Below, piece after piece: positions 1 through 64,000 of a stretch of 64,000 nt of DNA. The translations under genes were made by a program, and so were the position numbers. This DNA is from Bacteroidales bacterium. Its GTDB lineage: Bacteria; Bacteroidota; Bacteroidia; Bacteroidales; ML635J-15. Position 1 is the stretch's first letter. Every line of letters begins with the position of its first letter. The notes under the pieces were generated by a model. It was not told the origin of the DNA, did not search any database, and was given only the letters and a program-made list of their open reading frames with translations. Location of the stretch: positions 62,001 to 126,000 of the forward strand of contig JAISPG010000019.1 of NCBI GenBank assembly GCA_031275085.1, given 5' to 3'.

Positions 1-502
1 TTAATTTTGTATTTTCAGGAATAAAAATAAATAGTCCATCATTAGCAAGCATTGTATTTAATGAAACAAACCCGTCATTTATTTCGGAAGCATGTTGATT
101 ATAGTATTTATCAAATATTTCCGGATATTTATTCATTGCTTCATTTAATCCGCAAATAATTACACCTTCCGGAAGATCTTCAATGGGTTTATTTTTTTCA
201 TAATATGATCCGTTTGATAATAATACTACATGAGTATCCATATCGCCGATTTCACACTTAAAATATTCATTAATATCAACAAACGATTGTTTTGCATCCG
301 GAAAATATTCATAGTCGTTTTCAAATATTTTTTCTATTCCGGTATATTTATAGTTTTCGTCATTTTTATCGGGAATGCCGTTCTGTTTGAATTTTTTTAA
401 TGCTTCATTACGGTATTCAAAAACTTTTTGATTGCCATTCTTTGCAAAATCATCAGAAAGATCCTGATATATATTAATATATTTTTTTAAAACTTTTTTC
501 AT
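1..502 (-). CDS. sufD: SufD, Fe-S cluster assembly scaffold subunit (N-terminal part; 3' end outside window)
   Basis: SufD pairs with SufB in the SufBC2D scaffold that builds Fe-S clusters in the cytoplasm. The ATG lies at 502 and about 167 residues are readable before the gene leaves the window. The start reads M-K-K-V-L-K-K-Y-I-N, followed by an N-terminal helical region and the family's E-N-Y-K-Y-T stretch (compare W-K-Y-T in SufD proteins), then a beta-rich part. It is the fourth gene of the minus-strand suf operon, 91 nt after sufC, the usual sufC-sufD order. The conserved C-terminal core cannot be seen, so the assignment rests on the N-terminus and the context. Confidence 0.85.
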   Translation of the reverse strand, partial: MKKVLKKYINIYQDLSDDFAKNGNQKVFEYRNEALKKFKQNGIPDKNDENYKYTGIEKIFENDYEYFPDAKQSFVDINEYFKCEIGDMDTHVVLLSNGSYYEKNKPIEDLPEGVIICGLNEAMNKYPEIFDKYYNQHASEINDGFVSLNTMLANDGLFIFIPENTKL

Positions 503-534
503 GATATTATTTTATAAGTTGGCTTATAGTTGAT

Positions 535-565
535 AATTAAGAATTAAAAATTAAGAATTAAGAAT
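535..565. repeat. Short AT-rich direct repeats in the sufC-sufD spacer
   Basis: The unit A-A-T-T-A-A-G recurs about three times in 31 bases between sufC and sufD. A related complementary run lies at about 1934-1954 after sufB. These are short low-complexity repeats of a kind often seen between genes in AT-rich Bacteroidota; no function can be assigned. Confidence 0.35.
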
Positions 566-593
566 CCGGCCAACATTAAACAATCAATGAATT

Positions 594-1346
594 TTAATTA
601 TCTATTTCTTCTTTTATCCAGTTATATCCTTTTGCTTCCAGTTCAAGAGCAAGTTCTTTACCTGCAGTTTTTACAATCCTGCCGTCGTACAGGACATGAA
701 CAATATCCGGAACAATAAAATCCAGAAGCCTTTGGTAATGCGTAATTACAATTACGGAATTTTCGGGAGTTTTTAGTTTGTTAACACCATTGGCAACAAT
801 CCTTAAAGCATCAATATCAAGCCCGGAATCTGTTTCGTCAAGAATTGCAAGTTTTGGTTTGAGCATTGCCATCTGGAATATTTCGTTCCGTTTTTTTTCA
901 CCTCCTGAAAAACCTACATTTACCGAACGGCTTGCCAGGTCTGATTTTAGTCCTACCAAATCTTGCATTTCTCTCATATATTTTAAAAATTCGGCAGAAC
1001 TCATAGGAGGGAGGTCTTTGTACTTTCTTTGGGAATTTACTGCGGTTTTCATAAAATTTATCATGCTTACACCGGGAATTTCAACAGGATACTGAAAACT
1101 TAGAAATATTCCTTCGTTTGCTCTTTCTTCAACGTTTAAATCGGAGATGTCTTTACCCATATAATATATTTCCCCTTCAGTAACAGTAAAATCTTCTTTT
1201 CCTGCAAGAACTGCCGATAGTGTAGATTTTCCCGATCCGTTGGGTCCCATTATTGCATGTATCTCTCCTGCTTTTATTTCAAGATTGATCCCTTTCAGGA
1301 TTTTTTTGCCATTGATCTCCGCATGTAAATTTTTAATAACTAACAT
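594..1346 (-). CDS. sufC: SufC, ATPase of the Suf Fe-S assembly complex
   Basis: A 250-residue ABC-type ATPase that binds SufB and SufD and drives the conformational change needed for cluster assembly. Visible motifs are Walker [10 protein letters not shown] (residues 34-42), the ABC signature FSGGEKKR (146-153) and Walker B LAILDE (166-171), followed by the D-loop S-G-L-D and the switch histidine in V-I-T-H-Y. The signature FSGGEKKR with N-E-I after it is typical of SufC. Its ATG is 4 nt after the stop of the HEAT-like gene, so the two are probably translated together. Length matches the family. Confidence 0.97.
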
Positions 1347-1350
1347 GGTA

Positions 1351-1872
1351 TTATTTTGTTAAATTGTTATTATTTAGTCTTATTTGCATAGAATGTTTTA
1401 TTCCGTGCGGTAAATATTCTTTTATATTTTCAAAAATTGCTATTATTTCATTTTTTAATTCAGGATATTCTTTGGAAACTTTCAGTAAAAACTGAAAAGC
1501 AATACTTCTTACTGATGGCTTCCGGTGGTTATCCAGCAAAAGATCATAACAAATGTCGAATACTTCACTTGTTTGTTCTTCCGAAAGATCAAGATTTTGT
1601 AATATTTTCAGAGTTTCTCGTATATGACCGTCAATATTGATTTTTTTTAAGGCACGGATAATTTCGTCAGCATATGGATTTAAGTCTTCATGGTATTTTG
1701 AACTATAATATGCTAAAACCCATGATGCTCTCCAGGCTTCTTTTGTATTTGAAGAAATGTACATAACGAAACTCCTTAATAGCTCAGGTTTCCCTTTAAT
1801 AAACCCGCTAAGCTCTTTAACTTTAAAGTTTATAGTTGCTATGTAATTGTATATTTCGTTATTATTATCCAT
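1351..1872 (-). CDS. HEAT-like helical repeat protein inside the suf operon
   Basis: A 173-residue protein predicted to be all alpha-helical. It shows pairs of amphipathic helices with conserved spacing (for example around [10 protein letters not shown] and [10 protein letters not shown]), the look of HEAT/armadillo-type solenoids. There is no signal peptide or membrane segment, so it is cytosolic. It starts 80 nt after sufB and ends 4 nt before sufC, so it is an integral member of the operon. Solenoids of this kind usually bind other proteins; a chaperone or adaptor role for the Suf complex is inference only. I do not recognise a named family. Confidence 0.75.
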
Positions 1873-1952
1873 TAATCTTTTTATTTTTTTTCACCCGGAT
1901 ATGCTTACTGCATAATTTAACCGCGTCAATTTAAGATTCTTTTAATTCTTAA

Positions 1953-3401
1953 TTATCCTACACTTCCTTCCAGACTGATTTGCAATAGTTTTTGAGCTTC
2001 CACTGCAAACTCCATAGGTAGCCTGTTTATAACTTCTTTGGCATATCCGTTAACTATTAATCCTATAGCATCTTCGGTTGAAATTCCTCTCTGATTACAA
2101 TAAAAGATTTGTTCTTCGCTTATTTTGGAAGTCGTTGCTTCATGCTCAACTATTGAAGAGTCATTATCAACTTCTATATATGGAAAGGTATGTGCACCAC
2201 ATTTATCTCCAAGTAATAATGAATCACATTGGGAAAAATTACGCGAATTTTCAGCTTTTTCAGCTACTTTTACCAAACCACGGTATGAGTTACTGCTCTT
2301 ACCTGCTGAAATTCCTTTTGAAATAATGGTACTACTGGTATTTTTTCCCAGGTGTATCATTTTGGTTCCGGTATCTGCCTGTTGAAAATTATTGGTGACA
2401 GCTACTGAGTAAAATTCGGAAACAGAATTATCCCCTTTCAAAATTGTACTCGGATATTTCCATGTTATTGCCGATCCTGTTTCTACTTGTACCCAGCTTA
2501 TTTTTGAATTATTACCTTTACAAAGCCCACGTTTGGTTACAAAATTATAAATTCCCCCTTTTCCTTCTTTGTTACCTGGGTACCAGTTTTGTACGGTTGC
2601 ATATTTTACTTCGGCATTTTTATGGGCAATAATTTCAACAATTGCAGCATGAAGCTGGTTCTCGTCACGCATTGGTGCCGTACAACCTTCCATATAACTT
2701 ACAAAACTGTCTTCATCGGCAATTATTAATGTCCTTTCAAATTGTCCGGTATTTCCTGCATTTATTCTGAAATATGTCGATAACTCCATAGGAGACCTTA
2801 CTCCTTTTGGAATATAGCAAAAGGAACCATCGCTGAATACAGCAGAATTTAATGCGGCAAAATAATTATCGCTGTATGGTACAATACTGCCCATATATTT
2901 TTTTACCAGGTCAGGATGTTCCTGTACTGCTTCTGAAAAAGAACAGAAAATTATTCCTTTTTCAGCTAAAGCTTCCTGAAATGTAGTTTTTACTGAAATA
3001 CTGTCCATTACTGCATCGACAGCAACGCCCGACAAACGTTTTTGTTCGTCAAGCGGTATACCTAATTTATCAAAAGTATTTTTTATTTCAGGGTCGATAT
3101 CATCAATACTTTTTAAGGAAGGTTTTTGTTTTGGAGCTGAATAATAAATAATATCCTGATAATTTATTTCAGGAATGTTAAGATGTGCCCAGTCCGGCAT
3201 TTTCATAGTTTTCCATTTTTCAAATGCTTTTAACCTGAATTCCAGCAACCAGTCCGGTTCATTTTTTTTTCCGGAAATTGATCTTACCGTTTCTTCTGTT
3301 AAACCTATGGGTATTTCATCAGTATCAATATCGGTGACAAATCCGTATTTGTATTCGGATTGCGTAACTTCACGTAATACCTTATCTTGTTCTTTTTCCA
3401 T
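1953..3401 (-). CDS. sufB: SufB, Fe-S cluster assembly scaffold
   Basis: A 482-residue protein and the main scaffold on which SufBC2D assembles clusters. The conserved core includes [11 protein letters not shown], the [18 protein letters not shown] segment, and near the end a [12 protein letters not shown] stretch followed by F-Y-C-N-Q-R-G, which corresponds to the SufB/SufD interface region. The length fits bacterial SufB (about 470-495). It is the first gene of the minus-strand suf operon. A promoter-like box (3447-3454) and a Fur/PerR-like palindrome (3474-3490) lie directly upstream, suggesting regulation by iron or oxidative stress. Confidence 0.97.
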
Positions 3402-3446
3402 TATTTGTATTTGTTAATAACGCATTTTATTTACGTATTTGTTTTG

Positions 3447-3454
3447 CAAAATTA
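3447..3454 (-). promoter_or_regulatory. Candidate -7 box of the suf operon promoter
   Basis: Read on the minus strand this is TAATTTTG, a full match to the Bacteroidota -7 consensus TAnnTTTG. It would place the transcription start near 3440, about 39 nt before the sufB ATG. No convincing TTTG -33 element is seen at the expected spacing, as is common for activated promoters. Confidence 0.5.
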
Positions 3455-3473
3455 TAAAATATTTTTTCTTTTT

Positions 3474-3490
3474 TTTAGAATAGTTCTAAA
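3474..3490. promoter_or_regulatory. Palindromic candidate operator upstream of sufB (Fur/PerR-like)
   Basis: TTTAGAA-TAG-TTCTAAA is a perfect inverted repeat with 7-nt arms. Read as 7-1-7 it closely resembles PerR/Fur-type boxes of the TTAGAAT-n-ATTCTAA kind. It sits about 20 nt upstream of the candidate sufB -7 box, overlapping the -33 region, a good place for a repressor. A Fur-family regulator is encoded at 45438-45896. That this regulator binds here is inference. Confidence 0.45.
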
Positions 3491-4079
3491 TAAATTCTTG
3501 CAATATGGTTTAAAATAGATTTCATATTATATTATTAGTTTTTTTTTGCATCAAATATGGTATTTTTTTTGTATAAGTATATTACGCACTGGAATAAATA
3601 GTTTTGTGATATAAAAAAATGAAAGATCGTTTAAAAATTTTTTGATAAAATCAGAGTAATATTTATAAGATTCTTCTGAATTATTGTGGTATGATTCGTG
3701 AAAAATGTGATTATAGCGGTAATGTAATACCGTTATTATTTATGTATTAACTATATATCGATTGGTATAATCATTCTTAATAATTACCATTTTTTGTATA
3801 TTTTTTAAAAAAATATGTTGCCAGTTTGGTTTTTTGAAAAAAAGTGATTATTTTTGTACTTTGGTAGAGTGAATAATTTGTTAAAGTAGCTTTGTTGTAG
3901 CGAGTAACGTTTTGTTTTTCAGATGATTAAGGATCATATTTTTGAATGAAATTTTAAAATCATTTTTTTGCAAGAAATTGTAAGTGGGATAATTATCTAA
4001 ATTTTTTTAAAAAACTTTATGAACTATTGAAAATCAGAATAAACCAGTTATGGTAGAGCCTGTAAAAATTGAAAAAGCG
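3491..4079. other. AT-rich intergenic region between divergent sufB and the T9SS protein gene
   Basis: About 590 nt without a convincing gene, rich in A/T runs. It holds the upstream part of the suf promoter region and, near its right end, one good Bacteroidota-type promoter for the rightward gene (listed separately). I see no tRNA, riboswitch or repeat in it. Confidence 0.6.
3825..3856 (+). promoter_or_regulatory. Candidate promoter of the glycine-rich T9SS protein gene
   Basis: TTTG at 3825-3828 and TATTTTTG (TAnnTTTG) at 3849-3856 are separated by 20 nt, the spacing of the Bacteroidota -33/-7 promoter. The predicted start of transcription near 3863 leaves an unusually long leader of about 215 nt before the ATG at 4080. 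Confidence 0.5.
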
Positions 4080-6953
4080 ATGAAAAAAACATTAAAACTA
4101 TTTAATTTTATTATTTGTACTATATTGGTACATGCGTATGTAAATGCTCAGGAAGAAATTGTTATTACTTATGGTGATAACACAACAAGTGGAAATTATG
4201 TATTTAATGTTCCTTATGGAGTAACTCAGGCAAAAAAAGTTGAAGTTTGGGGTGCCGGCGGACGAGGAGCGCTTATTACAGATTATGAAAAAAGAGGCGG
4301 TGGCGGAGCCGGAGGGTATTATTCTCGTTTTGAACAATATCAGCTGAATAATCCTGCCATATCTTTACGAGTTGGGCAAGGAGGAAATGATCGGAATCAA
4401 AACATTGATGGAGGAAGTGGTTATCATGGTGAAAATTCTTTTTTTGGAAATATTCAATCCAGAGGTGGAGATGGTGTCGGCACCAATCAAGGAGGTGCAG
4501 ATAATGATCATGGTTTTTTAAATAACCCTTATGGAACTATTCAATATAAAGGAGGTGCCGGCGGAGATGGAGGAGCTTCAGGTACTGTTGGCTATGGGGG
4601 AGCAGGAGGAAGTTCTGCAGGTATTTCATCTGATGGAACAAATGGAGCCAATACCTCGACAGAAAACACTTCAGCTCCATCCGGTGGCGGTTTTGGCGGT
4701 GGCGGAGCAAAAGCAAATGGGGGCAATGGTATTGATGGCGGTTTTCCCGGCGGTGGCGGCGTGAGAAGATCTTGGATAGCTGGTGGAGATCAAAGATTGC
4801 CCGGAAAAGGCGCCAATGGGCAGGTAAAAGTATCTTTTGATTTTACAATGCCTGATGTAGAAATTGTTTTTTCAGATTCTGAAAGTTCGGAACTGACTGT
4901 TTGCCAGTATAATGAAGTTGTAATATCAGTTTTAAACCCTATAACCGATCTTAATAACCACGAAATATTATATCAATGGAAGAAAAATGGTGTAAATATT
5001 GGAACACCTACCAATTCGACCAGTATAACAGTTTCCGGAGAAGGAGAATATTCGGCAGAAATGATATACAAACTTATTTTTACCGGCGGATCTCCTGCCG
5101 AAGTTGTAAAAAGATCTTCTTCCAATGTGTTGAACATTAATGTGATTCAGCCTGCTGAAAGTGTGTTGTCCGATGGTGATTTTATATGGACAGGAAAAAC
5201 CAACAGTAATTGGGATCAAAGTTCCAACTGGGTAATTTATGAAAATAATAGTTATAGTATTCCTACTATTACGCCGAATGAAAATATTAATGTTATTATT
5301 CCGAATAACACATGCATAATAAATTCGCTTATATTACCTGCTTTAAGTTCTCAATCTTCTAAAAATCTGATGATAGAAGATAATTCAGGATTTGTGATGG
5401 AAAATGATTCTGAATTAAGGATTTCAGGTGATTTTATTAATGCCGGCGAAGTTACTGCAGGACTATCGGATATATATGTTGCCGGTGATTGGATAAATAC
5501 AGGATTATATTATTCCGGAGAAAGTACGGTTTTATTTAATGGAGACAATAAACAGACAATTGACCATAATGGCGATTTTTATAAAGTTGTATTTGATAAT
5601 ACAAATGAAGTATCAGAAAACGGATCGGTTGAAATTATATCACCTATAGCGATTAATTATGGTGTTGAATTTTTAAATGGTATAGTTTACTACTCTGAAG
5701 CAGGAAGCCTGACATTTAAACAAGGTTCATATGCTAACGGGTCTTCAACAAATAGTTTTGTAAATGGTATAGTTACAAAAGTTGGATCAAATGATTTTAT
5801 TTACCCTATTGGTGATGTTAGATGGAGAGCCTTACCGGGAACAAATAATGCGTTTTATGTAGTTTATGGTGGCATAAAAATAGAACCATATTCAGGATTT
5901 GATGAAAGTACTGTAATAACTGTTTCATATAATTTTGATAATGATAATATGCCACCTTACTGGAGTTTCAGTAATAATACTGATGCAGATATACATCATG
6001 TAAGTGACCGCGAAAATTGGTCGGTTGAAACAGAAAAAGATGTTCAGGCATACATAACATTGTACTGGGAAGATAACAATAATTGTGCGACATTGGGACA
6101 CGAATCATGTATTCATGCATTTTGCAGTGCTGAAACAGTAGCAGATGTTACGGAAGAAGATGAGAATACTTTGGAAGTAGATTTTCTTACTATAGCCATA
6201 TCAAATGGTAGTATGTGGCAAAATGTAGGATTTAATACGGCAAATGACAAGACAGTTGTTGTTAATCATAATTCGGGAGCAATTACTTCAAGGGAGCCTG
6301 TGATGATTAAAGGAATTGTTTCACAATCTAAATCAGAAGAAAGTAGTATGAATATCATCAGTTATGCTACTGTTGACGATCTTATGGTTCTCCCTGTCGA
6401 ACTAATAAGTTTTAAGGCTTATTGTACTGATAACGGTATTACTTTAGAATGGAATACAGCATCTGAAATAAATAACGACTATTTTATTGTAGAAAGATCT
6501 GTTGGTAATGTAAGTAACTTTTCTGAAATTGGAAGAGTTAAAGGCTGTGGTAACTCTAATGTTATAAATAATTATTCGTTTAAAGATAATATGGTCTTTA
6601 ATGAAACTGTATATTATAGACTAAAACAGGTCGATTATGATATGAAACAAAAAGTATATGAAGTTGTGTCCGTTTATTGCGAGAATAATCAAAAGCTTTT
6701 TGTTGATGTTTATCCTATGCCGTTTAATGATTATATTAATATAGATCTTAATAATATAAGTAATTATGATTTAGTTCTGGTTGAGATTTATGATGAAATG
6801 GGAAAACTTATTTATTCTCATAATCATAGTACATCTTATCATGATGTCCATAGGATAAATATTAATACTGATGAATTTGTTTCATCTGTTTATTATCTGA
6901 GAATTGTTACAGGCGACGAAGTTATAAGCAGAAAGATTCTTAAATGTAAATAA
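4080..6953 (+). CDS. Secreted glycine-rich protein with C-terminal type IX secretion sorting domain
   Basis: A 957-residue exported protein. I prefer the ATG at 4080, which gives a classic signal peptide (basic start, hydrophobic core, cut after V-N-A), over an in-frame ATG 30 nt upstream. After the signal comes a glycine-rich domain of roughly 220 residues with many G-G-G-A-G-G runs, then an immunoglobulin/PKD-like stretch, a long beta-rich middle resembling adhesin-type modules, and a C-terminal T9SS type A sorting domain (V-D-V-Y-P-M-P-F-N-D, then Y-Y-L-R-I-V-T-G and a K-I-L-K end). It should be moved across the outer membrane and anchored or released. Substrate and partner are unknown; adhesion is a reasonable guess. 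It stands alone and ends at a strong hairpin. Confidence 0.85.
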   Translation: MKKTLKLFNFIICTILVHAYVNAQEEIVITYGDNTTSGNYVFNVPYGVTQAKKVEVWGAGGRGALITDYEKRGGGGAGGYYSRFEQYQLNNPAISLRVGQGGNDRNQNIDGGSGYHGENSFFGNIQSRGGDGVGTNQGGADNDHGFLNNPYGTIQYKGGAGGDGGASGTVGYGGAGGSSAGISSDGTNGANTSTENTSAPSGGGFGGGGAKANGGNGIDGGFPGGGGVRRSWIAGGDQRLPGKGANGQVKVSFDFTMPDVEIVFSDSESSELTVCQYNEVVISVLNPITDLNNHEILYQWKKNGVNIGTPTNSTSITVSGEGEYSAEMIYKLIFTGGSPAEVVKRSSSNVLNINVIQPAESVLSDGDFIWTGKTNSNWDQSSNWVIYENNSYSIPTITPNENINVIIPNNTCIINSLILPALSSQSSKNLMIEDNSGFVMENDSELRISGDFINAGEVTAGLSDIYVAGDWINTGLYYSGESTVLFNGDNKQTIDHNGDFYKVVFDNTNEVSENGSVEIISPIAINYGVEFLNGIVYYSEAGSLTFKQGSYANGSSTNSFVNGIVTKVGSNDFIYPIGDVRWRALPGTNNAFYVVYGGIKIEPYSGFDESTVITVSYNFDNDNMPPYWSFSNNTDADIHHVSDRENWSVETEKDVQAYITLYWEDNNNCATLGHESCIHAFCSAETVADVTEEDENTLEVDFLTIAISNGSMWQNVGFNTANDKTVVVNHNSGAITSREPVMIKGIVSQSKSEESSMNIISYATVDDLMVLPVELISFKAYCTDNGITLEWNTASEINNDYFIVERSVGNVSNFSEIGRVKGCGNSNVINNYSFKDNMVFNETVYYRLKQVDYDMKQKVYEVVSVYCENNQKLFVDVYPMPFNDYINIDLNNISNYDLVLVEIYDEMGKLIYSHNHSTSYHDVHRININTDEFVSSVYYLRIVTGDEVISRKILKCK

Positions 6954-7015
6954 AAAGTATTTTATATAAAAATGGGATAATTTTTAAAAGTTATCACTTT
7001 ATAATCAGATAAATC

Positions 7016-7060
7016 AGCGGTCCCGGATGTTTCGGCAAAACATCCGGGACCGCTGGTCTT
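7016..7060 (+). terminator. Strong hairpin terminator between convergent genes
   Basis: A perfect 17-bp stem (7016-7032 with 7038-7054, core GGTCCCGGATG) around a 5-nt loop, followed by GGTCTTTT. It is much more GC-rich than its surroundings and lies between the convergent T9SS protein and methyltransferase-like genes, so it may serve both strands. Confidence 0.75.
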
Positions 7061-7145
7061 TTAGGTTGGGAGAGGCAATAAGAAATTGTCCGTTTTGGTG
7101 TATAAAAGTTCTATGTATACATAATCCACACTAACCAGTGAATTA

Positions 7146-7844
7146 TTATTTTGAAAAAACAAATATTCTCCAGTATTCATCCGATGAATATATTGTATCA
7201 GATTTAAAGCCGGTTTTTTCAATATCTTTTACAAAATTTTCTTCTGTTTTGTACCAACCTCCTCCAGTACAGAATTTCCGGCTTTTTTTATTCTTTTTCA
7301 GTACATGTTCGCCTATTGTCATTATTCCGTTTTTCCTTAGTATACGGTAGCATTCGTTCATCATGTCGGTATCATGTTTAAAATGATGATAAGCTTTATA
7401 TATAATAATTTTATTTACGGAATTATCAGACATAGGTATTGTTTTAGGTGTACCTTTTACAGTAACAAATTTATTTGTTATTGGCGAACCTCTCATTTTG
7501 GAATAGTAAGGAGTATAAACAATTTCAATATTATTTTGCGAAATCCTTGATGTATTAATATCTTCCAGGTAAAACAGTATACTGTCGGTAAACATTGAAA
7601 TAATAAACTCTTTTTCACCGGTTTCAGCACCAATACTAAGAACTGTATCATGGTTTTTTATTCTGCTTTTTATCATAAAATCCTTAGTACTTTCAATTAC
7701 TTTAGTATTTGCTTCGGTAATAACGCGGGCAGAGTGTATATTTTTATACAATTGTATTTTGGGACAAACAGTTTTTTGGGTTTTACACGAAATACATAAT
7801 AATGTTAGTGAGCAAATGACGATCAGGAAATATTTTTTTTTCAT
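7146..7844 (-). CDS. Lipoprotein with class I methyltransferase-like domain (paralogue A)
   Basis: A 232-residue protein if started at the ATG at 7844; a longer reading from 7946 runs into the upstream gene and lacks a signal peptide. The chosen start gives a lipoprotein signal with lipobox C-I-S-C (Cys20). The rest resembles a Rossmann-type SAM methyltransferase: V-L-S-I-G-A-E-T-G (motif I), an acidic stretch Y-L-E-D-I, then N-S-V-N-K-I-I-I-Y-K-A-Y-H-H-F and R-I-L-R-K-N-G, as in methyltransferase type 11 domains. It is clearly paralogous to the gene 10 nt upstream. A methyltransferase fold on an exported lipoprotein is odd, because SAM is not expected in the periplasm; it may have another ligand. 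Function unknown. Confidence 0.75.
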   Translation of the reverse strand: MKKKYFLIVICSLTLLCISCKTQKTVCPKIQLYKNIHSARVITEANTKVIESTKDFMIKSRIKNHDTVLSIGAETGEKEFIISMFTDSILFYLEDINTSRISQNNIEIVYTPYYSKMRGSPITNKFVTVKGTPKTIPMSDNSVNKIIIYKAYHHFKHDTDMMNECYRILRKNGIMTIGEHVLKKNKKSRKFCTGGGWYKTEENFVKDIEKTGFKSDTIYSSDEYWRIFVFSK

Positions 7845-7854
7845 AAATGTAGTT

Positions 7855-8583
7855 TTAGTTAGTTTTTTTAGTGAAAAAAAAGATTCTTCGATCGCCAATA
7901 TCTTTATAGACAGTATCACATATAAATCCAAGATTAACAATGTCATTTACGAAATTTTCCTGTGTTTTATACTTCCCTTTGTCCCCACAATATCGTCTTG
8001 TTTTCATGTTGCGTTCGGTAACATTTTCCCAGATTATTAGATTTCCATTATTTTGTAAAACTCTTTTCGCTTCTTTAACCATAATAATATCATTTTTAAA
8101 ATGATGGTAAACATTATACATTATAACTTTTGATACTGAATTATCATTTATCCCAAAATGTTTTTGTGTGCCTTTTATTATTGCAAAAGTATTTGTAACA
8201 GGTGTTTGCCGCATTTTTGAATAGTGTGGTATACATACTTCTTCTATCCTGAATTTTGTAAGACTGGAAATATCAACATCCTGTAAATAAAAATGAACAC
8301 TATCAGTAAACAACGACCATAAAAATTCCCTGTTCCCATTCCATGAACCAATACTTATAATTGTATCATATTTTTCTATTTTTGATTTTTCAACAAAATT
8401 TTGTGCTTTTTTGATTTCTTCGATATTTTCAGAGGAAATCACCATATTATTTTTGATATATTCATATTTTCTGGGCGGACGTGTATGATTTTCCTGTGAA
8501 TGGCACTGTTTTTGCGGCAGATATAATAAGATGGCGTTTATCCAAACGTAAGCTATTATGTATATTTTATATTTTAATATCAT
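7855..8583 (-). CDS. Exported class I methyltransferase-like protein (paralogue B)
   Basis: 242 residues. The N-terminus has a hydrophobic segment (about residues 6-24) that reads as a signal peptide or anchor, followed by Q-K-Q-C-H-S-Q. The body aligns along its length with paralogue A: I-I-S-I-G-S-W-N-G-N (motif I position), F-Y-L-Q-D-V-D, H-Y-S-K-M-R, N-S-V-S-K-V-I-M-Y-N-V-Y-H-H-F-K and R-V-L-Q-N-N-G. It lies 37 nt after the FGE-domain gene and 10 nt before paralogue A, so it is part of the sigma-factor operon. As with A, its location outside the cytoplasm argues against ordinary SAM chemistry. Confidence 0.75.
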   Translation of the reverse strand: MILKYKIYIIAYVWINAILLYLPQKQCHSQENHTRPPRKYEYIKNNMVISSENIEEIKKAQNFVEKSKIEKYDTIISIGSWNGNREFLWSLFTDSVHFYLQDVDISSLTKFRIEEVCIPHYSKMRQTPVTNTFAIIKGTQKHFGINDNSVSKVIMYNVYHHFKNDIIMVKEAKRVLQNNGNLIIWENVTERNMKTRRYCGDKGKYKTQENFVNDIVNLGFICDTVYKDIGDRRIFFFTKKTN

Positions 8584-8620
8584 ATTATATTGTTTTATCT
8601 TAACACTAGATAATATATGG

Positions 8621-11600
8621 TTATGGGTTAAATATTAATCTGAACCCTACACAATCGGAAGGTTTTCCGCTCCAGTTCTCACTGTTCTTTATTTCTATAA
8701 AATGTCTTGTACTTGCCCAGCTTCCACCTTTGGTTTTTGTTGGCACATTTATCATTTCGGCAATATTCCCACTCATGTCGTACAGTTTGGAATCGTTTGG
8801 AATTAATGATGCACAAACAAGCGGTCCACTGTATTTTGTCCAATATGTATCAGGTAATAAATAATCCGTGGTTTCACTGTTTTGTTTTGAAACTAATTCT
8901 GTAAACGGTAGAGAGTCTTTGATTTCTTCATATGTATAATATCCGGTTTTGGTGTACGAACAATTATTGTTGTTTACTATTTCCTTTTTTTCAAAGAATT
9001 GTGTTGTATAAAACCTTGCTTTTAATGAACAGTCAGGAAGTCTTACATATGGTCCGTTCCACGGGTAGAGCCTATATGGAGAACATTTATTTCCCATTTT
9101 TGCCATGTATTCCCACTCTGTTTCTGTTGGCAGGCGAAACTTGTTTTTATCGTTTAAATTGTACATTTCACTTAGCCAGTCGGCAAATATTTGTGCTGCT
9201 TCGTGACTTATACCTCTTACGGGTTCAAAAGCAAAATGCGAAAATATCATTTTATCTATTTTATTATCGGTTATAAATTTTTTCGGAAAAGGCATGTATT
9301 GATATAATTTGCTGAAATCCATAATTTTCTGGTTTGAATAAGCTGTGTCAATTTCATAATTTATTTTTATTTTCCAGTTTTCATCATTAGGAATGCATTT
9401 TTTTAAATCATCGGTACGATTATTGTCAATAAGATAATTCAGGAATAACATCCACGTAAGATTTGTTGTTTCAGTTTGTTGTGCCCAAAATGTCTCTATG
9501 TGTACTTCTTCATTATCATCATGGAATTTTCCATTAGGAATAAGGCTGAACCCGTTGGGAGGATTAAATGTATATTTAGATTTGGAGCTTTTTGCATTTT
9601 GTCTTATAAGTGAGTAGTCTATTCCTTCAAGGTTTCGACCTATGATATTTATTTTATTTACGATTTTTTCTTCGTCTTTTAGTTTTATTCTCATTACAAA
9701 TCTAAATCCTACGGTTGGTAATTGTTCATCCGGATTTATGAAAACTTTTGCACTTAAAGCGCTTTTTAAATCTATGGCACCGCTATGGTTTCTTTTGTCA
9801 GTCCAATTAGCACCATGCACCAGTTTTCCGTTTTTATCATTATAATTATCATCAAAATATTTTTCCAATATCAATAAATATTCATTGTCAGGACTATTCG
9901 TTTCTTTAACTCTTTTTCTTTCTTCTGTAATATATTGTTCCCAACCAGGCGAATAATCCATTTTTGTCCATTCCGAAACATTGCCGCCCATAAATTTTAT
10001 ATCGCTTATTTTATTATATATTGGTCTTCTACCAAATTTGTAAAAATGTAAAAATTCCGTGTCTGACTTTGTGGATTCCGGGATATCTCCAAATGACAAA
10101 TTTGAATAAACTTCAAGTCCCATACTTTCTCTAAGCTTTTTATCATTATGGGATTTTACTGCAAGATTACATATATTATCACTGAAATCTTTTGACCTTG
10201 TAAAATAATCGCCTTCTTCTCCATATCCTATGGTTAATAGTATGTCACGGGAAGCCAGCTCCCATTCATAATCGTATGGCAGGTCAAATTCGATTTCATA
10301 AGGTAGATTATTGTCTTTTAAGTTCTGTTCCCAAATATAAGTAAGCCAATCGACATAAGCCAAAGCCTGCCAGTAACTTACTCCAACAACAGGATAGATT
10401 CCATAAGCAGGATGATGAAGATAGTATTCTACCATCGGTTCAGTATGATTTGATTCTGTTCGCCAACATTCTACATTTGGATAAATATTTATAGTATTCG
10501 TTCCGAAATGTTTTTCAACTTCATCATTTTGTTTATAAAATGTATATTGAAAAAAATCAGGATTTTCATTTGGAGTTTTTATGTGTTCCGGTTTACCTCC
10601 ATTATATCTTACTACTACCCAATAAATAAATTCATTATAATCAAGATTAGATACTTCTGTTTTGCTGATATAAAAAGGTTTCAGATATTTGTAATTATCG
10701 TTTTCGGAAAAATATTTTTGTGAATTTCCGGCAGCTAAAATTTCGTTATTATAAATTCTGAAATATTCGGGAAGTTTTAATTTTAGTATTCCATCGCGTG
10801 TATCTACTTTATTTCCAAGATGGTCGATTGTATGCGAAATAAATCTCATATTGTCGAATCCTGTTTTAAACGGAATACCATCGTACAAAGGAATCATTAC
10901 GGTTTCCGGTAATGTTCGAATAGGTGTAATCTGATTAGAATTTGGGTGTATTATTATTGCGCTGTCAAGATTTCTTGGTGGTTTTGGAGAATAATCTTTC
11001 GGATAAACCAAACATTGATATCCGGTAATTGTATATTTATCGGCAGTTACATTTTTCCCCGGTGACCTTCCTGATTTTTTTGAATTTGTTTCTTCAACAT
11101 ATTCGGGGTGAAATGATTTTATAACAGGGAAATTGTTATTAATAGGTTCTTTATATGTGTATACAGCTGGAATGGCTTCTTTATTTTCTTCTGTTCGTTC
11201 TGTTCCAACAGTATCAATAGCAAAATTATTTATATACGGAGTAATGTTCTCAATTTTTGATATATACGTGTGTGTTTGTTCATGTATTCCGGAAATAATT
11301 TCTTCTTTTACAACGAGAGTATCTGTTTTATTTTCTTCATAATTGTTTGTAACAGGAATAATATTTGTTTTTGGAGTTCCGGATTCATTTCCCGAAGTAT
11401 TGTTATTTAGCAAATTATAGGCAAAGAATGTTATTAAACCAATTATACCTAAGAAAAATACGACCTTAATATTAATAAACCATGATTTTTTTGATTTACC
11501 AATAATTTCTTTAATTTTTTGATCGCTAATACTTTCAATGCCTGGCTCTATAGGCATGGTAAAAACATAAGCTGCATTCATATCTATTGATTTTTGGATT

Positions 11601-11689
11601 TCTTTATTTTTTGAAAAATCATTTATGATCGTTTGGAGCAGTAATGCTTCAAAATTATCAGGTGCCATATTTTTTATATTTTTATTCAT
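8621..11689 (-). CDS. Membrane-anchored protein with two FGE-sulfatase (SUMF1-like) modules, partner of an ECF sigma factor
   Basis: 1022 residues with a cytoplasmic head (1-70), one transmembrane helix (about 74-94), a linker, and two FGE-sulfatase-type domains (about 310-675 and 690-1022). Domain 1 shows Y-I-S-K-T-E-V-S-N, G-V-S-Y-W-Q-A-L-A-Y-V-D-W-L, G-G-N-V-S-E-W and a G-F-R-F-V-M end. Domain 2 shows L-P-T-E-T-E-W-E-Y-M, M-S-G-N-I-A-E-M, K-G-G-S-W and C-V-G-F-R-L-I. The start is supported by the strong GGAGGTGA ribosome site before the ATG; it overlaps the sigma gene by 8 nt. The topology fits an anti-sigma or sensor with a periplasmic ligand-binding part. FGE domains also occur in GldJ/GldK and as non-catalytic lectin-like folds, so enzymatic activity is not implied. 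Confidence 0.8.
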   Translation of the reverse strand: MNKNIKNMAPDNFEALLLQTIINDFSKNKEIQKSIDMNAAYVFTMPIEPGIESISDQKIKEIIGKSKKSWFINIKVVFFLGIIGLITFFAYNLLNNNTSGNESGTPKTNIIPVTNNYEENKTDTLVVKEEIISGIHEQTHTYISKIENITPYINNFAIDTVGTERTEENKEAIPAVYTYKEPINNNFPVIKSFHPEYVEETNSKKSGRSPGKNVTADKYTITGYQCLVYPKDYSPKPPRNLDSAIIIHPNSNQITPIRTLPETVMIPLYDGIPFKTGFDNMRFISHTIDHLGNKVDTRDGILKLKLPEYFRIYNNEILAAGNSQKYFSENDNYKYLKPFYISKTEVSNLDYNEFIYWVVVRYNGGKPEHIKTPNENPDFFQYTFYKQNDEVEKHFGTNTINIYPNVECWRTESNHTEPMVEYYLHHPAYGIYPVVGVSYWQALAYVDWLTYIWEQNLKDNNLPYEIEFDLPYDYEWELASRDILLTIGYGEEGDYFTRSKDFSDNICNLAVKSHNDKKLRESMGLEVYSNLSFGDIPESTKSDTEFLHFYKFGRRPIYNKISDIKFMGGNVSEWTKMDYSPGWEQYITEERKRVKETNSPDNEYLLILEKYFDDNYNDKNGKLVHGANWTDKRNHSGAIDLKSALSAKVFINPDEQLPTVGFRFVMRIKLKDEEKIVNKINIIGRNLEGIDYSLIRQNAKSSKSKYTFNPPNGFSLIPNGKFHDDNEEVHIETFWAQQTETTNLTWMLFLNYLIDNNRTDDLKKCIPNDENWKIKINYEIDTAYSNQKIMDFSKLYQYMPFPKKFITDNKIDKMIFSHFAFEPVRGISHEAAQIFADWLSEMYNLNDKNKFRLPTETEWEYMAKMGNKCSPYRLYPWNGPYVRLPDCSLKARFYTTQFFEKKEIVNNNNCSYTKTGYYTYEEIKDSLPFTELVSKQNSETTDYLLPDTYWTKYSGPLVCASLIPNDSKLYDMSGNIAEMINVPTKTKGGSWASTRHFIEIKNSENWSGKPSDCVGFRLIFNP

Positions 11690-12239
11690 GGTTCACCTCC
11701 GTATTTTTAGTTATTTTTTCTGCAATCTTTTTTTTCAGTCTGGCATAATAAACCTTTAATTGGTTTTCGGGTTTATCAATATATTTTGCAATTTCAGAAT
11801 ATGGCATTTGCTGAGCTTTCAGTAATAATAACATTCTTTCCCAGTCTTCCAGTTTTTCAAGTTCTTCTTTAAGTGATTTCATATGAATAGAATCCGGATT
11901 CTCATTTTCTTCATTTTCTTCAGAAATATTATTTAAGTTTATATGATCTTCGGAAACAATCTGGATCTGTTTTTGAATATCACGATAATGGTTCCTTAGA
12001 TTATTCAGGAAGGAAAGCATAACTAATGATCCGAATTTTTCTTCATTTTCAAAGTTGTAACTATCAATTTTTTCACTTATCCTGTTATAAGTTTTATAAA
12101 TTAAATCCCATGCTGTATCTTCATCTGTTTTCCAGTTTTGAACAGCATAAGCATAAAGTTTTTTTCCGTATCTGGTATAAAATACTTCAAGCCCTTTTTT
12201 ACTTTGTTTTTTAATGATGATGTAAGTTTCTTTCGACAA
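11682..12239 (-). CDS. ECF-type RNA polymerase sigma factor
   Basis: 185 residues with the two-region layout of extracytoplasmic-function sigma factors. Region 2 (about 15-95) contains F-Y-T-R-Y-G-K-K-L-Y-A-Y-A and S-F-L-N-N-L-R-N-H-Y-R. An acidic linker follows (E-E-N-E-E-N-E-N). Region 4 (about 125-178) carries W-E-R-M-L-L-L-L-K-A-Q-Q-M-P-Y-S-E-I-A and the helix-turn-helix. The start is TTG at 12239, supported by GGAG five nt upstream and by the absence of a better ATG. It heads the four-gene minus-strand cassette and is coupled to the FGE gene by an 8-nt overlap. It probably activates its own operon. Confidence 0.85.
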   Translation of the reverse strand: MSKETYIIIKKQSKKGLEVFYTRYGKKLYAYAVQNWKTDEDTAWDLIYKTYNRISEKIDSYNFENEEKFGSLVMLSFLNNLRNHYRDIQKQIQIVSEDHINLNNISEENEENENPDSIHMKSLKEELEKLEDWERMLLLLKAQQMPYSEIAKYIDKPENQLKVYYARLKKKIAEKITKNTEVNHE

Positions 12240-12381
12240 AATTTCTCCAATTATTCTGTTACATTAAATATAACACATTCCGGTAACAAATAAAATGATT
12301 TTTATAAAAAGATATGAGTAAAAGATTGAAAGCCGGGTATTTTAAAAATTAAATTAATTATGAAATTATCATCTTTTTTTG

Positions 12382-12389
12382 TACTTTTG
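12382..12389 (+). promoter_or_regulatory. Candidate -7 box of the tmRNA promoter
   Basis: TACTTTTG followed by C is a full match to TAnnTTTG. It predicts a start near 12396, giving a leader of about 56 nt that would be processed off the mature tmRNA 5' end at 12452. The -33 region is only T-rich. Confidence 0.5.
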
Positions 12390-12451
12390 CAGAAAGTTCT
12401 TTGACGGAATCAGAAAAATAAAAATTCTTATTCATCATTTGCAAAAATAAT

Positions 12452-12849
12452 GGGGCTGACCTGGTTTTGACAGCAAGGTAAATGATTGTGTAAGCATGTC
12501 GGGCAATGTGGATAATCCCGTAAAACTTTTTCGCAGACAATTAAATGGCGCAGATAATTATGCTTTCGCTGCTTAATCGAATTACAGTAGGTTAAACTTA
12601 ATTCCGGTACAAGGTACCGGAACGAAATATCCCTCGATTGGACCGTCCGGTTCCGCTTCGGCCAAGGGGTAGCAAAAAATACCGGAATAGCATTTGTGAA
12701 ACTTCGGCACGAAAGCGAAATTTAAGAAGATAAGGTTTAGGTTTGGGTGTCTGTTCCCGGATCTTTTCCCGACAATCAATAATAGAATAAACATGTAGAA
12801 AGCACCTTTGTTTCTTGTTTGGACCCGGGTTCGATTCCCGGCAGCTCCA
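12452..12849 (+). ncRNA. ssrA: tmRNA (ribosome rescue RNA)
   Basis: The 5' end GGGGCTG (12452-12458) pairs with CAGCTCC (12842-12848), forming the tRNA-like acceptor stem, with discriminator A at 12849. A T-arm ending GGGTTCGATTCCCGGC precedes it. The tag reading frame is visible at 12544-12576: N-G-A-D-N-Y-A-F-A-A then TAA. Bacteroidota tmRNA tags are typically G-E-N-N-Y-A-L-A-A-like, so this is the same type with Phe in place of Leu. About 398 nt, matching the class. CCA is not encoded. tmRNA with SmpB frees ribosomes stalled on broken messages and tags the peptide for proteolysis. Confidence 0.97.
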
Positions 12850-13051
12850 CTTAATTCCATTTTTATATATTCTAATTGTTTAAGTATACTGTAAACAAAT
12901 TTAGATAATTTATATATAATTATGTTATTCTGTTTAAATAATTATAAAATAATGTAATATTATTATATAATATTTAAAAAAAAACTTTATTCTTGAAATT
13001 TTTATAATATAATCTTCTATTTGAATAAGCTTTTTAACAATTTGAAAACAT

Positions 13052-13059
13052 TATTTTTG
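13052..13059 (+). promoter_or_regulatory. Candidate -7 box of the nqr operon promoter
   Basis: TATTTTTG fits TAnnTTTG and lies 35 nt before the nqrA ATG. No clear TTTG is present 20 nt upstream, so the call is tentative. The 244-nt spacer from tmRNA to nqrA is otherwise AT-rich and featureless. Confidence 0.4.
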
Positions 13060-13093
13060 TTAAATCATTTCATAAGACAAATTTGTTTTTATA

Positions 13094-14446
13094 ATGGCAA
13101 AAACATATAAAATTAGAAAAGGACTTGATATTAAACTAAAAGGAGAACCATTACCGGAAATGAAAGGACAAATCTCCGCTAAGTATTTTGTATTAAGGCC
13201 TGATGATTTTTTTGGAATAATCCCAAAGTTAAAATTAAAAAAGAATGATACCGTAAAAAGGGGAGAAGTTGTTTATTTTGATAAAAATATTCCGGAAATA
13301 TTTTTTACGTCTCCGGTAAGTGGAAAAATTCTTGATATTATCAGGGGCGAAAAGAGAAAAATAATAGAAATAATTATTGAAGCTGATGAAAAAGATGAGT
13401 TAGTAAAATTTGATATTACTAATGATTTTACTGATAATCCGGAATTACTTAAAAATATATTATTGGCTTCCGGGGCCTGGCCACTTATAAAACAAAGGCC
13501 TTATGGTATTGTCGCAAATCCTAATGATAAGCCACGTGATATTTTTATTTCATTTTTTGATTCTGCTCCATTAACTGCTGATTTTGATTTTATTTTAAAA
13601 GATAAAAAAGAGCAGATAAATACAGCATTAAAAGCTCTAAAAAATTTTACCGGTTCAAAATTGTTTTTAAATTTTAAGAAAGATTCGAAACTGGTTGATA
13701 TTATTGATAATAAAGGAGATTATGAAATAAATTATTTTGATGGTCCGCATCCGGCCGGTCTGGTTGGAGTCCAGATCAATCATATAAAACCAGTAAATAA
13801 AGGAGATATAGTTTGGACAATAAATGCTGCAGATCTGGTTATTGTCGGGAATATATTGCTTACAGGAGAATATTATCCTGAAAGAACAGTAGCATTAAGC
13901 GGTTCAGAAATTAAAAATCCCGGTTATTATAAAATTGTTGCAGGCTCTGATATCAAAGAAATCATAAAGAATAATACAGAAAATAATAATTATCGTGTAA
14001 TTTCAGGAAGTGTTCTTACAGGCAGGAATGTATCGGATAATCCTTCACTTGGTTTTTTTGATACAACAATAACTGTTATTCCCGAAGGTAATCATTATGA
14101 AATGTTTGGGTGGGCAGCTCCCGGATTGAATAAATTGTCTAATTCAAAGACATTTTTATCTGCATTAATACCTAATAAAAAATTTGAAATTGATACAAAT
14201 TTGCATGGTGGAGAACGGGCATATGTTGTTACCGGCGAATATGAAAAAGTCTGCCCTATGGATATATATCCTCAATTATTGGTGAAAGCAGTAATTACTG
14301 AAGATATTGACAAAATGGAGCAGTTGGGAATATATGAAGTTATTGAGGAAGACCTGGCATTATGCGAATTTGTTTGTACCTCCAAAATAGAAGTACAATC
14401 TATAATACGTAGCGGATTGGAATTAATTAGAAAGGAAATGTCGTAA
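13094..14446 (+). CDS. nqrA: Na+-translocating NADH:quinone reductase subunit A
   Basis: 450 residues, close to the usual length (about 446). NqrA is the peripheral cytoplasmic subunit of the six-subunit Na+-NQR, which passes electrons from NADH to quinone and pumps Na+. The N-terminus (I-R-K-G-L-D-I-K-L-K-G) and the lipoyl-like fold around S-P-V-S-G-K-I are characteristic, as are G-P-H-P-A-G-L-V-G and the C-terminal C-P-M-D-I-Y-P-Q. It is the first gene of the operon. In contrast to the standard nqrA-nqrB adjacency, a DUF1016 gene follows after 15 nt and separates it from nqrB. Confidence 0.97.
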   Translation: MAKTYKIRKGLDIKLKGEPLPEMKGQISAKYFVLRPDDFFGIIPKLKLKKNDTVKRGEVVYFDKNIPEIFFTSPVSGKILDIIRGEKRKIIEIIIEADEKDELVKFDITNDFTDNPELLKNILLASGAWPLIKQRPYGIVANPNDKPRDIFISFFDSAPLTADFDFILKDKKEQINTALKALKNFTGSKLFLNFKKDSKLVDIIDNKGDYEINYFDGPHPAGLVGVQINHIKPVNKGDIVWTINAADLVIVGNILLTGEYYPERTVALSGSEIKNPGYYKIVAGSDIKEIIKNNTENNNYRVISGSVLTGRNVSDNPSLGFFDTTITVIPEGNHYEMFGWAAPGLNKLSNSKTFLSALIPNKKFEIDTNLHGGERAYVVTGEYEKVCPMDIYPQLLVKAVITEDIDKMEQLGIYEVIEEDLALCEFVCTSKIEVQSIIRSGLELIRKEMS

Positions 14447-14461
14447 AAGTAGAAAAAGCGT

Positions 14462-15556
14462 ATGAAAATTCTGCAGCAAAATAAAAATGGACTTTTCGAT
14501 AAAGTTGTTAATTTGCTTACCGAAGCTCGTAAGGAGGTTGTAAGAAGTGTAAACAGAACAATGGTTTATACTTATTACGAAATTGGCAGAATTATTGTTG
14601 AAGATGAGCAGGAAGGGAAAGAGCGTGCAGAATACGGTAAGCGGATTTTAATAGAATTATCAGAATTATTAACTAAAGAATTTGGAAAAGGTTATTCTGT
14701 TGATAATTTGCAGAATATGCGTAATTTTTATTTGGTATATTCTGAACAAAATAGTTATAAAGTTCTTGAAAATGAGAATGATAAAAAATACGAGACGGGT
14801 TCTAGTATTTTTAAAATAGAGAATTACGAGACGGTTTCTAGTATTTTTGAAACGCCTGAATTTAAGCTAAGCTGGTCACATTATTTGAAACTTATGCGGA
14901 TTATTAACCCGCAGGAACGTAAATTTTATGAGATTGAAGCATATCAGAATAATTGGAGTTTAAGGGAATTGCAACGTCAATTTGATTCTGCATTATATGA
15001 AAGACTGGTTTTAAGTCGTGATAAAAATAAGGTAAAAGAGCTTTCAGAAAAAGGGCAGGTTGTTGAAAGTCCGCAAGATACACTTAAGGATCCGTATATA
15101 CTGGAATTTATCGGACTTCCTGAAAATACATCATATTCGGAGACTAATCTTGAACAAAAACTAATTGATAAATTAGAACATTTTCTTTTGGAACTTGGTA
15201 AGGGTTTTATGTTTGTTGGTCGTCAGGTCAGGTTTACATTTGATGAGAAACATTTTAGAGTTGATCTGGTATTCTATAATCGTATCTTACAATGTTTTGT
15301 TCTTATTGATTTAAAGATAGGTGAATTAACACATCAGGATATTGGACAAATGCAAATGTATGTGAATTATTATGACAGACGTGTGAAATTAGATAATGAA
15401 AATAAAACAATAGGAATAATTTTATGTAAAGAGAAAAGCGATACATTGGTAAAATATACACTTCCGGAGGATAATAAGCAAATTTTTGCCAGCAAATATC
15501 AAACTGTTTTACCAAGTAAAGACGAATTGAAAAAAATAATTGAAAACAATCTGTAG
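14462..15556 (+). CDS. DUF1016/YhcG-family PD-(D/E)XK nuclease-like protein inserted in the nqr operon
   Basis: 364 residues. The N-terminal DUF1016 helical domain (about 10-185) carries Y-Y-E-I-G-R-I-I-V, Y-G-K-R-I-L-I-E-L-S and L-S-W-S-H-Y. The C-terminal PD-(D/E)XK-like nuclease domain (about 215-345) has D268 in R-V-D-L-V-F-Y and D283-L-K285 in F-V-L-I-D-L-K. YhcG-type proteins are widespread, often mobile, and of uncertain role; links to DNA processing and to defence loci have been proposed. The gene sits 15 nt after nqrA and 5 nt before nqrB, in the same direction, so it must be co-transcribed with the respiratory complex. A 36-bp near-exact internal duplication (residues about 110-133) suggests recent change. 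It is most likely acquired rather than functionally tied to Nqr. Confidence 0.9.
   Translation: MKILQQNKNGLFDKVVNLLTEARKEVVRSVNRTMVYTYYEIGRIIVEDEQEGKERAEYGKRILIELSELLTKEFGKGYSVDNLQNMRNFYLVYSEQNSYKVLENENDKKYETGSSIFKIENYETVSSIFETPEFKLSWSHYLKLMRIINPQERKFYEIEAYQNNWSLRELQRQFDSALYERLVLSRDKNKVKELSEKGQVVESPQDTLKDPYILEFIGLPENTSYSETNLEQKLIDKLEHFLLELGKGFMFVGRQVRFTFDEKHFRVDLVFYNRILQCFVLIDLKIGELTHQDIGQMQMYVNYYDRRVKLDNENKTIGIILCKEKSDTLVKYTLPEDNKQIFASKYQTVLPSKDELKKIIENNL
14789..14860 (+). repeat. 36-bp tandem duplication inside the DUF1016 gene
   Basis: TACGAGACGGGTTCTAGTAT at 14789 recurs 36 nt later at 14825 with a single difference in the first 24 bases. The protein therefore has two Y-E-T-(G/V)-S-S-I-F copies twelve residues apart, just before the conserved L-S-W-S-H-Y. 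The frame is kept. The second copy drifts after about 25 bases. Confidence 0.8.
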
Positions 15557-15561
15557 GGATA

Positions 15562-16743
15562 ATGAATTTTTTAAGAAAACAAATTGATAAAATAAAACCT
15601 AAATTTGAAAAGGGAAGTAAATTTTACTTTCTGCATTCAACAGTCGATGCGTTCGAAACATTTTTATATGTGCCGGACAAGGTAACAACAAAAGGTTCGC
15701 ATATCCGGGATGCTATAGACATGAAAAGAACTATGATTATTGTAGTTCTGGCATTAATCCCATGTCTGCTTTTTGGAATGTATAATACGGGACTGCAACA
15801 TTTTATTGCAACAGGACAAGAGCAATCTTTTTGGCCTATGTTCTGGTATGGATTTCTGAAAGTTTTGCCTTTGTTGATAGTTACTTATGTTGTTGGGCTT
15901 AGTATTGAATTTACTTTTGCACAGATAAGACATCATGATGTTAATGAAGGTTTTTTAGTAACAGGAATGTTAATCCCTTTAATTGTTCCTATAGATATTC
16001 CTTTGTGGATGCTTGCTTTAGCAACAGCGTTTGCTGTTATATTAGGAAAAGAAGTTTTTGGTGGAACCGGAATGAATTTTCTAAATCCTGCATTAACAGC
16101 CAGAATATTTTTATTTCTGGCATATCCTTCATTGATGACCGGAGACAAGGTTTGGATAAGCGGTTTAATCAAAGGAGAAAATATTGTTGACGGATTTTCA
16201 GGGGAAACATTACTGGGGCAGGTTGCAAACGGGAGTTCAGTTCTTGTTGACGGGTTTGGAGAAAAAATTAATATTATTGATATGATCGTTGGAACAATTC
16301 CGGGATCTGTTGGAGAAACTTCTGTAATTGCAATATTAATAGGAGCTGTAGTTTTACTGGTCACAGGTATTGGAAGCTGGAGAATAATGTTGTCTGTAGT
16401 GCTTGGCGGCAGCATTATGGGGCTGATATTTAATGCTATAAATATGAATCCTGCGATGGAAATTCCATGGTACGAACATCTTATTTTGGGCGGATTTTTA
16501 TTTGGTACGGTATTTATGGCAACAGATCCGGTAACAGCAACACAAACAAACAAGGGAAAATATATTTACGGATTTTTAATAGGTGTGCTTGCTATTTTGA
16601 TCAGGGTTGCAAATCCCGGCTATCCGGAAGGTATGATGCTGGCAATTTTATTAATGAATGTTTTTGCGCCGTTGATTGATCATATGATTGTTCAGTCAAA
16701 TATAAAAAAGAGACAAAAGCGTACCGTTGCAGTTAAATCTTAA
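15562..16743 (+). CDS. nqrB: Na+-translocating NADH:quinone reductase subunit B
   Basis: 393 residues with about ten membrane helices. NqrB holds riboflavin and a covalently bound FMN and lies on the Na+ path. The core G-K-E-V-F-G-G-T-G-M-N-F-L-N-P-A-L-T-A-R is diagnostic. The covalent FMN site, normally S-G-A-T with the Thr modified by ApbE, reads S-G-E-T here (Thr216, in D-G-F-S-G-E-T-L-L-G); the Thr is kept but the Ala is Glu. It starts 5 nt after the DUF1016 gene and is followed 5 nt later by nqrC. No apbE is in the window. Confidence 0.97.
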   Translation: MNFLRKQIDKIKPKFEKGSKFYFLHSTVDAFETFLYVPDKVTTKGSHIRDAIDMKRTMIIVVLALIPCLLFGMYNTGLQHFIATGQEQSFWPMFWYGFLKVLPLLIVTYVVGLSIEFTFAQIRHHDVNEGFLVTGMLIPLIVPIDIPLWMLALATAFAVILGKEVFGGTGMNFLNPALTARIFLFLAYPSLMTGDKVWISGLIKGENIVDGFSGETLLGQVANGSSVLVDGFGEKINIIDMIVGTIPGSVGETSVIAILIGAVVLLVTGIGSWRIMLSVVLGGSIMGLIFNAINMNPAMEIPWYEHLILGGFLFGTVFMATDPVTATQTNKGKYIYGFLIGVLAILIRVANPGYPEGMMLAILLMNVFAPLIDHMIVQSNIKKRQKRTVAVKS

Positions 16744-16748
16744 TTATT

Positions 16749-17450
16749 ATGGATAAAAATAGTAATAAATATACATTTATATATTCAATACTGTTGGTTG
16801 TTATTGTTGCTACGGTATTAACATTTATTGCCGTAGGATTAGGACCGAGACAGGAAAAAAATGTCGAATTAGAAAAAAAAGCAAATATTCTTAAAACTAT
16901 AAATATAAGTTCTACAACTAAAGATGTGGAAGATCTATATAATAAATATATAGTTGAATCTTTTGTTGTTAACAGAAACGGTGAGAATGTAAATGGAATT
17001 GATGCTTTTACAATTTCTCTGAAAGAAGAACTAAGAAAAGAAGAAAATGAACAGAACTTGCCTGTATATATAGCAAAATTAGACGACGGGTCAAAGAAAT
17101 ATATTTTTACTTTAAATGGTAAAGGTTTGTGGGGAGGCATATGGGGTTATATTTCTTTAGACAGTGATTTAAATACTGTTTACGGGGTAAATTTTGATCA
17201 TGCTTCTGAAACTCCGGGTTTGGGAGCAGAAATATCAACTGCTGTTTTTCAGGTGAATTTTAAAGGTAAAAAGATTTTTGATGAAAATAATAATTTTGTT
17301 TCGATTGATGTTTCGAAAAAAGTAACGGAAGGTAATATACATGCAGTAGATGCTGTTTCGGGAGGTACAATAACTTCTAACGGAGTTCGAGATATGTTGA
17401 AAAATTGCTTAAATGCATATTTAGGATATATTAAGAAAGTAAAGAATTAA
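16749..17450 (+). CDS. nqrC: Na+-translocating NADH:quinone reductase subunit C
   Basis: 233 residues with one N-terminal membrane helix (about 10-30) and a periplasmic FMN-binding domain. The flavinylation motif reads S-G-G-T (Thr207) in D-A-V-S-G-G-T-I-T-S-N-G-V, where S-G-A-T is usual. Other family signatures are G-L-W-G-G-I-W-G-Y and H-A-S-E-T-P-G-L-G-A-E-I. It is in the operon between nqrB and nqrD, with a 44-nt spacer to nqrD, the longest gap within the operon. Confidence 0.96.
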   Translation: MDKNSNKYTFIYSILLVVIVATVLTFIAVGLGPRQEKNVELEKKANILKTINISSTTKDVEDLYNKYIVESFVVNRNGENVNGIDAFTISLKEELRKEENEQNLPVYIAKLDDGSKKYIFTLNGKGLWGGIWGYISLDSDLNTVYGVNFDHASETPGLGAEISTAVFQVNFKGKKIFDENNNFVSIDVSKKVTEGNIHAVDAVSGGTITSNGVRDMLKNCLNAYLGYIKKVKN

Positions 17451-17494
17451 TAAAAATTTATTTTTATCAGTTGATTTTCATATAAAATTATAGT

Positions 17495-18115
17495 ATGTCA
17501 AAAAAGAACTTAAAATTAATAACCAATCCTATAAATAAAGATAATCCGATTACAGTTCAGGTTTTGGGGATATGTTCTGCTTTGGCGGTTACCGTCAAGC
17601 TGGAGCCGGCAGTAGTGATGGCATTAAGTGTAACTTTTGTTACAGCAATGTCTAATGTAGTTTTGTCTTTATTGAGAAATACTATTCCTAAACGGATAAG
17701 AATAATTGTTCAATTGGTGGTAGTTGCTGCTTTGGTGATAATTGTCGATCAGATTCTGAAAGCTTTTGCTTATGATATCAGCAAACAGTTGTCCGTATTT
17801 GTTGGTTTGATAATAACCAATTGTATTATTATGGGCAGGATAGAAGCATTCGCTTTATCAAACAAGCCTATTCCAAGTTTTTTAGACGGAATAGGAAATG
17901 GTCTTGGGTATGGTATAATTTTAATTATTGTCGGATTTTCTCGTGAGTTGTTAGGAAGTGGAACAATATGGGGATTCCAGGTTATTCCGGACTCTTTTTA
18001 TGAAGCAGGTTATTCTAATAACGGACTGATGATATTGCCACCAATGGCTTTGATCGTAGTAGGAATAATTATTTGGATACAACGCAGTAAAAATCGTGAA
18101 TTAATAGAGGATTAA
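17495..18115 (+). CDS. nqrD: Na+-translocating NADH:quinone reductase subunit D
   Basis: 206 residues, six membrane helices, in the RnfA/RnfE/NqrD/NqrE family. Family motifs seen are [20 protein letters not shown] and T-N-C-I-I-M-G-R, whose cysteines help bind the intramembrane Fe centre shared with NqrE. The length is standard, and it precedes nqrE by 4 nt. Confidence 0.96.
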
Positions 18116-18119
18116 AGTT

Positions 18120-18734
18120 ATGGAAAGTATTAATATATTTGTAAAATCAATATTTGTAGACAACATGGTATTTGCCTATTTTTTAGGCATGTGTTCTTAT
18201 CTTGCTGTCTCAAAAACTGTTAAAACTTCTTTTGGATTGGGGATTGCAGTTGTTTTTGTATTAACAATAACTGTTCCTATCAACTATCTTTTGCAAAATT
18301 ATGTTTTGAAACAAGGAGCTTTAGCATGGTTATCAGAGAGTTTTGCCGATATTGATCTGTCATTTTTATCATTTATACTTTTTATTGCAGTTATAGCATC
18401 AATTACACAATTAGTGGAAATGGTAGTTGAAAAATTTACTCCGGCTTTATATAATTCTCTGGGAATATTTCTTCCGTTGATTGCAGTTAACTGTGCAATT
18501 ATGGGAGGTTCTTTATTTATGGTAGAAAAAGATTTTGCACATGTGGGAGAAGCTACTGTTTACGGTTTAGGAAGTGGTATCGGTTGGCTTCTTGCAATTG
18601 TAAGTATTGCTGCAATCCGTGAAAAGATTAAATATTCAAATGTTCCAAAACCTTTGAAAGGGTTGGGAATAACATTTATTATAACGGGACTTATGGGATT
18701 AGCTTTTATGGGGTTTATGGGATTTCAATTATAA
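18120..18734 (+). CDS. nqrE: Na+-translocating NADH:quinone reductase subunit E
   Basis: 204 residues, six membrane helices, paralogous to NqrD and folded in the opposite sense. Motifs seen are [14 protein letters not shown] and V-N-C-A-I-M-G-G, carrying the cysteines of the Fe site between NqrD and NqrE. It is followed by nqrF after 12 nt. Confidence 0.96.
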
Positions 18735-18746
18735 AAATAAGCAACT

Positions 18747-20006
18747 ATGATAATATTAGCATCAAATATAGTAATCATAATAACGGCAATAGTTGTATTT
18801 TTATTGATAGTCATAATTTTAGTGTCTTTGTTATTGTATGCAAAAACAAAACTTACACCTCAGGGTAAAGTAAAGATTACTATAAATGAAGATAAAATTG
18901 TAGAAACAGAACCTGGCGGAACACTTCTTCAAACTCTTGGAGATAATAAAATATTTGTTGCTTCTGCTTGTGGTGGCGGTGGAACTTGCGGAATGTGCCG
19001 TTGCCGTGTTCTGGAAGGAGGAGGTAGTATATTACCAACTGAAACAGGTTTTTTTACAAGAAAAGAACAACAAAATTTCTGGAGATTATCCTGTCAGGTG
19101 AAAGTAAGAAATGATTTAAAAATAGAAGTTCCTGCTTCTATTTTAGATATTAAAAAATGGGAGTGTGAAGTTATTTCAAATCATAATGTAGCTACATTTA
19201 TAAAAGAATTTGTTGTGAAACTACCTGAAGGTGAGAATTTAAAATTCAGATCGGGAGAGTATATTCAGATAGATGTACCGGAAATTGAAATTGATTACAG
19301 AAAAAATATAAATGTTGAAGAAGAATACCGCGAAGATTGGGATAAACTGAATATATGGGATTTAAAAATGAAAAATGACGAAGAAACATTCAGGGCATAT
19401 TCAATGGCTAACTATCCTGCCGAAGGTAACATCATTATGTTGAATATACGTATTGCAACACCTCCGTGGAACGGTAGAACCAAAGCATTTATGAGTACGA
19501 ATCCGGGAATATGTTCTTCATATATATTTTCGCGTAAACCCGGAGATAAAATAACAATATCGGGACCTTACGGTGATTTCCATATAAAAGATACAGGACG
19601 CGAAATGGTTTTTATTGGTGGTGGCGCAGGAATGGCTCCGATGAGATCTCATATTTTTGACCAGTTCCTGACAAAAAGAACTTCGAGAAAGGCTTCATTC
19701 TGGTATGGAGCAAGATCTTTACGGGAAATGTTTTATCAGGACGAATTTGAAAAGATTGCCGAAGAATTTCCGAATTTTTCTTTTAATGTTGCACTTTCAG
19801 AACCTTTGCCCGAAGATAACTGGAAAGGAGATATTGGTTTTATTCATAAGGTTTTGTATAATAATTATTTATCAAAAGTTGATGAACCGGAAGAAATTGA
19901 ATATTACCTTTGCGGACCTCCTGTAATGAATGATGCTGTTCTTGCAATGCTTGACGATCTGGGAGTTCCGAAAGAAATGATAGCATTTGATGATTTTGGA
20001 GTATGA
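18747..20006 (+). CDS. nqrF: Na+-translocating NADH:quinone reductase subunit F
   Basis: 419 residues. This is the NADH-oxidising entry subunit. An N-terminal membrane helix (about 8-31) is followed by a 2Fe-2S ferredoxin domain with Cys75, Cys81, Cys84 and Cys116 (A-C-G-G-G-G-T-C-G-M-C ... L-S-C-Q), then a ferredoxin-reductase module with R-A-Y-S-M-A-N-Y (FAD) and G-G-G-A-G-M-A-P-M-R-S-H (NADH), and the end F-D-D-F-G-V. It completes the nqrABCDEF set. Confidence 0.97.
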   Translation: MIILASNIVIIITAIVVFLLIVIILVSLLLYAKTKLTPQGKVKITINEDKIVETEPGGTLLQTLGDNKIFVASACGGGGTCGMCRCRVLEGGGSILPTETGFFTRKEQQNFWRLSCQVKVRNDLKIEVPASILDIKKWECEVISNHNVATFIKEFVVKLPEGENLKFRSGEYIQIDVPEIEIDYRKNINVEEEYREDWDKLNIWDLKMKNDEETFRAYSMANYPAEGNIIMLNIRIATPPWNGRTKAFMSTNPGICSSYIFSRKPGDKITISGPYGDFHIKDTGREMVFIGGGAGMAPMRSHIFDQFLTKRTSRKASFWYGARSLREMFYQDEFEKIAEEFPNFSFNVALSEPLPEDNWKGDIGFIHKVLYNNYLSKVDEPEEIEYYLCGPPVMNDAVLAMLDDLGVPKEMIAFDDFGV

Positions 20007-20064
20007 ACAGTAAATTCTGTTGACATTATAAAAATAGCTTGTCTTATTTAAAGAAATAGGCGAA

Positions 20065-20232
20065 ATGAAGAAGTTTATAAAAAAATATCAAATTTATTTA
20101 GAAACAATTAAGCATGATTTTTATAATCTGTATGTAAAGGCAAAAAGAAAAAATGAGATTATTACTTTCTTGCCGCAGTTACTAAACTTATTTTTCATAA
20201 TAATGTTATATAAAATATATTTTGATTATTAA
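20065..20232 (+). CDS. Candidate small membrane protein downstream of nqrF
   Basis: A 55-codon frame with an ATG start and TAA stop, 58 nt after nqrF and in the same direction. The N-terminal half is basic and amphipathic (M-K-K-F-I-K-K-Y ... V-K-A-K-R-K-N-E), and the C-terminal half is a hydrophobic helix (about 35-49, L-L-N-L-F-F-I-I-M-L-Y). It could be a small accessory of the Nqr complex or chance. The ribosome site is weak and I recognise no family. Confidence 0.35.
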   Translation: MKKFIKKYQIYLETIKHDFYNLYVKAKRKNEIITFLPQLLNLFFIIMLYKIYFDY

Positions 20233-20261
20233 TTTTGCACTTAATATAAAAAAGTAAACAA

Positions 20262-21962
20262 ATGAAATATGTGATAGTGGGCGGTGTTGCCGGTGGAGCT
20301 ACAGCTGCAGCAAGAATAAGACGCATTGATGAAAAAGCGGAAATAATATTACTGGAAAAAGACGATTATATATCTTATGCGAATTGCGGATTACCATATT
20401 ATATTGGTGGAGTTATAAAAAAACGTGAAGATCTGTTTTTACAGACTCCGGAATCTTTCGGCAGAAGATTTAATATCGATGTACGTGTAAAGAATAAGGT
20501 AACACAGATAAATCCGGATAAAAAAGAGGTAGTAATAGTTGATAGAGAAGACAATGAGTACATTGAAAGATATGATAAATTATTGCTGTCTCCCGGAGCT
20601 GTTCCGGTAATTCCGCCTATATCCGGTATCGACATTGAAGGTATCTTTACATTACGTAATATAAATGATACAGATGCTATAAAAAATTATGTTACTACAA
20701 AAAAAATTGAAAAAGCATTAATTGTCGGAGCTGGATTCATCGGGTTAGAAATGGCTGAGAATCTTCATAATACAGGAGCTGAAGTCTCAATTGTAGAGAT
20801 GAGCGAGCAGGTAATGGCACCACTTGATTTTTCAATGGCAGCTTTTGTTCATCAACATTTATTATATAAAGGAATCAATTTAATTTTAGAACAGGCTGTT
20901 ATTCGTTTTGAAAAAAATAAAAATAAAATAAATGCGGTTTTATCTGATGGAACAATTATAACAACGGATGTTGTAATACTTTCTGTAGGAGTCAGACCTG
21001 AGGTATCTTTGACAGAAGGAACAGATATAAGGCTCGGAGATATGGGTGGGATACTTGTTAATGAGTATCTAGAAACTTCGGTTAAGGATATTTATGCTGT
21101 AGGAGATGCAATTGAATTTCCACATCCGTTAACAGGGGCGAACTGGTTGAATTATCTGGCAAATCCAGCAAACAGACAAGGTAGGATAGTTGCGGATAAT
21201 ATGGTTTTGAATAATACAACCAAATATGAAGGAGCAATAGGTACCGCAATAGCTAAAATATTTGATTTAACAGTTGCTTCTACCGGACTTTCAGCAAAGA
21301 AATTAAGTGGAGCAGGAATTGTATATAAATCATCTGTAACTCATTCTGTATCTCATGCCGGATATTATCCCGGAGGGACTCAATTATCCATAAAATTAAT
21401 ATTTGATCCGGAGAACGGAAAGATATTCGGAGCCCAGGTAGTTGGGGAGGATGGAGTTGATAAAAGAATAGATCAGATTGCTCTTGTAATAAAATTAGGT
21501 GGCACTGTTTTTGATCTTACAAAAATAGAACATGCTTATGCACCACCATATTCTTCGGCAAAAGATCCCGTTGCGATTGCCGGATATACTGCGACAAATA
21601 TAGTTAATGGTTACATGCCTGTAATTTCATGGCGGGAAATTCGTTCAGTAGGGTACGGAAACACATTATTGCTGGATGTTCGTACCGAGAAAGAATTTCA
21701 GAAAGGTTCTATTCCCGGTGCAGTAAATATTCCTTTGGAACAGTTACGTGACAGATTATCAGAGATTCCGTCGGGTGAACCTGTTTATGTTTATTGTGCT
21801 ATAGGCCTCAGAGCATATCTGGCTTTGAGGATATTAATGGCTAATGGCCACCATAATGTAAAGAATTTGTCGGGAGGCTATAAAACTTATTCTACGGCTA
21901 CAGCAAAAGTTGAATTGAAAAATCCGGTTTTTGTATGTGAAAAAACTGTTAAAGATAAGTAA
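20262..21962 (+). CDS. FAD-dependent CoA-disulfide-reductase-like enzyme fused to rhodanese
   Basis: 566 residues. The first about 450 form a pyridine nucleotide-disulfide oxidoreductase of the single-cysteine type: FAD site V-G-G-V-A-G-G-A-T-A-A-A near residue 6, redox Cys42 in Y-A-N-C-G-L-P-Y-Y, NAD(P) site V-G-A-G-F-I-G-L-E-M-A-E, and the second FAD motif Y-A-V-G-D-A. Residues about 460-545 are a rhodanese domain with active-site Cys512 in C-A-I-G-L-R-A. This matches the CoADR-RHD family, which reduces CoA disulfides, persulfides or polysulfide. It stands alone behind its own short spacer. The exact substrate cannot be told from sequence. Confidence 0.9.
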   Translation: MKYVIVGGVAGGATAAARIRRIDEKAEIILLEKDDYISYANCGLPYYIGGVIKKREDLFLQTPESFGRRFNIDVRVKNKVTQINPDKKEVVIVDREDNEYIERYDKLLLSPGAVPVIPPISGIDIEGIFTLRNINDTDAIKNYVTTKKIEKALIVGAGFIGLEMAENLHNTGAEVSIVEMSEQVMAPLDFSMAAFVHQHLLYKGINLILEQAVIRFEKNKNKINAVLSDGTIITTDVVILSVGVRPEVSLTEGTDIRLGDMGGILVNEYLETSVKDIYAVGDAIEFPHPLTGANWLNYLANPANRQGRIVADNMVLNNTTKYEGAIGTAIAKIFDLTVASTGLSAKKLSGAGIVYKSSVTHSVSHAGYYPGGTQLSIKLIFDPENGKIFGAQVVGEDGVDKRIDQIALVIKLGGTVFDLTKIEHAYAPPYSSAKDPVAIAGYTATNIVNGYMPVISWREIRSVGYGNTLLLDVRTEKEFQKGSIPGAVNIPLEQLRDRLSEIPSGEPVYVYCAIGLRAYLALRILMANGHHNVKNLSGGYKTYSTATAKVELKNPVFVCEKTVKDK

Positions 21963-22121
21963 CAAATCATATTTTTGACTGTTAATTTTTTATAAATAAA
22001 CTTCTATTTTTACATATATTATGTAAGAAATAATTATTTTATTGAATATGAACAATTATTTTTGTTTGTGGTTATAATACTGAAAATGTACAAAACAATT
22101 AAACATTAAAAAAACTAAATT

Positions 22122-23135
22122 ATGATAAATGTGGAGAAAAAAGAACGAAATGATTTTTTTCGTCAGTTGTTGTTTATTATAGCATTGATAGGTATCGGTA
22201 TTATTATCTGGCAGCAGTTAGGTTTTTTGATAAATGCATTTCTGGGAGCTTTTACGCTATATATAGTTCTTAGGTCCTTAAATTTTAAGCTGGTAGAAAA
22301 AAAGAACTGGAAACCATGGTTATCATCTTTGTTGCTGGTCTTTTCCACATTAATGGTTTTGCTGGGATTATTCTTTTTGGTTTTCGAACTTGTTATTGCA
22401 GAAGTACCAAGTATACATCGCGAAGATATAGTTGAGGGATTTGGAAATTTGTCGGATACAATAAACGGATTTATAGGATTTAATCTGATGTCGAAAGATT
22501 TATTCAATCAATTCAGATCTGTATTATCAGAATTAGCATCTAATGTTTTGAATAAGACATACAATGTTGTACTTAATTTTATTTTTATGATTATTGTTTT
22601 ATACTTTATGCTTGTTAAATCGAGAATAATGGAAAAAACAGTAATGAAATATATCCCTTTTGACGGTAAAAATCTGGCAATGATAACCAAGGAGGTAAAA
22701 ACCATGGTATATAGTAATGCAATAGGAATTCCTGTTGTTATGGCGGCACAGGCTCTTGTTGCAGGAATAGGATATTGGATTGTTGGTCTTGATAAAGTTA
22801 TATTTTTAGCATTTCTAACAGGAGTAATGGGGTTGGTTCCACTTATTGGTACTGCTGCAATATGGATCCCGCTTACAATTTTCCAGTTTGCTGTGGGAAA
22901 TGTATGGCAGGGATTTGTGTTAGCTGCATACAGCATAATTTTTATTGCTAATACTGATTATGTTTGCCGCACAATTTTAATGAAAGCTATGACAAATACA
23001 CACCCTTTAATTGTAATATTTGGTGTGTTACTTGGAATCCCTTTATTTGGCTTTTGGGGAATAATATTTGGTCCTTTGGTTATTTCAGGGTTCTTTTTAT
23101 TGATAAAAATATATCATATACAATATAATCAATAG
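22122..23135 (+). CDS. AI-2E family (PerM-like) membrane permease
   Basis: 337 residues with the eight-helix pattern of the AI-2E transporter/PerM superfamily: two helices at the start, a hydrophilic segment (about 90-135), then helices with the family's conserved glycine-rich end (G-V-L-L-G-I-P-L-F-G-F-W-G-I-I-F-G-P-L). Members export or take up various solutes; the autoinducer-2 name applies to few of them. Substrate unknown. Confidence 0.85.
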   Translation: MINVEKKERNDFFRQLLFIIALIGIGIIIWQQLGFLINAFLGAFTLYIVLRSLNFKLVEKKNWKPWLSSLLLVFSTLMVLLGLFFLVFELVIAEVPSIHREDIVEGFGNLSDTINGFIGFNLMSKDLFNQFRSVLSELASNVLNKTYNVVLNFIFMIIVLYFMLVKSRIMEKTVMKYIPFDGKNLAMITKEVKTMVYSNAIGIPVVMAAQALVAGIGYWIVGLDKVIFLAFLTGVMGLVPLIGTAAIWIPLTIFQFAVGNVWQGFVLAAYSIIFIANTDYVCRTILMKAMTNTHPLIVIFGVLLGIPLFGFWGIIFGPLVISGFFLLIKIYHIQYNQ

Positions 23136-23189
23136 TTAGCCGTTCATCTTGATAAAAGTTGTTAATAAACCCGATAAAAATAGAATAAG

Positions 23190-23792
23190 ATGAATTATAA
23201 AAGATTATTTATTTTTCCGATATTAATAGTTTTTGTCCTGTTGATTGATACCGGTTGTGAGGAGGTTGAAACATATTATTTTGAATGGAATAATATGAGT
23301 GTTAGTGATTTAGAGATTTATTATGAAAACGAAGAGTTAAACTATCGACAAACAGATAAACTAACTTTTAACCCATTAACATACGGAACAAGAATTGAAT
23401 TTGATTACCAAGTTTTAGCAAATTCTGAAAAAGCAAAAATAAATATTATACAATCGGCTTATGCATTTACTAAACCATCGGATAAATATATCTTAAAAGA
23501 TACGGTTAGTTCTATTATGATTACTACAGAATATGATTTTGATGATGAACATTTGGCAGGAAGTAATGTGACTGAATATTTTAAAACGCGTTATGGAGGT
23601 GAATTTATACCAGTAGATTCAAGGTTGAAAGATATTAATGCGGTAAGAAGTTATGAAGTCAGAAACACAAAATATGATATATACCTTAGAGAAAATCCAT
23701 CATCAGGGAGTAAGCAAAAATTTAATATTGAAGTAAAATTTGGATCGGGAAAAACACTAACTCAACAAACAGAGGAAATAGAAATAGAATAA
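23190..23792 (+). CDS. Putative lipoprotein of unknown function
   Basis: 200 residues with a signal peptide (basic M-N-Y-K-R, hydrophobic core) and lipobox ending D-T-G-C (Cys23). The mature part is rich in beta strands and acidic residues and shows no motif I know. It follows the permease gene by 54 nt in the same direction and faces aroA on the other strand. Confidence 0.65.
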   Translation: MNYKRLFIFPILIVFVLLIDTGCEEVETYYFEWNNMSVSDLEIYYENEELNYRQTDKLTFNPLTYGTRIEFDYQVLANSEKAKINIIQSAYAFTKPSDKYILKDTVSSIMITTEYDFDDEHLAGSNVTEYFKTRYGGEFIPVDSRLKDINAVRSYEVRNTKYDIYLRENPSSGSKQKFNIEVKFGSGKTLTQQTEEIEIE

Positions 23793-23822
23793 AAATAACT
23801 GCAAACAAAAATATCCGGTTGT

Positions 23823-25100
23823 TTAGTCACAAGACAGGGCGATATTTGCATTTAAAGTTTTTAAATCTTCATAAAACTCCGGATATGATTTTTTAATGCA
23901 TTCCGGATTTTTTATTTCAATACCGTTATTTATTTTAAGTCCGGCAACTGATAATGCCATTGCAATACGATGATCGTTGTACGAATCTAAAATTGCAGTA
24001 TTATATTCTTTTTTTCCTGTGATTTCTATTATATCATCTGATATGCTAATATCGGCCCCGATCTTCTGTAATTCCTTTAAAAGAACTTCACCTCTGGAAC
24101 TTTCCTTATGTAATAATCTTCCGGCTCCGTGAATTTTTGATGCACCTTTTGTAAATAATGCCAGTACAACTATGGGAGGAATTAGATCAGGACAATTTAC
24201 AGCGTTAAATTCAAACGCTTTTGTTTCTGATCTTTTTACTGTTAAAATATCATTTTTCCAACTATAATTTACATTTGCCAGGTCAAATACATTTAAAATA
24301 TTCTTATCAGCCTGTACTGAATATTTATTTAAACCTTTAATTGAAATATTTCCGCATAATGCACCTGCAACCAATATGGGGGAGGCACTACTCCAGTCAT
24401 TTTCGGTTTCAAAACTCCCCGGTTTATAATTCTGATTTCCAATTATATTAACTATTAAATTATTTTGTTGACAAATTTCGACATGACAATTTATGTCAAA
24501 ATTTTTTAATATATTAATTGTTAAATTTATATAATCAATACTGGCAGGGTTTTCAATAATTAATTGCGAATTACCGTTAACAGCTGATAGTGCCATAATT
24601 AATCCACTTATAAGCTGGGATGTTTTACTTCCGTCAATGGTATATTTCCCACTTTTTATTACAGCATTTGAAAATTCTACAGGAAGTTTATTATCTTTAT
24701 AAGATAAATCTGATCCCATAGCTTTAAAAATTTCGAATCCATCAGCAACAGGTCTGTTTAACAAGGTATTATTACCGGTAACTATAAATTTACTTTTTAA
24801 TAAGCATGCAATAGGAGTAAAAAGCCTGGCACATAAAGCTGATTCATTACAATTAATGACATTATTACCGGAGATATCTGAAGATGATATTTTTAATATA
24901 TTTTTTTCTGTAATAATGTTACATCCTAATGTTTCTATAATTGTTCTGGCAGCGACTACATCGTCTGAATTTCCACAATTTGAAATAATACAATTACCTC
25001 CTGATAATAAAACTCCTGCTAAAAGTCTTTGTTCGTAGCTTTTAGAAGGTTTGGCATTAATTTGTCCTGAAAGTACGGACGGTTTTATTGAAATTTTCAT
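23823..25100 (-). CDS. aroA: 3-phosphoshikimate 1-carboxyvinyltransferase (EPSP synthase)
   Basis: 425 residues. It joins phosphoenolpyruvate to shikimate-3-phosphate, the sixth step of the shikimate pathway to aromatic amino acids. Visible signatures are the N-terminal A-K-P-S-K-S-Y-E-Q-R (substrate-binding Lys and Ser), S-G-L-I-M-A-L-S, and the C-terminal S-Y-N-D-H-R-I-A-M-A-L. It overlaps the end of aroB by 4 nt (ATGA), so the two shikimate genes are translationally coupled. Confidence 0.93.
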   Translation of the reverse strand: MKISIKPSVLSGQINAKPSKSYEQRLLAGVLLSGGNCIISNCGNSDDVVAARTIIETLGCNIITEKNILKISSSDISGNNVINCNESALCARLFTPIACLLKSKFIVTGNNTLLNRPVADGFEIFKAMGSDLSYKDNKLPVEFSNAVIKSGKYTIDGSKTSQLISGLIMALSAVNGNSQLIIENPASIDYINLTINILKNFDINCHVEICQQNNLIVNIIGNQNYKPGSFETENDWSSASPILVAGALCGNISIKGLNKYSVQADKNILNVFDLANVNYSWKNDILTVKRSETKAFEFNAVNCPDLIPPIVVLALFTKGASKIHGAGRLLHKESSRGEVLLKELQKIGADISISDDIIEITGKKEYNTAILDSYNDHRIAMALSVAGLKINNGIEIKNPECIKKSYPEFYEDLKTLNANIALSCD

Positions 25101-26116
25101 GAAAGAGCTGCGATAAGGTCTTCTGTTTTTACTTTAGAAATAAATGCGTCGCCGATATCTTTTAAAAATACGAAATTAATAGTATTTCCATTTTTCTTTT
25201 TATCATTACCAAGCAGTTTTAAATGCTCTTCCGTTAATGTGTAGTTTATTTCAAAATCAAGTTTTTTTATTGTATTCATTATTGTTTTATAGGCTTTTTC
25301 GTTCATATATCCTGACTTTAGTGATAAGTCCATGGCAACAATCATTCCTTTTACAACAGCAATCCCGTGCGGTAGATTTTCAGTTATTTCAAAACAATGT
25401 CCGAATGTATGTCCAAAATTTAATATATGCCTGTATCCATGATCATTTACATCCTGTTGTACAATTTTAAGTTTGGATTTGATGCAACTTTTTACAATTG
25501 AATCAAGAAAATCATTATATATATATTTGATAGATTCATTATATTCATTAAGTATATCAAACAGTTCGTAATTACAGATCAGTGAATATTTCAGGACTTC
25601 ACCCAGTCCGCTTTTATATTCTGCTACAGGTAATGTTTTTAATAAGTTTGTATCACAAATGATAAATTCTGGTTGGGATATAGTTCCAATATAATTTTTT
25701 AGATATCCGAAGTTAATTCCGTTTTTACCTCCCACGGAAGCATCTATCTGGGCTAATAGTGTTGTGGGAACAAATCCGAAACTTATTCCACGCATATATA
25801 TACTTGCAACAAATCCTGTAATATCACAAATAACACCTCCTCCAAATCCTATTAACAGGGAATTTCTGTCAACATTATATTCTATGAGTTTTTTTATTAT
25901 ATCAAGTATTGTTTCTGTGCTTTTTAGATTTTCACCGGCTTCCAGTATTATATTTTTATATTTTTTTATAATGTCCGGATACAAGTCGAAAATATTGGAA
26001 TCACTTATTATTACAGTATCCCTTCCTAAAATCAGACTTTCAAACCAGGAGTAGTCAACTTCCGAATAAATAGAAAATTCAACATTATTCGGCACATTAA
26101 AAGTTCTTACTATCAT
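25097..26116 (-). CDS. aroB: 3-dehydroquinate synthase
   Basis: 339 residues. It converts DAHP to 3-dehydroquinate using NAD+ and a divalent metal. Signatures are G-F-G-G-G-V-I-C-D-I-T-G-F-V-A-S, R-G-I-S-F-G-F-V-P-T-T-L-L-A-Q-I-D-A-S-V-G-G-K, and metal-binding residues in N-F-G-H-T-F-G-H and L-P-H-G. It is the first gene of the aroB-aroA pair. Its upstream region contains a long inverted repeat (26168-26265). Confidence 0.95.
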   Translation of the reverse strand: MIVRTFNVPNNVEFSIYSEVDYSWFESLILGRDTVIISDSNIFDLYPDIIKKYKNIILEAGENLKSTETILDIIKKLIEYNVDRNSLLIGFGGGVICDITGFVASIYMRGISFGFVPTTLLAQIDASVGGKNGINFGYLKNYIGTISQPEFIICDTNLLKTLPVAEYKSGLGEVLKYSLICNYELFDILNEYNESIKYIYNDFLDSIVKSCIKSKLKIVQQDVNDHGYRHILNFGHTFGHCFEITENLPHGIAVVKGMIVAMDLSLKSGYMNEKAYKTIMNTIKKLDFEINYTLTEEHLKLLGNDKKKNGNTINFVFLKDIGDAFISKVKTEDLIAALS

Positions 26117-26167
26117 ATTTGTTAAGTTTCAAATCTTAAATTATAAACTTCAAATGAGTTTCAATTT

Positions 26168-26265
26168 TTAAAATACAAATCTCAACTAAGTGTATTTTTG
26201 TTGTGCTGTGTAAGGTTAATGATACTAAGTTGGGGTTTAATTATCATTTGAGATTTGTATTTTAA
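26168..26265. repeat. 18-bp inverted repeat flanking a 62-bp segment upstream of aroB
   Basis: TTAAAATACAAATCTCAA at 26168-26185 is repeated exactly in reverse complement at 26248-26265. The right arm overlaps the stop codon of the VanX-like gene. The enclosed segment holds TATTTTTG (26193-26200), a match to the -7 consensus, pointing away from aroB. It could be an invertible promoter, a remnant of a small mobile element, or a chance AT-rich palindrome. Confidence 0.6.
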
Positions 26266-27044
26266 TCATTTATACTAAAAATTTTATATTTATTTTTTGC
26301 ATCGTTCAATGAAGATGCGTTATAATGCCACCATTCTGTTTTTGACACAATAAATCCGGCATTTTTCATTATTGACATTAATAGATTCCGGTTTTCATAC
26401 TGGTCTTTATTAAGTTCACCGTTTTTGTAAAAATAGTCTGTTTTATCGGGAAATGCAAGTTCTCCGAAATAATCGAATTTTGTCCCCATATCAAGAGGAA
26501 TACCATTTTCATCAGCTATAGTCAGATCTAAAGCCATTCCGTAATTATGAATAGAACCTTTTTGCGGATCGGCAACATACCAGAATTTATTTTTTTCGGG
26601 AACTTTAATAGAATCCCACATTAATTGCTGGGATTCTATACTACGCACAGCATCATAAATAATAAAAGTATATCCGGGTAATTTTTCCTGTAAAATATAA
26701 TATGCATTTTTTAATTTTTCGAGACATTCCGGTTGTGAATATGCATTAATTAATTCACCATAAAAGTCAAAACCGATAAAATTATCATTACTAGCATATT
26801 TCAGTTCTACTATTATTTCAGGTATGGAATCCAGGATTTTTACTAAACCCATTTCTTCCAGTTTTTTTTCTATGTTATTTTTTTCAGGTATAAGTACTAC
26901 TTTCCGGATTGTATCTTTAATCTCTTCCGAATGAATTGTAGTATTTTTTTCATCATTTGTATCTGGAGTTTTATGTTGGTTACAACTCAGGAATAATATG
27001 AAAAAACAATAAAATATTATTAATATTAATCTTGAATTTGGCAT
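26262..27044 (-). CDS. VanX/DdpX-like D-Ala-D-Ala dipeptidase (peptidase family M15D), lipoprotein
   Basis: 260 residues with a lipobox ending L-S-C (Cys21). The zinc peptidase motif S-I-H-N-Y-G-M-A-L-D gives ligands His166 and Asp173, the catalytic E-W-W-H motif gives Glu237 and His240, and Arg134 matches the VanX transition-state arginine. Family M15D enzymes cut D-Ala-D-Ala dipeptide. As a lipoprotein it would act in the periplasm on peptidoglycan fragments, more likely for turnover than for vancomycin resistance, since no vanH/vanA neighbours are present. Confidence 0.85.
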   Translation of the reverse strand: MPNSRLILIIFYCFFILFLSCNQHKTPDTNDEKNTTIHSEEIKDTIRKVVLIPEKNNIEKKLEEMGLVKILDSIPEIIVELKYASNDNFIGFDFYGELINAYSQPECLEKLKNAYYILQEKLPGYTFIIYDAVRSIESQQLMWDSIKVPEKNKFWYVADPQKGSIHNYGMALDLTIADENGIPLDMGTKFDYFGELAFPDKTDYFYKNGELNKDQYENRNLLMSIMKNAGFIVSKTEWWHYNASSLNDAKNKYKIFSIND

Positions 27045-27179
27045 GTAAATTATATGTTTTTATATTTGTAAATGTAAAAGTATAATATTTTATTGTTTTA
27101 GGTAATAATAAATTAAAATCAGTTTTATTTTTACTCGTATCAGGCTTATAAGTAATTAAGAATATTTAAAGGTTATATA

Positions 27180-29327
27180 ATGAAAAGAACAGGATTATTT
27201 TTTTTGGTTATTGCATTATTTTTATCGCAATTAATTTTTTGCCAGACAAAATCATTAACAATTGATGATGCTGTAGTTGGATTATATCGTGAGTTATATC
27301 CCGAATATTTAAGAGGAATATCGTTTAGACCTGACAGCAAGGATTTTACACAGATTAAGGACAATTCTTTAGTATCAAAGAGTTTTGATCTTAAAAAAGA
27401 AAATTTGATAATTGATCTTGATGAGCTTAATAATATAATAGAAAATTCAGGTATTGGTAAATATTCAACATTCCCATCTTATAAATGGATATCAAAAGAT
27501 ATAATAAGAATTAATAAGAAAAATAGCATTATTGAAGTTGATATTAATAAAAAAGAATTAAAAAAATATATTGAAATTAGCGATGATGTTGAAAATCCGG
27601 ATTATTGCGAAAAGAACTCATCGGTAGCATATACAATAGAGAATAACTTGTTTATACAGCAAGAAGAAGGCAACCGGAAGGCAGTTAGTAATGAATCAAA
27701 TAAAGGGATCGTTTATGGTCAGACAGTTCATCGTAATGAATTTGGAATCCATAAAGGAACTTTTTGGTCACCAGAAGGAAATTATCTGGCATTTTACCGT
27801 AAGGACGAAACTATGGTATCTGATTATCCGTTGGTTGATACACATGCCAGAATTGCAGAGTTGAATGATATCAAATATTGTATGGCAGGAATGAAAAGCG
27901 AAGAGGTAACTTTAGGAATTTATAATATATCTTCCGGAAATATACATTATATTAAAACCGGAGAGCCAAAAGAACAGTATCTTACTAATATAGCGTGGAA
28001 TCCTGATGAAAAATATATTTATATAGCAGTTCTTAACAGAGAACAAAATTATATGAAATTGAACCAGTATGATGTTGAAACAGGAAACTTCGTGAAAACT
28101 TTATTTGAGGAAAGAAATGAAAAATATGTTGAACCTTCTACTCCTATGACTTTTTTACCGTCAGATCCTTCAAAGTTTATATGGCAAACCAGAAAAAATG
28201 GTTACTCTCATTTATATTTATATGATTTGGAAGGCAGAGAGATTTCACAAATAACGAAAGGAGAATTTGAAGTTCAGGAATTATATGGTTTTACGGCAAA
28301 TGGTAAGGATATTATTATAAAAGCCAATAAAGAAACTCCTGTTGATTTTGATATTTACAGGGTAAATATTGCCAGTGGAGCAATGATAAGAATAACAAAA
28401 GATTCCGGAAGTCACAATGCTATTGTGTCGGCAGATGGCGCCTATGTTATAGATATTTATTCCAGTGTTACGGTCCCTAACGGGTATATACTATATGATA
28501 CAAAAGGTAAAAAAACAAGCACAATACTTATTTCAAAGAATCCTTTGGCTGACTATAAGTTGGGAGAAATGAAAATCGGAACACTGAAAGCAAATGATGG
28601 AAAAACGGATCTTTATTACCGTATGGTATTACCTGTTGATTTTGATCCGGCAAAAAAATATCCCTGTATTGTTTATGTTTATGGAGGACCTCATGCTCAG
28701 CTAATTGCAAACAGGTGGCTTGGTGGCGCTGCAGGATGGGATTATTATATGGCTCAAAAGGGATATATTGTATTTACATTGGATAACCGTGGTTCTGCAA
28801 ACAGAGGACTTGAATTTGAAAATATAATACATCGTCAGTTAGGTACAATAGAAGTACAGGATCAGCTTACAGGTGTTGAGTTCCTTCGAAGCCTGGGATA
28901 TGTAGATATGGATAGGATAGGAGTACATGGCTGGAGTTATGGCGGATTCATGACTACAACATTAATGACTGACCATGCAGATATTTTTAAAGTCGGAGTA
29001 GCAGGCGGACCTGTTATTAATTGGGAATTATACGAAATAATGTACGGAGAAAGATATATGGATACTCCTGACGAAAATCCTGAAGGTTATGAAAACTCTA
29101 ATTTGTTGAATAAAGCAGAAAAACTTACAGGTCGCTTAATGATAATACACGGAGCTATGGACCCTGTAGTTGTATGGCAACATAGTCTTAATTTTCTGGA
29201 TAAATGTATTGAAAAGAAAGTACTGGTTGATTATTTTGTATATCCTTCTCATGAACACAATGTAAGAGGACTCGACAGAGTACATTTAATGAGAACTGTT
29301 ACAAGATATTTTGATGATAATTTGTAA
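27180..29327 (+). CDS. Dipeptidyl-peptidase IV-like serine peptidase (family S9)
   Basis: 715 residues with an N-terminal signal peptide (cut near C-Q-T-K), a beta-propeller domain (about 40-470) and an alpha/beta-hydrolase domain. The catalytic triad is Ser586 in H-G-W-S-Y-G-G-F, Asp661 in G-A-M-D-P-V and His693 in Y-P-S-H-E-H-N. The propeller carries G-M-K-S-E-E-V at the place where DPP IV proteins bind the substrate N-terminus. Such enzymes remove X-Pro dipeptides in the periplasm and are common in peptide-fermenting Bacteroidota. It is monocistronic and ends at a strong hairpin. Confidence 0.92.
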   Translation: MKRTGLFFLVIALFLSQLIFCQTKSLTIDDAVVGLYRELYPEYLRGISFRPDSKDFTQIKDNSLVSKSFDLKKENLIIDLDELNNIIENSGIGKYSTFPSYKWISKDIIRINKKNSIIEVDINKKELKKYIEISDDVENPDYCEKNSSVAYTIENNLFIQQEEGNRKAVSNESNKGIVYGQTVHRNEFGIHKGTFWSPEGNYLAFYRKDETMVSDYPLVDTHARIAELNDIKYCMAGMKSEEVTLGIYNISSGNIHYIKTGEPKEQYLTNIAWNPDEKYIYIAVLNREQNYMKLNQYDVETGNFVKTLFEERNEKYVEPSTPMTFLPSDPSKFIWQTRKNGYSHLYLYDLEGREISQITKGEFEVQELYGFTANGKDIIIKANKETPVDFDIYRVNIASGAMIRITKDSGSHNAIVSADGAYVIDIYSSVTVPNGYILYDTKGKKTSTILISKNPLADYKLGEMKIGTLKANDGKTDLYYRMVLPVDFDPAKKYPCIVYVYGGPHAQLIANRWLGGAAGWDYYMAQKGYIVFTLDNRGSANRGLEFENIIHRQLGTIEVQDQLTGVEFLRSLGYVDMDRIGVHGWSYGGFMTTTLMTDHADIFKVGVAGGPVINWELYEIMYGERYMDTPDENPEGYENSNLLNKAEKLTGRLMIIHGAMDPVVVWQHSLNFLDKCIEKKVLVDYFVYPSHEHNVRGLDRVHLMRTVTRYFDDNL

Positions 29328-29347
29328 GAAAGTTTATTGATTCTTGT

Positions 29348-29400
29348 TTATTTTCGCCCTGTTCGGAAAATCAAAGATTTTCCGAACAGGGCGAAAATAA
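29348..29400 (+). terminator. Long perfect hairpin terminator
   Basis: A 25-bp perfect stem (29348-29372 with 29376-29400, core CGCCCTGTTCGGAAAATC) around a 3-nt AAA loop. It sits between the convergent DPP IV-like and GDPD-like genes, and its GC-rich core stands out from the surroundings. With A-T outer arms it can serve as a bidirectional terminator. Confidence 0.8.
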
Positions 29401-29444
29401 TATTATAAAGATAAATGCATTTGTGTTATTAAGATTATAAAATA

Positions 29445-30179
29445 TTAGTATTTTATAGGTTCATCATAATCCACTAAAACAACTTTTACATTTGGAACGC
29501 GACATAACTCTTTGGTTAGTTCTATGTTACTATTGATTTCATAAATGGGGGTATTCCAGTAATGAACATTCATTTCCGGAAATGAATCAGATAGTAAAGG
29601 ATACATATGATAGAAGCAGCTGATAGCATCAGGTTTTAAAATATTGATTTTATCTGTGACAATTTTTTTCCATAATACAGTATCTTTATTTTCCCACGAG
29701 CTGAAATTATCAACCCATAAAAGAACTGCAAGTCCGGCATTTTTAACATTTTGGAGAGCATTGTGATCAGGACTTTCAATAATTACTTTATTTTTTATTT
29801 TAAATTTTTCTGTAGCATCTAATATGTGAGTAGTTATTTTTTCTGCATTTTCTATATTTATATTTTTGACATCGAGCCAGTAGCATTTATTTTCTGTTTT
29901 TTTTAGTGATGATAACCATTTGTCAAAAGTAATATCTTTTATTGTATCCCATAAATCATGACCAACAAACAGAAGATCTTGATATTCAGAATATACCAGG
30001 TCAATTTCCAATCCGTTAAATAAATCTTCTTTAGTTTGTGCAACTAGAGTATCATTGGCATTATGTGCCCAAATCTTGGATTTAGGATACTTAAACGAAG
30101 TTATAGTGTTTTCCTTATTGTTGCAGGCAGACAATAATAACAAAACAATAACTAAGAAAGATATAATGTTCTTATTCAT
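29445..30179 (-). CDS. Lipoprotein with PLC-like/GDPD-type phosphodiesterase fold (FAM151-like)
   Basis: 244 residues with a lipobox L-S-A-C (Cys19). The opening of the barrel, W-A-H-N-A-N-D-T, then G-L-E-I-D-L-V-Y and F-V-G-H-D-L-W, follows the pattern of glycerophosphodiester phosphodiesterases (His, Glu-x-Asp, His-Asp) and especially the FAM151/menorin variant. Later strands include Y-W-L-D-V-K-N and V-I-I-E-S-P. The activity is probably on a phosphodiester in the envelope but cannot be proved. It is transcribed away from the GH5-like gene from a shared 73-nt spacer. Confidence 0.65.
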   Translation of the reverse strand: MNKNIISFLVIVLLLLSACNNKENTITSFKYPKSKIWAHNANDTLVAQTKEDLFNGLEIDLVYSEYQDLLFVGHDLWDTIKDITFDKWLSSLKKTENKCYWLDVKNINIENAEKITTHILDATEKFKIKNKVIIESPDHNALQNVKNAGLAVLLWVDNFSSWENKDTVLWKKIVTDKINILKPDAISCFYHMYPLLSDSFPEMNVHYWNTPIYEINSNIELTKELCRVPNVKVVLVDYDEPIKY

Positions 30180-30252
30180 GAAGAAAGTTTATTAGTTAGA
30201 GAAAAAAAAATCTATATTTGCAAATATAATAGAAATTAAAGATTTTTTAAGC

Positions 30253-31839
30253 ATGAGGTTTTTTTTATATAGTGTTTTATTTTTTTTTGTAACTACAATG
30301 TTTTTTTCTTGTAAAAACAGTACTGATATAATAATAAAGCCCGATTTATCAGAAACAGATTTTATATATATTGAAGACAATATATTAAAATTAAAAGATG
30401 AAAAATATTTTCCGGTAATGCTTAACTATATTATATCGTGTAGGTATATTGATAATGAGTTTGTTATTTCGCCACATGTAGATTATGAAAAGATAGGTGT
30501 TTTTGAAACTAATACTAAGGATGAAATTGAAGATCAGTTAAGAGGCCATTTCCAATTAATAAAAGAAATGGGATTTAATTCAATTCGGTTGTGCTTTGAC
30601 AGAATAGGTAAAAATGATGATAAATATTATTATGGAGCAGATGGAGAAAAGTTTTTTATAAATGAAAACTATGAGAAAATACTGAATGGCTTGGAAAGAG
30701 CTATAAATATTGCAGAAGAAAAAGATTTAAGAGTTATGTTATTGATAAAGGCTCCTATTAATAAAGATCTGGAGGATTTTACGATAAATATTTTAAAAAA
30801 ATTTAAAGATAATCCTGTAATTTTTTCTTATGATTTTATCAACGAACCATTGTATTTTGATGAAGAACCAAATCGTAAAAAAACAGATGCCTGTAAAATT
30901 GTATCAGGATGGAAAAAAATGATGAATTCCTATGCCCCTAATCAAATGATGACAATAGGTTTTTCAGAGCCCATAGAAGTTTTTGAGTGGGACCCTGCAT
31001 TGCTTCCGGTCGATTTTATAGCTTTCCATACATACCATCCGTTGAGAGTGAAAAATGAAATATACTGGTATAGCTCTTACGTAAATAAGCCATGGATGAT
31101 AGGCGAAACCTCGTTACCTGCTGAAAATGATTCTACTTCTTATGAAGATCAGGCAATGTTCATGCGCGATATCTATCAATATGTACTGGATTGTGGAGGA
31201 ATTGGTTTTGGCTGGTGGGATTTTCAGGAAGCTGTATATGGGAATTACGAAGCAAAATATACCGGAATTTTAAATCATGAAGGAACAACTGTAACAGCTG
31301 ATGGAAAGCATATAATAATAGGAACAATAAAACCTGCCGCAAAAGAAATTCAGAATTTTTCACAATACAAACCGGGGGAAAAAGTCAGGCCGGTAAATTA
31401 TTTTAATATGATGGGGTACAATAACATACTTATCAAGGGAAAAATATTAGATAAAAAAACAAAAGAGCCTGTTGAAGGAGCTGTAATAAGAGGTTGGAAC
31501 GAGTGGTGGTCCGTAGGATTGAATACTTTTACCGATGAAAACGGGGAATTTACTATTTATAGTAATGATGAATGTGTTAATTTTGAAATATCAGCACCTA
31601 AAATGACACGTATAAAGTTTAATCAAAAGTTAAATTATAGAAATATAACGGGAATAGATTATGATATTAAAAATCTGCCGGATCAGTATTTAGAATACCA
31701 TAATATCTCTTATGTTCCGTTTATTAAGGATTCTTTATATAATTCGGTATTTGATTTTGATAAAGAAAAGTTTTATGAAACTAAGTTTGTAGGAGAAATG
31801 GGAGTCTTGTACTTGAGTACTGAGGATGAATGTAAATAA
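30253..31839 (+). CDS. GH5-like glycoside hydrolase lipoprotein with C-terminal CarboxypepD_reg-like domain
   Basis: 528 residues with a lipobox ending F-F-S-C. A TIM-barrel catalytic domain (about 40-365) shows the clan GH-A pattern: acid/base Glu198 in F-I-N-E-P and nucleophile Glu285 in W-M-I-G-E-T, with L-C-F-D-R on an early strand and a W-W-D-F segment. Residues about 390-470 look like a carboxypeptidase regulatory-like beta sandwich (I-L-D-K-K-T-K-E-P-V-E-G-A-V). The likely action is on a beta-linked glycan at the cell surface or in the periplasm. It leads an operon-like run of same-strand glycan genes, with gaps of 12, 12 and 26 nt to the next ones. Confidence 0.8.
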   Translation: MRFFLYSVLFFFVTTMFFSCKNSTDIIIKPDLSETDFIYIEDNILKLKDEKYFPVMLNYIISCRYIDNEFVISPHVDYEKIGVFETNTKDEIEDQLRGHFQLIKEMGFNSIRLCFDRIGKNDDKYYYGADGEKFFINENYEKILNGLERAINIAEEKDLRVMLLIKAPINKDLEDFTINILKKFKDNPVIFSYDFINEPLYFDEEPNRKKTDACKIVSGWKKMMNSYAPNQMMTIGFSEPIEVFEWDPALLPVDFIAFHTYHPLRVKNEIYWYSSYVNKPWMIGETSLPAENDSTSYEDQAMFMRDIYQYVLDCGGIGFGWWDFQEAVYGNYEAKYTGILNHEGTTVTADGKHIIIGTIKPAAKEIQNFSQYKPGEKVRPVNYFNMMGYNNILIKGKILDKKTKEPVEGAVIRGWNEWWSVGLNTFTDENGEFTIYSNDECVNFEISAPKMTRIKFNQKLNYRNITGIDYDIKNLPDQYLEYHNISYVPFIKDSLYNSVFDFDKEKFYETKFVGEMGVLYLSTEDECK

Positions 31840-31851
31840 AATTTTTAAGCA

Positions 31852-32808
31852 ATGATAACTGAAAAAATAGCTTGCTCAATAGTTGCATCTGTTTATAATG
31901 AAGAAGAGGGACTTATATTATTTTATGAAAAATTAACACATGTCTTGTCTACCTTAAACATAGCATATGAAATTATTTTTGTGAATGACGGAAGTATTGA
32001 TAATAGTCTTTTTATCCTTGAGAATTTAGCTAAAAAAGATAACAATATAAAAATTATAAATTTTTCAAGGAATTTTGGACATGAAGCAGCAATGATAGCA
32101 GGTATAGACTATAGCTCCGGTGATGCTGTTATATGTATGGATAGTGATTTGCAACATCCGCCTGAGATGATTCCTGAAATGCTTCAAAAAAATAAAGAAG
32201 GTTTTGAAGTTGTAAATATGGTCAGAACAGATCGTTATGATGCGGGTATTATACAAAAAATGAATTCAAAATTATTTTACAGGTTTATAAATAAAATATC
32301 AAATGTAAAACTTGTGGAAAATGCATCGGATTTTTTTCTTGTTTCTGCTAAAGTTTGTGAAATACTTAGAACAAACTATAGAGAACGTTCACGCTTTTTA
32401 AGGGGGATTATTCAATTGGTAGGATTTAGTAAAACAACTATAGAATATGTCGCAAAAGAAAGAATTGCAGGTAAAAGTAAATATTCATTCTTTAAATTAC
32501 TCATGCTCTCTTTTACTGCAATATCATCCTTTTCAAAATTTCCTTTACAATTAGGAATAATTATTGGTTTGTTTTTTTGCCTGGTAAGTTTCGTTCTCAT
32601 AATATATTCAGTAATAATGTGGATACTGGAATCTCCAGTTTCAGGATATACTACGCTTATAGTGTTTTTAAGTGCTTTTGCCGGAATTCAACTATTGATA
32701 ACTGGAATAATTGGACAATATATTAGTTATATGTTTGACGAAATAAAAGGAAGACCTATTTATGTTGTAAATAATACATATAATTTTAAAAATAATTCAA
32801 ATTTATAA
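31852..32808 (+). CDS. GT2 family polyprenyl-phosphate glycosyltransferase (GtrB/DPM1-like)
   Basis: 318 residues. An N-terminal GT-A domain with S-V-V-type start (I-V-A-S-V-Y-N-E-E-E), D-D/N-D-G-S and the metal site C-M-D-S-D-L-Q-H-P-P is followed by two C-terminal membrane helices (about 232-260 and 268-292). This layout is that of GtrB/ArnC-like enzymes, which load a sugar onto undecaprenyl phosphate on the cytoplasmic face. The next gene encodes a polytopic GT-C-like protein, the expected user of that lipid-linked sugar. Confidence 0.88.
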   Translation: MITEKIACSIVASVYNEEEGLILFYEKLTHVLSTLNIAYEIIFVNDGSIDNSLFILENLAKKDNNIKIINFSRNFGHEAAMIAGIDYSSGDAVICMDSDLQHPPEMIPEMLQKNKEGFEVVNMVRTDRYDAGIIQKMNSKLFYRFINKISNVKLVENASDFFLVSAKVCEILRTNYRERSRFLRGIIQLVGFSKTTIEYVAKERIAGKSKYSFFKLLMLSFTAISSFSKFPLQLGIIIGLFFCLVSFVLIIYSVIMWILESPVSGYTTLIVFLSAFAGIQLLITGIIGQYISYMFDEIKGRPIYVVNNTYNFKNNSNL

Positions 32809-32820
32809 TATAAGTAATTT

Positions 32821-34749
32821 ATGAAGAATAAACAAATTTCATCATTTTTATTGCTCTTATTTGCATTAATTGTTATATTGACCTTATATCCCTTTTTTAA
32901 AGTAGGTTTTGTAACTGCTGACGACCTTGAATACTATATGACAATGAGAAGGGGAGATATATTTACTGATGCATATTGGTACTCAATAGGAGCAGGACGT
33001 TTTTATTTTTTGATCACTAAACCGTTATATAGTATACCTTACATAGTGGATAATTTTTATTATACAAAAATAATTCAGTATTCTTTTTTATTGTTATCAT
33101 TTATAACATTTATGATAGTAATTAGAAAAATTTTTAAGCTTAAGGAATTTGCTTTATTAGTTTTTTTATTACTCTTTGCATTTTTATCAGTTACACCAAA
33201 TTGTTTTGTGCCTATAATGGCATATCCATTCTTTTTTTCTTTTAGTTTTACTATTTTTTTATTTTCTATTTTACAGCTTCTTAAATACATTGAGACAAAA
33301 AAATATAAATATTTGATTTTATCTGTTGTCCTTTATACTATTGCTTTACTTTTTTATGAAACATTTTTAATCTTCCTATTTTTTATTGTTGCATTTTTAT
33401 TAATAAAAAATATCATAGAAAAAGGTAAAACTGTATTAAAAGATAAATCCTTTTATAAGGAAGTTTTGCCGTTTTGTTTTGTTGCGATACTATATATTGT
33501 TATTTATTTTATGTATCGCGAAATGGTGAAAAATGAAATGGAATTTTATGCAGGAAGTTCTTTTGCAAAAAATTTCAGCATTAAAAACTTTTTTAAGATA
33601 TTGTGGAATTATAATAAAATAGCAATACCGGCATACGCCTATTATACATCTCAAAATGCTATGGAAGTAAATTCAATATTGGCGACCGGACATCATAATA
33701 ATTTTTGGTATATACTCTCTCACGTAAATATTCATGCTTTTATAAATACAATATTACAATGTTTTGTATTTGTATACTTGTTTTTAACCATGAAGAATTC
33801 CATTCCTTGGAAAAAACTATTGATAGGTGCAGTTGTTGCTATAATTTTTACCTTTTCAGTACATATACTTTTAGCGGTGTCAGATAAATATAATACAACA
33901 AACTGGCATACACATGGCGGATATGTTACATCATTCTATTCTTATTTTAGCATCACATTACTGATGGGCATTTTTATGTATGCATGTTTTAAACTATGTT
34001 ATAATATAAAGGTATTAAGATATCTGGTAATTATATTTTTCACTTCATTTGTGTTTTGTTTCTCAATAATTATCGGATATTCTAATGATAATTTGAGCAG
34101 AGACTGGCAGCGAAGCCAGAGTCGATTTAAAATAATGGACAAGCTAATAGACAAAGGGCTTTTTGATGAAATCCCTGACAATGCGTTTATATATATGAAT
34201 GATATGAGTTCAACTTCTTCGTATTTAGGATATGATGTTTGTACCCAAACATTTAGTTGGAAGAATTATATAGGTCTAAAGTTAGGTAAGGAGTTGAATA
34301 TTTGTGATAATTTTTCTAATTTTGTTGGAGGTTTTAACCATGAACAGGATATTTATTGTTTTACTAAATATGAAAATATCAAAAGCGAGGAGATGTTTAT
34401 TATATTATCAAAAGTGAATAATAATTCGATAGATACAGATAAAGGAGAATATTTATTTTATGATGTTACATCAAATGAAGCAATTGTTTATTATTATGCT
34501 CCATATAAATCATTTAAATTTGGATTCAATATACCCGATTGTGTTGAAAAACCTGTGGTACATATAAATGGAATTGAAAAGGAAGCTGCAAATTGTGGTG
34601 TAAATATTATAAGAATAAATAATAAAAATAAAAAAGAAGAAATAACTTCATTTAGATTGTCATCAAGTGAACCATTTTTAGTGAGAGATTTTTTGATATC
34701 AAATATTGGATATGTTAAATCTGACTATCAGGAATTAAATAATAATTAA
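32821..34749 (+). CDS. Polytopic GT-C-like membrane protein (possible glycosyltransferase)
   Basis: 642 residues with about ten to twelve membrane helices in the first 430 residues and a soluble C-terminal part. The first outer loop contains T-A-D-D-L-E-Y-Y-M, an acidic pair of the kind that binds the lipid-phosphate sugar in GT-C enzymes. By analogy with gtrB-gtrC pairs, it may transfer the sugar made available by the GT2 protein 12 nt upstream. No flippase gene of the GtrA type is nearby. Family uncertain. Confidence 0.6.
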   Translation: MKNKQISSFLLLLFALIVILTLYPFFKVGFVTADDLEYYMTMRRGDIFTDAYWYSIGAGRFYFLITKPLYSIPYIVDNFYYTKIIQYSFLLLSFITFMIVIRKIFKLKEFALLVFLLLFAFLSVTPNCFVPIMAYPFFFSFSFTIFLFSILQLLKYIETKKYKYLILSVVLYTIALLFYETFLIFLFFIVAFLLIKNIIEKGKTVLKDKSFYKEVLPFCFVAILYIVIYFMYREMVKNEMEFYAGSSFAKNFSIKNFFKILWNYNKIAIPAYAYYTSQNAMEVNSILATGHHNNFWYILSHVNIHAFINTILQCFVFVYLFLTMKNSIPWKKLLIGAVVAIIFTFSVHILLAVSDKYNTTNWHTHGGYVTSFYSYFSITLLMGIFMYACFKLCYNIKVLRYLVIIFFTSFVFCFSIIIGYSNDNLSRDWQRSQSRFKIMDKLIDKGLFDEIPDNAFIYMNDMSSTSSYLGYDVCTQTFSWKNYIGLKLGKELNICDNFSNFVGGFNHEQDIYCFTKYENIKSEEMFIILSKVNNNSIDTDKGEYLFYDVTSNEAIVYYYAPYKSFKFGFNIPDCVEKPVVHINGIEKEAANCGVNIIRINNKNKKEEITSFRLSSSEPFLVRDFLISNIGYVKSDYQELNNN

Positions 34750-34775
34750 AATAAAATTACCGATATATTAAGGAG

Positions 34776-36539
34776 ATGCTATTTTCTGAATCTACAAACC
34801 TGAAATCAAATAAAATTATAAATACTACTCTGACAGTGCTTATAATTTTGTGCTCATTATCAATAATATTTCCATTTATTTATTTATCTTTTCTTAATGT
34901 ACCTGGAGCAGAAGATGATCTTTTTCATGGTTTCTTTTATGAAGATAAATCTTTTTTTGATGGAATTTTTTATTGGTATCAGAGTGGATATAATGGTCGT
35001 TATGCTAATGCTGTTTTTATGCAGTTACCCGGACGGCCGTTTATGGAAATATGGTTTGCCAGAACTTTTCCAATAGTCATGATTTGTGGAATATTTTGCG
35101 GAATATTATATTTGTTCGATGCGGTAAACAGGAAAGACTGGAAAAACAATATTATTTATTCTTTATTGATCTTAGCGTTTTTCGTAGCTTATGTGCCTGA
35201 TATACATTTGTTTCATTGGTATTCAGGAGCAACTGTTTATATTGTCCCTGCTGTTTTTTATCTTTTTTTACTGGGGAATTTTATTAAATATTTTAATAAA
35301 AGTTCAAGTTTCTTTTACATTGTCTCTTCAATTATATTAATGTTTTTCATAATAGGTTCTCATGAAAACTGGATGATTATTACTCTTGTTACTATTGCAT
35401 TATTCTTTTTAAATAGTATATTAAAAAAAGAAGCAATAAAATGGCATTCATTACTTATATTATTTTTTGCTGTAATATTTACTGCAGCAATGGTTTTCGC
35501 ACCAGGTACGAACAGGAGGTTAAATGATGAAAGTACTTCGTCTCCTAACAGGAATATTAAAGAAGCAATAAAATATTCTTTTATACACATGTGGAAGCCA
35601 ATATTAAAATGGTATTTTAATATCGGTTCTTTACTTTGTTTTTTGGGAGTGTTGTGTATGCCTAAAAAAACAACCGAAAAACTAAAGAATTTTATACCTA
35701 AAGGTATCTTATTCATTCTATTTCTTTTTGTAATATACTTTGGCTTTTTTGTTATCATATTTTCAGTTACAAATGATAATATTAAATATTTTTCCAGAGG
35801 ATATGCTCCTAATTTTTTTGTAGCAACTTTAATTATCTTGTTGTTAATTTATAAAATTTCCTGGCATCCTGGAATAGTGAAGATTTCTCAAAAGTTAAAT
35901 AAAAATATATCTAACCTTCTTATATTAAGCGGGTTTATTGTTATTTTTTTTATATCCCCTAATGTGTTAAGAGCATATTCGGATATCATTTCAGGTAATG
36001 CCCGTAAGGAAACATCTGAAAATGCATGGGTACAGAATTATTTAAAAAATTGCGCAGAATATTCATTGAAAATTCCTGAATTTAACAGAAAAACCAATAC
36101 AATAATGTTTTTTCACGTTTCTCCTCAAAAAGGTGATTACTGGTATTGGCTTACTGAAGCTTATTTTAAAAAAGACGTAACTTTGGATCATTCCATTACA
36201 ATTGAAGAGTTTATAAAATTAAATTCGCCCAGGATACCTTTTGTTTTAGATTCCGGCATGCCTGACTCGTATATTTACAAATTTGAAAAGGAGAGGTTAT
36301 TAAGTACTCCGGAGAAAAAAATTGTTATTGAAATAAATGCCAAAGATAATCCTGTTTTAGTATTAACAATAAAAGACGGCGATGACATTAAGCGTGTGGC
36401 TTTTGAAGAAATAATTGAAAATACTATTTATTATGAATATGATGTTTCAGGAATTATAAGTGATGAAATAGAAATTTTTGTAACTAGTAATGATAAAAAG
36501 CCTGTTTATATAGATTATATGAGAGTATATCTTAAATAA
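34776..36539 (+). CDS. DUF6056-like polytopic membrane protein (paralogue 1)
   Basis: 587 residues, about ten membrane helices, with a first-loop motif P-G-A-E-D-D-L-F-H-G-F then Y-N-G-R-Y-A-N-A-V and P-G-R-P-F-M. It looks like the DUF6056 family, GT-C-like proteins of unknown activity. It is paralogous to the gene at 39052-40848. The ATG directly follows AGGAG with no spacer, an unusual arrangement, but Bacteroidota depend little on such sites and there is no better start. Confidence 0.7.
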   Translation: MLFSESTNLKSNKIINTTLTVLIILCSLSIIFPFIYLSFLNVPGAEDDLFHGFFYEDKSFFDGIFYWYQSGYNGRYANAVFMQLPGRPFMEIWFARTFPIVMICGIFCGILYLFDAVNRKDWKNNIIYSLLILAFFVAYVPDIHLFHWYSGATVYIVPAVFYLFLLGNFIKYFNKSSSFFYIVSSIILMFFIIGSHENWMIITLVTIALFFLNSILKKEAIKWHSLLILFFAVIFTAAMVFAPGTNRRLNDESTSSPNRNIKEAIKYSFIHMWKPILKWYFNIGSLLCFLGVLCMPKKTTEKLKNFIPKGILFILFLFVIYFGFFVIIFSVTNDNIKYFSRGYAPNFFVATLIILLLIYKISWHPGIVKISQKLNKNISNLLILSGFIVIFFISPNVLRAYSDIISGNARKETSENAWVQNYLKNCAEYSLKIPEFNRKTNTIMFFHVSPQKGDYWYWLTEAYFKKDVTLDHSITIEEFIKLNSPRIPFVLDSGMPDSYIYKFEKERLLSTPEKKIVIEINAKDNPVLVLTIKDGDDIKRVAFEEIIENTIYYEYDVSGIISDEIEIFVTSNDKKPVYIDYMRVYLK

Positions 36540-36540
36540 G

Positions 36541-39000
36541 ATGAAAAGATTTTTATATTACATTAAGCCATTTTTATTGATCTCTTTTTTATTTGTTATT
36601 TCAATTATATCATTAAAGATTTTTGAAACAATAAAACTGAGTTTTACTTCTGATATATTAAATCCAAATATTGTTTTACGTTCTATATTGTATAATTCTT
36701 TTGTTGCATGTTTTTTTTCAATCTTATTGTTCCCATTATTTATTTTAATAAATCTAATAAACAAAAAAATTGCAATATTTATAACTTCTTTTTTGTCTGC
36801 ATTTTTACTGCTTTCAGAAATAGCATTATTGATGTATTCTGAAAAGTCCGGTGTTTTGATGGGTAGTGAGTTTATTGAACGTTCATTGTCTGAAATAATT
36901 ATTACAGTAAAGGCATCAATGACTTTATTTGTACCTGTTGTTTTCGCATTAGTAGTGTTAGGAATATTTATTTTTCTTAGCTATTTTCTAAATAGAAAAA
37001 AAATTCATTTATTTAACCTTGCTCTGATCTTTATTTTCTTGATTTTTGGGTCATTGTATTGTATAAACATAGATAGTTTACTTAAAAAAGACTATTTAAA
37101 TAGATATAACGTAAAGACTTATATTGTTAATAAAAGCTGGTATTGTATAAAATCAGTACGGGACTATGTAAAATGGCAACAACGGGAAAAGGATGCAATG
37201 GCAGATGGTATTATTAAAGTAAAGGAAGACCAGTTGGATTTTTATTTTACATTGAATCCTGACAGAACTATTCCTGACAGATACTATCCACTTGAAAGAG
37301 TTGACGATATTGAAAGTACTCTTTCTCCTTTTTTCTATAGATCCGATACTATGCCGAACATTGTTTTTGTTATTGTTGAATCATTAGGACGGGAGTGGAG
37401 CGGTAAAAATGCAGACAGGGTTAGTTTTACTCCATTTATTGATTCACTGGCAGATGAGAGTTTATTCTGGAAAAATTGTTTTTCAACTACTCCAAGAAGT
37501 TTTGGTGCAGTTCCTGCTATAACAGGATCATTACCATATGGTTTCAAAGGATTTCAATTTGGAAATATGCCTCGTAATAATACATTAATATCTATACTAA
37601 AAAATAACAATTATCATACCAATGTTTTTTATGCAGGCTCTTTTAATTTTGATGCAGTAGGAGAATATTTGATTGCACAGGAAGTTGATTATATGTCTTT
37701 ATTTTATGAAGATTACAGAAAAAATGGGAAAAAATATGAAGGAACACCATGGGGATATAATGATGATATAATGTATACTAAAACAATAGAAGAACTAAAT
37801 TCTATGGACTCTGAAGATCCCATGTTCAATATGATAATTACAATTTCTTCCCATGATGAACTTAATGATGATAATCCAAACTTTAAATATGTATTTGAAC
37901 AAACAGATAAAATAATAGAAACTGTGTCTGATAGTAGACAGAGAATACATAAAATGTATCGAAATAAAATTGCCGGCATAGTTTATTCTGATAATAGTTT
38001 GAGGGATTTTTTTCAGAAATATAAAAACAGGCCTGATTTTGAAAATACAATATTTGTTATTACAGGAGACCATGCTTCAGAATTTTATATGAGAGATAAT
38101 TTATCAATGTTTCATGTACCTTTAATTATCTATTCGCCATTACTTAAAACGACTAGGCAATTTACTTCAATTGTATCGCATAATGATATTACTCCTTCAA
38201 TTACTGCACTCTTAAGAGATAATTTTAACTTAAAAACCAGTAAATATGTAAGCTGGGTAGGGACATCGTTAGATACTTCATCAACTTTTAACTCTAAGCA
38301 ACGACATTTATTTTTAAGGCTTGCCCAGGAAATAAAAGAAATGTTATATGATAAATATTATTATAATAGTGAAAATAATGCTTTATATGTAATGAATGAG
38401 AATGCAGACTTAATTGAAGTTCCGGATTCAGATTCACTTAAAAGTATAATGTATGACAGGCTAGAAAACTTAAAATATATTAATGAGTATGTATATAATG
38501 ATAGACTAACAAATTATCCGATATTTTCATTGGATGAATTTAAAAATATTGCATTCTTTTTTCAAGAAGATTCTTTATACTTGTCAACACCTGAGAAACA
38601 GGAAAGATATCAGATGGATTTTTTTCCTCCTATTAAGATCCCAATGCCGGCTTTTGCCAGTGGATGGGAAAAAATAAAAATAACATTGGAAGCAGATATT
38701 AAAATACTTGATAGTTTAGGTGTAGGAAATTATTTTAACATATTTTTTGGATGCGTAGGTAAAAATATTGTAAGAAATAATTCCAATGTTGACAAAATAA
38801 TAAAATACATTCCTGAGTCTAAAGTAAGAATAGGAGAATGGCAAAAAATGAACATTACCAGAACGTTTAAAGTGAGTGGAGCAACCGATATTTTATTACT
38901 TGTTTATTTCTATATAGAAGATTATGAATGGGTTGAAAAAAACAGGGTTGTGTTGAAGAATATTTCGGTAAAGATAGAAGGATTAGAATCTAAAGACTGA
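36541..39000 (+). CDS. LTA-synthase/phosphoglycerol-transferase-type sulfatase-fold membrane enzyme
   Basis: 819 residues with about five membrane helices in the first 190 residues, then an alkaline-phosphatase/sulfatase-fold domain outside (about 275-560): P-N-I-V-F-V-I-V-E-S-L-G, the nucleophile region S-T-T-P-R-S-F-G (315-322), and metal-binding T-G-D-H-A-S-E-F with a later F-H-V-P-L-I-I-Y. The C-terminal 250 residues are an extra domain I do not recognise. The family moves phosphoglycerol or phosphoethanolamine from lipids to glycans or lipoteichoic acid. It begins 1 nt after paralogue 1 and lies between the two DUF6056-like genes, which implies a common glycan substrate. Confidence 0.85.
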   Translation: MKRFLYYIKPFLLISFLFVISIISLKIFETIKLSFTSDILNPNIVLRSILYNSFVACFFSILLFPLFILINLINKKIAIFITSFLSAFLLLSEIALLMYSEKSGVLMGSEFIERSLSEIIITVKASMTLFVPVVFALVVLGIFIFLSYFLNRKKIHLFNLALIFIFLIFGSLYCINIDSLLKKDYLNRYNVKTYIVNKSWYCIKSVRDYVKWQQREKDAMADGIIKVKEDQLDFYFTLNPDRTIPDRYYPLERVDDIESTLSPFFYRSDTMPNIVFVIVESLGREWSGKNADRVSFTPFIDSLADESLFWKNCFSTTPRSFGAVPAITGSLPYGFKGFQFGNMPRNNTLISILKNNNYHTNVFYAGSFNFDAVGEYLIAQEVDYMSLFYEDYRKNGKKYEGTPWGYNDDIMYTKTIEELNSMDSEDPMFNMIITISSHDELNDDNPNFKYVFEQTDKIIETVSDSRQRIHKMYRNKIAGIVYSDNSLRDFFQKYKNRPDFENTIFVITGDHASEFYMRDNLSMFHVPLIIYSPLLKTTRQFTSIVSHNDITPSITALLRDNFNLKTSKYVSWVGTSLDTSSTFNSKQRHLFLRLAQEIKEMLYDKYYYNSENNALYVMNENADLIEVPDSDSLKSIMYDRLENLKYINEYVYNDRLTNYPIFSLDEFKNIAFFFQEDSLYLSTPEKQERYQMDFFPPIKIPMPAFASGWEKIKITLEADIKILDSLGVGNYFNIFFGCVGKNIVRNNSNVDKIIKYIPESKVRIGEWQKMNITRTFKVSGATDILLLVYFYIEDYEWVEKNRVVLKNISVKIEGLESKD

Positions 39001-39051
39001 AAAATAAATTTAGGTATAATATCCGATAATCATTTAATAAAAAGATAGTTT

Positions 39052-40848
39052 ATGTTACATGTATCAAAAAAATATTTTAACATAAAAAATATTTTGAAAA
39101 TCTGCATTCTTTTTGTTTGTATTTTTTCTGTATATCCATTTATATATTTGATGCGGTTTAATTTACCCGGAGTATGTGATGACTTGTTCCATGCATTTAA
39201 TCATATAGATAAATCTTATTGGGATGGAATATATTATTGGTATATTAACGGCTATAACGGCAGATTTGCAAATGCATTTTTTATGTTATGGCCGGGGCGC
39301 CCATTTATGAGTGAAATGTTTACAAAAATCTTTCCTGCCGTGATGATGTTTTTGATATATGCGGGAATTGTTTATCTTTTTCGATCTGTTAACCCAAAAA
39401 AATGGTGGGATAATTTATTGTATTCTTTAATACTGCTATCTTTTTTTTATGCTTATGTGCCGGATATTCACCAATTTTATTGGTATTCCGGTGCAACGGT
39501 GTATATTTTCCCTTTGATTTTTTACTTATTTTTACTTGGAATTTTTATCAGATATTTTAATAAAAAACAAAATGCTTTTTATATTATTGCTTCTGCAGTT
39601 TTACTAATTTTTATAATAGGTTCCCATGAGGTATGGATGATTTTAACAATGCTGACTATTGTTTTATTTTTTTTAAATTGCATACTGAAAGGGGAGAAAC
39701 TAAAAAAACACTCATATTTTCTTCTTGTGCTTAGTATAGTATTTGTACTTTTTGTATTACTTGCTCCGGGAACGGGAAACAGGATATATAATGAAGGAGA
39801 TTACTCTGATAATATGAATTTCATGGGAGCTTTTTTTATTTCTTTTTTTCATACCGGAAAATTCTTAATATCCTGGTTCTTTAACCTGGGGACAATATTG
39901 ATGTTGTTAGGTATACTTATGATATCCAAAAATAAAAAACGGAATTTTTTCCCATTGAGTAGATATTCGAATATTTTTTTATTTCTTTTAGTTATTTTTA
40001 TAGTTTATATTGGAGTATTTGTTTTATTATATTCACTCGGGCATACTAATCATGAATTGAGATTACGTGGACTGGTTCCGTCTTTTTTTGTTGCTACAAT
40101 TTTATTATTATTTATAATAAGTACACTTGGAAATAGAATGGTTGTAAAACAGATTTCAGAAAAATTGAATAATAATCTGGGGTATTTTTTTCTGTTTATC
40201 GGTTTCTTTTTTTCAGTAACAACTTCTGCTAATGTTAAAAATGCATATTGGGATATATATTCAGGTAATGCCGAAAAGGAATACAAAGAACAAGTATGGG
40301 TAAGAAATTATATAAAGAATAGTTCCGGGGATAAATTATATATACCACAGCTTAATAGAAATACAAAAACTTTATTTCTTTTTGAAATTCCTAATGTAGA
40401 AAGTAGTTTTTTACATTGGGTTACTTCTTATTATTATGGCAAAAATATTATTGTGAACAGATCAATGTCAATTGATGATTTTATTGAAATAAATACATTT
40501 TCTAAAGATAATAATACAGCAGGCATAATAAACAAAGATTCTCCTTATAGTTATATACATGAAGTTTCTGCCTCAGATTTGTTACAATCGCCCAAAAGAA
40601 CTATTCACTTGAAGGCTATTGTAAAACATAAAAATAATGTAATGCCAAATGCAAGACTGGTGATCAGTAATGAAAACTATTTGCATGAAACTCCGGTTAA
40701 AAATATTTTAAAGAATGATACGGTTGTTTCTTTTAGGTGGTTTTTTAAGAGGGATGAACTTAAAAATCATGAAAAATTCAACATATATCTGTATAATGAG
40801 GATGAAGAGATATTGGAAGTAGAATGTATAAATATGGAAATAAAATAA
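39052..40848 (+). CDS. DUF6056-like polytopic membrane protein (paralogue 2)
   Basis: 598 residues and about ten membrane helices. It aligns with paralogue 1 from end to end: P-G-V-C-D-D-L-F-H-A-F, Y-N-G-R-F-A-N-A-F-F-M, P-G-R-P-F-M, Y-V-P-D-I-H-Q-F-Y-W-Y-S-G-A-T-V-Y. The acidic pair in the first loop is kept. Probably a GT-C-like transferase with a slightly different substrate or acceptor. It ends the envelope block. Confidence 0.7.
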   Translation: MLHVSKKYFNIKNILKICILFVCIFSVYPFIYLMRFNLPGVCDDLFHAFNHIDKSYWDGIYYWYINGYNGRFANAFFMLWPGRPFMSEMFTKIFPAVMMFLIYAGIVYLFRSVNPKKWWDNLLYSLILLSFFYAYVPDIHQFYWYSGATVYIFPLIFYLFLLGIFIRYFNKKQNAFYIIASAVLLIFIIGSHEVWMILTMLTIVLFFLNCILKGEKLKKHSYFLLVLSIVFVLFVLLAPGTGNRIYNEGDYSDNMNFMGAFFISFFHTGKFLISWFFNLGTILMLLGILMISKNKKRNFFPLSRYSNIFLFLLVIFIVYIGVFVLLYSLGHTNHELRLRGLVPSFFVATILLLFIISTLGNRMVVKQISEKLNNNLGYFFLFIGFFFSVTTSANVKNAYWDIYSGNAEKEYKEQVWVRNYIKNSSGDKLYIPQLNRNTKTLFLFEIPNVESSFLHWVTSYYYGKNIIVNRSMSIDDFIEINTFSKDNNTAGIINKDSPYSYIHEVSASDLLQSPKRTIHLKAIVKHKNNVMPNARLVISNENYLHETPVKNILKNDTVVSFRWFFKRDELKNHEKFNIYLYNEDEEILEVECINMEIK

Positions 40849-40850
40849 CC

Positions 40851-40895
40851 CAACCCTTAAAAACAATTCGTTTGCATCATTAAATTTAAGGGTTG
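40851..40895. terminator. Weak inverted repeat between convergent genes
   Basis: CAACCCTTAAA at 40851-40861 pairs with TTTAAGGGTTG at 40885-40895 around a 23-nt loop. It lies between convergent genes, so a terminator is likely, but the loop is long. Confidence 0.35.
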
Positions 40896-40947
40896 AGTGT
40901 TTAGTGGGCATTGTAAAATTATATCATTTTAGATACTGCAATCCAAA

Positions 40948-41364
40948 TTATTTGATTAATCCGGAAGCAGCATTGCTATCCCAGTTCTCTGTAGTTTCAG
41001 TACATGAACCGTCTTCATTGAACATGATTGCCGCAACTCGTTCATTATTTCTTAAGTAAATATCCATGATAACTCTGAATATAACAATTTTTTTCCCGTC
41101 AATTTCAACGGTAGTTGGTTCTATGTTAGACATGAATCCTAACATTCCTAGTATACCTAACGGATGTAATGTTATGTCAACTTTTGTTCCATTAATTGAT
41201 GTTAAGTATGCTAATCCCATATTTCGGTCAAAGTCCCAGTTATAGCTGAATTCACATTTTGCATTTGGAAGCACAGGAGTTCCTTCATATGCTTTACTGA
41301 GAGTTAGTATAAATGTATCACTGGAAGGAACAGGAGTTTGGTTTCTTTTTAAATTATTTGCCAT
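40948..41364 (-). CDS. Hypothetical protein
   Basis: 138 residues without signal peptide or membrane helix, apparently all-beta. Stretches such as C-E-F-S-Y-N-W-D-F-D and I-M-F-N-E-D-G-S-C-T-E-T do not match a family I know. It stands alone; about 440 nt of AT-rich DNA lie upstream. Confidence 0.55.
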   Translation of the reverse strand: MANNLKRNQTPVPSSDTFILTLSKAYEGTPVLPNAKCEFSYNWDFDRNMGLAYLTSINGTKVDITLHPLGILGMLGFMSNIEPTTVEIDGKKIVIFRVIMDIYLRNNERVAAIMFNEDGSCTETTENWDSNAASGLIK

Positions 41365-41807
41365 AATTAATTGATTTTTAATGATTAATACTTTATTTAC
41401 TTATCTGTCAACTTTTTGTAGATTAAATACTACTTTATAATAATGGATGGTTAGCCATTTTTAACCTGCATATATGATTTAAAATATTAAATATTTATAT
41501 GATTATGATTTTATTTGATAAATATTTCTTTTTTATAATATTTTATTAAAAATTATATAATTTTAAAATATACATATAAAGGAAAATGAAAAATATGTAT
41601 AATGCAAATTAATTTATATATTTTTAATTATTGAAAAATATATTTTAATAGAAGTAAGGAAATAATGAAAGGTTAATTATTTATTTAAACGGAATCTTTA
41701 CTTTCGAATTAAATTGAAACTAATTAGGATAAATGAGATATAAATTGTTTTGAGATTAAAAATTATGATAATATTCAACATTAAATAACTTTATAAAATT
41801 AAATAAA
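41365..41807. other. AT-rich intergenic stretch
   Basis: About 440 nt, very rich in A and T, with no open frame of note on either strand and no RNA gene or clear repeat. The promoter of the gene ending at 40948 should lie at its left side. Confidence 0.6.
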
Positions 41808-42017
41808 TCAAATCTTTGTGAGTGCTTTTCCTTTATGGGTAGCAATATGATCACTCTTATCGCTTTTGATTTCATACTGTGGCTCGTCTTCAGTAGCATG
41901 ATGGGTATAGCCTTTATAATCAAAATCCGAAGTATGTATTTTAATGATTGTTCCCGAAACTTGTCCGGCTTCAGAGTTCCAGCTTACTTTATCGCCTATT
42001 TTAAATTTTGTTTTCAT
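41808..42017 (-). CDS. HVA1/DUF2945 family small protein
   Basis: 69 residues. F-K-I-G-D-K-V-S-W-N-S-E-A-G then G-T-I-I-K-I-H and P-Q-Y-E-I-K-S-D-K-S are the signature of the HVA1 (DUF2945) family, a small SH3/Tudor-like beta barrel whose function is not known. It is followed by the DUF488 gene on the same strand after 60 nt upstream spacing. Confidence 0.85.
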   Translation of the reverse strand: MKTKFKIGDKVSWNSEAGQVSGTIIKIHTSDFDYKGYTHHATEDEPQYEIKSDKSDHIATHKGKALTKI

Positions 42018-42077
42018 AATATATTTTTGATGATTCTTAGATAAGTCCCGGAAATCAACTATTACTCATCATTTATT

Positions 42078-42608
42078 TTAATCTGTATAAGATACATGGT
42101 TATTAATTACTTTGGCTGGAGAAGTATAAGTATGTTCCTGTATTTTTCCTATATTCATGATATGCAGGACTTTCCAGCCTTTTGCTTTAAGATAATCGGA
42201 TATTAAGGAACGATGGCATCGCCACCAGACAGATTCGGCACACATATAAGCCGTGGGAGCCTGCAATGCAATATTTTCCAATTCTGTAACGGCATTTTCA
42301 AAATTATCTGTTTCCATATAATCCGCGTAGCCTCGAAAAGAAGCATTTTTCCATCGATTATTTTTTGAATCTTTCCTGACTTTTCTTCTTCCGCCTAAAT
42401 CTTTCATATAGATATAACGGATCCCACTTTCAGGTAATACTGTTTCAAGATTTTCTTTGTCAAATTGTGGAAATCTACGTGATCCAGGCATACTCCTTAT
42501 ATCGACAAGGATTTTAATATCAAAGGATTGTAATATTGCAATAAAATCATTCATAGTATGTGTTGAATGCCCTATGGTATAAATGGTATGTCGCGTAGGA
42601 TCGTTCAT
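42078..42608 (-). CDS. DUF488 family protein
   Basis: 176 residues. T-I-G-H-S-T-H-T near the start, V-D-I-R-S-M-P-G-S-R-R-F-P-Q-F, and the cysteine-containing C-A-E-S-V-W-W-R-C-H-R-S segment are diagnostic of DUF488. The biochemical role is not established; links with DNA modification and repair have been suggested from context. It overlaps the upstream SMUG2-like gene by 4 nt (ATGA), so both are made together. Confidence 0.88.
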   Translation of the reverse strand: MNDPTRHTIYTIGHSTHTMNDFIAILQSFDIKILVDIRSMPGSRRFPQFDKENLETVLPESGIRYIYMKDLGGRRKVRKDSKNNRWKNASFRGYADYMETDNFENAVTELENIALQAPTAYMCAESVWWRCHRSLISDYLKAKGWKVLHIMNIGKIQEHTYTSPAKVINNHVSYTD

Positions 42609-43300
42609 TTGACACTATTTAGTGTTGAAATATATTTGTCAATATAGAACTGTTTCTCTTTTGATTTATATTGTTGAATGTATCTGGGATGTTCAAGTAT
42701 TGTCAACTGATCGAATAGTTTTGCTTTTTTATTCATTTTTTCAATATATCTGGCATTTTTCTTTCCCAGAACAAAAACTTCGGAAGTATCTAATCCAAAG
42801 TCAATTTGTTTTTTTAATGAAGAAATCATAAAATTTTCAGTCATCTCAAATAGTTCTGATTCATCATAATAATTAGCATTGACCCATTTTCCGTCTTTTG
42901 TCCGACGAGTGATTGCTAATGGGAAAGGTGAATTAATATAAAACTTTTTATAAAAATTCTCAGCGCCACCATATTGATCAATCATTTCGTATATAAAGAC
43001 AGAGGAAACTTCATGAGTTTGTGCCGATTTCATCTTGATACCACAAATGCTTTCCAGACGTTTTGTATCTGTAAAAGGTATACCGGTAATTCCAGCGCCA
43101 TGTCTTCCGGGGTTTATCCCTATGATAAACCGGCGTTGTATGGAATCGTTATAATATTGATGATAAAATTGTTCTGATACTTTTGCAGTTTCAGGATTAT
43201 CCAGAAAAGGATTGAGCACCCGGAATTCTACCGGTAACCTGTCGGTATAGTTAAGATGCCGGTTAAAATCAATTATTTTATCAGCAAATGTTTTTGTCAT
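42605..43300 (-). CDS. SMUG2-like uracil-DNA glycosylase family protein (DUF4918)
   Basis: 231 residues. The active-site motif of the uracil-DNA glycosylase fold is seen as I-I-G-I-N-P-G-R-H-G-A-G-I-T-G, with the second motif L-E-H-P-R-Y-I-Q-Q-Y near the end. This matches the SMUG2/DUF4918 group, which removes uracil or oxidised uracil from DNA. It is translationally coupled to DUF488 and lies 15 nt after a cupin gene, forming a small minus-strand operon. Confidence 0.8.
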   Translation of the reverse strand: MTKTFADKIIDFNRHLNYTDRLPVEFRVLNPFLDNPETAKVSEQFYHQYYNDSIQRRFIIGINPGRHGAGITGIPFTDTKRLESICGIKMKSAQTHEVSSVFIYEMIDQYGGAENFYKKFYINSPFPLAITRRTKDGKWVNANYYDESELFEMTENFMISSLKKQIDFGLDTSEVFVLGKKNARYIEKMNKKAKLFDQLTILEHPRYIQQYKSKEKQFYIDKYISTLNSVK

Positions 43301-43315
43301 GTATTTTGTAAAACT

Positions 43316-43645
43316 TTATCCTTTGATCATGGTCAATAACATTTTGAATTTTTCAACAGCAAATAAGGCATGTGTAATATGGGCAGGCATAATAATACTT
43401 TCTCCTTCTTTAACAACAACAGGATTACCACCGATTTTAATTTCGACTTTACCGTCCAAGACCTGTACCATTGCATCAAATGGGGCAGTGTGTTCGCTTA
43501 GTCCTTGACCTTTGTCGAAAGAAAATAATGTAATATTGCCTGCTTCGTTCTTTAAAATCTGTTTACTGACAACACCTCCATTGGAATAATCAATCAGTTC
43601 GAAAAGTTCCATAACTTTTCCTTTTTCAAATATATTATCGTTCAT
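43316..43645 (-). CDS. Small cupin-domain protein
   Basis: 109 residues forming a single cupin barrel: motif 1 G-Q-G-L-S-E-H-T-A-P-F-D-A-M-V-Q-V-L-D-G, then motif 2 around I-M-P-A-H-I-T-H-A-L. The metal-binding residues H-x-H of motif 1 are reduced to a single His, with a second His pair in motif 2. Such stand-alone cupins have varied or unknown roles. First gene of the cupin-SMUG2-DUF488 run. Confidence 0.8.
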   Translation of the reverse strand: MNDNIFEKGKVMELFELIDYSNGGVVSKQILKNEAGNITLFSFDKGQGLSEHTAPFDAMVQVLDGKVEIKIGGNPVVVKEGESIIMPAHITHALFAVEKFKMLLTMIKG

Positions 43646-43950
43646 AGTTGTTATTTTTTAGATTTAAACCTTCTTTATATTTTAAATATAACAAATAAAA
43701 TGCTGTGTTGTTGTATATATTAATATTCTTTTTCAAAAGAAGGTGGTTTTACATTATTCAGGTATATAAGGGATTTTATTCTAATTCTTTTCCTTTATCT
43801 AATGTGGTTAAATAACCCAATCTATAGTATAATAACTGCAAAAATCGTGCAAGAACTTAAATATATTTTGGGGAACAAGTTGGATAATAAGAATCAATAA
43901 TAAAATTGTTTAATTATCTAAATCTCTCTATTCGCAATTGCTTTGAAACA
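43646..43950. other. Intergenic region between the cupin gene and tRNA-Val
   Basis: About 300 nt of AT-rich DNA with no convincing frame. It should carry the minus-strand promoter of the cupin operon at its left end; the tRNA terminator lies at its right end. Confidence 0.5.
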
Positions 43951-43975
43951 AAAAAGCCCGACCAATTCGGGCTTT
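43951..43975 (-). terminator. Terminator of the tRNA-Val gene
   Basis: AAAGCCCGA (43953-43961) pairs with TCGGGCTTT (43967-43975); read on the minus strand the hairpin is followed by a T run. It lies 9 nt beyond the tRNA 3' end. Confidence 0.85.
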
Positions 43976-43983
43976 AATTTTTG

Positions 43984-44058
43984 TGAGCCATGCTGGATTC
44001 GAACCAGCGACCTCTAGCCTGTCAAGCTAGCGCTCTAAACCAACTGAGCTAATAGCTC
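43984..44058 (-). tRNA. tRNA-Val (anticodon GAC)
   Basis: On the minus strand the acceptor GAGCTAT pairs with ATGGCTC, the D stem is GCTC/GAGC, the anticodon stem CTAGC/GCTAG encloses loop TTGACAG (anticodon GAC, codons GUC/GUU), and the T stem GCTGG/CCAGC has loop TTCGAAT. Discriminator A is at 43984; CCA is not encoded. Confidence 0.95.
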
Positions 44059-44162
44059 TTTTTGCGGTGCGAAAATATAAATTAATTTGTAAAGTTAAAA
44101 GTTTATAAAGTAAAAAGTTAAATTATATTTTTAATAAATTTCAACTTTAAGAATTTATAAAT

Positions 44163-45431
44163 TTACTGTTTAAGCTTTATAGTTTGTGTCCTGTCTGGAC
44201 CTACAGATACATATTTTACTTTAACTCCGGTTTTTATATGAATATATTTTAAATAGTTTATTAATTCAGCAGGAAGATTTTTTTGTTTTTTGCAATTTGT
44301 CAGATCTGTTTTCCAGCCTGGTAATTCTTCATAAATAATTTCAATGTCGGTATTAAGATCGTATGGTACGTAATCAATTATTTCACCGTTTATTTTATAA
44401 CCTACAGCAACTTTAATTGTGTCAAAGCCACTTAATACATCTGCTTTGGTAATAATAAGTTTAGTAACACCGTTAAGCATTATCGAATAACGTAAAGCTA
44501 CCATGTCAAGCCATCCGCAACGGCGTGGTCTCCCGGTAGTGGCTCCGTATTCATTTCCGTTTTTTCTTAATAATTCGCCTGTTTCATCAAAAAGTTCGGT
44601 AGGAAAGGGGCCACTTCCAACGCGTGTACAATATGCTTTACAAATTCCGTAAACATCTCCGACTTTATGAGGAGAAACCCCAAGTCCTGTACAAACTCCT
44701 GCAGTAGTTGTATTTGATGAAGTAACAAAAGGGTAGGAACCAAAGTCAATATCGAGCATCGTACCTTGTGCTCCTTCTGCCAGAGTTTTTAGATCATTTT
44801 TTAAAGCTTCATTTATAAATATTTCCGAATCAATAAATTTAAATGCTTTTAAATATTCTAATGCAGCAAACCATTCTTTTTCATATTCCGGATTGGTTTC
44901 AGTAAACCCATAGCCTTTAAATATTTTTTCATGATGTGCTTTAGTAGCATTATATTTTTCAATAAAATCGTTTTGAAAAATATCTCCGGTTTTTAAGGCT
45001 ATACGTGCTGTTTTATCAGTATATGCAGGTCCTATACCTTTAAGAGTAGAACCTATTTTTTGATCTTTTTTAGATTCCTCATAAGCTTTATCCAATAAGC
45101 GATGGGTAGGCATTATTAATTCTGCTTTACGGCTTATTAACAGATTTGTTTTGAGATCAGCACCGACTTTTTCGGCTTTTTCAATTTCATCTTTCAGAAT
45201 TACCGGATCAATTACAACTCCATTTCCTATGATATTGATCTTTTTTTCATGGAAAATACCGGATGGTATAGTATGCAAAACATGTTTTATATTGTTAAAT
45301 TCAAGTGTATGTCCTGCGTTAGGACCTCCCTGAAATCTTGCAATAATATCGTACTTAGGAGTAAGGACATCAACAATTTTACCTTTACCTTCGTCTCCCC
45401 ATTGTAATCCTAGCAGAACATCAATTTTCAT
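44163..45431 (-). CDS. purA: Adenylosuccinate synthetase
   Basis: 422 residues. It joins IMP and aspartate with GTP to give adenylosuccinate in AMP synthesis. The start has the P-loop L-Q-W-G-D-E-G-K-G-K; further signatures are F-Q-G-G-P-N-A-G-H-T, I-G-S-T-L-K-G-I-G-P-A-Y, E-G-A-Q-G-T-M-L-D-I-D-F-G-S-Y-P-F-V-T-S-S and T-G-R-P-R-R-C-G-W-L-D. It starts 6 nt after the Fur-family gene and shares its transcript. Confidence 0.97.
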   Translation of the reverse strand: MKIDVLLGLQWGDEGKGKIVDVLTPKYDIIARFQGGPNAGHTLEFNNIKHVLHTIPSGIFHEKKINIIGNGVVIDPVILKDEIEKAEKVGADLKTNLLISRKAELIMPTHRLLDKAYEESKKDQKIGSTLKGIGPAYTDKTARIALKTGDIFQNDFIEKYNATKAHHEKIFKGYGFTETNPEYEKEWFAALEYLKAFKFIDSEIFINEALKNDLKTLAEGAQGTMLDIDFGSYPFVTSSNTTTAGVCTGLGVSPHKVGDVYGICKAYCTRVGSGPFPTELFDETGELLRKNGNEYGATTGRPRRCGWLDMVALRYSIMLNGVTKLIITKADVLSGFDTIKVAVGYKINGEIIDYVPYDLNTDIEIIYEELPGWKTDLTNCKKQKNLPAELINYLKYIHIKTGVKVKYVSVGPDRTQTIKLKQ

Positions 45432-45437
45432 TTTTAC

Positions 45438-45896
45438 TTATATTTTTGTTATTTGGCAATCAGAACATATTCCATAAAAATATAAGGAATGATGACTGAT
45501 TTTAAAGTTATTACTTTTTGAAACACTATTCTCAATTTCAATAATCCTTGGATCACAAAATTCTGTTACTTTTCCACAATTTGAACAAATCAGGTGATCG
45601 TGTTGGGAACGTTCAAATACTTTTTCGTAAATTCCTAAGTTTTTACCGAACTGGTGTCTTGATACAAGTCCGGCATCTATAAGGATATCCATACTATTGT
45701 ATAAAGTTGCACGGCTAACCCTGTAGTTCTTATTTTTCATGGATACATACAGGCTTTCAATATCAAAATGTCCTGTAGGTTTTGAGTATATTTCATCAAG
45801 AATAGCAAAACGTTCAACAGTTTTTCTCAAATTGTTTTTTTCTAAGTAATCTGATAGAATTTCGCGTATTCTTGAATTATGGTTTTTAGACTCCAT
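45438..45896 (-). CDS. Fur-family transcriptional regulator (Fur/PerR-like)
   Basis: 152 residues: an N-terminal winged helix (about 8-90), then the metal/dimer domain with H-D-H-L-I-C-S-N-C-G and Y-G-I-C-S-D-C, two C-x-x-C pairs that bind structural zinc as in Fur and PerR. Sequence alone does not tell Fur from PerR. It precedes purA by 6 nt, a conserved-looking pairing. A palindrome TTTTAG-A-CTAAAA lies 9 nt upstream of its ATG, consistent with autoregulation. Confidence 0.9.
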   Translation of the reverse strand: MESKNHNSRIREILSDYLEKNNLRKTVERFAILDEIYSKPTGHFDIESLYVSMKNKNYRVSRATLYNSMDILIDAGLVSRHQFGKNLGIYEKVFERSQHDHLICSNCGKVTEFCDPRIIEIENSVSKSNNFKISHHSLYFYGICSDCQITKI

Positions 45897-45905
45897 TCAA
45901 AATAT

Positions 45906-45918
45906 TTTTAGACTAAAA
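45906..45918. promoter_or_regulatory. Palindrome upstream of the Fur-family gene, candidate autoregulatory site
   Basis: TTTTAG-A-CTAAAA, 6-nt arms around one base, lies just upstream of the Fur-family start codon. It shares the TTTAGA/TCTAAA flavour of the palindrome before sufB (3474-3490). Binding is inference. Confidence 0.35.
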
Positions 45919-45990
45919 TATGATAAAATGATTAATTGACAAAACAAAAAAAAAATAGTTTTTAACAAAGAAAGATCAATACATTGATGA

Positions 45991-46524
45991 TTAGTTATAT
46001 CTCATCTTTTTTGTAAGAGTCCATATTGCAATTCCACCGCTGACAGATACATTCAGCGAATGTTTTGTCCCATATTGCGGAATTTCAATACAAATATCGC
46101 AAATATCAAGAATTTTCTGATCTATTCCGTTTACTTCATTACCTAGAATTAATGCTGTTTTTTCGTTTTTTTCAGGTAAATATTCATCGATATGAGTACT
46201 GTTTTCTGCAATTTCAAGGGCAATAAGTTTATAGTTTTTGGATTTTAATATTTTTACAGCCTCCATCGTATTTTCAAAATATTCCCAGTGTACAGTTTCA
46301 GTCGCTCCCAGCGCTGTTTTGTGTATATCCCGATGTGGTGGGGTTCCTGTAATTCCACATAAATAAACAGCTTCACATGCAAAAGCATCACAGGTACGAA
46401 AAACAGCTCCGGTATTATGATGACTTCTGATATTATCAAGTACAACAATTAATGGATTTTTTTCTGCTTCTTTAAAATCTTCAGGAGTTAATCGTTTTAT
46501 TTCTGTAATATCTAATTTTCTCAT
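45991..46524 (-). CDS. TrmH/SpoU-family RNA methyltransferase
   Basis: 177 residues with the SPOUT knot motifs: N-I-R-S-H-H-N-T-G-A-V-F-R-T (motif 1), A-L-I-L-G-N-E-V-N-G-I (motif 2) and I-E-I-P-Q-Y-G-T-K-H-S-L-N-V-S-V-S (motif 3). Family members methylate 2'-OH groups in tRNA or rRNA using SAM. The target cannot be read from sequence. Monocistronic. Confidence 0.92.
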   Translation of the reverse strand: MRKLDITEIKRLTPEDFKEAEKNPLIVVLDNIRSHHNTGAVFRTCDAFACEAVYLCGITGTPPHRDIHKTALGATETVHWEYFENTMEAVKILKSKNYKLIALEIAENSTHIDEYLPEKNEKTALILGNEVNGIDQKILDICDICIEIPQYGTKHSLNVSVSGGIAIWTLTKKMRYN

Positions 46525-46674
46525 TGTTAATCGTTTAATTATAAAAAAATCTCTAAATTATACAGAGGTACGTATAATTTGTTTTTTTAGAGAAAGGTTT
46601 TTAAGAAATAGAAAATAAGGTAAAAAATCTTGATTTAATATGTTATAACTAATAGCTTTCAATCCTTCTAATTA

Positions 46675-47859
46675 TCATGAACTAATTTTCAATGCAATAT
46701 ATGCCATCAATCCTGTGGAATATGAAAAAAAACTTTCATCAATATCAAAATTAGGGTGATGTAAGCCTGTTTTTCCAAATCCGTTTCCTTCAATTCCGGA
46801 TCTGTAAAGCACTGCCGGTATTTCTCTCGAAAAAAAAGCAAAATCTTCGGATGTCATACGAGGTTTAAACTCTTCAACACTTTCAACAGGAATGTACTCT
46901 TTTGCAATTCCCAAAACTTTTTCTGATAATATTGTATTATTTATAAGGCTTGGATAGCCATCACGAATTTCAAAATTTACGGTACAATCGTAATTTTTTG
47001 CTATTTTTTTTGCCAGATCTTTTAAATGTTCTTTTATATATTTCCGGGTATTTTCATCAAACGTTCTCATAGTTCCTTCTGCCTTGCTTAAAGGAGGTAT
47101 TACATTTACAGAACCGTCAACATTTATTTTGCCAAAAGCTATTATAACAGGGGTTTTTACATTTAATTCATTTTGCAGGTCGTTAGCTTTTTTTATGAAA
47201 TCGACAACTGCAAGTGTTGTATCGCTTCTTTTTGCAGGTAATGCCGCATGACCGCCAACACCGCTAAATTCAATATATAATTCATCAGTTGATGCCATAA
47301 GATTACCTGAGCCAAAACAGAAATGCCCTGTTTTAACTTCTGGTGTTACATGTTGTGCAATAATATTAGTTATCTGATATTTTTTTAGAATACCTTTTTC
47401 TATGAGAATTTTTGCACCTCCCGGATTTCTTTCTTCAGCAGGTTGAAAAATTAAGATAATATTACCTTTTATGAAATTGGACAATTCCTTAAGGATTATT
47501 GCAGTACCGATTAATGATGCGGCATGTGCATCATGTCCGCATGCATGCATTATTCCAGGTTTTGTGGATGAATATTCCGTATTGTTTTCTTCGTTGATAG
47601 GCAGAGCATCAATATCTGCTCTAAGAGCAATATTTTTCCCTGTTTTTTTCCCTCTGATAATTCCAATTGCAGTATTTTCTCCGAAACTTTCATCGATTTC
47701 GATTTTATAATCCGTCAGAATACTTTTGATGTATTTTGCTGTTTCTATTTCCTGAAATGATAGTTCGGGAAATTTGTGAATATGCCTTCTGACATTAATT
47801 ATCAAAGGAAGTATATTTTGACTTTTTTCTTTTATTACTTTTATTATGTCTTGGCTCAT
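46675..47859 (-). CDS. M20-family amidohydrolase (N-acyl-amino-acid hydrolase type)
   Basis: 394 residues. Metal-binding motifs A-C-G-H-D-A-H-A-A and P-A-E-E-R-N-P-G-G-A, a later A-Q-H-V-T-P-E, and the C-terminal M-T-S-E-D-F-A-F-F and L-H-H-P-N-F-D-I place it in the peptidase M20D/hippurate-hydrolase group, which removes acyl groups from amino acids. No signal peptide, so cytosolic. It lies 24 nt after the large propeller/outer-membrane gene, perhaps on the same transcript. Confidence 0.9.
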   Translation of the reverse strand: MSQDIIKVIKEKSQNILPLIINVRRHIHKFPELSFQEIETAKYIKSILTDYKIEIDESFGENTAIGIIRGKKTGKNIALRADIDALPINEENNTEYSSTKPGIMHACGHDAHAASLIGTAIILKELSNFIKGNIILIFQPAEERNPGGAKILIEKGILKKYQITNIIAQHVTPEVKTGHFCFGSGNLMASTDELYIEFSGVGGHAALPAKRSDTTLAVVDFIKKANDLQNELNVKTPVIIAFGKINVDGSVNVIPPLSKAEGTMRTFDENTRKYIKEHLKDLAKKIAKNYDCTVNFEIRDGYPSLINNTILSEKVLGIAKEYIPVESVEEFKPRMTSEDFAFFSREIPAVLYRSGIEGNGFGKTGLHHPNFDIDESFFSYSTGLMAYIALKISS

Positions 47860-47883
47860 ATGATTTTTTATATAAAGAGATTT

Positions 47884-50800
47884 TTAAAAGTCAAGCCCTA
47901 AGGATAAATAGAACATTGCTGGTAATATGGTATTATTTTCTAGCCCCCATGCCCAGTCGACTCTTATAAAATAACCGAATAGTTTACTGCGGACCCCAAA
48001 TCCGTAACCGGAAACTATCGGATAATTATTATTATAAATAATTACAGATATTGAATTTTGATCGTAATGATCATTTTGATATGCATTATTACCGCTGAAC
48101 GGTGTTATACCACTCCAGGCACTTCCGATATCAAAGAAACCTATAAGTTGAAGATTTTTTAAAAAATCGTTATTTATTGGTTTTGGAAAAAAGTATGATA
48201 CAAATGGCCATCGTATTTCTGTATTTAATACTGCAAAGTTGGTACCGTTACGGATATTTTGAGAGAAACCACGCATATTTGTTGCAACAGCCTGATATAC
48301 GTAGTTAACATCAGGATCGATACGTATATCTGTATCGAATATCGGATTTTTCTGGGATAATTTTATCCAATTGTCAATTCCGCCGAGATAGTATATTAAT
48401 TTAGCACTTCCGAATGAATAACTTGAAGCAAAACGTGCGGCAAATATCAAATTTTTGTGGATAGGTTGATAATATCTGAAGTCACATCCTACAACAAACA
48501 TATCTGTTTCTTTTTTATCCAGTTGTTTAAAGGCTTCTCCAAATATTTTAAAACGAAATCCGGATAAAATGTTTGTAGCTAATTCGTTTGTATTGTCAAA
48601 TATATATTCTGCTTTCAAACTGAGCCAGTATTCATTTCCGGGCTTACTTAACAAACTTTGGTTGTCAAGTGATAAATTTGTAAAGTGATTATGTCTGAAA
48701 TTTCCTGTAAATTGTAATGCATCCACTTGAGAAAAAGGATATCTCATTATATAAAAAGCTTCATGTGTAAATGTCTTACGTGTATAATAATTATCAGTAT
48801 CACTAAGCATTACCTGACGATGTAGTATTAATTGTTTATTCCACCTTTTTTTTAAGCTCTCAAAACTTAATAAATATTCGTTACCTGACAGATTAGCAGA
48901 CAATCTGGCGCCGGCTGTTATTCTGTAATCTTCAAAAAGGTCGGAAGTTCCTACTTTAAAGATAAGGTTAAAGCCGGGATAAAAATAAAATGCATTTCCC
49001 GTAAATGGTTGGTATGAATTATTTAAAAAACTGAAATCAACTTGAGTCACCAGATAATTTGTGTAGAAAGTCGTAAAGTATCTGTGTGTACGCGGATTTT
49101 TGGCTCGTCCGTTTTCATCAAATTCTTCATTGGTATTTTCAGCGGTTGTAATTAAAGAGCTTTCGAAATCGAAATCGTAATTGTCTATATTGACCGGTTG
49201 TTCTAAAGGGTCTATATTTCTATTTCCTAGAGAGTCAGATGAAATATGTGTTTCTTTTTTTATTGTTTCTTCTCTTTTTATTTCATTCTCAAAAAAGCTT
49301 CTGGCCGTAGTCTTTTTTACATTACCGACCGGATCAGGAAAATTTTTATCATAGAATAGTTGAAACTTATTATTACTTTTATATGAGAAAACATTTTCGT
49401 CGTTATATTTATTTATATCAATATCAAGTATATTGTATTTATAATTTGTAAGTTGTTCGGTAACAAGAAAATGCCTGTAATGGGTTGTTGTATCAATAAA
49501 ACTTATAAGAGAATCAATATTTGCAGCATAAAAATTATATATACCATTTTCGTCGGAAACATATGTATACTTTCCGTTTTTTAGGTTAGCCTGAGTTTCT
49601 TGTATATTCTCTGTTTTAGTGATTTGTTTTATATTTTTTGATTTGAGGTCATAAACAAATACATCATTATATTTTTGAGTTTCAATAAAATTGTTCTTTT
49701 TATCGCCTAACTCTTCGTTTTTTCTTTTTGAAGTAAAAATAATTTGTTGTGAATTATTAATATATGAAGGATTGTAGTCATCTGCAATATCTTGTGTTAT
49801 GTTTGTAAGTGTATTTGCAGCGATATTGAACAGGAAAATATCTGATTGTCCGTAACTGAAAGCAGAGAAAACAAGTGTCATTCCATCGTGTGAATAATCG
49901 AAAGAAGAAACTTTTTCTAATGCAGCAATTTCTATTTGTTTGAATTCTTTAGTTTCAAGATTATAGGTGATATAATAAATTCCACCTTTTTTTTCGATAA
50001 TAAATCCAAGTAATTGTCCGGAAGGATGCCATTTTATAATAGGGTAGGAGTAATCAGTAATTTGAACTAATTTATGTTCTCTTTTAAATATGGTTTTTAT
50101 TTTATTGGTTTCAATATCTTTTATCTTTATCCAATATTTACCCATTTTATTTTCAGCCCAGGCAACTTTTTTTGAATTTGGGCTATAACATACCTGATAG
50201 TAATTTGTGTTTTTCCGGCTTCTTTTTATAAGACTTTCTCCTGCAGGATCTTCTGCTGTATAGTCAAATGAATCATATTGTACTCTATAAAATTCGGTCC
50301 AGTTTGTTTGTAAAGACTTTAAAGACATTCCCAAAACGTAAAGAAATCCGCTTTCAATGCTTTTGGTCAGTCTTGTCAGATAAACTATATTAGGTATGAC
50401 TTGTTTTCCATATGTTTTTTCAATATAATTCCAGATTGAATGTCCTGCAATTGCAGCATTTTCTTCTGTAAGCTGGTTAAAATGTTTAAACTGTCCCGAA
50501 TTAAGTGCATTTTTTGTTTGATTCTCTTCTTCTGCACTCCATTCTTTTGATACAAAAGCAACCAATCCTTTAATATACCATTCCGGCATACTTATCAGGG
50601 TATTATTTGCAATTTTATTCCTGATATTACTACCATAAAGCATTTCATTGAGAATTATATTTGCAATTGCAGCACGTATTTGTTCTCTTAGTTTTGTAAT
50701 ATCTTCTTCAATATATATAAAAGCAATATTGTCAATTACTTTAATTACCCCACCTATGTTGTACTGGTCGTCTCCGGTATCAAGTCCTATATTACTTTGC

Positions 50801-51105
50801 CTGAAATCGGAAAGGTTCTGATAAATAACAAATACAATTCTTTTTGAAAGCTGATGTTCAAAAAAAGTTTCGATTTCTCCTATACTTTGATTTGCAATTT
50901 CTGCAGTTCTCATAGCAGCTTCGCCGCTTCCTGCATAAAAATAAGTATCGAATTTCTCAAACCTGTAATAAAACCATTCAAATTCTTCAAATTGCACACG
51001 GTTTTTTCCGAACTTCATCTGATGCCCGTTATAAAATTGAGAAAATCCCGCAGAATATATCAGGATAAATAAAAACGGTAATATTATTTTTTTTAATCTG
51101 TACAC
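47884..51105 (-). CDS. Secreted fusion of a degenerate peptidase-MA-like domain, a TolB-like beta-propeller and an outer-membrane barrel
   Basis: 1073 residues from a GTG start with a signal peptide cut near G-F-S-Q. Residues about 60-200 resemble peptidase_MA (gluzincin) domains, but where H-E-x-x-H is expected the sequence reads A-I-A-N-I-I-L-N-E, and the second-shell W-l-x-E-G-l reads W-Y-I-K-G-L, so it should be inactive. Residues about 290-560 contain PD40/TolB-type propeller repeats (A-W-A-E-N-K, I-F-T-S-K-R). The last 370 residues are alternating strands ending in L-G-L-D-F, typical of an Omp85-like barrel. Probably an envelope protein of the outer membrane. Role unknown. Confidence 0.7.
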   Translation of the reverse strand: MYRLKKIILPFLFILIYSAGFSQFYNGHQMKFGKNRVQFEEFEWFYYRFEKFDTYFYAGSGEAAMRTAEIANQSIGEIETFFEHQLSKRIVFVIYQNLSDFRQSNIGLDTGDDQYNIGGVIKVIDNIAFIYIEEDITKLREQIRAAIANIILNEMLYGSNIRNKIANNTLISMPEWYIKGLVAFVSKEWSAEEENQTKNALNSGQFKHFNQLTEENAAIAGHSIWNYIEKTYGKQVIPNIVYLTRLTKSIESGFLYVLGMSLKSLQTNWTEFYRVQYDSFDYTAEDPAGESLIKRSRKNTNYYQVCYSPNSKKVAWAENKMGKYWIKIKDIETNKIKTIFKREHKLVQITDYSYPIIKWHPSGQLLGFIIEKKGGIYYITYNLETKEFKQIEIAALEKVSSFDYSHDGMTLVFSAFSYGQSDIFLFNIAANTLTNITQDIADDYNPSYINNSQQIIFTSKRKNEELGDKKNNFIETQKYNDVFVYDLKSKNIKQITKTENIQETQANLKNGKYTYVSDENGIYNFYAANIDSLISFIDTTTHYRHFLVTEQLTNYKYNILDIDINKYNDENVFSYKSNNKFQLFYDKNFPDPVGNVKKTTARSFFENEIKREETIKKETHISSDSLGNRNIDPLEQPVNIDNYDFDFESSLITTAENTNEEFDENGRAKNPRTHRYFTTFYTNYLVTQVDFSFLNNSYQPFTGNAFYFYPGFNLIFKVGTSDLFEDYRITAGARLSANLSGNEYLLSFESLKKRWNKQLILHRQVMLSDTDNYYTRKTFTHEAFYIMRYPFSQVDALQFTGNFRHNHFTNLSLDNQSLLSKPGNEYWLSLKAEYIFDNTNELATNILSGFRFKIFGEAFKQLDKKETDMFVVGCDFRYYQPIHKNLIFAARFASSYSFGSAKLIYYLGGIDNWIKLSQKNPIFDTDIRIDPDVNYVYQAVATNMRGFSQNIRNGTNFAVLNTEIRWPFVSYFFPKPINNDFLKNLQLIGFFDIGSAWSGITPFSGNNAYQNDHYDQNSISVIIYNNNYPIVSGYGFGVRSKLFGYFIRVDWAWGLENNTILPAMFYLSLGLDF

Positions 51106-51235
51106 ACTTAAATTTAAAGTTGCAAAATAATAAAATCTTAGTTTTGTTACAAAATTAATTAAGATAACAATTAATTGTAATGATTGATCAATGAAATTAA
51201 TGATTGTAATAATTCCTGTAAATATTTTACATGGA

Positions 51236-52456
51236 TCATCGTAACATCATTATAGATTTTTCCAAAGAAATAATAAATTTATCAATTTCTTCTAAAGTAT
51301 TGTAAAATGCGAATGATGCACGTGCCGTACCATTTATTTTAAAATGTTGCATAGCTGTTTCTGCGCAATGAGTTCCTGTGCGTATTGCTATACCCATTTT
51401 GTCAAGAATTGTGCCAATATCTGCTGGATGTATATCATTTACTGTGAATGATAAAACACTTGATTTATGTTTTGCTTCTCCGATTATTTTAATTCCGTCA
51501 ATTTTTAGAATTTGTTCGGTGGCATATTCCAGTAATTTATCTTCGTATTTTTTTATATTATGAATACCTATGTCATTTACATAATGAATTGCCTTTTCAA
51601 ATGCAATGACATCAATATAATTTGGAGTTCCGGCTTCAAACTTATATGGAAGTTCATTAAAAGTAGTTTTTTCGAAGGTAACCTTTGAGATCATTTCTCC
51701 ACCGCTTTGATATGGAGGCATTTTTTCCAGTATTTCTTTTTTTCCATATAAAACTCCAACTCCTGTCGGACCATAGATTTTATGGGCTGAAAATACATAG
51801 AAGTCACAATCCATTTTCTGAACATCAACAAATGTGTGCTGTATTCCCTGAGCTCCGTCTATTAGTACGGAAACATTTTTTGAATGAGCAATTTCAATTA
51901 TTTTTTTTACCGGATTTACTGTACCTAATACATTTGAAACCTGGGTTACTGCAATGATTTTTGTTTTTTCAGTAATCAGGTTTTCCAGTTCCGAAATAAT
52001 AAGTTCTCCGCTATCATCAAAAGGGAGTACTTTAATTTTGCATTTTTTTCGTTCAGCAAGTAACTGCCACGGAACAATATTAGAATGATGTTCCATTTCC
52101 GAAACTATAATTTCATCTCCTTCTTTAACAAAGGCTTCTCCAAAAGAAAATGCAACCAGATTTATTGATTCTGTCGTCCCTTTGGTAAAAATAATTTCTT
52201 CTTTGTATTTACTATTTATAAATTTGTGTATTGTTTCCCGTGTATTTTCATATGCAGTTGTCGAAAAATTACTCAGATAATGAATTCCGCGATGGACATT
52301 TGAGTTATATTTTCTGTAGTATTCCGAAATCGTATTGATAACAATATCAGGTTTTTGTGTTGTTGCTGCATTATCTAAATATACCAGGTCCTTATCATAT
52401 ATTTTTTCCTGTAATATAGGAAAATCCTGTCTTATTTTTTTTATGTCCGTTTCCAT
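51236..52456 (-). CDS. sufS: SufS-type cysteine desulfurase
   Basis: 406 residues from the ATG at 52456 (an upstream TTG at 52465 adds only three residues). Sulfur is taken from cysteine as a persulfide for Fe-S assembly. Features are Y-L-D-N-A-A-T-T-Q-K-P, PLP lysine in F-S-A-H-K-I-Y-G-P-T-G, and the catalytic cysteine in R-T-G-T-H-C-A-E-T, the class II (SufS) pattern. It is about 48 kb from the suf genes at the left edge; whether a second copy follows sufD cannot be seen. Confidence 0.93.
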   Translation of the reverse strand: METDIKKIRQDFPILQEKIYDKDLVYLDNAATTQKPDIVINTISEYYRKYNSNVHRGIHYLSNFSTTAYENTRETIHKFINSKYKEEIIFTKGTTESINLVAFSFGEAFVKEGDEIIVSEMEHHSNIVPWQLLAERKKCKIKVLPFDDSGELIISELENLITEKTKIIAVTQVSNVLGTVNPVKKIIEIAHSKNVSVLIDGAQGIQHTFVDVQKMDCDFYVFSAHKIYGPTGVGVLYGKKEILEKMPPYQSGGEMISKVTFEKTTFNELPYKFEAGTPNYIDVIAFEKAIHYVNDIGIHNIKKYEDKLLEYATEQILKIDGIKIIGEAKHKSSVLSFTVNDIHPADIGTILDKMGIAIRTGTHCAETAMQHFKINGTARASFAFYNTLEEIDKFIISLEKSIMMLR

Positions 52457-52608
52457 CGAATTCAATATTTTTTATAAAACATACAAATATATGTTTTAAA
52501 TTTCTTCAAACACAATTTTCAAATTAAGAATAATTTTTAATGTATTCTTTTAAAAAGAACAATTTGAAGAATAAATTGTTATGTTCGGGAATTATTAAAC
52601 ACGTATTT

Positions 52609-53586
52609 ATGAAGATGAAAAGATCTTTGATCTTACTAATGTTATTATTTTTAACATTTGGGGGGTATTCCAGACAGGATAATGACACAATAATTTTAAA
52701 AGAAACTTTTTTGTATGCAATAAAGGATACTGATACTTTGTATTTGGATAAATATGAATTAAAAACTTCTTCCAATGAACAGAAACCTTGTATGATTTTT
52801 GTATTTGGAGGAGGCTTTTACGCAGGAAGCAGAGATGAAGAGTCCTATATAGATTATTATAATTTTTTAGCTCTTAACGGATATACTGTTGTTGCAATTG
52901 ATTATCGCTTAGGATTTAAAAAAGCAGAAGATATCAAGGATAATAAAAAAGTTACTTTTAAAAAGTTTTTGAAATATTTTGAATATACGATAGATATTGC
53001 CGTAGAAGATCTTTATGATGCAACTGATTTTATTTTAAAACATTCTGAAGAATGGGGCATAGATAAGAATATGATATCCGCGACCGGATCAAGTGCCGGA
53101 GGAATTACCGTTTTACATGCTGCTTATGAAATCAGCAATGGAGGTGAATTAGCAAAAAGGCTTCCTGAAAATTTTAATTATGCCGGTATTATTTCCTGTG
53201 CAGGTGCTATTTTTAGTATGGACGGAAAACTGAAATGGAAGGATATGCCTGCTCCAATACAGATGTTTCATGGTGATGCCGATAAAAATGTACCTTATAA
53301 TAAATTAAAATTTTTCAGGTACGGGCTATATGGCTCAGAAAATCTGGCAAAACAATTAAGAAAGAGAGAAGCAAATTATTATTTTTATTCGGAAAGAAAT
53401 GTCGATCATTATCTTGCAGTAGCTCCTTTATATAATAACAGGGAAGAGATAATGTCGTTTCTGGACAGGTATGTTACCAAAAAAATGAAACTTCAGACAG
53501 AGATAGAAGTTGTACCAATGGAAATATCAAAAATAAAAAATAATTATAAACCAAAAGATTATATCAAACAGAACCTTAATCCTTAA
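52609..53586 (+). CDS. Secreted alpha/beta-hydrolase (esterase/lipase type)
   Basis: 325 residues from the ATG at 52609, which opens a signal peptide (M-K-M-K-R-S-L-I-L, cut near Y-S-R). A longer reading from 52540 lacks this. The oxyanion motif V-F-G-G-G-F precedes the nucleophile elbow T-G-S-S-A-G-G; Asp in H-G-D-A-D-K and His in V-D-H-Y-L complete the triad. It resembles the carboxylesterase/acetyl-xylan-esterase-like group. Its end overlaps the stop of the HD gene by 4 nt on the other strand. Confidence 0.8.
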   Translation: MKMKRSLILLMLLFLTFGGYSRQDNDTIILKETFLYAIKDTDTLYLDKYELKTSSNEQKPCMIFVFGGGFYAGSRDEESYIDYYNFLALNGYTVVAIDYRLGFKKAEDIKDNKKVTFKKFLKYFEYTIDIAVEDLYDATDFILKHSEEWGIDKNMISATGSSAGGITVLHAAYEISNGGELAKRLPENFNYAGIISCAGAIFSMDGKLKWKDMPAPIQMFHGDADKNVPYNKLKFFRYGLYGSENLAKQLRKREANYYFYSERNVDHYLAVAPLYNNREEIMSFLDRYVTKKMKLQTEIEVVPMEISKIKNNYKPKDYIKQNLNP

Positions 53587-54356
53587 GCTGATAAAAAGTA
53601 AGATTTGATAATTTCCTGTAATTCTTTTTTTTGAGGAGTATCTTCCATACTTGATAGAATAATGTCCGGATATTTGTTTTGTATTATCGTTTTTTTTGTA
53701 TGGGAAAAATTTATGTCAAATATCCATGAAAGTTGCATAGCTTTAAAATCGTTTAATGTTGAGAGATTTTCTTTTGATACGACTTTATGTTTATAAAAGT
53801 TATCCATTACATTTTCAGAAATTGCCGGAATGTGTTCCAATCCGTATTCAAGAGCAATGTTTCTTGGACCCGGATTATGGTAATATTCTGCTACAATCCG
53901 GTAAATATCGATTTTGTCGGCATCCCTGGTTATTTTGGAAAATAATAATACATCAGGATCTTCTGTTTCCGGAATACTTAATAAACCATGGTTATAAGTT
54001 GACTGTAAGATAATTTGATTGGTTTTTTCAGGTAATTTGTTAAGCATTTTCGTGTCGTTCAATACTTCAACACCTAACTGCCCGTGATAAATTGATTCAT
54101 CATCCCTGAATGTATTATATCTTGTATATTGTTCGAATCTTCCTATATCGTGAAACAAACCACATAATCCGGCAATGAAAACATTCCCGCTGTCCAGATT
54201 TCCAGATAAAGCAATAGCTTTACTGTTATTTTCTACATTTATACTGTGGGTTATTTTTAGTTGTATATTCTTTTTTGTTAGTTCGTCTTTTGCATTATGC
54301 AGGAATTTATCAGTATAATCTTTAAATTTTTGATAATAATCTTCAGATTTATGCAT
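53583..54356 (-). CDS. HD-domain phosphohydrolase
   Basis: 257 residues from the ATG at 54356, chosen because it overlaps the stop of the upstream gene by 8 nt (ATGCATAA); a longer frame from 54431 would overlap much more. The metal-binding pattern is His in I-T-H-S-I-N-V, then G-L-F-H-D-I-G-R, and a later R-D-A-D-K-I-D-I-Y-R. HD hydrolases act on nucleotides or cyclic dinucleotides. Substrate unknown. Confidence 0.82.
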   Translation of the reverse strand: MHKSEDYYQKFKDYTDKFLHNAKDELTKKNIQLKITHSINVENNSKAIALSGNLDSGNVFIAGLCGLFHDIGRFEQYTRYNTFRDDESIYHGQLGVEVLNDTKMLNKLPEKTNQIILQSTYNHGLLSIPETEDPDVLLFSKITRDADKIDIYRIVAEYYHNPGPRNIALEYGLEHIPAISENVMDNFYKHKVVSKENLSTLNDFKAMQLSWIFDINFSHTKKTIIQNKYPDIILSSMEDTPQKKELQEIIKSYFLSA

Positions 54357-54684
54357 CAGGGGAAATGTTTTTATAGATTTCTTCTTTGAATGATTTGATA
54401 TTTTTACCATAAATTGCATATAATATTGCAAAAATGATCAGGACTCCTACAATTGTTAGAAGTACTCCCAGTATAATAAGAAAAACTATCAATGGATTCT
54501 TGAAATTCAAATCTCCATGTATGGAAACAATATTTCTTTTCAGCCTTATTATCCCGATTATTTTACCGTTACGGATATATAGTGTTGACTTATTTTTCTT
54601 TTTTATTTCAAGGTCGGGATAGTATAATTTTAATTCGTTTGAAATTTCATCCAGAGATTTTTGTGTATTAAATTTTAAAGACAT
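54349..54684 (-). CDS. Small membrane protein of unknown function
   Basis: 111 residues from the ATG at 54684. The first about 65 residues are soluble with a beta-rich part (L-Y-I-R-N-G-K-I-I-G-I-I-R-L), then one long hydrophobic helix (about 66-90) and a short basic tail. It is translationally coupled to the HD-domain gene. I know no family for it. Confidence 0.6.
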   Translation of the reverse strand: MSLKFNTQKSLDEISNELKLYYPDLEIKKKNKSTLYIRNGKIIGIIRLKRNIVSIHGDLNFKNPLIVFLIILGVLLTIVGVLIIFAILYAIYGKNIKSFKEEIYKNISPDA

Positions 54685-54701
54685 GATTTTCTTGACTGTT
54701 A

Positions 54702-54738
54702 ATAACAAAAGGGGAAACCGTTTTTCCCCTTTTGTTAT
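54702..54738 (-). terminator. Hairpin terminator of the aminotransferase gene
   Basis: ATAACAAAAGGGGAAA pairs with TTTCCCCTTTTGTTAT (16 bp) around a 5-nt loop, 8 nt beyond the aminotransferase stop. Its left side lies upstream of the small membrane protein gene. Confidence 0.75.
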
Positions 54739-54746
54739 AGTATTTT

Positions 54747-56063
54747 TTAATTTGAGTGATCTTTTTTGAATGCTTCAAGTCTTTTGGCAAGCACCGGCAT
54801 CTGATCTTCGGTTATTTGGGATACACATGCCCTGAGTCCTTCTGTTCTTAAGCTGCCTGTGTCGTCAAGTGCTATTGCGCTAATACCATAATATAATAGT
54901 TCTTTTACTAATTCTCCTCCGGAATAGCCGGGATAGGAAATTGTAAAATAAAATCCGTCTGCTATATCAACATCTATATCTTTATCATATACTATTTTAA
55001 ATCCGGCATCAACAAACATTTTTTTCATGATTTTTGCTCTTTTACCGTATTCCTTAACTTCTTCAATAAAGTTAAATTTGCCGTCATTAGCAGCTTTAAG
55101 CATTGCTGCCATTCCGTACTGGGTTGAGTGGCATACTCCGGAACTTAAAGCATAAATTATTCTCATTACGAATGTATATCCGAATTTTTCGCTACCGAAC
55201 CGTTTGATAAGGTTAGGATAGGGGCGGTTATATAATTTATCGGATATGGCAACTACTGCAATTCTCTGGCCGGCATAACTGAATGCTTTTGATGCGGAAA
55301 TCAGTAAAACATAATTATCAGTATAATTTGCAACAGAGACCTGATACGGAGGTTTTCCGGGATGGAAAAGATCGCGACGGAAATCCATAGCGAAATATGC
55401 AAGATCTTCAATTACTATTACATCATATTTTGTTGCCAGTTCTCCGATTATTTTTAGTTCTTTTTCTGTGAAACATATCCATGTCGGATTATTAGGGTTG
55501 GAATATATTATTGAATTAATATTTCCTTTTGAAAGGAATGATTCAAGTTTATCCCTTAATGCTTCGCCACGATAGTTGTATACATCAAAACTTTCAAACT
55601 TCTGATTCAGAACGTTAAATTGCTGTTTCTGGACAGGAAAGCCCGGATCTATAAATAATGCCGTATCTTTTTTGGGGTCAATGTTTCCGCATAACAAAAA
55701 AGTTGCATATCCGCCCTGCATTGAGCCTACGGTAGGAACACATCCTTCAGGTTTAAGGTCGATGCCCACGAAATTTTTTATAAATCTCGATGCTTCAATT
55801 TTTAATTCTTTTACACCGTCAACCATTGGATAATCGGAAGCAACACCTCTTTTTAATGCTTCTATTTCGCCGTTTACGCCTACTTCAGGCGGAGCCAGAC
55901 TAGGGCTGCCCATTTCCATCCGGATATATTTTTCCTTTGACGCTTCCTGTATTTTATTAACTAATCCTACAATTTCTCTTATTGTAGCTTTACCTAAATC
56001 TTTTAACTCCGATTTTTTAATTTCTTCGTTTACAATGTCAACGTTTATTGGTGTATTTGTCAT
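54747..56063 (-). CDS. PLP-dependent aminotransferase, class I/II
   Basis: 438 residues, fold type I. P-N-N-P-T-W marks the cofactor region, V-I-E-D-L-A-Y follows, and the Schiff-base lysine is in I-S-A-S-K-A-F-S-Y-A-G-Q-R. The N-terminus runs M-T-N-T-P-I-N-V. The substrate amino acid cannot be told; this resembles the aspartate/aromatic branch widely found in Bacteroidales. Monocistronic, with its own terminator. Confidence 0.9.
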   Translation of the reverse strand: MTNTPINVDIVNEEIKKSELKDLGKATIREIVGLVNKIQEASKEKYIRMEMGSPSLAPPEVGVNGEIEALKRGVASDYPMVDGVKELKIEASRFIKNFVGIDLKPEGCVPTVGSMQGGYATFLLCGNIDPKKDTALFIDPGFPVQKQQFNVLNQKFESFDVYNYRGEALRDKLESFLSKGNINSIIYSNPNNPTWICFTEKELKIIGELATKYDVIVIEDLAYFAMDFRRDLFHPGKPPYQVSVANYTDNYVLLISASKAFSYAGQRIAVVAISDKLYNRPYPNLIKRFGSEKFGYTFVMRIIYALSSGVCHSTQYGMAAMLKAANDGKFNFIEEVKEYGKRAKIMKKMFVDAGFKIVYDKDIDVDIADGFYFTISYPGYSGGELVKELLYYGISAIALDDTGSLRTEGLRACVSQITEDQMPVLAKRLEAFKKDHSN

Positions 56064-56151
56064 AAAAATGTTGTTTACAATAATTCACAATTTTAGGAAA
56101 AAAAATATTGATTTACTAATATTTTTATGTATTTTACAACATGGTGATTTA

Positions 56152-56194
56152 GTTGAAAGTTAAAAATGTCTGGAAATCTTTTTCAATTTTCAAC
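56152..56194 (-). terminator. Imperfect hairpin after the DUF4249 gene
   Basis: GTTGAAAGTTAAAAA at 56152 and the complementary TTTTTCAATTTTCAAC ending 56194 form an imperfect AT-rich stem just beyond the DUF4249 stop. A weak terminator for the receptor/lipoprotein pair is likely. Confidence 0.35.
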
Positions 56195-56199
56195 CAACT

Positions 56200-57171
56200 T
56201 TAATATTTACTTTCAATTAGAAAAGGGTTATTATTCATGTATAAAGGAATAACTTCATATTCATCATTTATATAATAAGTATTCTTATATGCTCCGTAAC
56301 CTATCCAGTATCCGTTTGCAGGAGCTCCGGTAATGTTCGATTTTACACTTGCTGGGTTAGTAAACGGATTGCCGTCTGTCATATTATTCCTTTCCCATGA
56401 ATTCCAGAATAAGTATGAATTTTCGTCGATTGTGGAAAGTTTTAATGATACAGTATCGCCGATCTGAAAAAGATATCGTTCCGAAAAGCTTGTAGTATCA
56501 GTGTTTCGGGGAAAATATGAATTCCGTTCATATCCTTTCATTATATAAGGTATAGTTATATTTTCGTTGGTTTCTAAAAGTTTGTCGTCTATAAGATGTA
56601 CAACAAGTGATCTGTAGAACCATTTTTGTTCAGCTCCTGTTTTCAGGGTTAAGGTAAAGTAATCTCCATATCCGGGAGGGTTTCTCCAGCTCACGGAAAG
56701 ATAGCCTATAGTATCGCGCAGGGGTATATGTGAATACCATACAGAATCTATTGCGATTGTGTCTCTTATTGTGGTTGTGGAAAAGTATTTATTTTCTCCG
56801 TATTTTATTTGTAAATTATATCTGCCATTTATTTGTCCTTTAAATTTTGTTCCTACATATCCTTTATAGGGCCACCGCGGAAATTCCGCATGCACTAAAG
56901 TGTCGAAAACAGAACCGTTATCTACAATTACGGTAGCCATATCTCCGCTTATGATCAGGTTTTCGACATATGTTGTATCTATTTCATCAAAGTAGGCAGA
57001 ATTTTTTGTTATAAACACGATTGGATAATCGTCAAGGTCAATAAATCCTTCAATAGTTATTTTTTCTTCGGGACGCGGCAGATCTACAGATATATCCTTT
57101 TCGCATGAAACAAATATCATTAGCGTTGTAAGGATAATACCCAAAATATTTATTATATTTTTTTGTTTCAT
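56200..57171 (-). CDS. DUF4249 family lipoprotein
   Basis: 323 residues with a lipobox ending V-S-C (about Cys23) after M-K-Q-K-N-I-I-N. The mature start K-D-I-S-V-D-L-P-R-P-E-E-K-I-T-I-E-G-F-I is typical of DUF4249, a beta-rich lipoprotein family encoded beside TonB-dependent receptors in Bacteroidota. It begins 4 nt after the receptor gene and is its likely partner on the cell surface, in the way SusD partners SusC. Confidence 0.88.
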   Translation of the reverse strand: MKQKNIINILGIILTTLMIFVSCEKDISVDLPRPEEKITIEGFIDLDDYPIVFITKNSAYFDEIDTTYVENLIISGDMATVIVDNGSVFDTLVHAEFPRWPYKGYVGTKFKGQINGRYNLQIKYGENKYFSTTTIRDTIAIDSVWYSHIPLRDTIGYLSVSWRNPPGYGDYFTLTLKTGAEQKWFYRSLVVHLIDDKLLETNENITIPYIMKGYERNSYFPRNTDTTSFSERYLFQIGDTVSLKLSTIDENSYLFWNSWERNNMTDGNPFTNPASVKSNITGAPANGYWIGYGAYKNTYYINDEYEVIPLYMNNNPFLIESKY

Positions 57172-57175
57172 GATA

Positions 57176-59551
57176 TTAAAATTTAAAATTCCATGTTACA
57201 GAAGGCAGAATGGGGAACAGGGAAACTTGTTTGGCTGTTGTTTTAAAAGTCCCGTCTTTTACAGTTCCACTATTTTCAAAATACACAAAATAAGGATTTT
57301 TCCGGTTATAGACATTATATATTGAGAAATTCCATGATGATGTCCATTTGTCAGTTTTTTTATGATCCCACGTTAATGACAGGTCGAGCCTGTGATATGG
57401 AGCCATCCGGTATGAATTACGTTCTCCGTATTCACTTGTTAGTTCGCCGTCGATCATATAGCGGCTGGCAGGTAATGTTGTGGTATTTCCGGTCGCATAT
57501 ATGAAAATTGCCGATGCTGTTAATTTTTCGGTTATAGTATAAGTTGCAGTTACCGAAATATCATGTCTTCTGTCATATTTTGCAGGAAATTTTTTACCAT
57601 CGTTTACATCGTCAAAAAACCTGTCTGTTTTAGATAATGTATATCCGATCCATCCGGTAAAACTTCCGGTTCTTTTTTTTATAAAAAACTCAATCCCGTA
57701 CGAATTACCGTCTCCGGTAATAAAATAATTATCAGCGTTGTCCTGTACTACTTCATCGCCCGGCAAAGCTCCGTCGGCATATTCAATAAGGTTGTACATG
57801 TCTTTGTAATATACTTCTACTGAAGCCTCAAAATGGTCGTTGAAAAAATTCCTGAAATATCCTATTGCATATTGTCTTCCCATTTGTGGTTTTAGCCTGT
57901 CGCTGCACGGAACCCAAAGATCGGTCGGTAATGTCGATGCAGAAAGTGATGCAAGGTGTATATATTGTTTATTTTGCATAAAAGATGCTTTAATTGATGA
58001 GCTTTTATCTAAACCGACTTTTATCGAAACTCTCGGTTCTATTGAATGGTATAAAGCCACACTTTCATTTTTTTTATAAACAACAGAATCTATGGTTTGC
58101 AGATAATATTCATCTTTTATATATCTTGTAAATGGTCCTACCTGATTAAATATTGATCCTCTTACTCCTGCATATAAAGTAATCCTGTCGTTTATTTTGA
58201 AATCATCGCCGATATATATTGCTGCTTCGTGTGCATATTGTTTATTTTTTGTAACGGATTCAAACGACATATCTGCAAGCGAAGCTGATACTGAATTAGG
58301 AGAAAATATATGATAAATATATTCCAGACCGAATTTTATATTATGTTTTGGATTTGGAAGCCATGTGAAATCTTGTTTTATATAAAAATCTCTTATTCCT
58401 GAATCCTGAATAAAGCTGAAATCTGTTCCGCTATTTTCATCTGATGTCATTTCAATTGAGGTCTGGAATTTATAATCGGATGCAACAAAAGTGGTATTTG
58501 AAAAGAATTTATTTGAAAATAAGTGGTTCCATCTTATTGATGCCATTCCGTTTCCCCAGGGGATTCCCATGGCAAAACCGGCGTCGTTACTTTTAAAGTT
58601 AAAAACATCTTCACCGTAATATGCGCTTATGTATAGTCTGTCTTTATCTGAAAATCTGTAATTAAATTTTGCATTAACATCATAGAAATAATATCCTGAG
58701 CTGCGTAATAATGATTCTTTTTTTGTAAAAGGCTTGATCAGCAGGTCTATATAAGTTCTTCTTCCGGATATTAAAAATGAAGCTTTGTCTTTTACTATAG
58801 GTCCCTGAACTGTAAGGCGTGATGAGATGGTTCCGATTCCTCCTTCTGCTTCAAATTTTTTCATATTTCCGTTTTTCATAGAAATATCCAGTACGGAACT
58901 GATCCTTCCACCATATTGAGCAGGCATTCCTCCTTTATATATTTCCATGTCTTTAATAGCATCGGCATTAAAAACAGAGAAAAAACCTAACAGGTGTGAT
59001 GCGTTATAAATTATTGCTTCGTCGAGTAATATAAGGTTCTGGTCAGGACCGCCACCTCTTACGTAAAATCCTGAATTTCCATCACCTGCCGCTTGAACTC
59101 CGGGTAAAAGCTGCACTGTTTTAAGTACATCAACTTCTCCCATAAATGCAGGTAAGGTCTTGACCGTTTCAATAGGAATTTTAGTAACGCTCATTCTACT
59201 GTCTTCAACATTCCGGCTTCTTTCACTGCTTACAACAACTTCCTGGGTAACTACAGCAGAATTTTCGAGTTCTATATTCAGAGTTTTATCGGAGTCTAAA
59301 TTTATTGTCTTTTTTTGTTCGGCGTATCCGACAAATGAGAAAGATATTTCATAAGTACCTGCCGGTAACGAAATGGAATAGAAACCATATGAGTTTGCGC
59401 TGGTACCGCTTTTACCTTCGTTCACAATTACATTTGCCCCCAGTAACTCTTCGCCGCTGGACTTATCTTTAATGTATCCGCTTATAGTGTATTTTTGCCC
59501 GAAAATTACTAACGGAAACATTATTAATAAGAAAAATATACATCTTTTCAT
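57176..59551 (-). CDS. TonB-dependent outer-membrane receptor with N-terminal CarboxypepD_reg-like domain
   Basis: 791 residues. A signal peptide (cut near F-G-Q) is followed by a carboxypeptidase regulatory-like domain (about 20-105, I-S-G-Y-I-K-D-K-S-S-G-E-E-L-L-G-A-N), then the plug (about 120-220, with V-Q-L-L-P-G-V-Q-A and F-Y-V-R-G-G-G-P-D-Q-N) and a beta barrel ending W-N-F-K-F. It imports a ligand across the outer membrane using TonB energy. Its DUF4249 partner follows. The substrate cannot be read; siderophores, vitamins and oligomers are all possible. Confidence 0.93.
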   Translation of the reverse strand: MKRCIFFLLIMFPLVIFGQKYTISGYIKDKSSGEELLGANVIVNEGKSGTSANSYGFYSISLPAGTYEISFSFVGYAEQKKTINLDSDKTLNIELENSAVVTQEVVVSSERSRNVEDSRMSVTKIPIETVKTLPAFMGEVDVLKTVQLLPGVQAAGDGNSGFYVRGGGPDQNLILLDEAIIYNASHLLGFFSVFNADAIKDMEIYKGGMPAQYGGRISSVLDISMKNGNMKKFEAEGGIGTISSRLTVQGPIVKDKASFLISGRRTYIDLLIKPFTKKESLLRSSGYYFYDVNAKFNYRFSDKDRLYISAYYGEDVFNFKSNDAGFAMGIPWGNGMASIRWNHLFSNKFFSNTTFVASDYKFQTSIEMTSDENSGTDFSFIQDSGIRDFYIKQDFTWLPNPKHNIKFGLEYIYHIFSPNSVSASLADMSFESVTKNKQYAHEAAIYIGDDFKINDRITLYAGVRGSIFNQVGPFTRYIKDEYYLQTIDSVVYKKNESVALYHSIEPRVSIKVGLDKSSSIKASFMQNKQYIHLASLSASTLPTDLWVPCSDRLKPQMGRQYAIGYFRNFFNDHFEASVEVYYKDMYNLIEYADGALPGDEVVQDNADNYFITGDGNSYGIEFFIKKRTGSFTGWIGYTLSKTDRFFDDVNDGKKFPAKYDRRHDISVTATYTITEKLTASAIFIYATGNTTTLPASRYMIDGELTSEYGERNSYRMAPYHRLDLSLTWDHKKTDKWTSSWNFSIYNVYNRKNPYFVYFENSGTVKDGTFKTTAKQVSLFPILPSVTWNFKF

Positions 59552-59776
59552 TTCAGGACAGGAGTGTTATGGTTCGGATTTATAATGTTCAGAGAAAACT
59601 TCATGTTGAAAAAAATTATAAATAGAACAAATAATAAAAATAAAATGTTTGCAATATAAAGTATAACTAATTAAATTTGTAATCTCAATTTTGTTTAAAG
59701 AATTGAACGCAAAGGTCATTTTTTTATTGCAGAAAAGCAAAGATAAAATTTATATATAATAAATTTAAGAAATTTG

Positions 59777-59850
59777 CGGGGTGTAGCTCAGTTGGTTAGA
59801 GTACGCGTCTGGGGGGCGCGGGGTCGTTAGTTCGAGTCTAATCACCCCGA
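59777..59850 (+). tRNA. tRNA-Pro (anticodon GGG)
   Basis: Acceptor CGGGGTG pairs with CACCCCG; D stem GCTC/GAGT; anticodon stem CGCGT/GCGCG with loop CTGGGGG gives anticodon GGG (codons CCC/CCU); T stem GTTAG/CTAAT with loop TTCGAGT. Discriminator A at 59850, CCA not encoded. Confidence 0.95.
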
Positions 59851-59858
59851 CAAATTTG

Positions 59859-59895
59859 AAAAGAGGTTATTTTTTGATAACCTCTTTTGGTTTTT
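59859..59895 (+). terminator. Terminator of tRNA-Pro
   Basis: AAAAGAGGTTAT pairs with ATAACCTCTTTT around a short T-rich loop and is followed by GGTTTTT. It starts 9 nt after the tRNA. Confidence 0.85.
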
Positions 59896-60219
59896 AGATA
59901 TCTGTATACTCATTTTACCTGTTACATGTTCATTTTCCTGATTCAATGTAAAAGTTAGGTTGATAAATTAGATAAAATTCCAATTGTCAAAAGACAGATC
60001 TCAATCTTTAAATTACAAACTTCGTGACTGTTTCTAACTGTTTGGGATTTGAAATATTGGTGATTGGATCTTGTTTACTTGCTGCGCTGTGTGAGACCGG
60101 TCGTTTCGGCAGTTCGACTACGTTCACTGACCGAAATACTCAACGACCGCAGCTAAGTTGTGATTTATTATTTGCATTTTTTTTAAATTAAATATTTCTT
60201 TGATTTCTACCTGTTTTTT
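59896..60219. other. Intergenic region between tRNA-Pro and the minisatellite
   Basis: About 320 nt without a gene. It contains one isolated, degenerate copy of the minisatellite unit (near 59919-59945, TTACATGTTCATTTTCCTG) and the GC-rich palindromic element at 60081-60153. Confidence 0.55.
60081..60153. repeat. GC-rich imperfect palindromic intergenic element
   Basis: Nested inverted arms: GCTGCG with CGCAGC (60081-60086, 60148-60153), GGTCGTT with AACGACC, and TTTCGG with CCGAAA, around AGTTCGACTACGTTCACTGA. The TTCGACTACG...CACTGACCGAA kind of sequence is a recurrent intergenic element in Bacteroidota genomes. Its base composition is very different from the surroundings. Confidence 0.55.
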
Positions 60220-60492
60220 TACGTTGAGTTTTTTCTCTGTTGCATATTTATTGCGATATGCTACATATTCATTGCGATGTATTACACATTCATTTTTCCC
60301 TGTTACATATTCGTTGCGATGTGTTGCACATTCATTTCTCCCTGCTACATATCCATTTTCCCCTGCTACATATCCATTTTCCCCTACTGCATATCCATTT
60401 TCCCCTGCTACATATCCATTTTCCCCTGCTGCATATCCATTTTCCCCTGCTGCACATTCATTTTCCTCTGCTGCATATTCGTTGCGATATGT
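60220..60492. repeat. 21-bp minisatellite, twelve clear units plus one degenerate
   Basis: From 60241 to 60492 the sequence is twelve units of exactly 21 bp; 60220-60240 is a thirteenth, degenerate one. Two unit types alternate in the outer part: one with TTCATTGCGATRTG and one with ATCCATTTTCCCCTGC. The inner five or six units are nearly identical, type two. No unit has gained or lost a base. All three forward frames stay open because 21 is a multiple of three, but no start or context supports a protein. Confidence 0.9.
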
Positions 60493-60591
60493 GTTAATAG
60501 CGCTCCTATAATCCGCAAATTAAAAAGTACGGTTTTTTAAATTAAAAAGTACAATTTTTTTATGAGGTATGTTATGTTATATAAAAAATTA

Positions 60592-60632
60592 GAGTGCACA
60601 CTTTATTGAATGTTCAATAATTGTATGCACTC
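60592..60632 (-). terminator. Terminator of the beta-helix protein operon
   Basis: GAGTGCA (60592) pairs with TGCACTC (ending 60632), with a second inner pair TTATTGAA/TTCAATAA; read on the minus strand the hairpin is followed by AATTTTTTA. It lies 45 nt after the small 60-residue gene. Immediately to its left two copies of AAATTAAAAAGTAC lie 22 nt apart (60517, 60539). Confidence 0.7.
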
Positions 60633-60676
60633 AGTTGCTTAACAAAGACGAGAGTTAGGTATAGCTTTTGTGGTAT

Positions 60677-60859
60677 TTAAATTACTTTATGTGTAATGCT
60701 GACCTGGTAATTTATTTCCGAATCCTCTGCAGGTGTCAATCTGGCTCCCTGAAATTTTATCTTTGGTTTATACGGAATAAATTTTAGCCCTATATTATTA
60801 ATTCGTGCCGGAACATGGACAGGAGCCTTAACTCCGAAAAATCTTAATTTTGTACTCAT
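60677..60859 (-). CDS. Small hypothetical protein at the end of the beta-helix array
   Basis: 60 residues, start ATG at 60859, 6 nt after the stop of the preceding array gene. The sequence is basic and beta-like (K-L-R-F-F-G-V-K-A-P-V-H-V-P-A-R-I) without signal peptide. Tight spacing and a following terminator support a real gene that closes the operon. No family recognised. Confidence 0.6.
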   Translation of the reverse strand: MSTKLRFFGVKAPVHVPARINNIGLKFIPYKPKIKFQGARLTPAEDSEINYQVSITHKVI

Positions 60860-60865
60860 ATTATT

Positions 60866-62377
60866 CTATTCTGTAAAATGTAAATTTAATTCTAACTGAA
60901 AGTATCTTATATTGATTTTTTTAGCGATGTAATCGGTATTATTCTCCAGATGAACTGAGTTATAGTCGGCTGTGGTAACTGCATAGTTCCCATATGTATT
61001 TAAATCTACGGTACTGTTTATTCCGATTTTTTCAAGGTCATTAAATAACACAGGGTTACCGTTTTTATGGAACCATATTTGAGTATCTCCTGACAGGGAG
61101 CATGAAAATTTTGGAAATTCCGACACTTTGTTTTCATCGTCATAAGGGATAACTTCAATTGTTTCTACCGGAATATTACTATTATTATACTGTTGTTTTT
61201 TTCCAAAATAATGTTTTGTGTTTATTCCCGTATTAAAAATACATTGTATTCCGGAAAAATCGAAATTACGTGAATTAGGTTTTATTACACCGGAACGTAC
61301 ACAATTCCATGTTTGCTGCGAAAGCCTGTTTACCGTGTAGTTTCCTTCAGACTCATTATAAATCAATAAATCACCTGTATTTTCATAATTATATGTTCCG
61401 TCAGGGTTTAAATTTATTATATTTCCCATTTTTATATCAACATTAGGAAAGTATGCTCCCGTAAAACTTCCTGTACTGCTCATATATAAAGCAGGGTTAT
61501 TGTCGTCCAGATATAAAGTAAGGTCTACAGGATTATTCTCTTTGTCATATTTATTGAAAATAGGGGTATCCTCTATATCATCATGTATTACGTTATTTTC
61601 GGGAAATGATTTATTGGCAATATTGGCAAGGTACTTACAGTCATCTTCTTGTAGGTTCTTTTCTGCATAGTCTTGTAGTGAAGATTTTAAATCATCTATC
61701 CATTTTTTCTTATCTTCGGAGTATGATACAGGTATAATATTACCATTCCAGCTCCATTTTAAAGATTTCCTGAATAAACAGTTATTAAATGTAGGAAATA
61801 TATCAATTGTTTGAGATTTGTATCTGTACAGATCGATTTCATTTATAAATATATGATCTAATAATATATTGTCAGTATTAGTGATATAATTTTTAAAATT
61901 CTTAATAGTAAAATTTTTGATATATGTACTATTGACATAAGTCGATATAAAGTTATCAACATAGTTATATATTGATAATTGTTTATTGTTTCTGTTTATT
62001 ACATTAAATTCTGAGATCCTGCAATTCCTGAATCCGCTGAAAATATTATTTTGTGTTGTTCCAATAACATTATTTACATGTAAATTAAAAATATAATAGT
62101 CATATGTATAATAGCCTCCTTTTATTTCGAAATAATTTTTATCCGGAAATATGCAATGGTGGAAGACCTGGGGATATCCTCCGAATGTTTCATATACTCC
62201 GTCATTGATACAAACATATTTTTTATTTGTAATAAGGGCTTTTCCTATAGTTTTTACCGGTGCTTCCCTGGTTCCGGTATTGCTGTCGCTACCCATTATT
62301 GAACAACAGTAAACAGTGTTGTCGTCTGTGAGTAGTTCATTGTAGTAAGGATCTCTTGTTCTTTTAAATACTGACAT
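60866..62377 (-). CDS. Beta-helix-like array protein 1 (DUF1565-like start, possible fibre/spike)
   Basis: 503 residues, no signal peptide. The start M-S-V-F-K-R-T-R-D-P is shared by the next paralogue. The stretch G-S-D-S-N-T-G-T-R-E-A-P-V-K-T-I-G-K-A-L is the hallmark of DUF1565 and other pectin-lyase-fold beta-helices. The middle has many short N/Y/I-rich strands (F-T-I-K-N-F-K-N) of a solenoid; the end L-E-L-N-L-H-F-T-E is common to the three paralogues. It could be a fibre or spike attached to a particle, or a non-classically exported surface protein. Context: tandem array beside a tRNA. Confidence 0.7.
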   Translation of the reverse strand: MSVFKRTRDPYYNELLTDDNTVYCCSIMGSDSNTGTREAPVKTIGKALITNKKYVCINDGVYETFGGYPQVFHHCIFPDKNYFEIKGGYYTYDYYIFNLHVNNVIGTTQNNIFSGFRNCRISEFNVINRNNKQLSIYNYVDNFISTYVNSTYIKNFTIKNFKNYITNTDNILLDHIFINEIDLYRYKSQTIDIFPTFNNCLFRKSLKWSWNGNIIPVSYSEDKKKWIDDLKSSLQDYAEKNLQEDDCKYLANIANKSFPENNVIHDDIEDTPIFNKYDKENNPVDLTLYLDDNNPALYMSSTGSFTGAYFPNVDIKMGNIINLNPDGTYNYENTGDLLIYNESEGNYTVNRLSQQTWNCVRSGVIKPNSRNFDFSGIQCIFNTGINTKHYFGKKQQYNNSNIPVETIEVIPYDDENKVSEFPKFSCSLSGDTQIWFHKNGNPVLFNDLEKIGINSTVDLNTYGNYAVTTADYNSVHLENNTDYIAKKINIRYFQLELNLHFTE

Positions 62378-62392
62378 ATTGTTTAAAAATTT

Positions 62393-63901
62393 TTATTCTG
62401 AAAAATGAAAATTTACCTCTAATTTAAAATATTTTATTTCTATGTTTTTTGCTATACAATCGTTGCGGTTCATAAGGTCGTTGCTGTTTATATCTGCAGT
62501 GGTGACAGCATATTCGCCATATAGATCAGAATTCACGGAATTTTTTATATTCATACCTTCAAGATCGTTGAATAAAACAGGTCCGCCGTTCTTATGGAAC
62601 CATATTTGAGTATCTTCATTTAAGGAACACGAAAATTTTGGAAATTGAGATACTGTATTTTCGTCATCATAAGGAATGACTTCAATTGTTTCTACAGGAA
62701 TATAATTGTCATTAAATTGTTGTTTTTTTCCAAAATAGTACTTTGTATTTGTTTCGGAACTTAAAATACCCTGTATTCCTGAAAACATGAAGTTGCGCAT
62801 ATTAGGCTTTATGACCCCGGAACTAACCCTGTTCCATTTTTGGTAAGATGTGGTATTGACTTCGTAGCTGCCGTCATTTTCATTATATATTAATAAATTC
62901 CCACCAATAGTCGGATCGTACGTTCCGTTTTCGTAAATATTATGGATTATTCCCATATTCATTTTCAGATTGGGAAAAAATGCACCTACAAAACTTTCCG
63001 TGCTGCTCATATATAGTGCCGGATTATTTTCATCAAGAAACAGTGTTAAATCTACGGGATTATTATCATTATCGTATTTGTTGAAAACAGGTGTGTCATT
63101 CAGGTCATCGTGTATAATATTTCCTTTTTGAAAAGAATTTTCAACAATTGCTAAAAGATAGTCCTGATTAGTTCCGGTAAGATTACCTATAGCGTAGTTT
63201 TTTAATGAATTCTTCAGATCAGTTATCCAGTTTTCTTTATTTTCGGAATATGTTACAGGAATGGTTACTTCATTCCATGTCCATTTTAAGGCTTTTCTGA
63301 AAAGACAATATTCAAATACCGGATATATGCTTGTTCCCTGGTTTTTGTATCTGTATAAGTCAACTTCATTTGTGAATATATGATCCTGTAAGATACTATC
63401 ACCTTGAACATAGTGATTTTTAAAATTTTTTATTGTAAAATTTTTAATAAATCTGCCAATATATCTTGATATGAAATTTTCAACATAGTTAAATTCTGAA
63501 TGATATAGATTTTTTTGTGCCAGTTCGAATTCATATATATAGCAATTGTGAAATCCTGTAGTATTATTACTATGTACGCCTTCACCTATTATCCTTTCAA
63601 GTTGAATATTCATCACATGATGATCGTATGTATAATAATCGCCTTTGATCACTACACTGCTTTTATCAGCAAAAACATTATTATGACTTACCGGACCATA
63701 GATTTCTGGTATATTATATATACCATCGTTTATGCAAATAAATGATTTATTTAGTTTTAACGCTCCTGCAAGAGATTTAAGCGGAGCCTCCCTGGTTCCC
63801 GGATTATCATCACTACCTGTGGCAGTACAGCAATATATTGTATTGTCATCTGTTAGCAAACTATTATAAAACGGATCTCTTGTTCTTTTAAATACTGACA
63901 T
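62393..63901 (-). CDS. Beta-helix-like array protein 2, paralogue of the preceding entry
   Basis: 502 residues. It aligns with protein 1 throughout, most closely at both ends (M-S-V-F-K-R-T-R-D-P-F-Y-N-S-L-L-T-D-D-N-T; G-S-D-D-N-P-G-T-R-E-A-P; P-V-E-T-I-E-V-I-P-Y-D-D-E-N; L-E-V-N-F-H-F-S-E) and least in the solenoid between residues about 60 and 160. Spacing to protein 1 is 15 nt, so they share a transcript. No signal peptide. Confidence 0.7.
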   Translation of the reverse strand: MSVFKRTRDPFYNSLLTDDNTIYCCTATGSDDNPGTREAPLKSLAGALKLNKSFICINDGIYNIPEIYGPVSHNNVFADKSSVVIKGDYYTYDHHVMNIQLERIIGEGVHSNNTTGFHNCYIYEFELAQKNLYHSEFNYVENFISRYIGRFIKNFTIKNFKNHYVQGDSILQDHIFTNEVDLYRYKNQGTSIYPVFEYCLFRKALKWTWNEVTIPVTYSENKENWITDLKNSLKNYAIGNLTGTNQDYLLAIVENSFQKGNIIHDDLNDTPVFNKYDNDNNPVDLTLFLDENNPALYMSSTESFVGAFFPNLKMNMGIIHNIYENGTYDPTIGGNLLIYNENDGSYEVNTTSYQKWNRVSSGVIKPNMRNFMFSGIQGILSSETNTKYYFGKKQQFNDNYIPVETIEVIPYDDENTVSQFPKFSCSLNEDTQIWFHKNGGPVLFNDLEGMNIKNSVNSDLYGEYAVTTADINSNDLMNRNDCIAKNIEIKYFKLEVNFHFSE

Positions 63902-63929
63902 ATTTATGTATTTATTATTTTGTTATTTT

Positions 63930-64000
63930 TTAATTTGCAAAATGCAGATTTAACTCTAACCTGAAGTATCTGATGCTAATTTTTTTTGCTATATAATTAC
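63930..64000 (-). CDS. Beta-helix-like array protein 3 (C-terminal end only)
   Basis: The last 23 codons of a third paralogue, ending I-R-Y-F-R-L-E-L-N-L-H-F-A-N and a TAA at 63930-63932. It matches the ends of proteins 1 and 2 closely. The rest lies outside the window, 28 nt upstream of protein 2. Confidence 0.75.
   Translation of the reverse strand, partial: NYIAKKISIRYFRLELNLHFAN

Follow-up and report, generated by a model that had tools for sequence, protein, structure and literature searches.

What would several closely similar genes, lying in tandem at the very edge of a stretch of bacterial DNA, be doing for whatever carries them? The stretch analyzed, here 'the window', is 64,000 nt from a Bacteroidales bacterium (GCA_031275085.1, contig JAISPG010000019.1, positions 62,001 to 126,000, forward strand). 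The answer that I consider rather probable, as judged from gene content and position, is that these genes are a receptor-binding fibre array, one belonging to a Mu-like transposable element that is about 24 kb long and lacks a head.

An initial annotation of this DNA described at least three paralogues, and a search of the window genome (89% complete) yields exactly three, all at the array locus (Table 1), with copy 3 crossing the right window edge (C67:125936-127465; L004:4931-6466). The copies are 502-511 aa long, with pairwise protein identities of 56-64%. Their description as having fixed ends and a variable middle stands in moderate form only, that is, a difference between the N-terminal end (first 50 alignment columns, 66-70% identity) and the middle (columns 50-150, 38-47%) is seen, with the C-terminal part beyond ranging over 50-88%. 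The suggested DUF1565-like start is weak, falling below the Pfam gathering score in copy 1 (E 0.0015, 18.3 bits versus a cut-off of 20.3) as well as in copy 2 (E 0.15). In keeping with the stated lack of a signal peptide, an N-terminal hydrophobic stretch is, by eye, absent from the paralogues, and a 60-residue gene does close the array. A search of 393 genomes of the order turned up nothing closely related to the array, and for the fibre family no known relative can be named with confidence. Four weak fibre matches in other genomes are to ORFs without tail genes in the stretch covered on either side, which was 1.5 kb or less (by eye), and the single PDB match of the fibre profile (E 0.095) is not credible.

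Table 1. Features at the right end of the window (positions are those of the window).
Feature	Position	Strand	Basis or remark
Probable right end of element	60517..60560	.	two tandem copies of 22-bp repeat AAATTAAAAAGTACAGTTTTTT
Rho-independent terminator closing fibre operon	about 60592..60632	-	folding, U-run after stem
60-aa gene after last fibre	60677..60859	-	ORF; without family match
Fibre paralogue, copy 1	60866..62377	-	503 aa; ORF, genome search, pairwise comparison
Fibre paralogue, copy 2	62393..63901	-	502 aa; ORF, genome search, pairwise comparison
Fibre paralogue, copy 3, C-terminal end	63930..64000	-	511 aa

Copies 1 and 3 have in common a 300-nt tract over which identity is 92%, versus 65.5% elsewhere, and synonymous differences are 0.15-0.28, versus 0.63-0.90. 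Gene conversion within the array thus is seen, that is, as a signature left in its sequence, and the copies have exchanged DNA subsequent to their duplication, though this is not proof of their use. Of the earlier proposal of antigen switching by recombination, the recombination is borne out; for antigen switching, nothing was found beyond the tract itself.

The terminator predicted to follow the array is present as a 17-pair hairpin and then a U-run. Folding of 111 nt gives -22.7 kcal/mol (z -4.2), with 0 of 200 shuffles as good; a simple consensus scan for terminators did not list this hairpin. The 22-bp repeat at the probable right end of the element recurs, inverted and with 18 of 22 positions matching, at what is probably the opposite end (L005:5842, about C67:146842). 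Neither exact ends nor the target duplication expected of a Mu-like phage (5 bp) were found for the window element or for the Chryseobacterium elements considered below. The location of the array on the 3' side of a tRNA had been viewed as suggesting an integrated element, and an integrated element is indeed there, but the tRNA does not hold up as an integration cue. That is, tRNA-Pro (59777-59851) is incidental because the transposase is MuA-type, because about 0.7 kb separates the tRNA from the probable element end, and because a second copy of the tRNA-Pro 3' end, which had been proposed as a check, is absent across the element and its flanks (40 kb, up to 3 mismatches), the single occurrence being within the tRNA itself. 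A tRNA-targeted island is rejected on these same grounds.

Right of the window, where particle genes were to be sought, the array runs into the transposable element and on to that opposite end. Genes for hub, tube, sheath, amidase, MuB, MuA and an S24 repressor are found there, and the large genes are open. Profile searches identify the transposase (phrog_310, E 2.8e-33) and MuB (phrog_296, E 2.8e-33), i.e., the pair that marks a Mu-like phage, along with sheath (phrog_907, E 2.5e-41), hubs (phrog_4930 and phrog_5233), DUF3164, and an amidase (phrog_822, E 2.2e-53). The amidase is a lysis gene as would be looked for in an R-type tailocin; an adjoining membrane protein and lipoprotein were judged by eye. 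Within PHROGs the tube gene scores best against phrog_9206, labeled 'major head protein' (E 2.9e-20), and less well against tail family phrog_4579 (E 3.8e-10). The gene is described here as tube because its homologues adjoin sheath in headed phages that possess a separate capsid. Spike and other baseplate labels are based on position and on homology to headed relatives, with no named profiles. As read from its genes, the element thus has the sheath, tube, hub and baseplate of an R-type tailocin, without head genes, and the position of the array at the end of such an element supports well the earlier idea that the paralogues are alternative fibres, whether of a phage tail or of a contractile injection system.

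Among scanned element genes there is no named terminase, portal or capsid match apart from phrog_9206, i.e., the tube gene, and profiles for these three found nothing in the window element at E 1e-3, with headed controls matched. Own profiles with filters off reach MuF at E 0.035, portal at 0.051, capsid at 0.12 and large terminase at 0.15, and a small terminase profile reaches a 127-aa protein (E 0.0066, 7.6 bits). The nearest sheath relatives found (G033, L007, G451) carry a head block in all three cases; no close relative of the window element was found by fibre or by the 554-aa protein discussed below. A head block located elsewhere in the genome was considered and rejected, as the sole other terminase of family phrog_38, which is the family covered by this whole-genome search, sits in a siphovirus-like prophage (C33) that also carries a 1418-aa tape-measure-like protein (by eye).

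The same layout, MuA-MuB-ATPase-DUF3164-phrog_6911(reverse)-sheath-tube, recurs in 5 of 80 genome loci. Sixty-two of the 80 had at least 7 kb behind MuA, and profiles left 31 of these 62 unassigned, including L110 and L117, which were later found to be headed. All five carriers are Chryseobacterium, four of them named isolates and one a MAG, and their elements are complete, with host genes on both sides. Type strains of C. vrystaatense, C. arachidis and C. angstadtii are among these carriers. A TerL profile matched 0 of 10 (five genomes and five virus records), with controls matched; capsid profile phrog_267 also matched 0 of 10, but this is uninformative as the control matched in none. Head profiles run over the five elements plus flanks gave one match at E<=0.01, which is of large terminase to a 144-aa host-side ORF (E 0.0098). 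The phrog_6911 gene matches its family in 16 of 16 members, three of which also match, weakly, a portal family (best E 6.2e-06); its product has no match in PDB. Were it a tail terminator, its retention in both lineages would be accounted for. A MuA tree of 90 rows was built, omitting rows below 450 aa as well as four virus records redundant with genome loci, and an AU test on 34 chosen rows rejects a single headless origin (p 7e-13), i.e., two independent origins are indicated.

Fibres are multiplied in both lineages: 2, 3, 2, 2 and 2 tandem copies in the Chryseobacterium elements and 3 in the window element, with the Chryseobacterium paralogues being of a family unrelated to the window fibres. 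None of the headed right ends (0 of 8) shows tandem fibre paralogues, and two of the eight belong to sister phages with a single fibre of the same family as the Chryseobacterium arrays. Because all five Chryseobacterium elements fall into a single clade, the association of fibre arrays with head loss is based on two independent cases, and a Fisher test (p 0.0003), which counts that clade as five, is not to be used. A reading of sister Chryseobacterium elements as 'mini' elements with RHS cargo is rejected, for in the two checked, L110 and L117, terminase, portal and capsid are present in the 20 kb that follow; these are headed phages with RHS-like cargo. Headed sisters of the Chryseobacterium lineage possess end-of-genome modification genes, genes which would have gone along with the head were such phages to have given rise to tailocins.

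Tailocins are thought to need a tape measure. One is present in the Chryseobacterium elements; in the window element none is recognised by our own profile, its best match being to the 127-aa protein (E 0.0019, 8.2 bits), which is too short. The tape-measure place is occupied instead by a 554-aa protein (E 4.4 to the tape-measure profile), the middle of which matches, over a 93-aa segment at 40%, sequence that lies behind an RHS core. No RHS core repeats or known toxin domain were found in it (no match in Pfam, PHROGs or NCBIfam), nor a PDB match, nor close relatives. With an RHS-linked protein in the tape-measure slot, the window copy may be altered or dead. I infer the 554-aa protein to be toxin-like cargo, which may be delivered by the tail or may signal that normal tail building has ceased in this copy.

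The Chryseobacterium clade allows selection to be compared among genes. With pairs of saturated dS dropped, median dN/dS is 0.035 for MuA and 0.024 for MuB versus 0.106 for sheath and 0.084 for tube, i.e., the transposition genes are under stronger purifying selection than is sheath. Over eight genes the medians are 0.024-0.153, with dS often >1. The element sits at four sites across the five carriers, and two of these four are empty of it in other genomes searched.

Unlikely, though deserving of serious consideration, is that the window holds a decaying Mu-like prophage, with head deleted, tape measure replaced, the rest open by chance, and fibres passively duplicated. In incomplete prophages terminase and portal are often missing while tail-fibre and transposase genes are overrepresented (PMC7744054, in part), the window copy is without a recognisable tape measure, and some other MuA loci resemble partial remnants. 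Set against decay, however, are the open large genes of the window element, the same layout twice and independently, and Chryseobacterium divergences which, with such low dN/dS, are unlike decay. The gene-conversion tract, as DNA exchange following duplication, also speaks against it, though it is not evidence of use. Improbable is a phage satellite, that is, an element with its own tail and lysis genes whose MuA-replicated copies are transferred within the heads, and by the packaging, of a helper phage. This would account for selection on MuA and MuB above that on the tail and for the four sites, and the window genome does have its one other terminase, in the siphovirus-like prophage. The five Chryseobacterium genomes lack any phrog_38 match, however, so have no resident helper of that kind, and neck and head profiles find nothing in the elements. 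Very improbable indeed is a false joining of two elements that hides a head block, for although the window genome is a 78-contig draft, the element lies within one 182-kb contig and the same junction is present in all five Chryseobacterium carriers.

My reading of the window and Chryseobacterium elements is that they would be tailocins able to transpose, with fibres that have multiplied and that recombine. Upon induction, the lysis genes of the element would release contractile tail particles, which then would bind target cells via one fibre type out of two or three, with several types allowing one lineage to cover several receptors. The retained MuA and MuB would mobilize the element within the cell or raise its copy number there. 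More tentatively, it is possible that Mu-like phages have, at least twice, become self-transposing tailocins, with head lost, fibres arrayed, and transposition selected over the tail. Replicative transposition, in that case, would either spread the weapon or multiply its genes during production.

Tailocins are commonly regarded as fixed, domesticated loci. Those of Pseudomonas syringae occupy a conserved site and are not known to carry a transposase. The P. syringae R-tailocin is a contractile tail without a head and of Mu-like phage origin (PMC12090994, in part), and R-type tailocins, with targets set by fibres, thereby resemble the window element. Here, however, MuA and MuB are kept and, in one lineage, strongly selected, and the elements are located at differing sites. 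Bacteroidota Mu-like phages likewise resemble the element, with early transposase, ATPases and DUF3164, a repressor at one end and tail genes towards the other, but phage fF4 of Flavobacterium columnare encodes terminase, portal, protease and capsid (as described in PMC7761591) and hankyphage makes capsids (as described in PMC12135933), whereas the element is headless; the eight headed relatives are without tandem fibre arrays. Leptospira transposable prophages also are headed phages (PMC8705779, in part).

The Burkholderia tailocin BceTMilo, like the element, retains a mobility gene. It keeps a tyrosine integrase and a putative Xis and is P2-related, rather than having a transposase, and selection on the mobility gene is not reported in those portions of PMC5411513 drawn upon here. 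Carotovoricin loci of Pectobacterium diversify fibres by recombination around a conserved N-terminal part, and tailocin loci with multiple fibre genes are cited as well (both PMC13195805, in part). Carotovoricins do so, however, by invertase or between-strain exchange, versus full-length paralogues held together in tandem. Extracellular contractile injection systems too are phage-tail-derived particles, some with toxin cargo (PMC10598620, in part), but the element genes match Mu-type phage families in general Pfam and PHROGs scans. PMC12724379, in the section relevant here, gives no genomic evidence of tailocins. Tailocins as such thus are known; selected transposition in combination with fibre arrays appears to be new within the open-licence literature searched.

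If this reading is correct, then a tailocin with a selected transposase is a mobile weapon, and it provides a direct test of what a headless phage gains by transposition. Head loss together with fibre multiplication in two lineages suggests, in addition, differing selection on the same gene, that is, a phage needs one host but a weapon many targets. As the Chryseobacterium carriers include named isolates, this is a question that can be tested.

The array that the initial annotation described is confirmed. On the 182-kb contig C67, of which the window covers 62001-126000, three tandem minus-strand paralogues measure 502-511 aa, and after them come a 60-aa gene and a strong terminator. Copy 3 extends past the window's edge, and a search of the genome returned no fourth paralogue. 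Also upheld is the suggestion of an integrated element as the array's setting, with sheath, tube, hub, MuA, MuB and repressor genes found on the same contig; the tRNA-Pro, to which that annotation had given meaning as a neighbor, is judged incidental. The layout (see table) comes from reading 60 kb of C67, starting just left of the array and going right. Inverted motifs suggest approximate element ends about 24.3 kb apart, and an ordinary acetyltransferase gene follows the S24 repressor.

Layout of the Mu-like element, from the array outwards along contig C67 (L004 and L005 are stretches of C67)
Feature	Position	Strand	Remark
21-bp repeat array	window 60238-60478		TGCATATCCATTTTCCCCTGC; some 7 good copies and further variants; the element's right end is on one side, tRNA-Pro on the other
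Inverted motif	window 60517-60560
181-aa gene	first upstream of the array	array's	weak fibre match
LysM-like protein	upstream of 181-aa gene	array's
317-aa protein	upstream of LysM-like protein	array's	TGGYPL motif
Three putative baseplate genes	upstream of 317-aa protein	array's	position and homology
Spike-like gene	upstream of putative baseplate genes	array's
Two hub proteins	upstream of spike-like gene	array's	phrog_4930, phrog_5233
554-aa protein, then 108-aa protein	upstream of hubs	array's
Tube, then sheath	upstream of 108-aa protein	array's	sheath phrog_907
Two small membrane or lipoprotein genes	upstream of sheath	array's
Amidase	upstream of membrane/lipoprotein genes	array's	phrog_822
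phrog_6911 gene	L004:18225-18710, right of window	+, reversed to array	between amidase and DUF3164
DUF3164, small gene, further ATPase, MuB, MuA	upstream of phrog_6911 gene, in this order	array's
S24 repressor	beyond MuA	reversed
Inverted motif	L005:5842

Among PHROGs families the tube gene scores best against one annotated as major head protein (E 2.9e-20), a tail family scoring lower (3.8e-10). The name tube is nevertheless kept, as homologues adjoin the sheath in phages possessing a separate capsid. By eye, some form of the TGGYPL motif occurs just before the fibre in most of the headed relatives examined.

Profiles built from relatives, which matched headed controls, found no large terminase, portal or capsid in this element at E 1e-3. 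With filters off its best values were 0.035 for MuF, 0.051 for portal, 0.12 for capsid and 0.15 for large terminase, and for small terminase 0.0066 at 7.6 bits, the latter in a 127-aa protein. In headed relatives DUF3164 is followed by phrog_6911, neck, MuF, portal and terminases, all reversed, and then by protease, capsid, lysis and sheath genes. The window's element retains phrog_6911 and the lysis-sheath side with all genes between them gone, a gene content such as one deletion would leave. The closest sheath relatives found (G033, L007 and G451) are each about half identical, and all are headed.

A second headless lineage is found in Chryseobacterium. Scanning GTDB genomes with a MuA alignment gave at least 80 loci. 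At least 7 kb lay behind MuA in 62 of the 80 listed, and by our criterion 5 of these were headless, 26 headed and 31 unresolved. The headless carriers among listed loci are Chryseobacterium indologenes CI_885, C. angstadtii, C. arachidis, C. vrystaatense and one Chryseobacterium MAG, with host genes on both sides of each element. A virus collection provided 5 headless loci out of 14, and four of these match four of the five genomes at 99.4-100% identity. Terminase family phrog_38 was not matched in the five carrier genomes or the five virus records; its control matched 6 out of 14 named genomes, as well as all six of another set. In the MuA tree the headless Chryseobacterium elements cluster as a single clade with support 99. 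This clade sits next to other Chryseobacterium elements, of which the two checked are both headed, and within a Weeksellaceae group that also includes Riemerella phages; the window's element groups instead with Bacteroidales MAG elements. As a constraint joining all headless rows was also rejected (34 rows, p 7e-13), the head was lost at least twice. Both lineages retain the phrog_6911 gene despite its bordering the lost block, and a tail-terminator product would fit.

Among the five Chryseobacterium elements, median dN/dS (Nei-Gojobori, saturated-dS pairs excluded) is 0.035 for MuA, 0.024 for MuB, 0.031 for the ATPase and 0.030 for DUF3164, versus 0.112 for phrog_6911, 0.106 for sheath, 0.084 for tube and 0.153 for tape measure. 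Transposition genes thus are held more tightly than the tail in this clade, and, with dS often above 1, head loss there is old. By flanking genes, two of the elements share an insertion site and the other three occupy three further sites. In ten Chryseobacterium genomes inspected by eye, no element lay within about 1.5 kb of the msrA site in eight non-carriers (two carriers) or of the dnaK site in nine (one carrier). If the clade lost its head once, then the headless element has moved since; differing sites might also arise by other routes, e.g., recombination between hosts.

Each of these elements ends in a tandem set of paralogues (2, 3, 2, 2 and 2 genes, 667-756 aa), a fibre family unlike the window's by sequence. 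Identity per 50 columns is 36-100% over the first 250 columns and mostly below 30% thereafter, except for one C. angstadtii pair still at 37-62% further on. Eight headed phages, each with sheath, tube, large terminase and capsid by profile, were read at their right ends (two stopping at a contig end). At E 1e-8 tandem paralogues were absent from all eight, and the two sister Chryseobacterium phages among them carry a single fibre each, of 670 and 678 aa, of the same family as the arrays of the five headless elements. By eye, four of the eight headed phages and none of the six headless elements have near the right end a module which we take to be Mom-like DNA modification. For related phages, PMC7761591 likewise places DNA modification genes among the last ORFs.

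Within the window's array, the non-adjacent copies 1 and 3 share a 300-nt tract at 92% identity versus 65.5% elsewhere, synonymous differences falling from 0.63-0.90 to 0.15-0.28, and none of 2000 block shuffles equalled it. As copy 2 is not involved, the tract represents exchange between copies 1 and 3 rather than constraint.

The 554-aa protein occupies the tape-measure position of headed relatives and of the Chryseobacterium elements, yet does not match the tape-measure profile (E 4.4, filters off), for which the element's best is a 127-aa protein (E 0.0019). It has no family match, and beyond its own genome the 393 genomes of the order gave a single match, to sequence that follows the core in an RHS-like protein (E 7e-11; pairwise, 40% over 93 aa). 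It is a putative toxin-like cargo. The missing tape measure is the strongest point against function of the window's copy, and the Chryseobacterium elements, which retain theirs, are the better test objects.

Other elements were seen as well. The window's genome carries a siphovirus-like prophage (L142-L144, G000:C33:72000-131999) with terminase and a 1418-aa tape-measure-like protein. Headed Mu-like phages of Chryseobacterium sp. ZHDP1 and C. lathyri (L110/L159 and L117/L160) have, by eye, long RHS-like genes near the early block, and L110 shares its genome with a second MuA locus, L114. Four Sphingobacteriaceae loci (L064, L067, L087, L059) combine MuA-MuB with only a few genes of tail, protease or fibre type; the stretch examined shows neither capsid nor large terminase, and these loci are remnants or mini-elements. 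Three from Weeksellaceae (L070, L089, L131) have a hub-like gene within a few kb after MuA-MuB, two of them also a spike-like gene, and no further tail gene by our profiles.

Gene content is the base of the working scheme, with every later step inferred. Repressor inactivation would probably switch on transposition and late genes; tails would then probably assemble without heads, cell lysis presumably following, and particles probably would bind targets via alternative fibres. Tailocins, phage tails that lack a head and act as weapons, are a well-known class, and one of them is Mu-derived (PMC12090994). Several fibres per locus, fibre inversion and fibre exchange are already known for tailocins (PMC13195805). 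Incomplete prophages generally, according to PMC7744054, have lost terminase and portal and show enrichment of fibres and transposases, with insertion sequences supplying about half of the transposases. The open-licence literature searched yielded no account of headless elements whose MuA and MuB are under selection, and none that ties loss of the head to multiplied fibres. Retained and indeed selected transposition genes are a testable, rather surprising feature of these elements.
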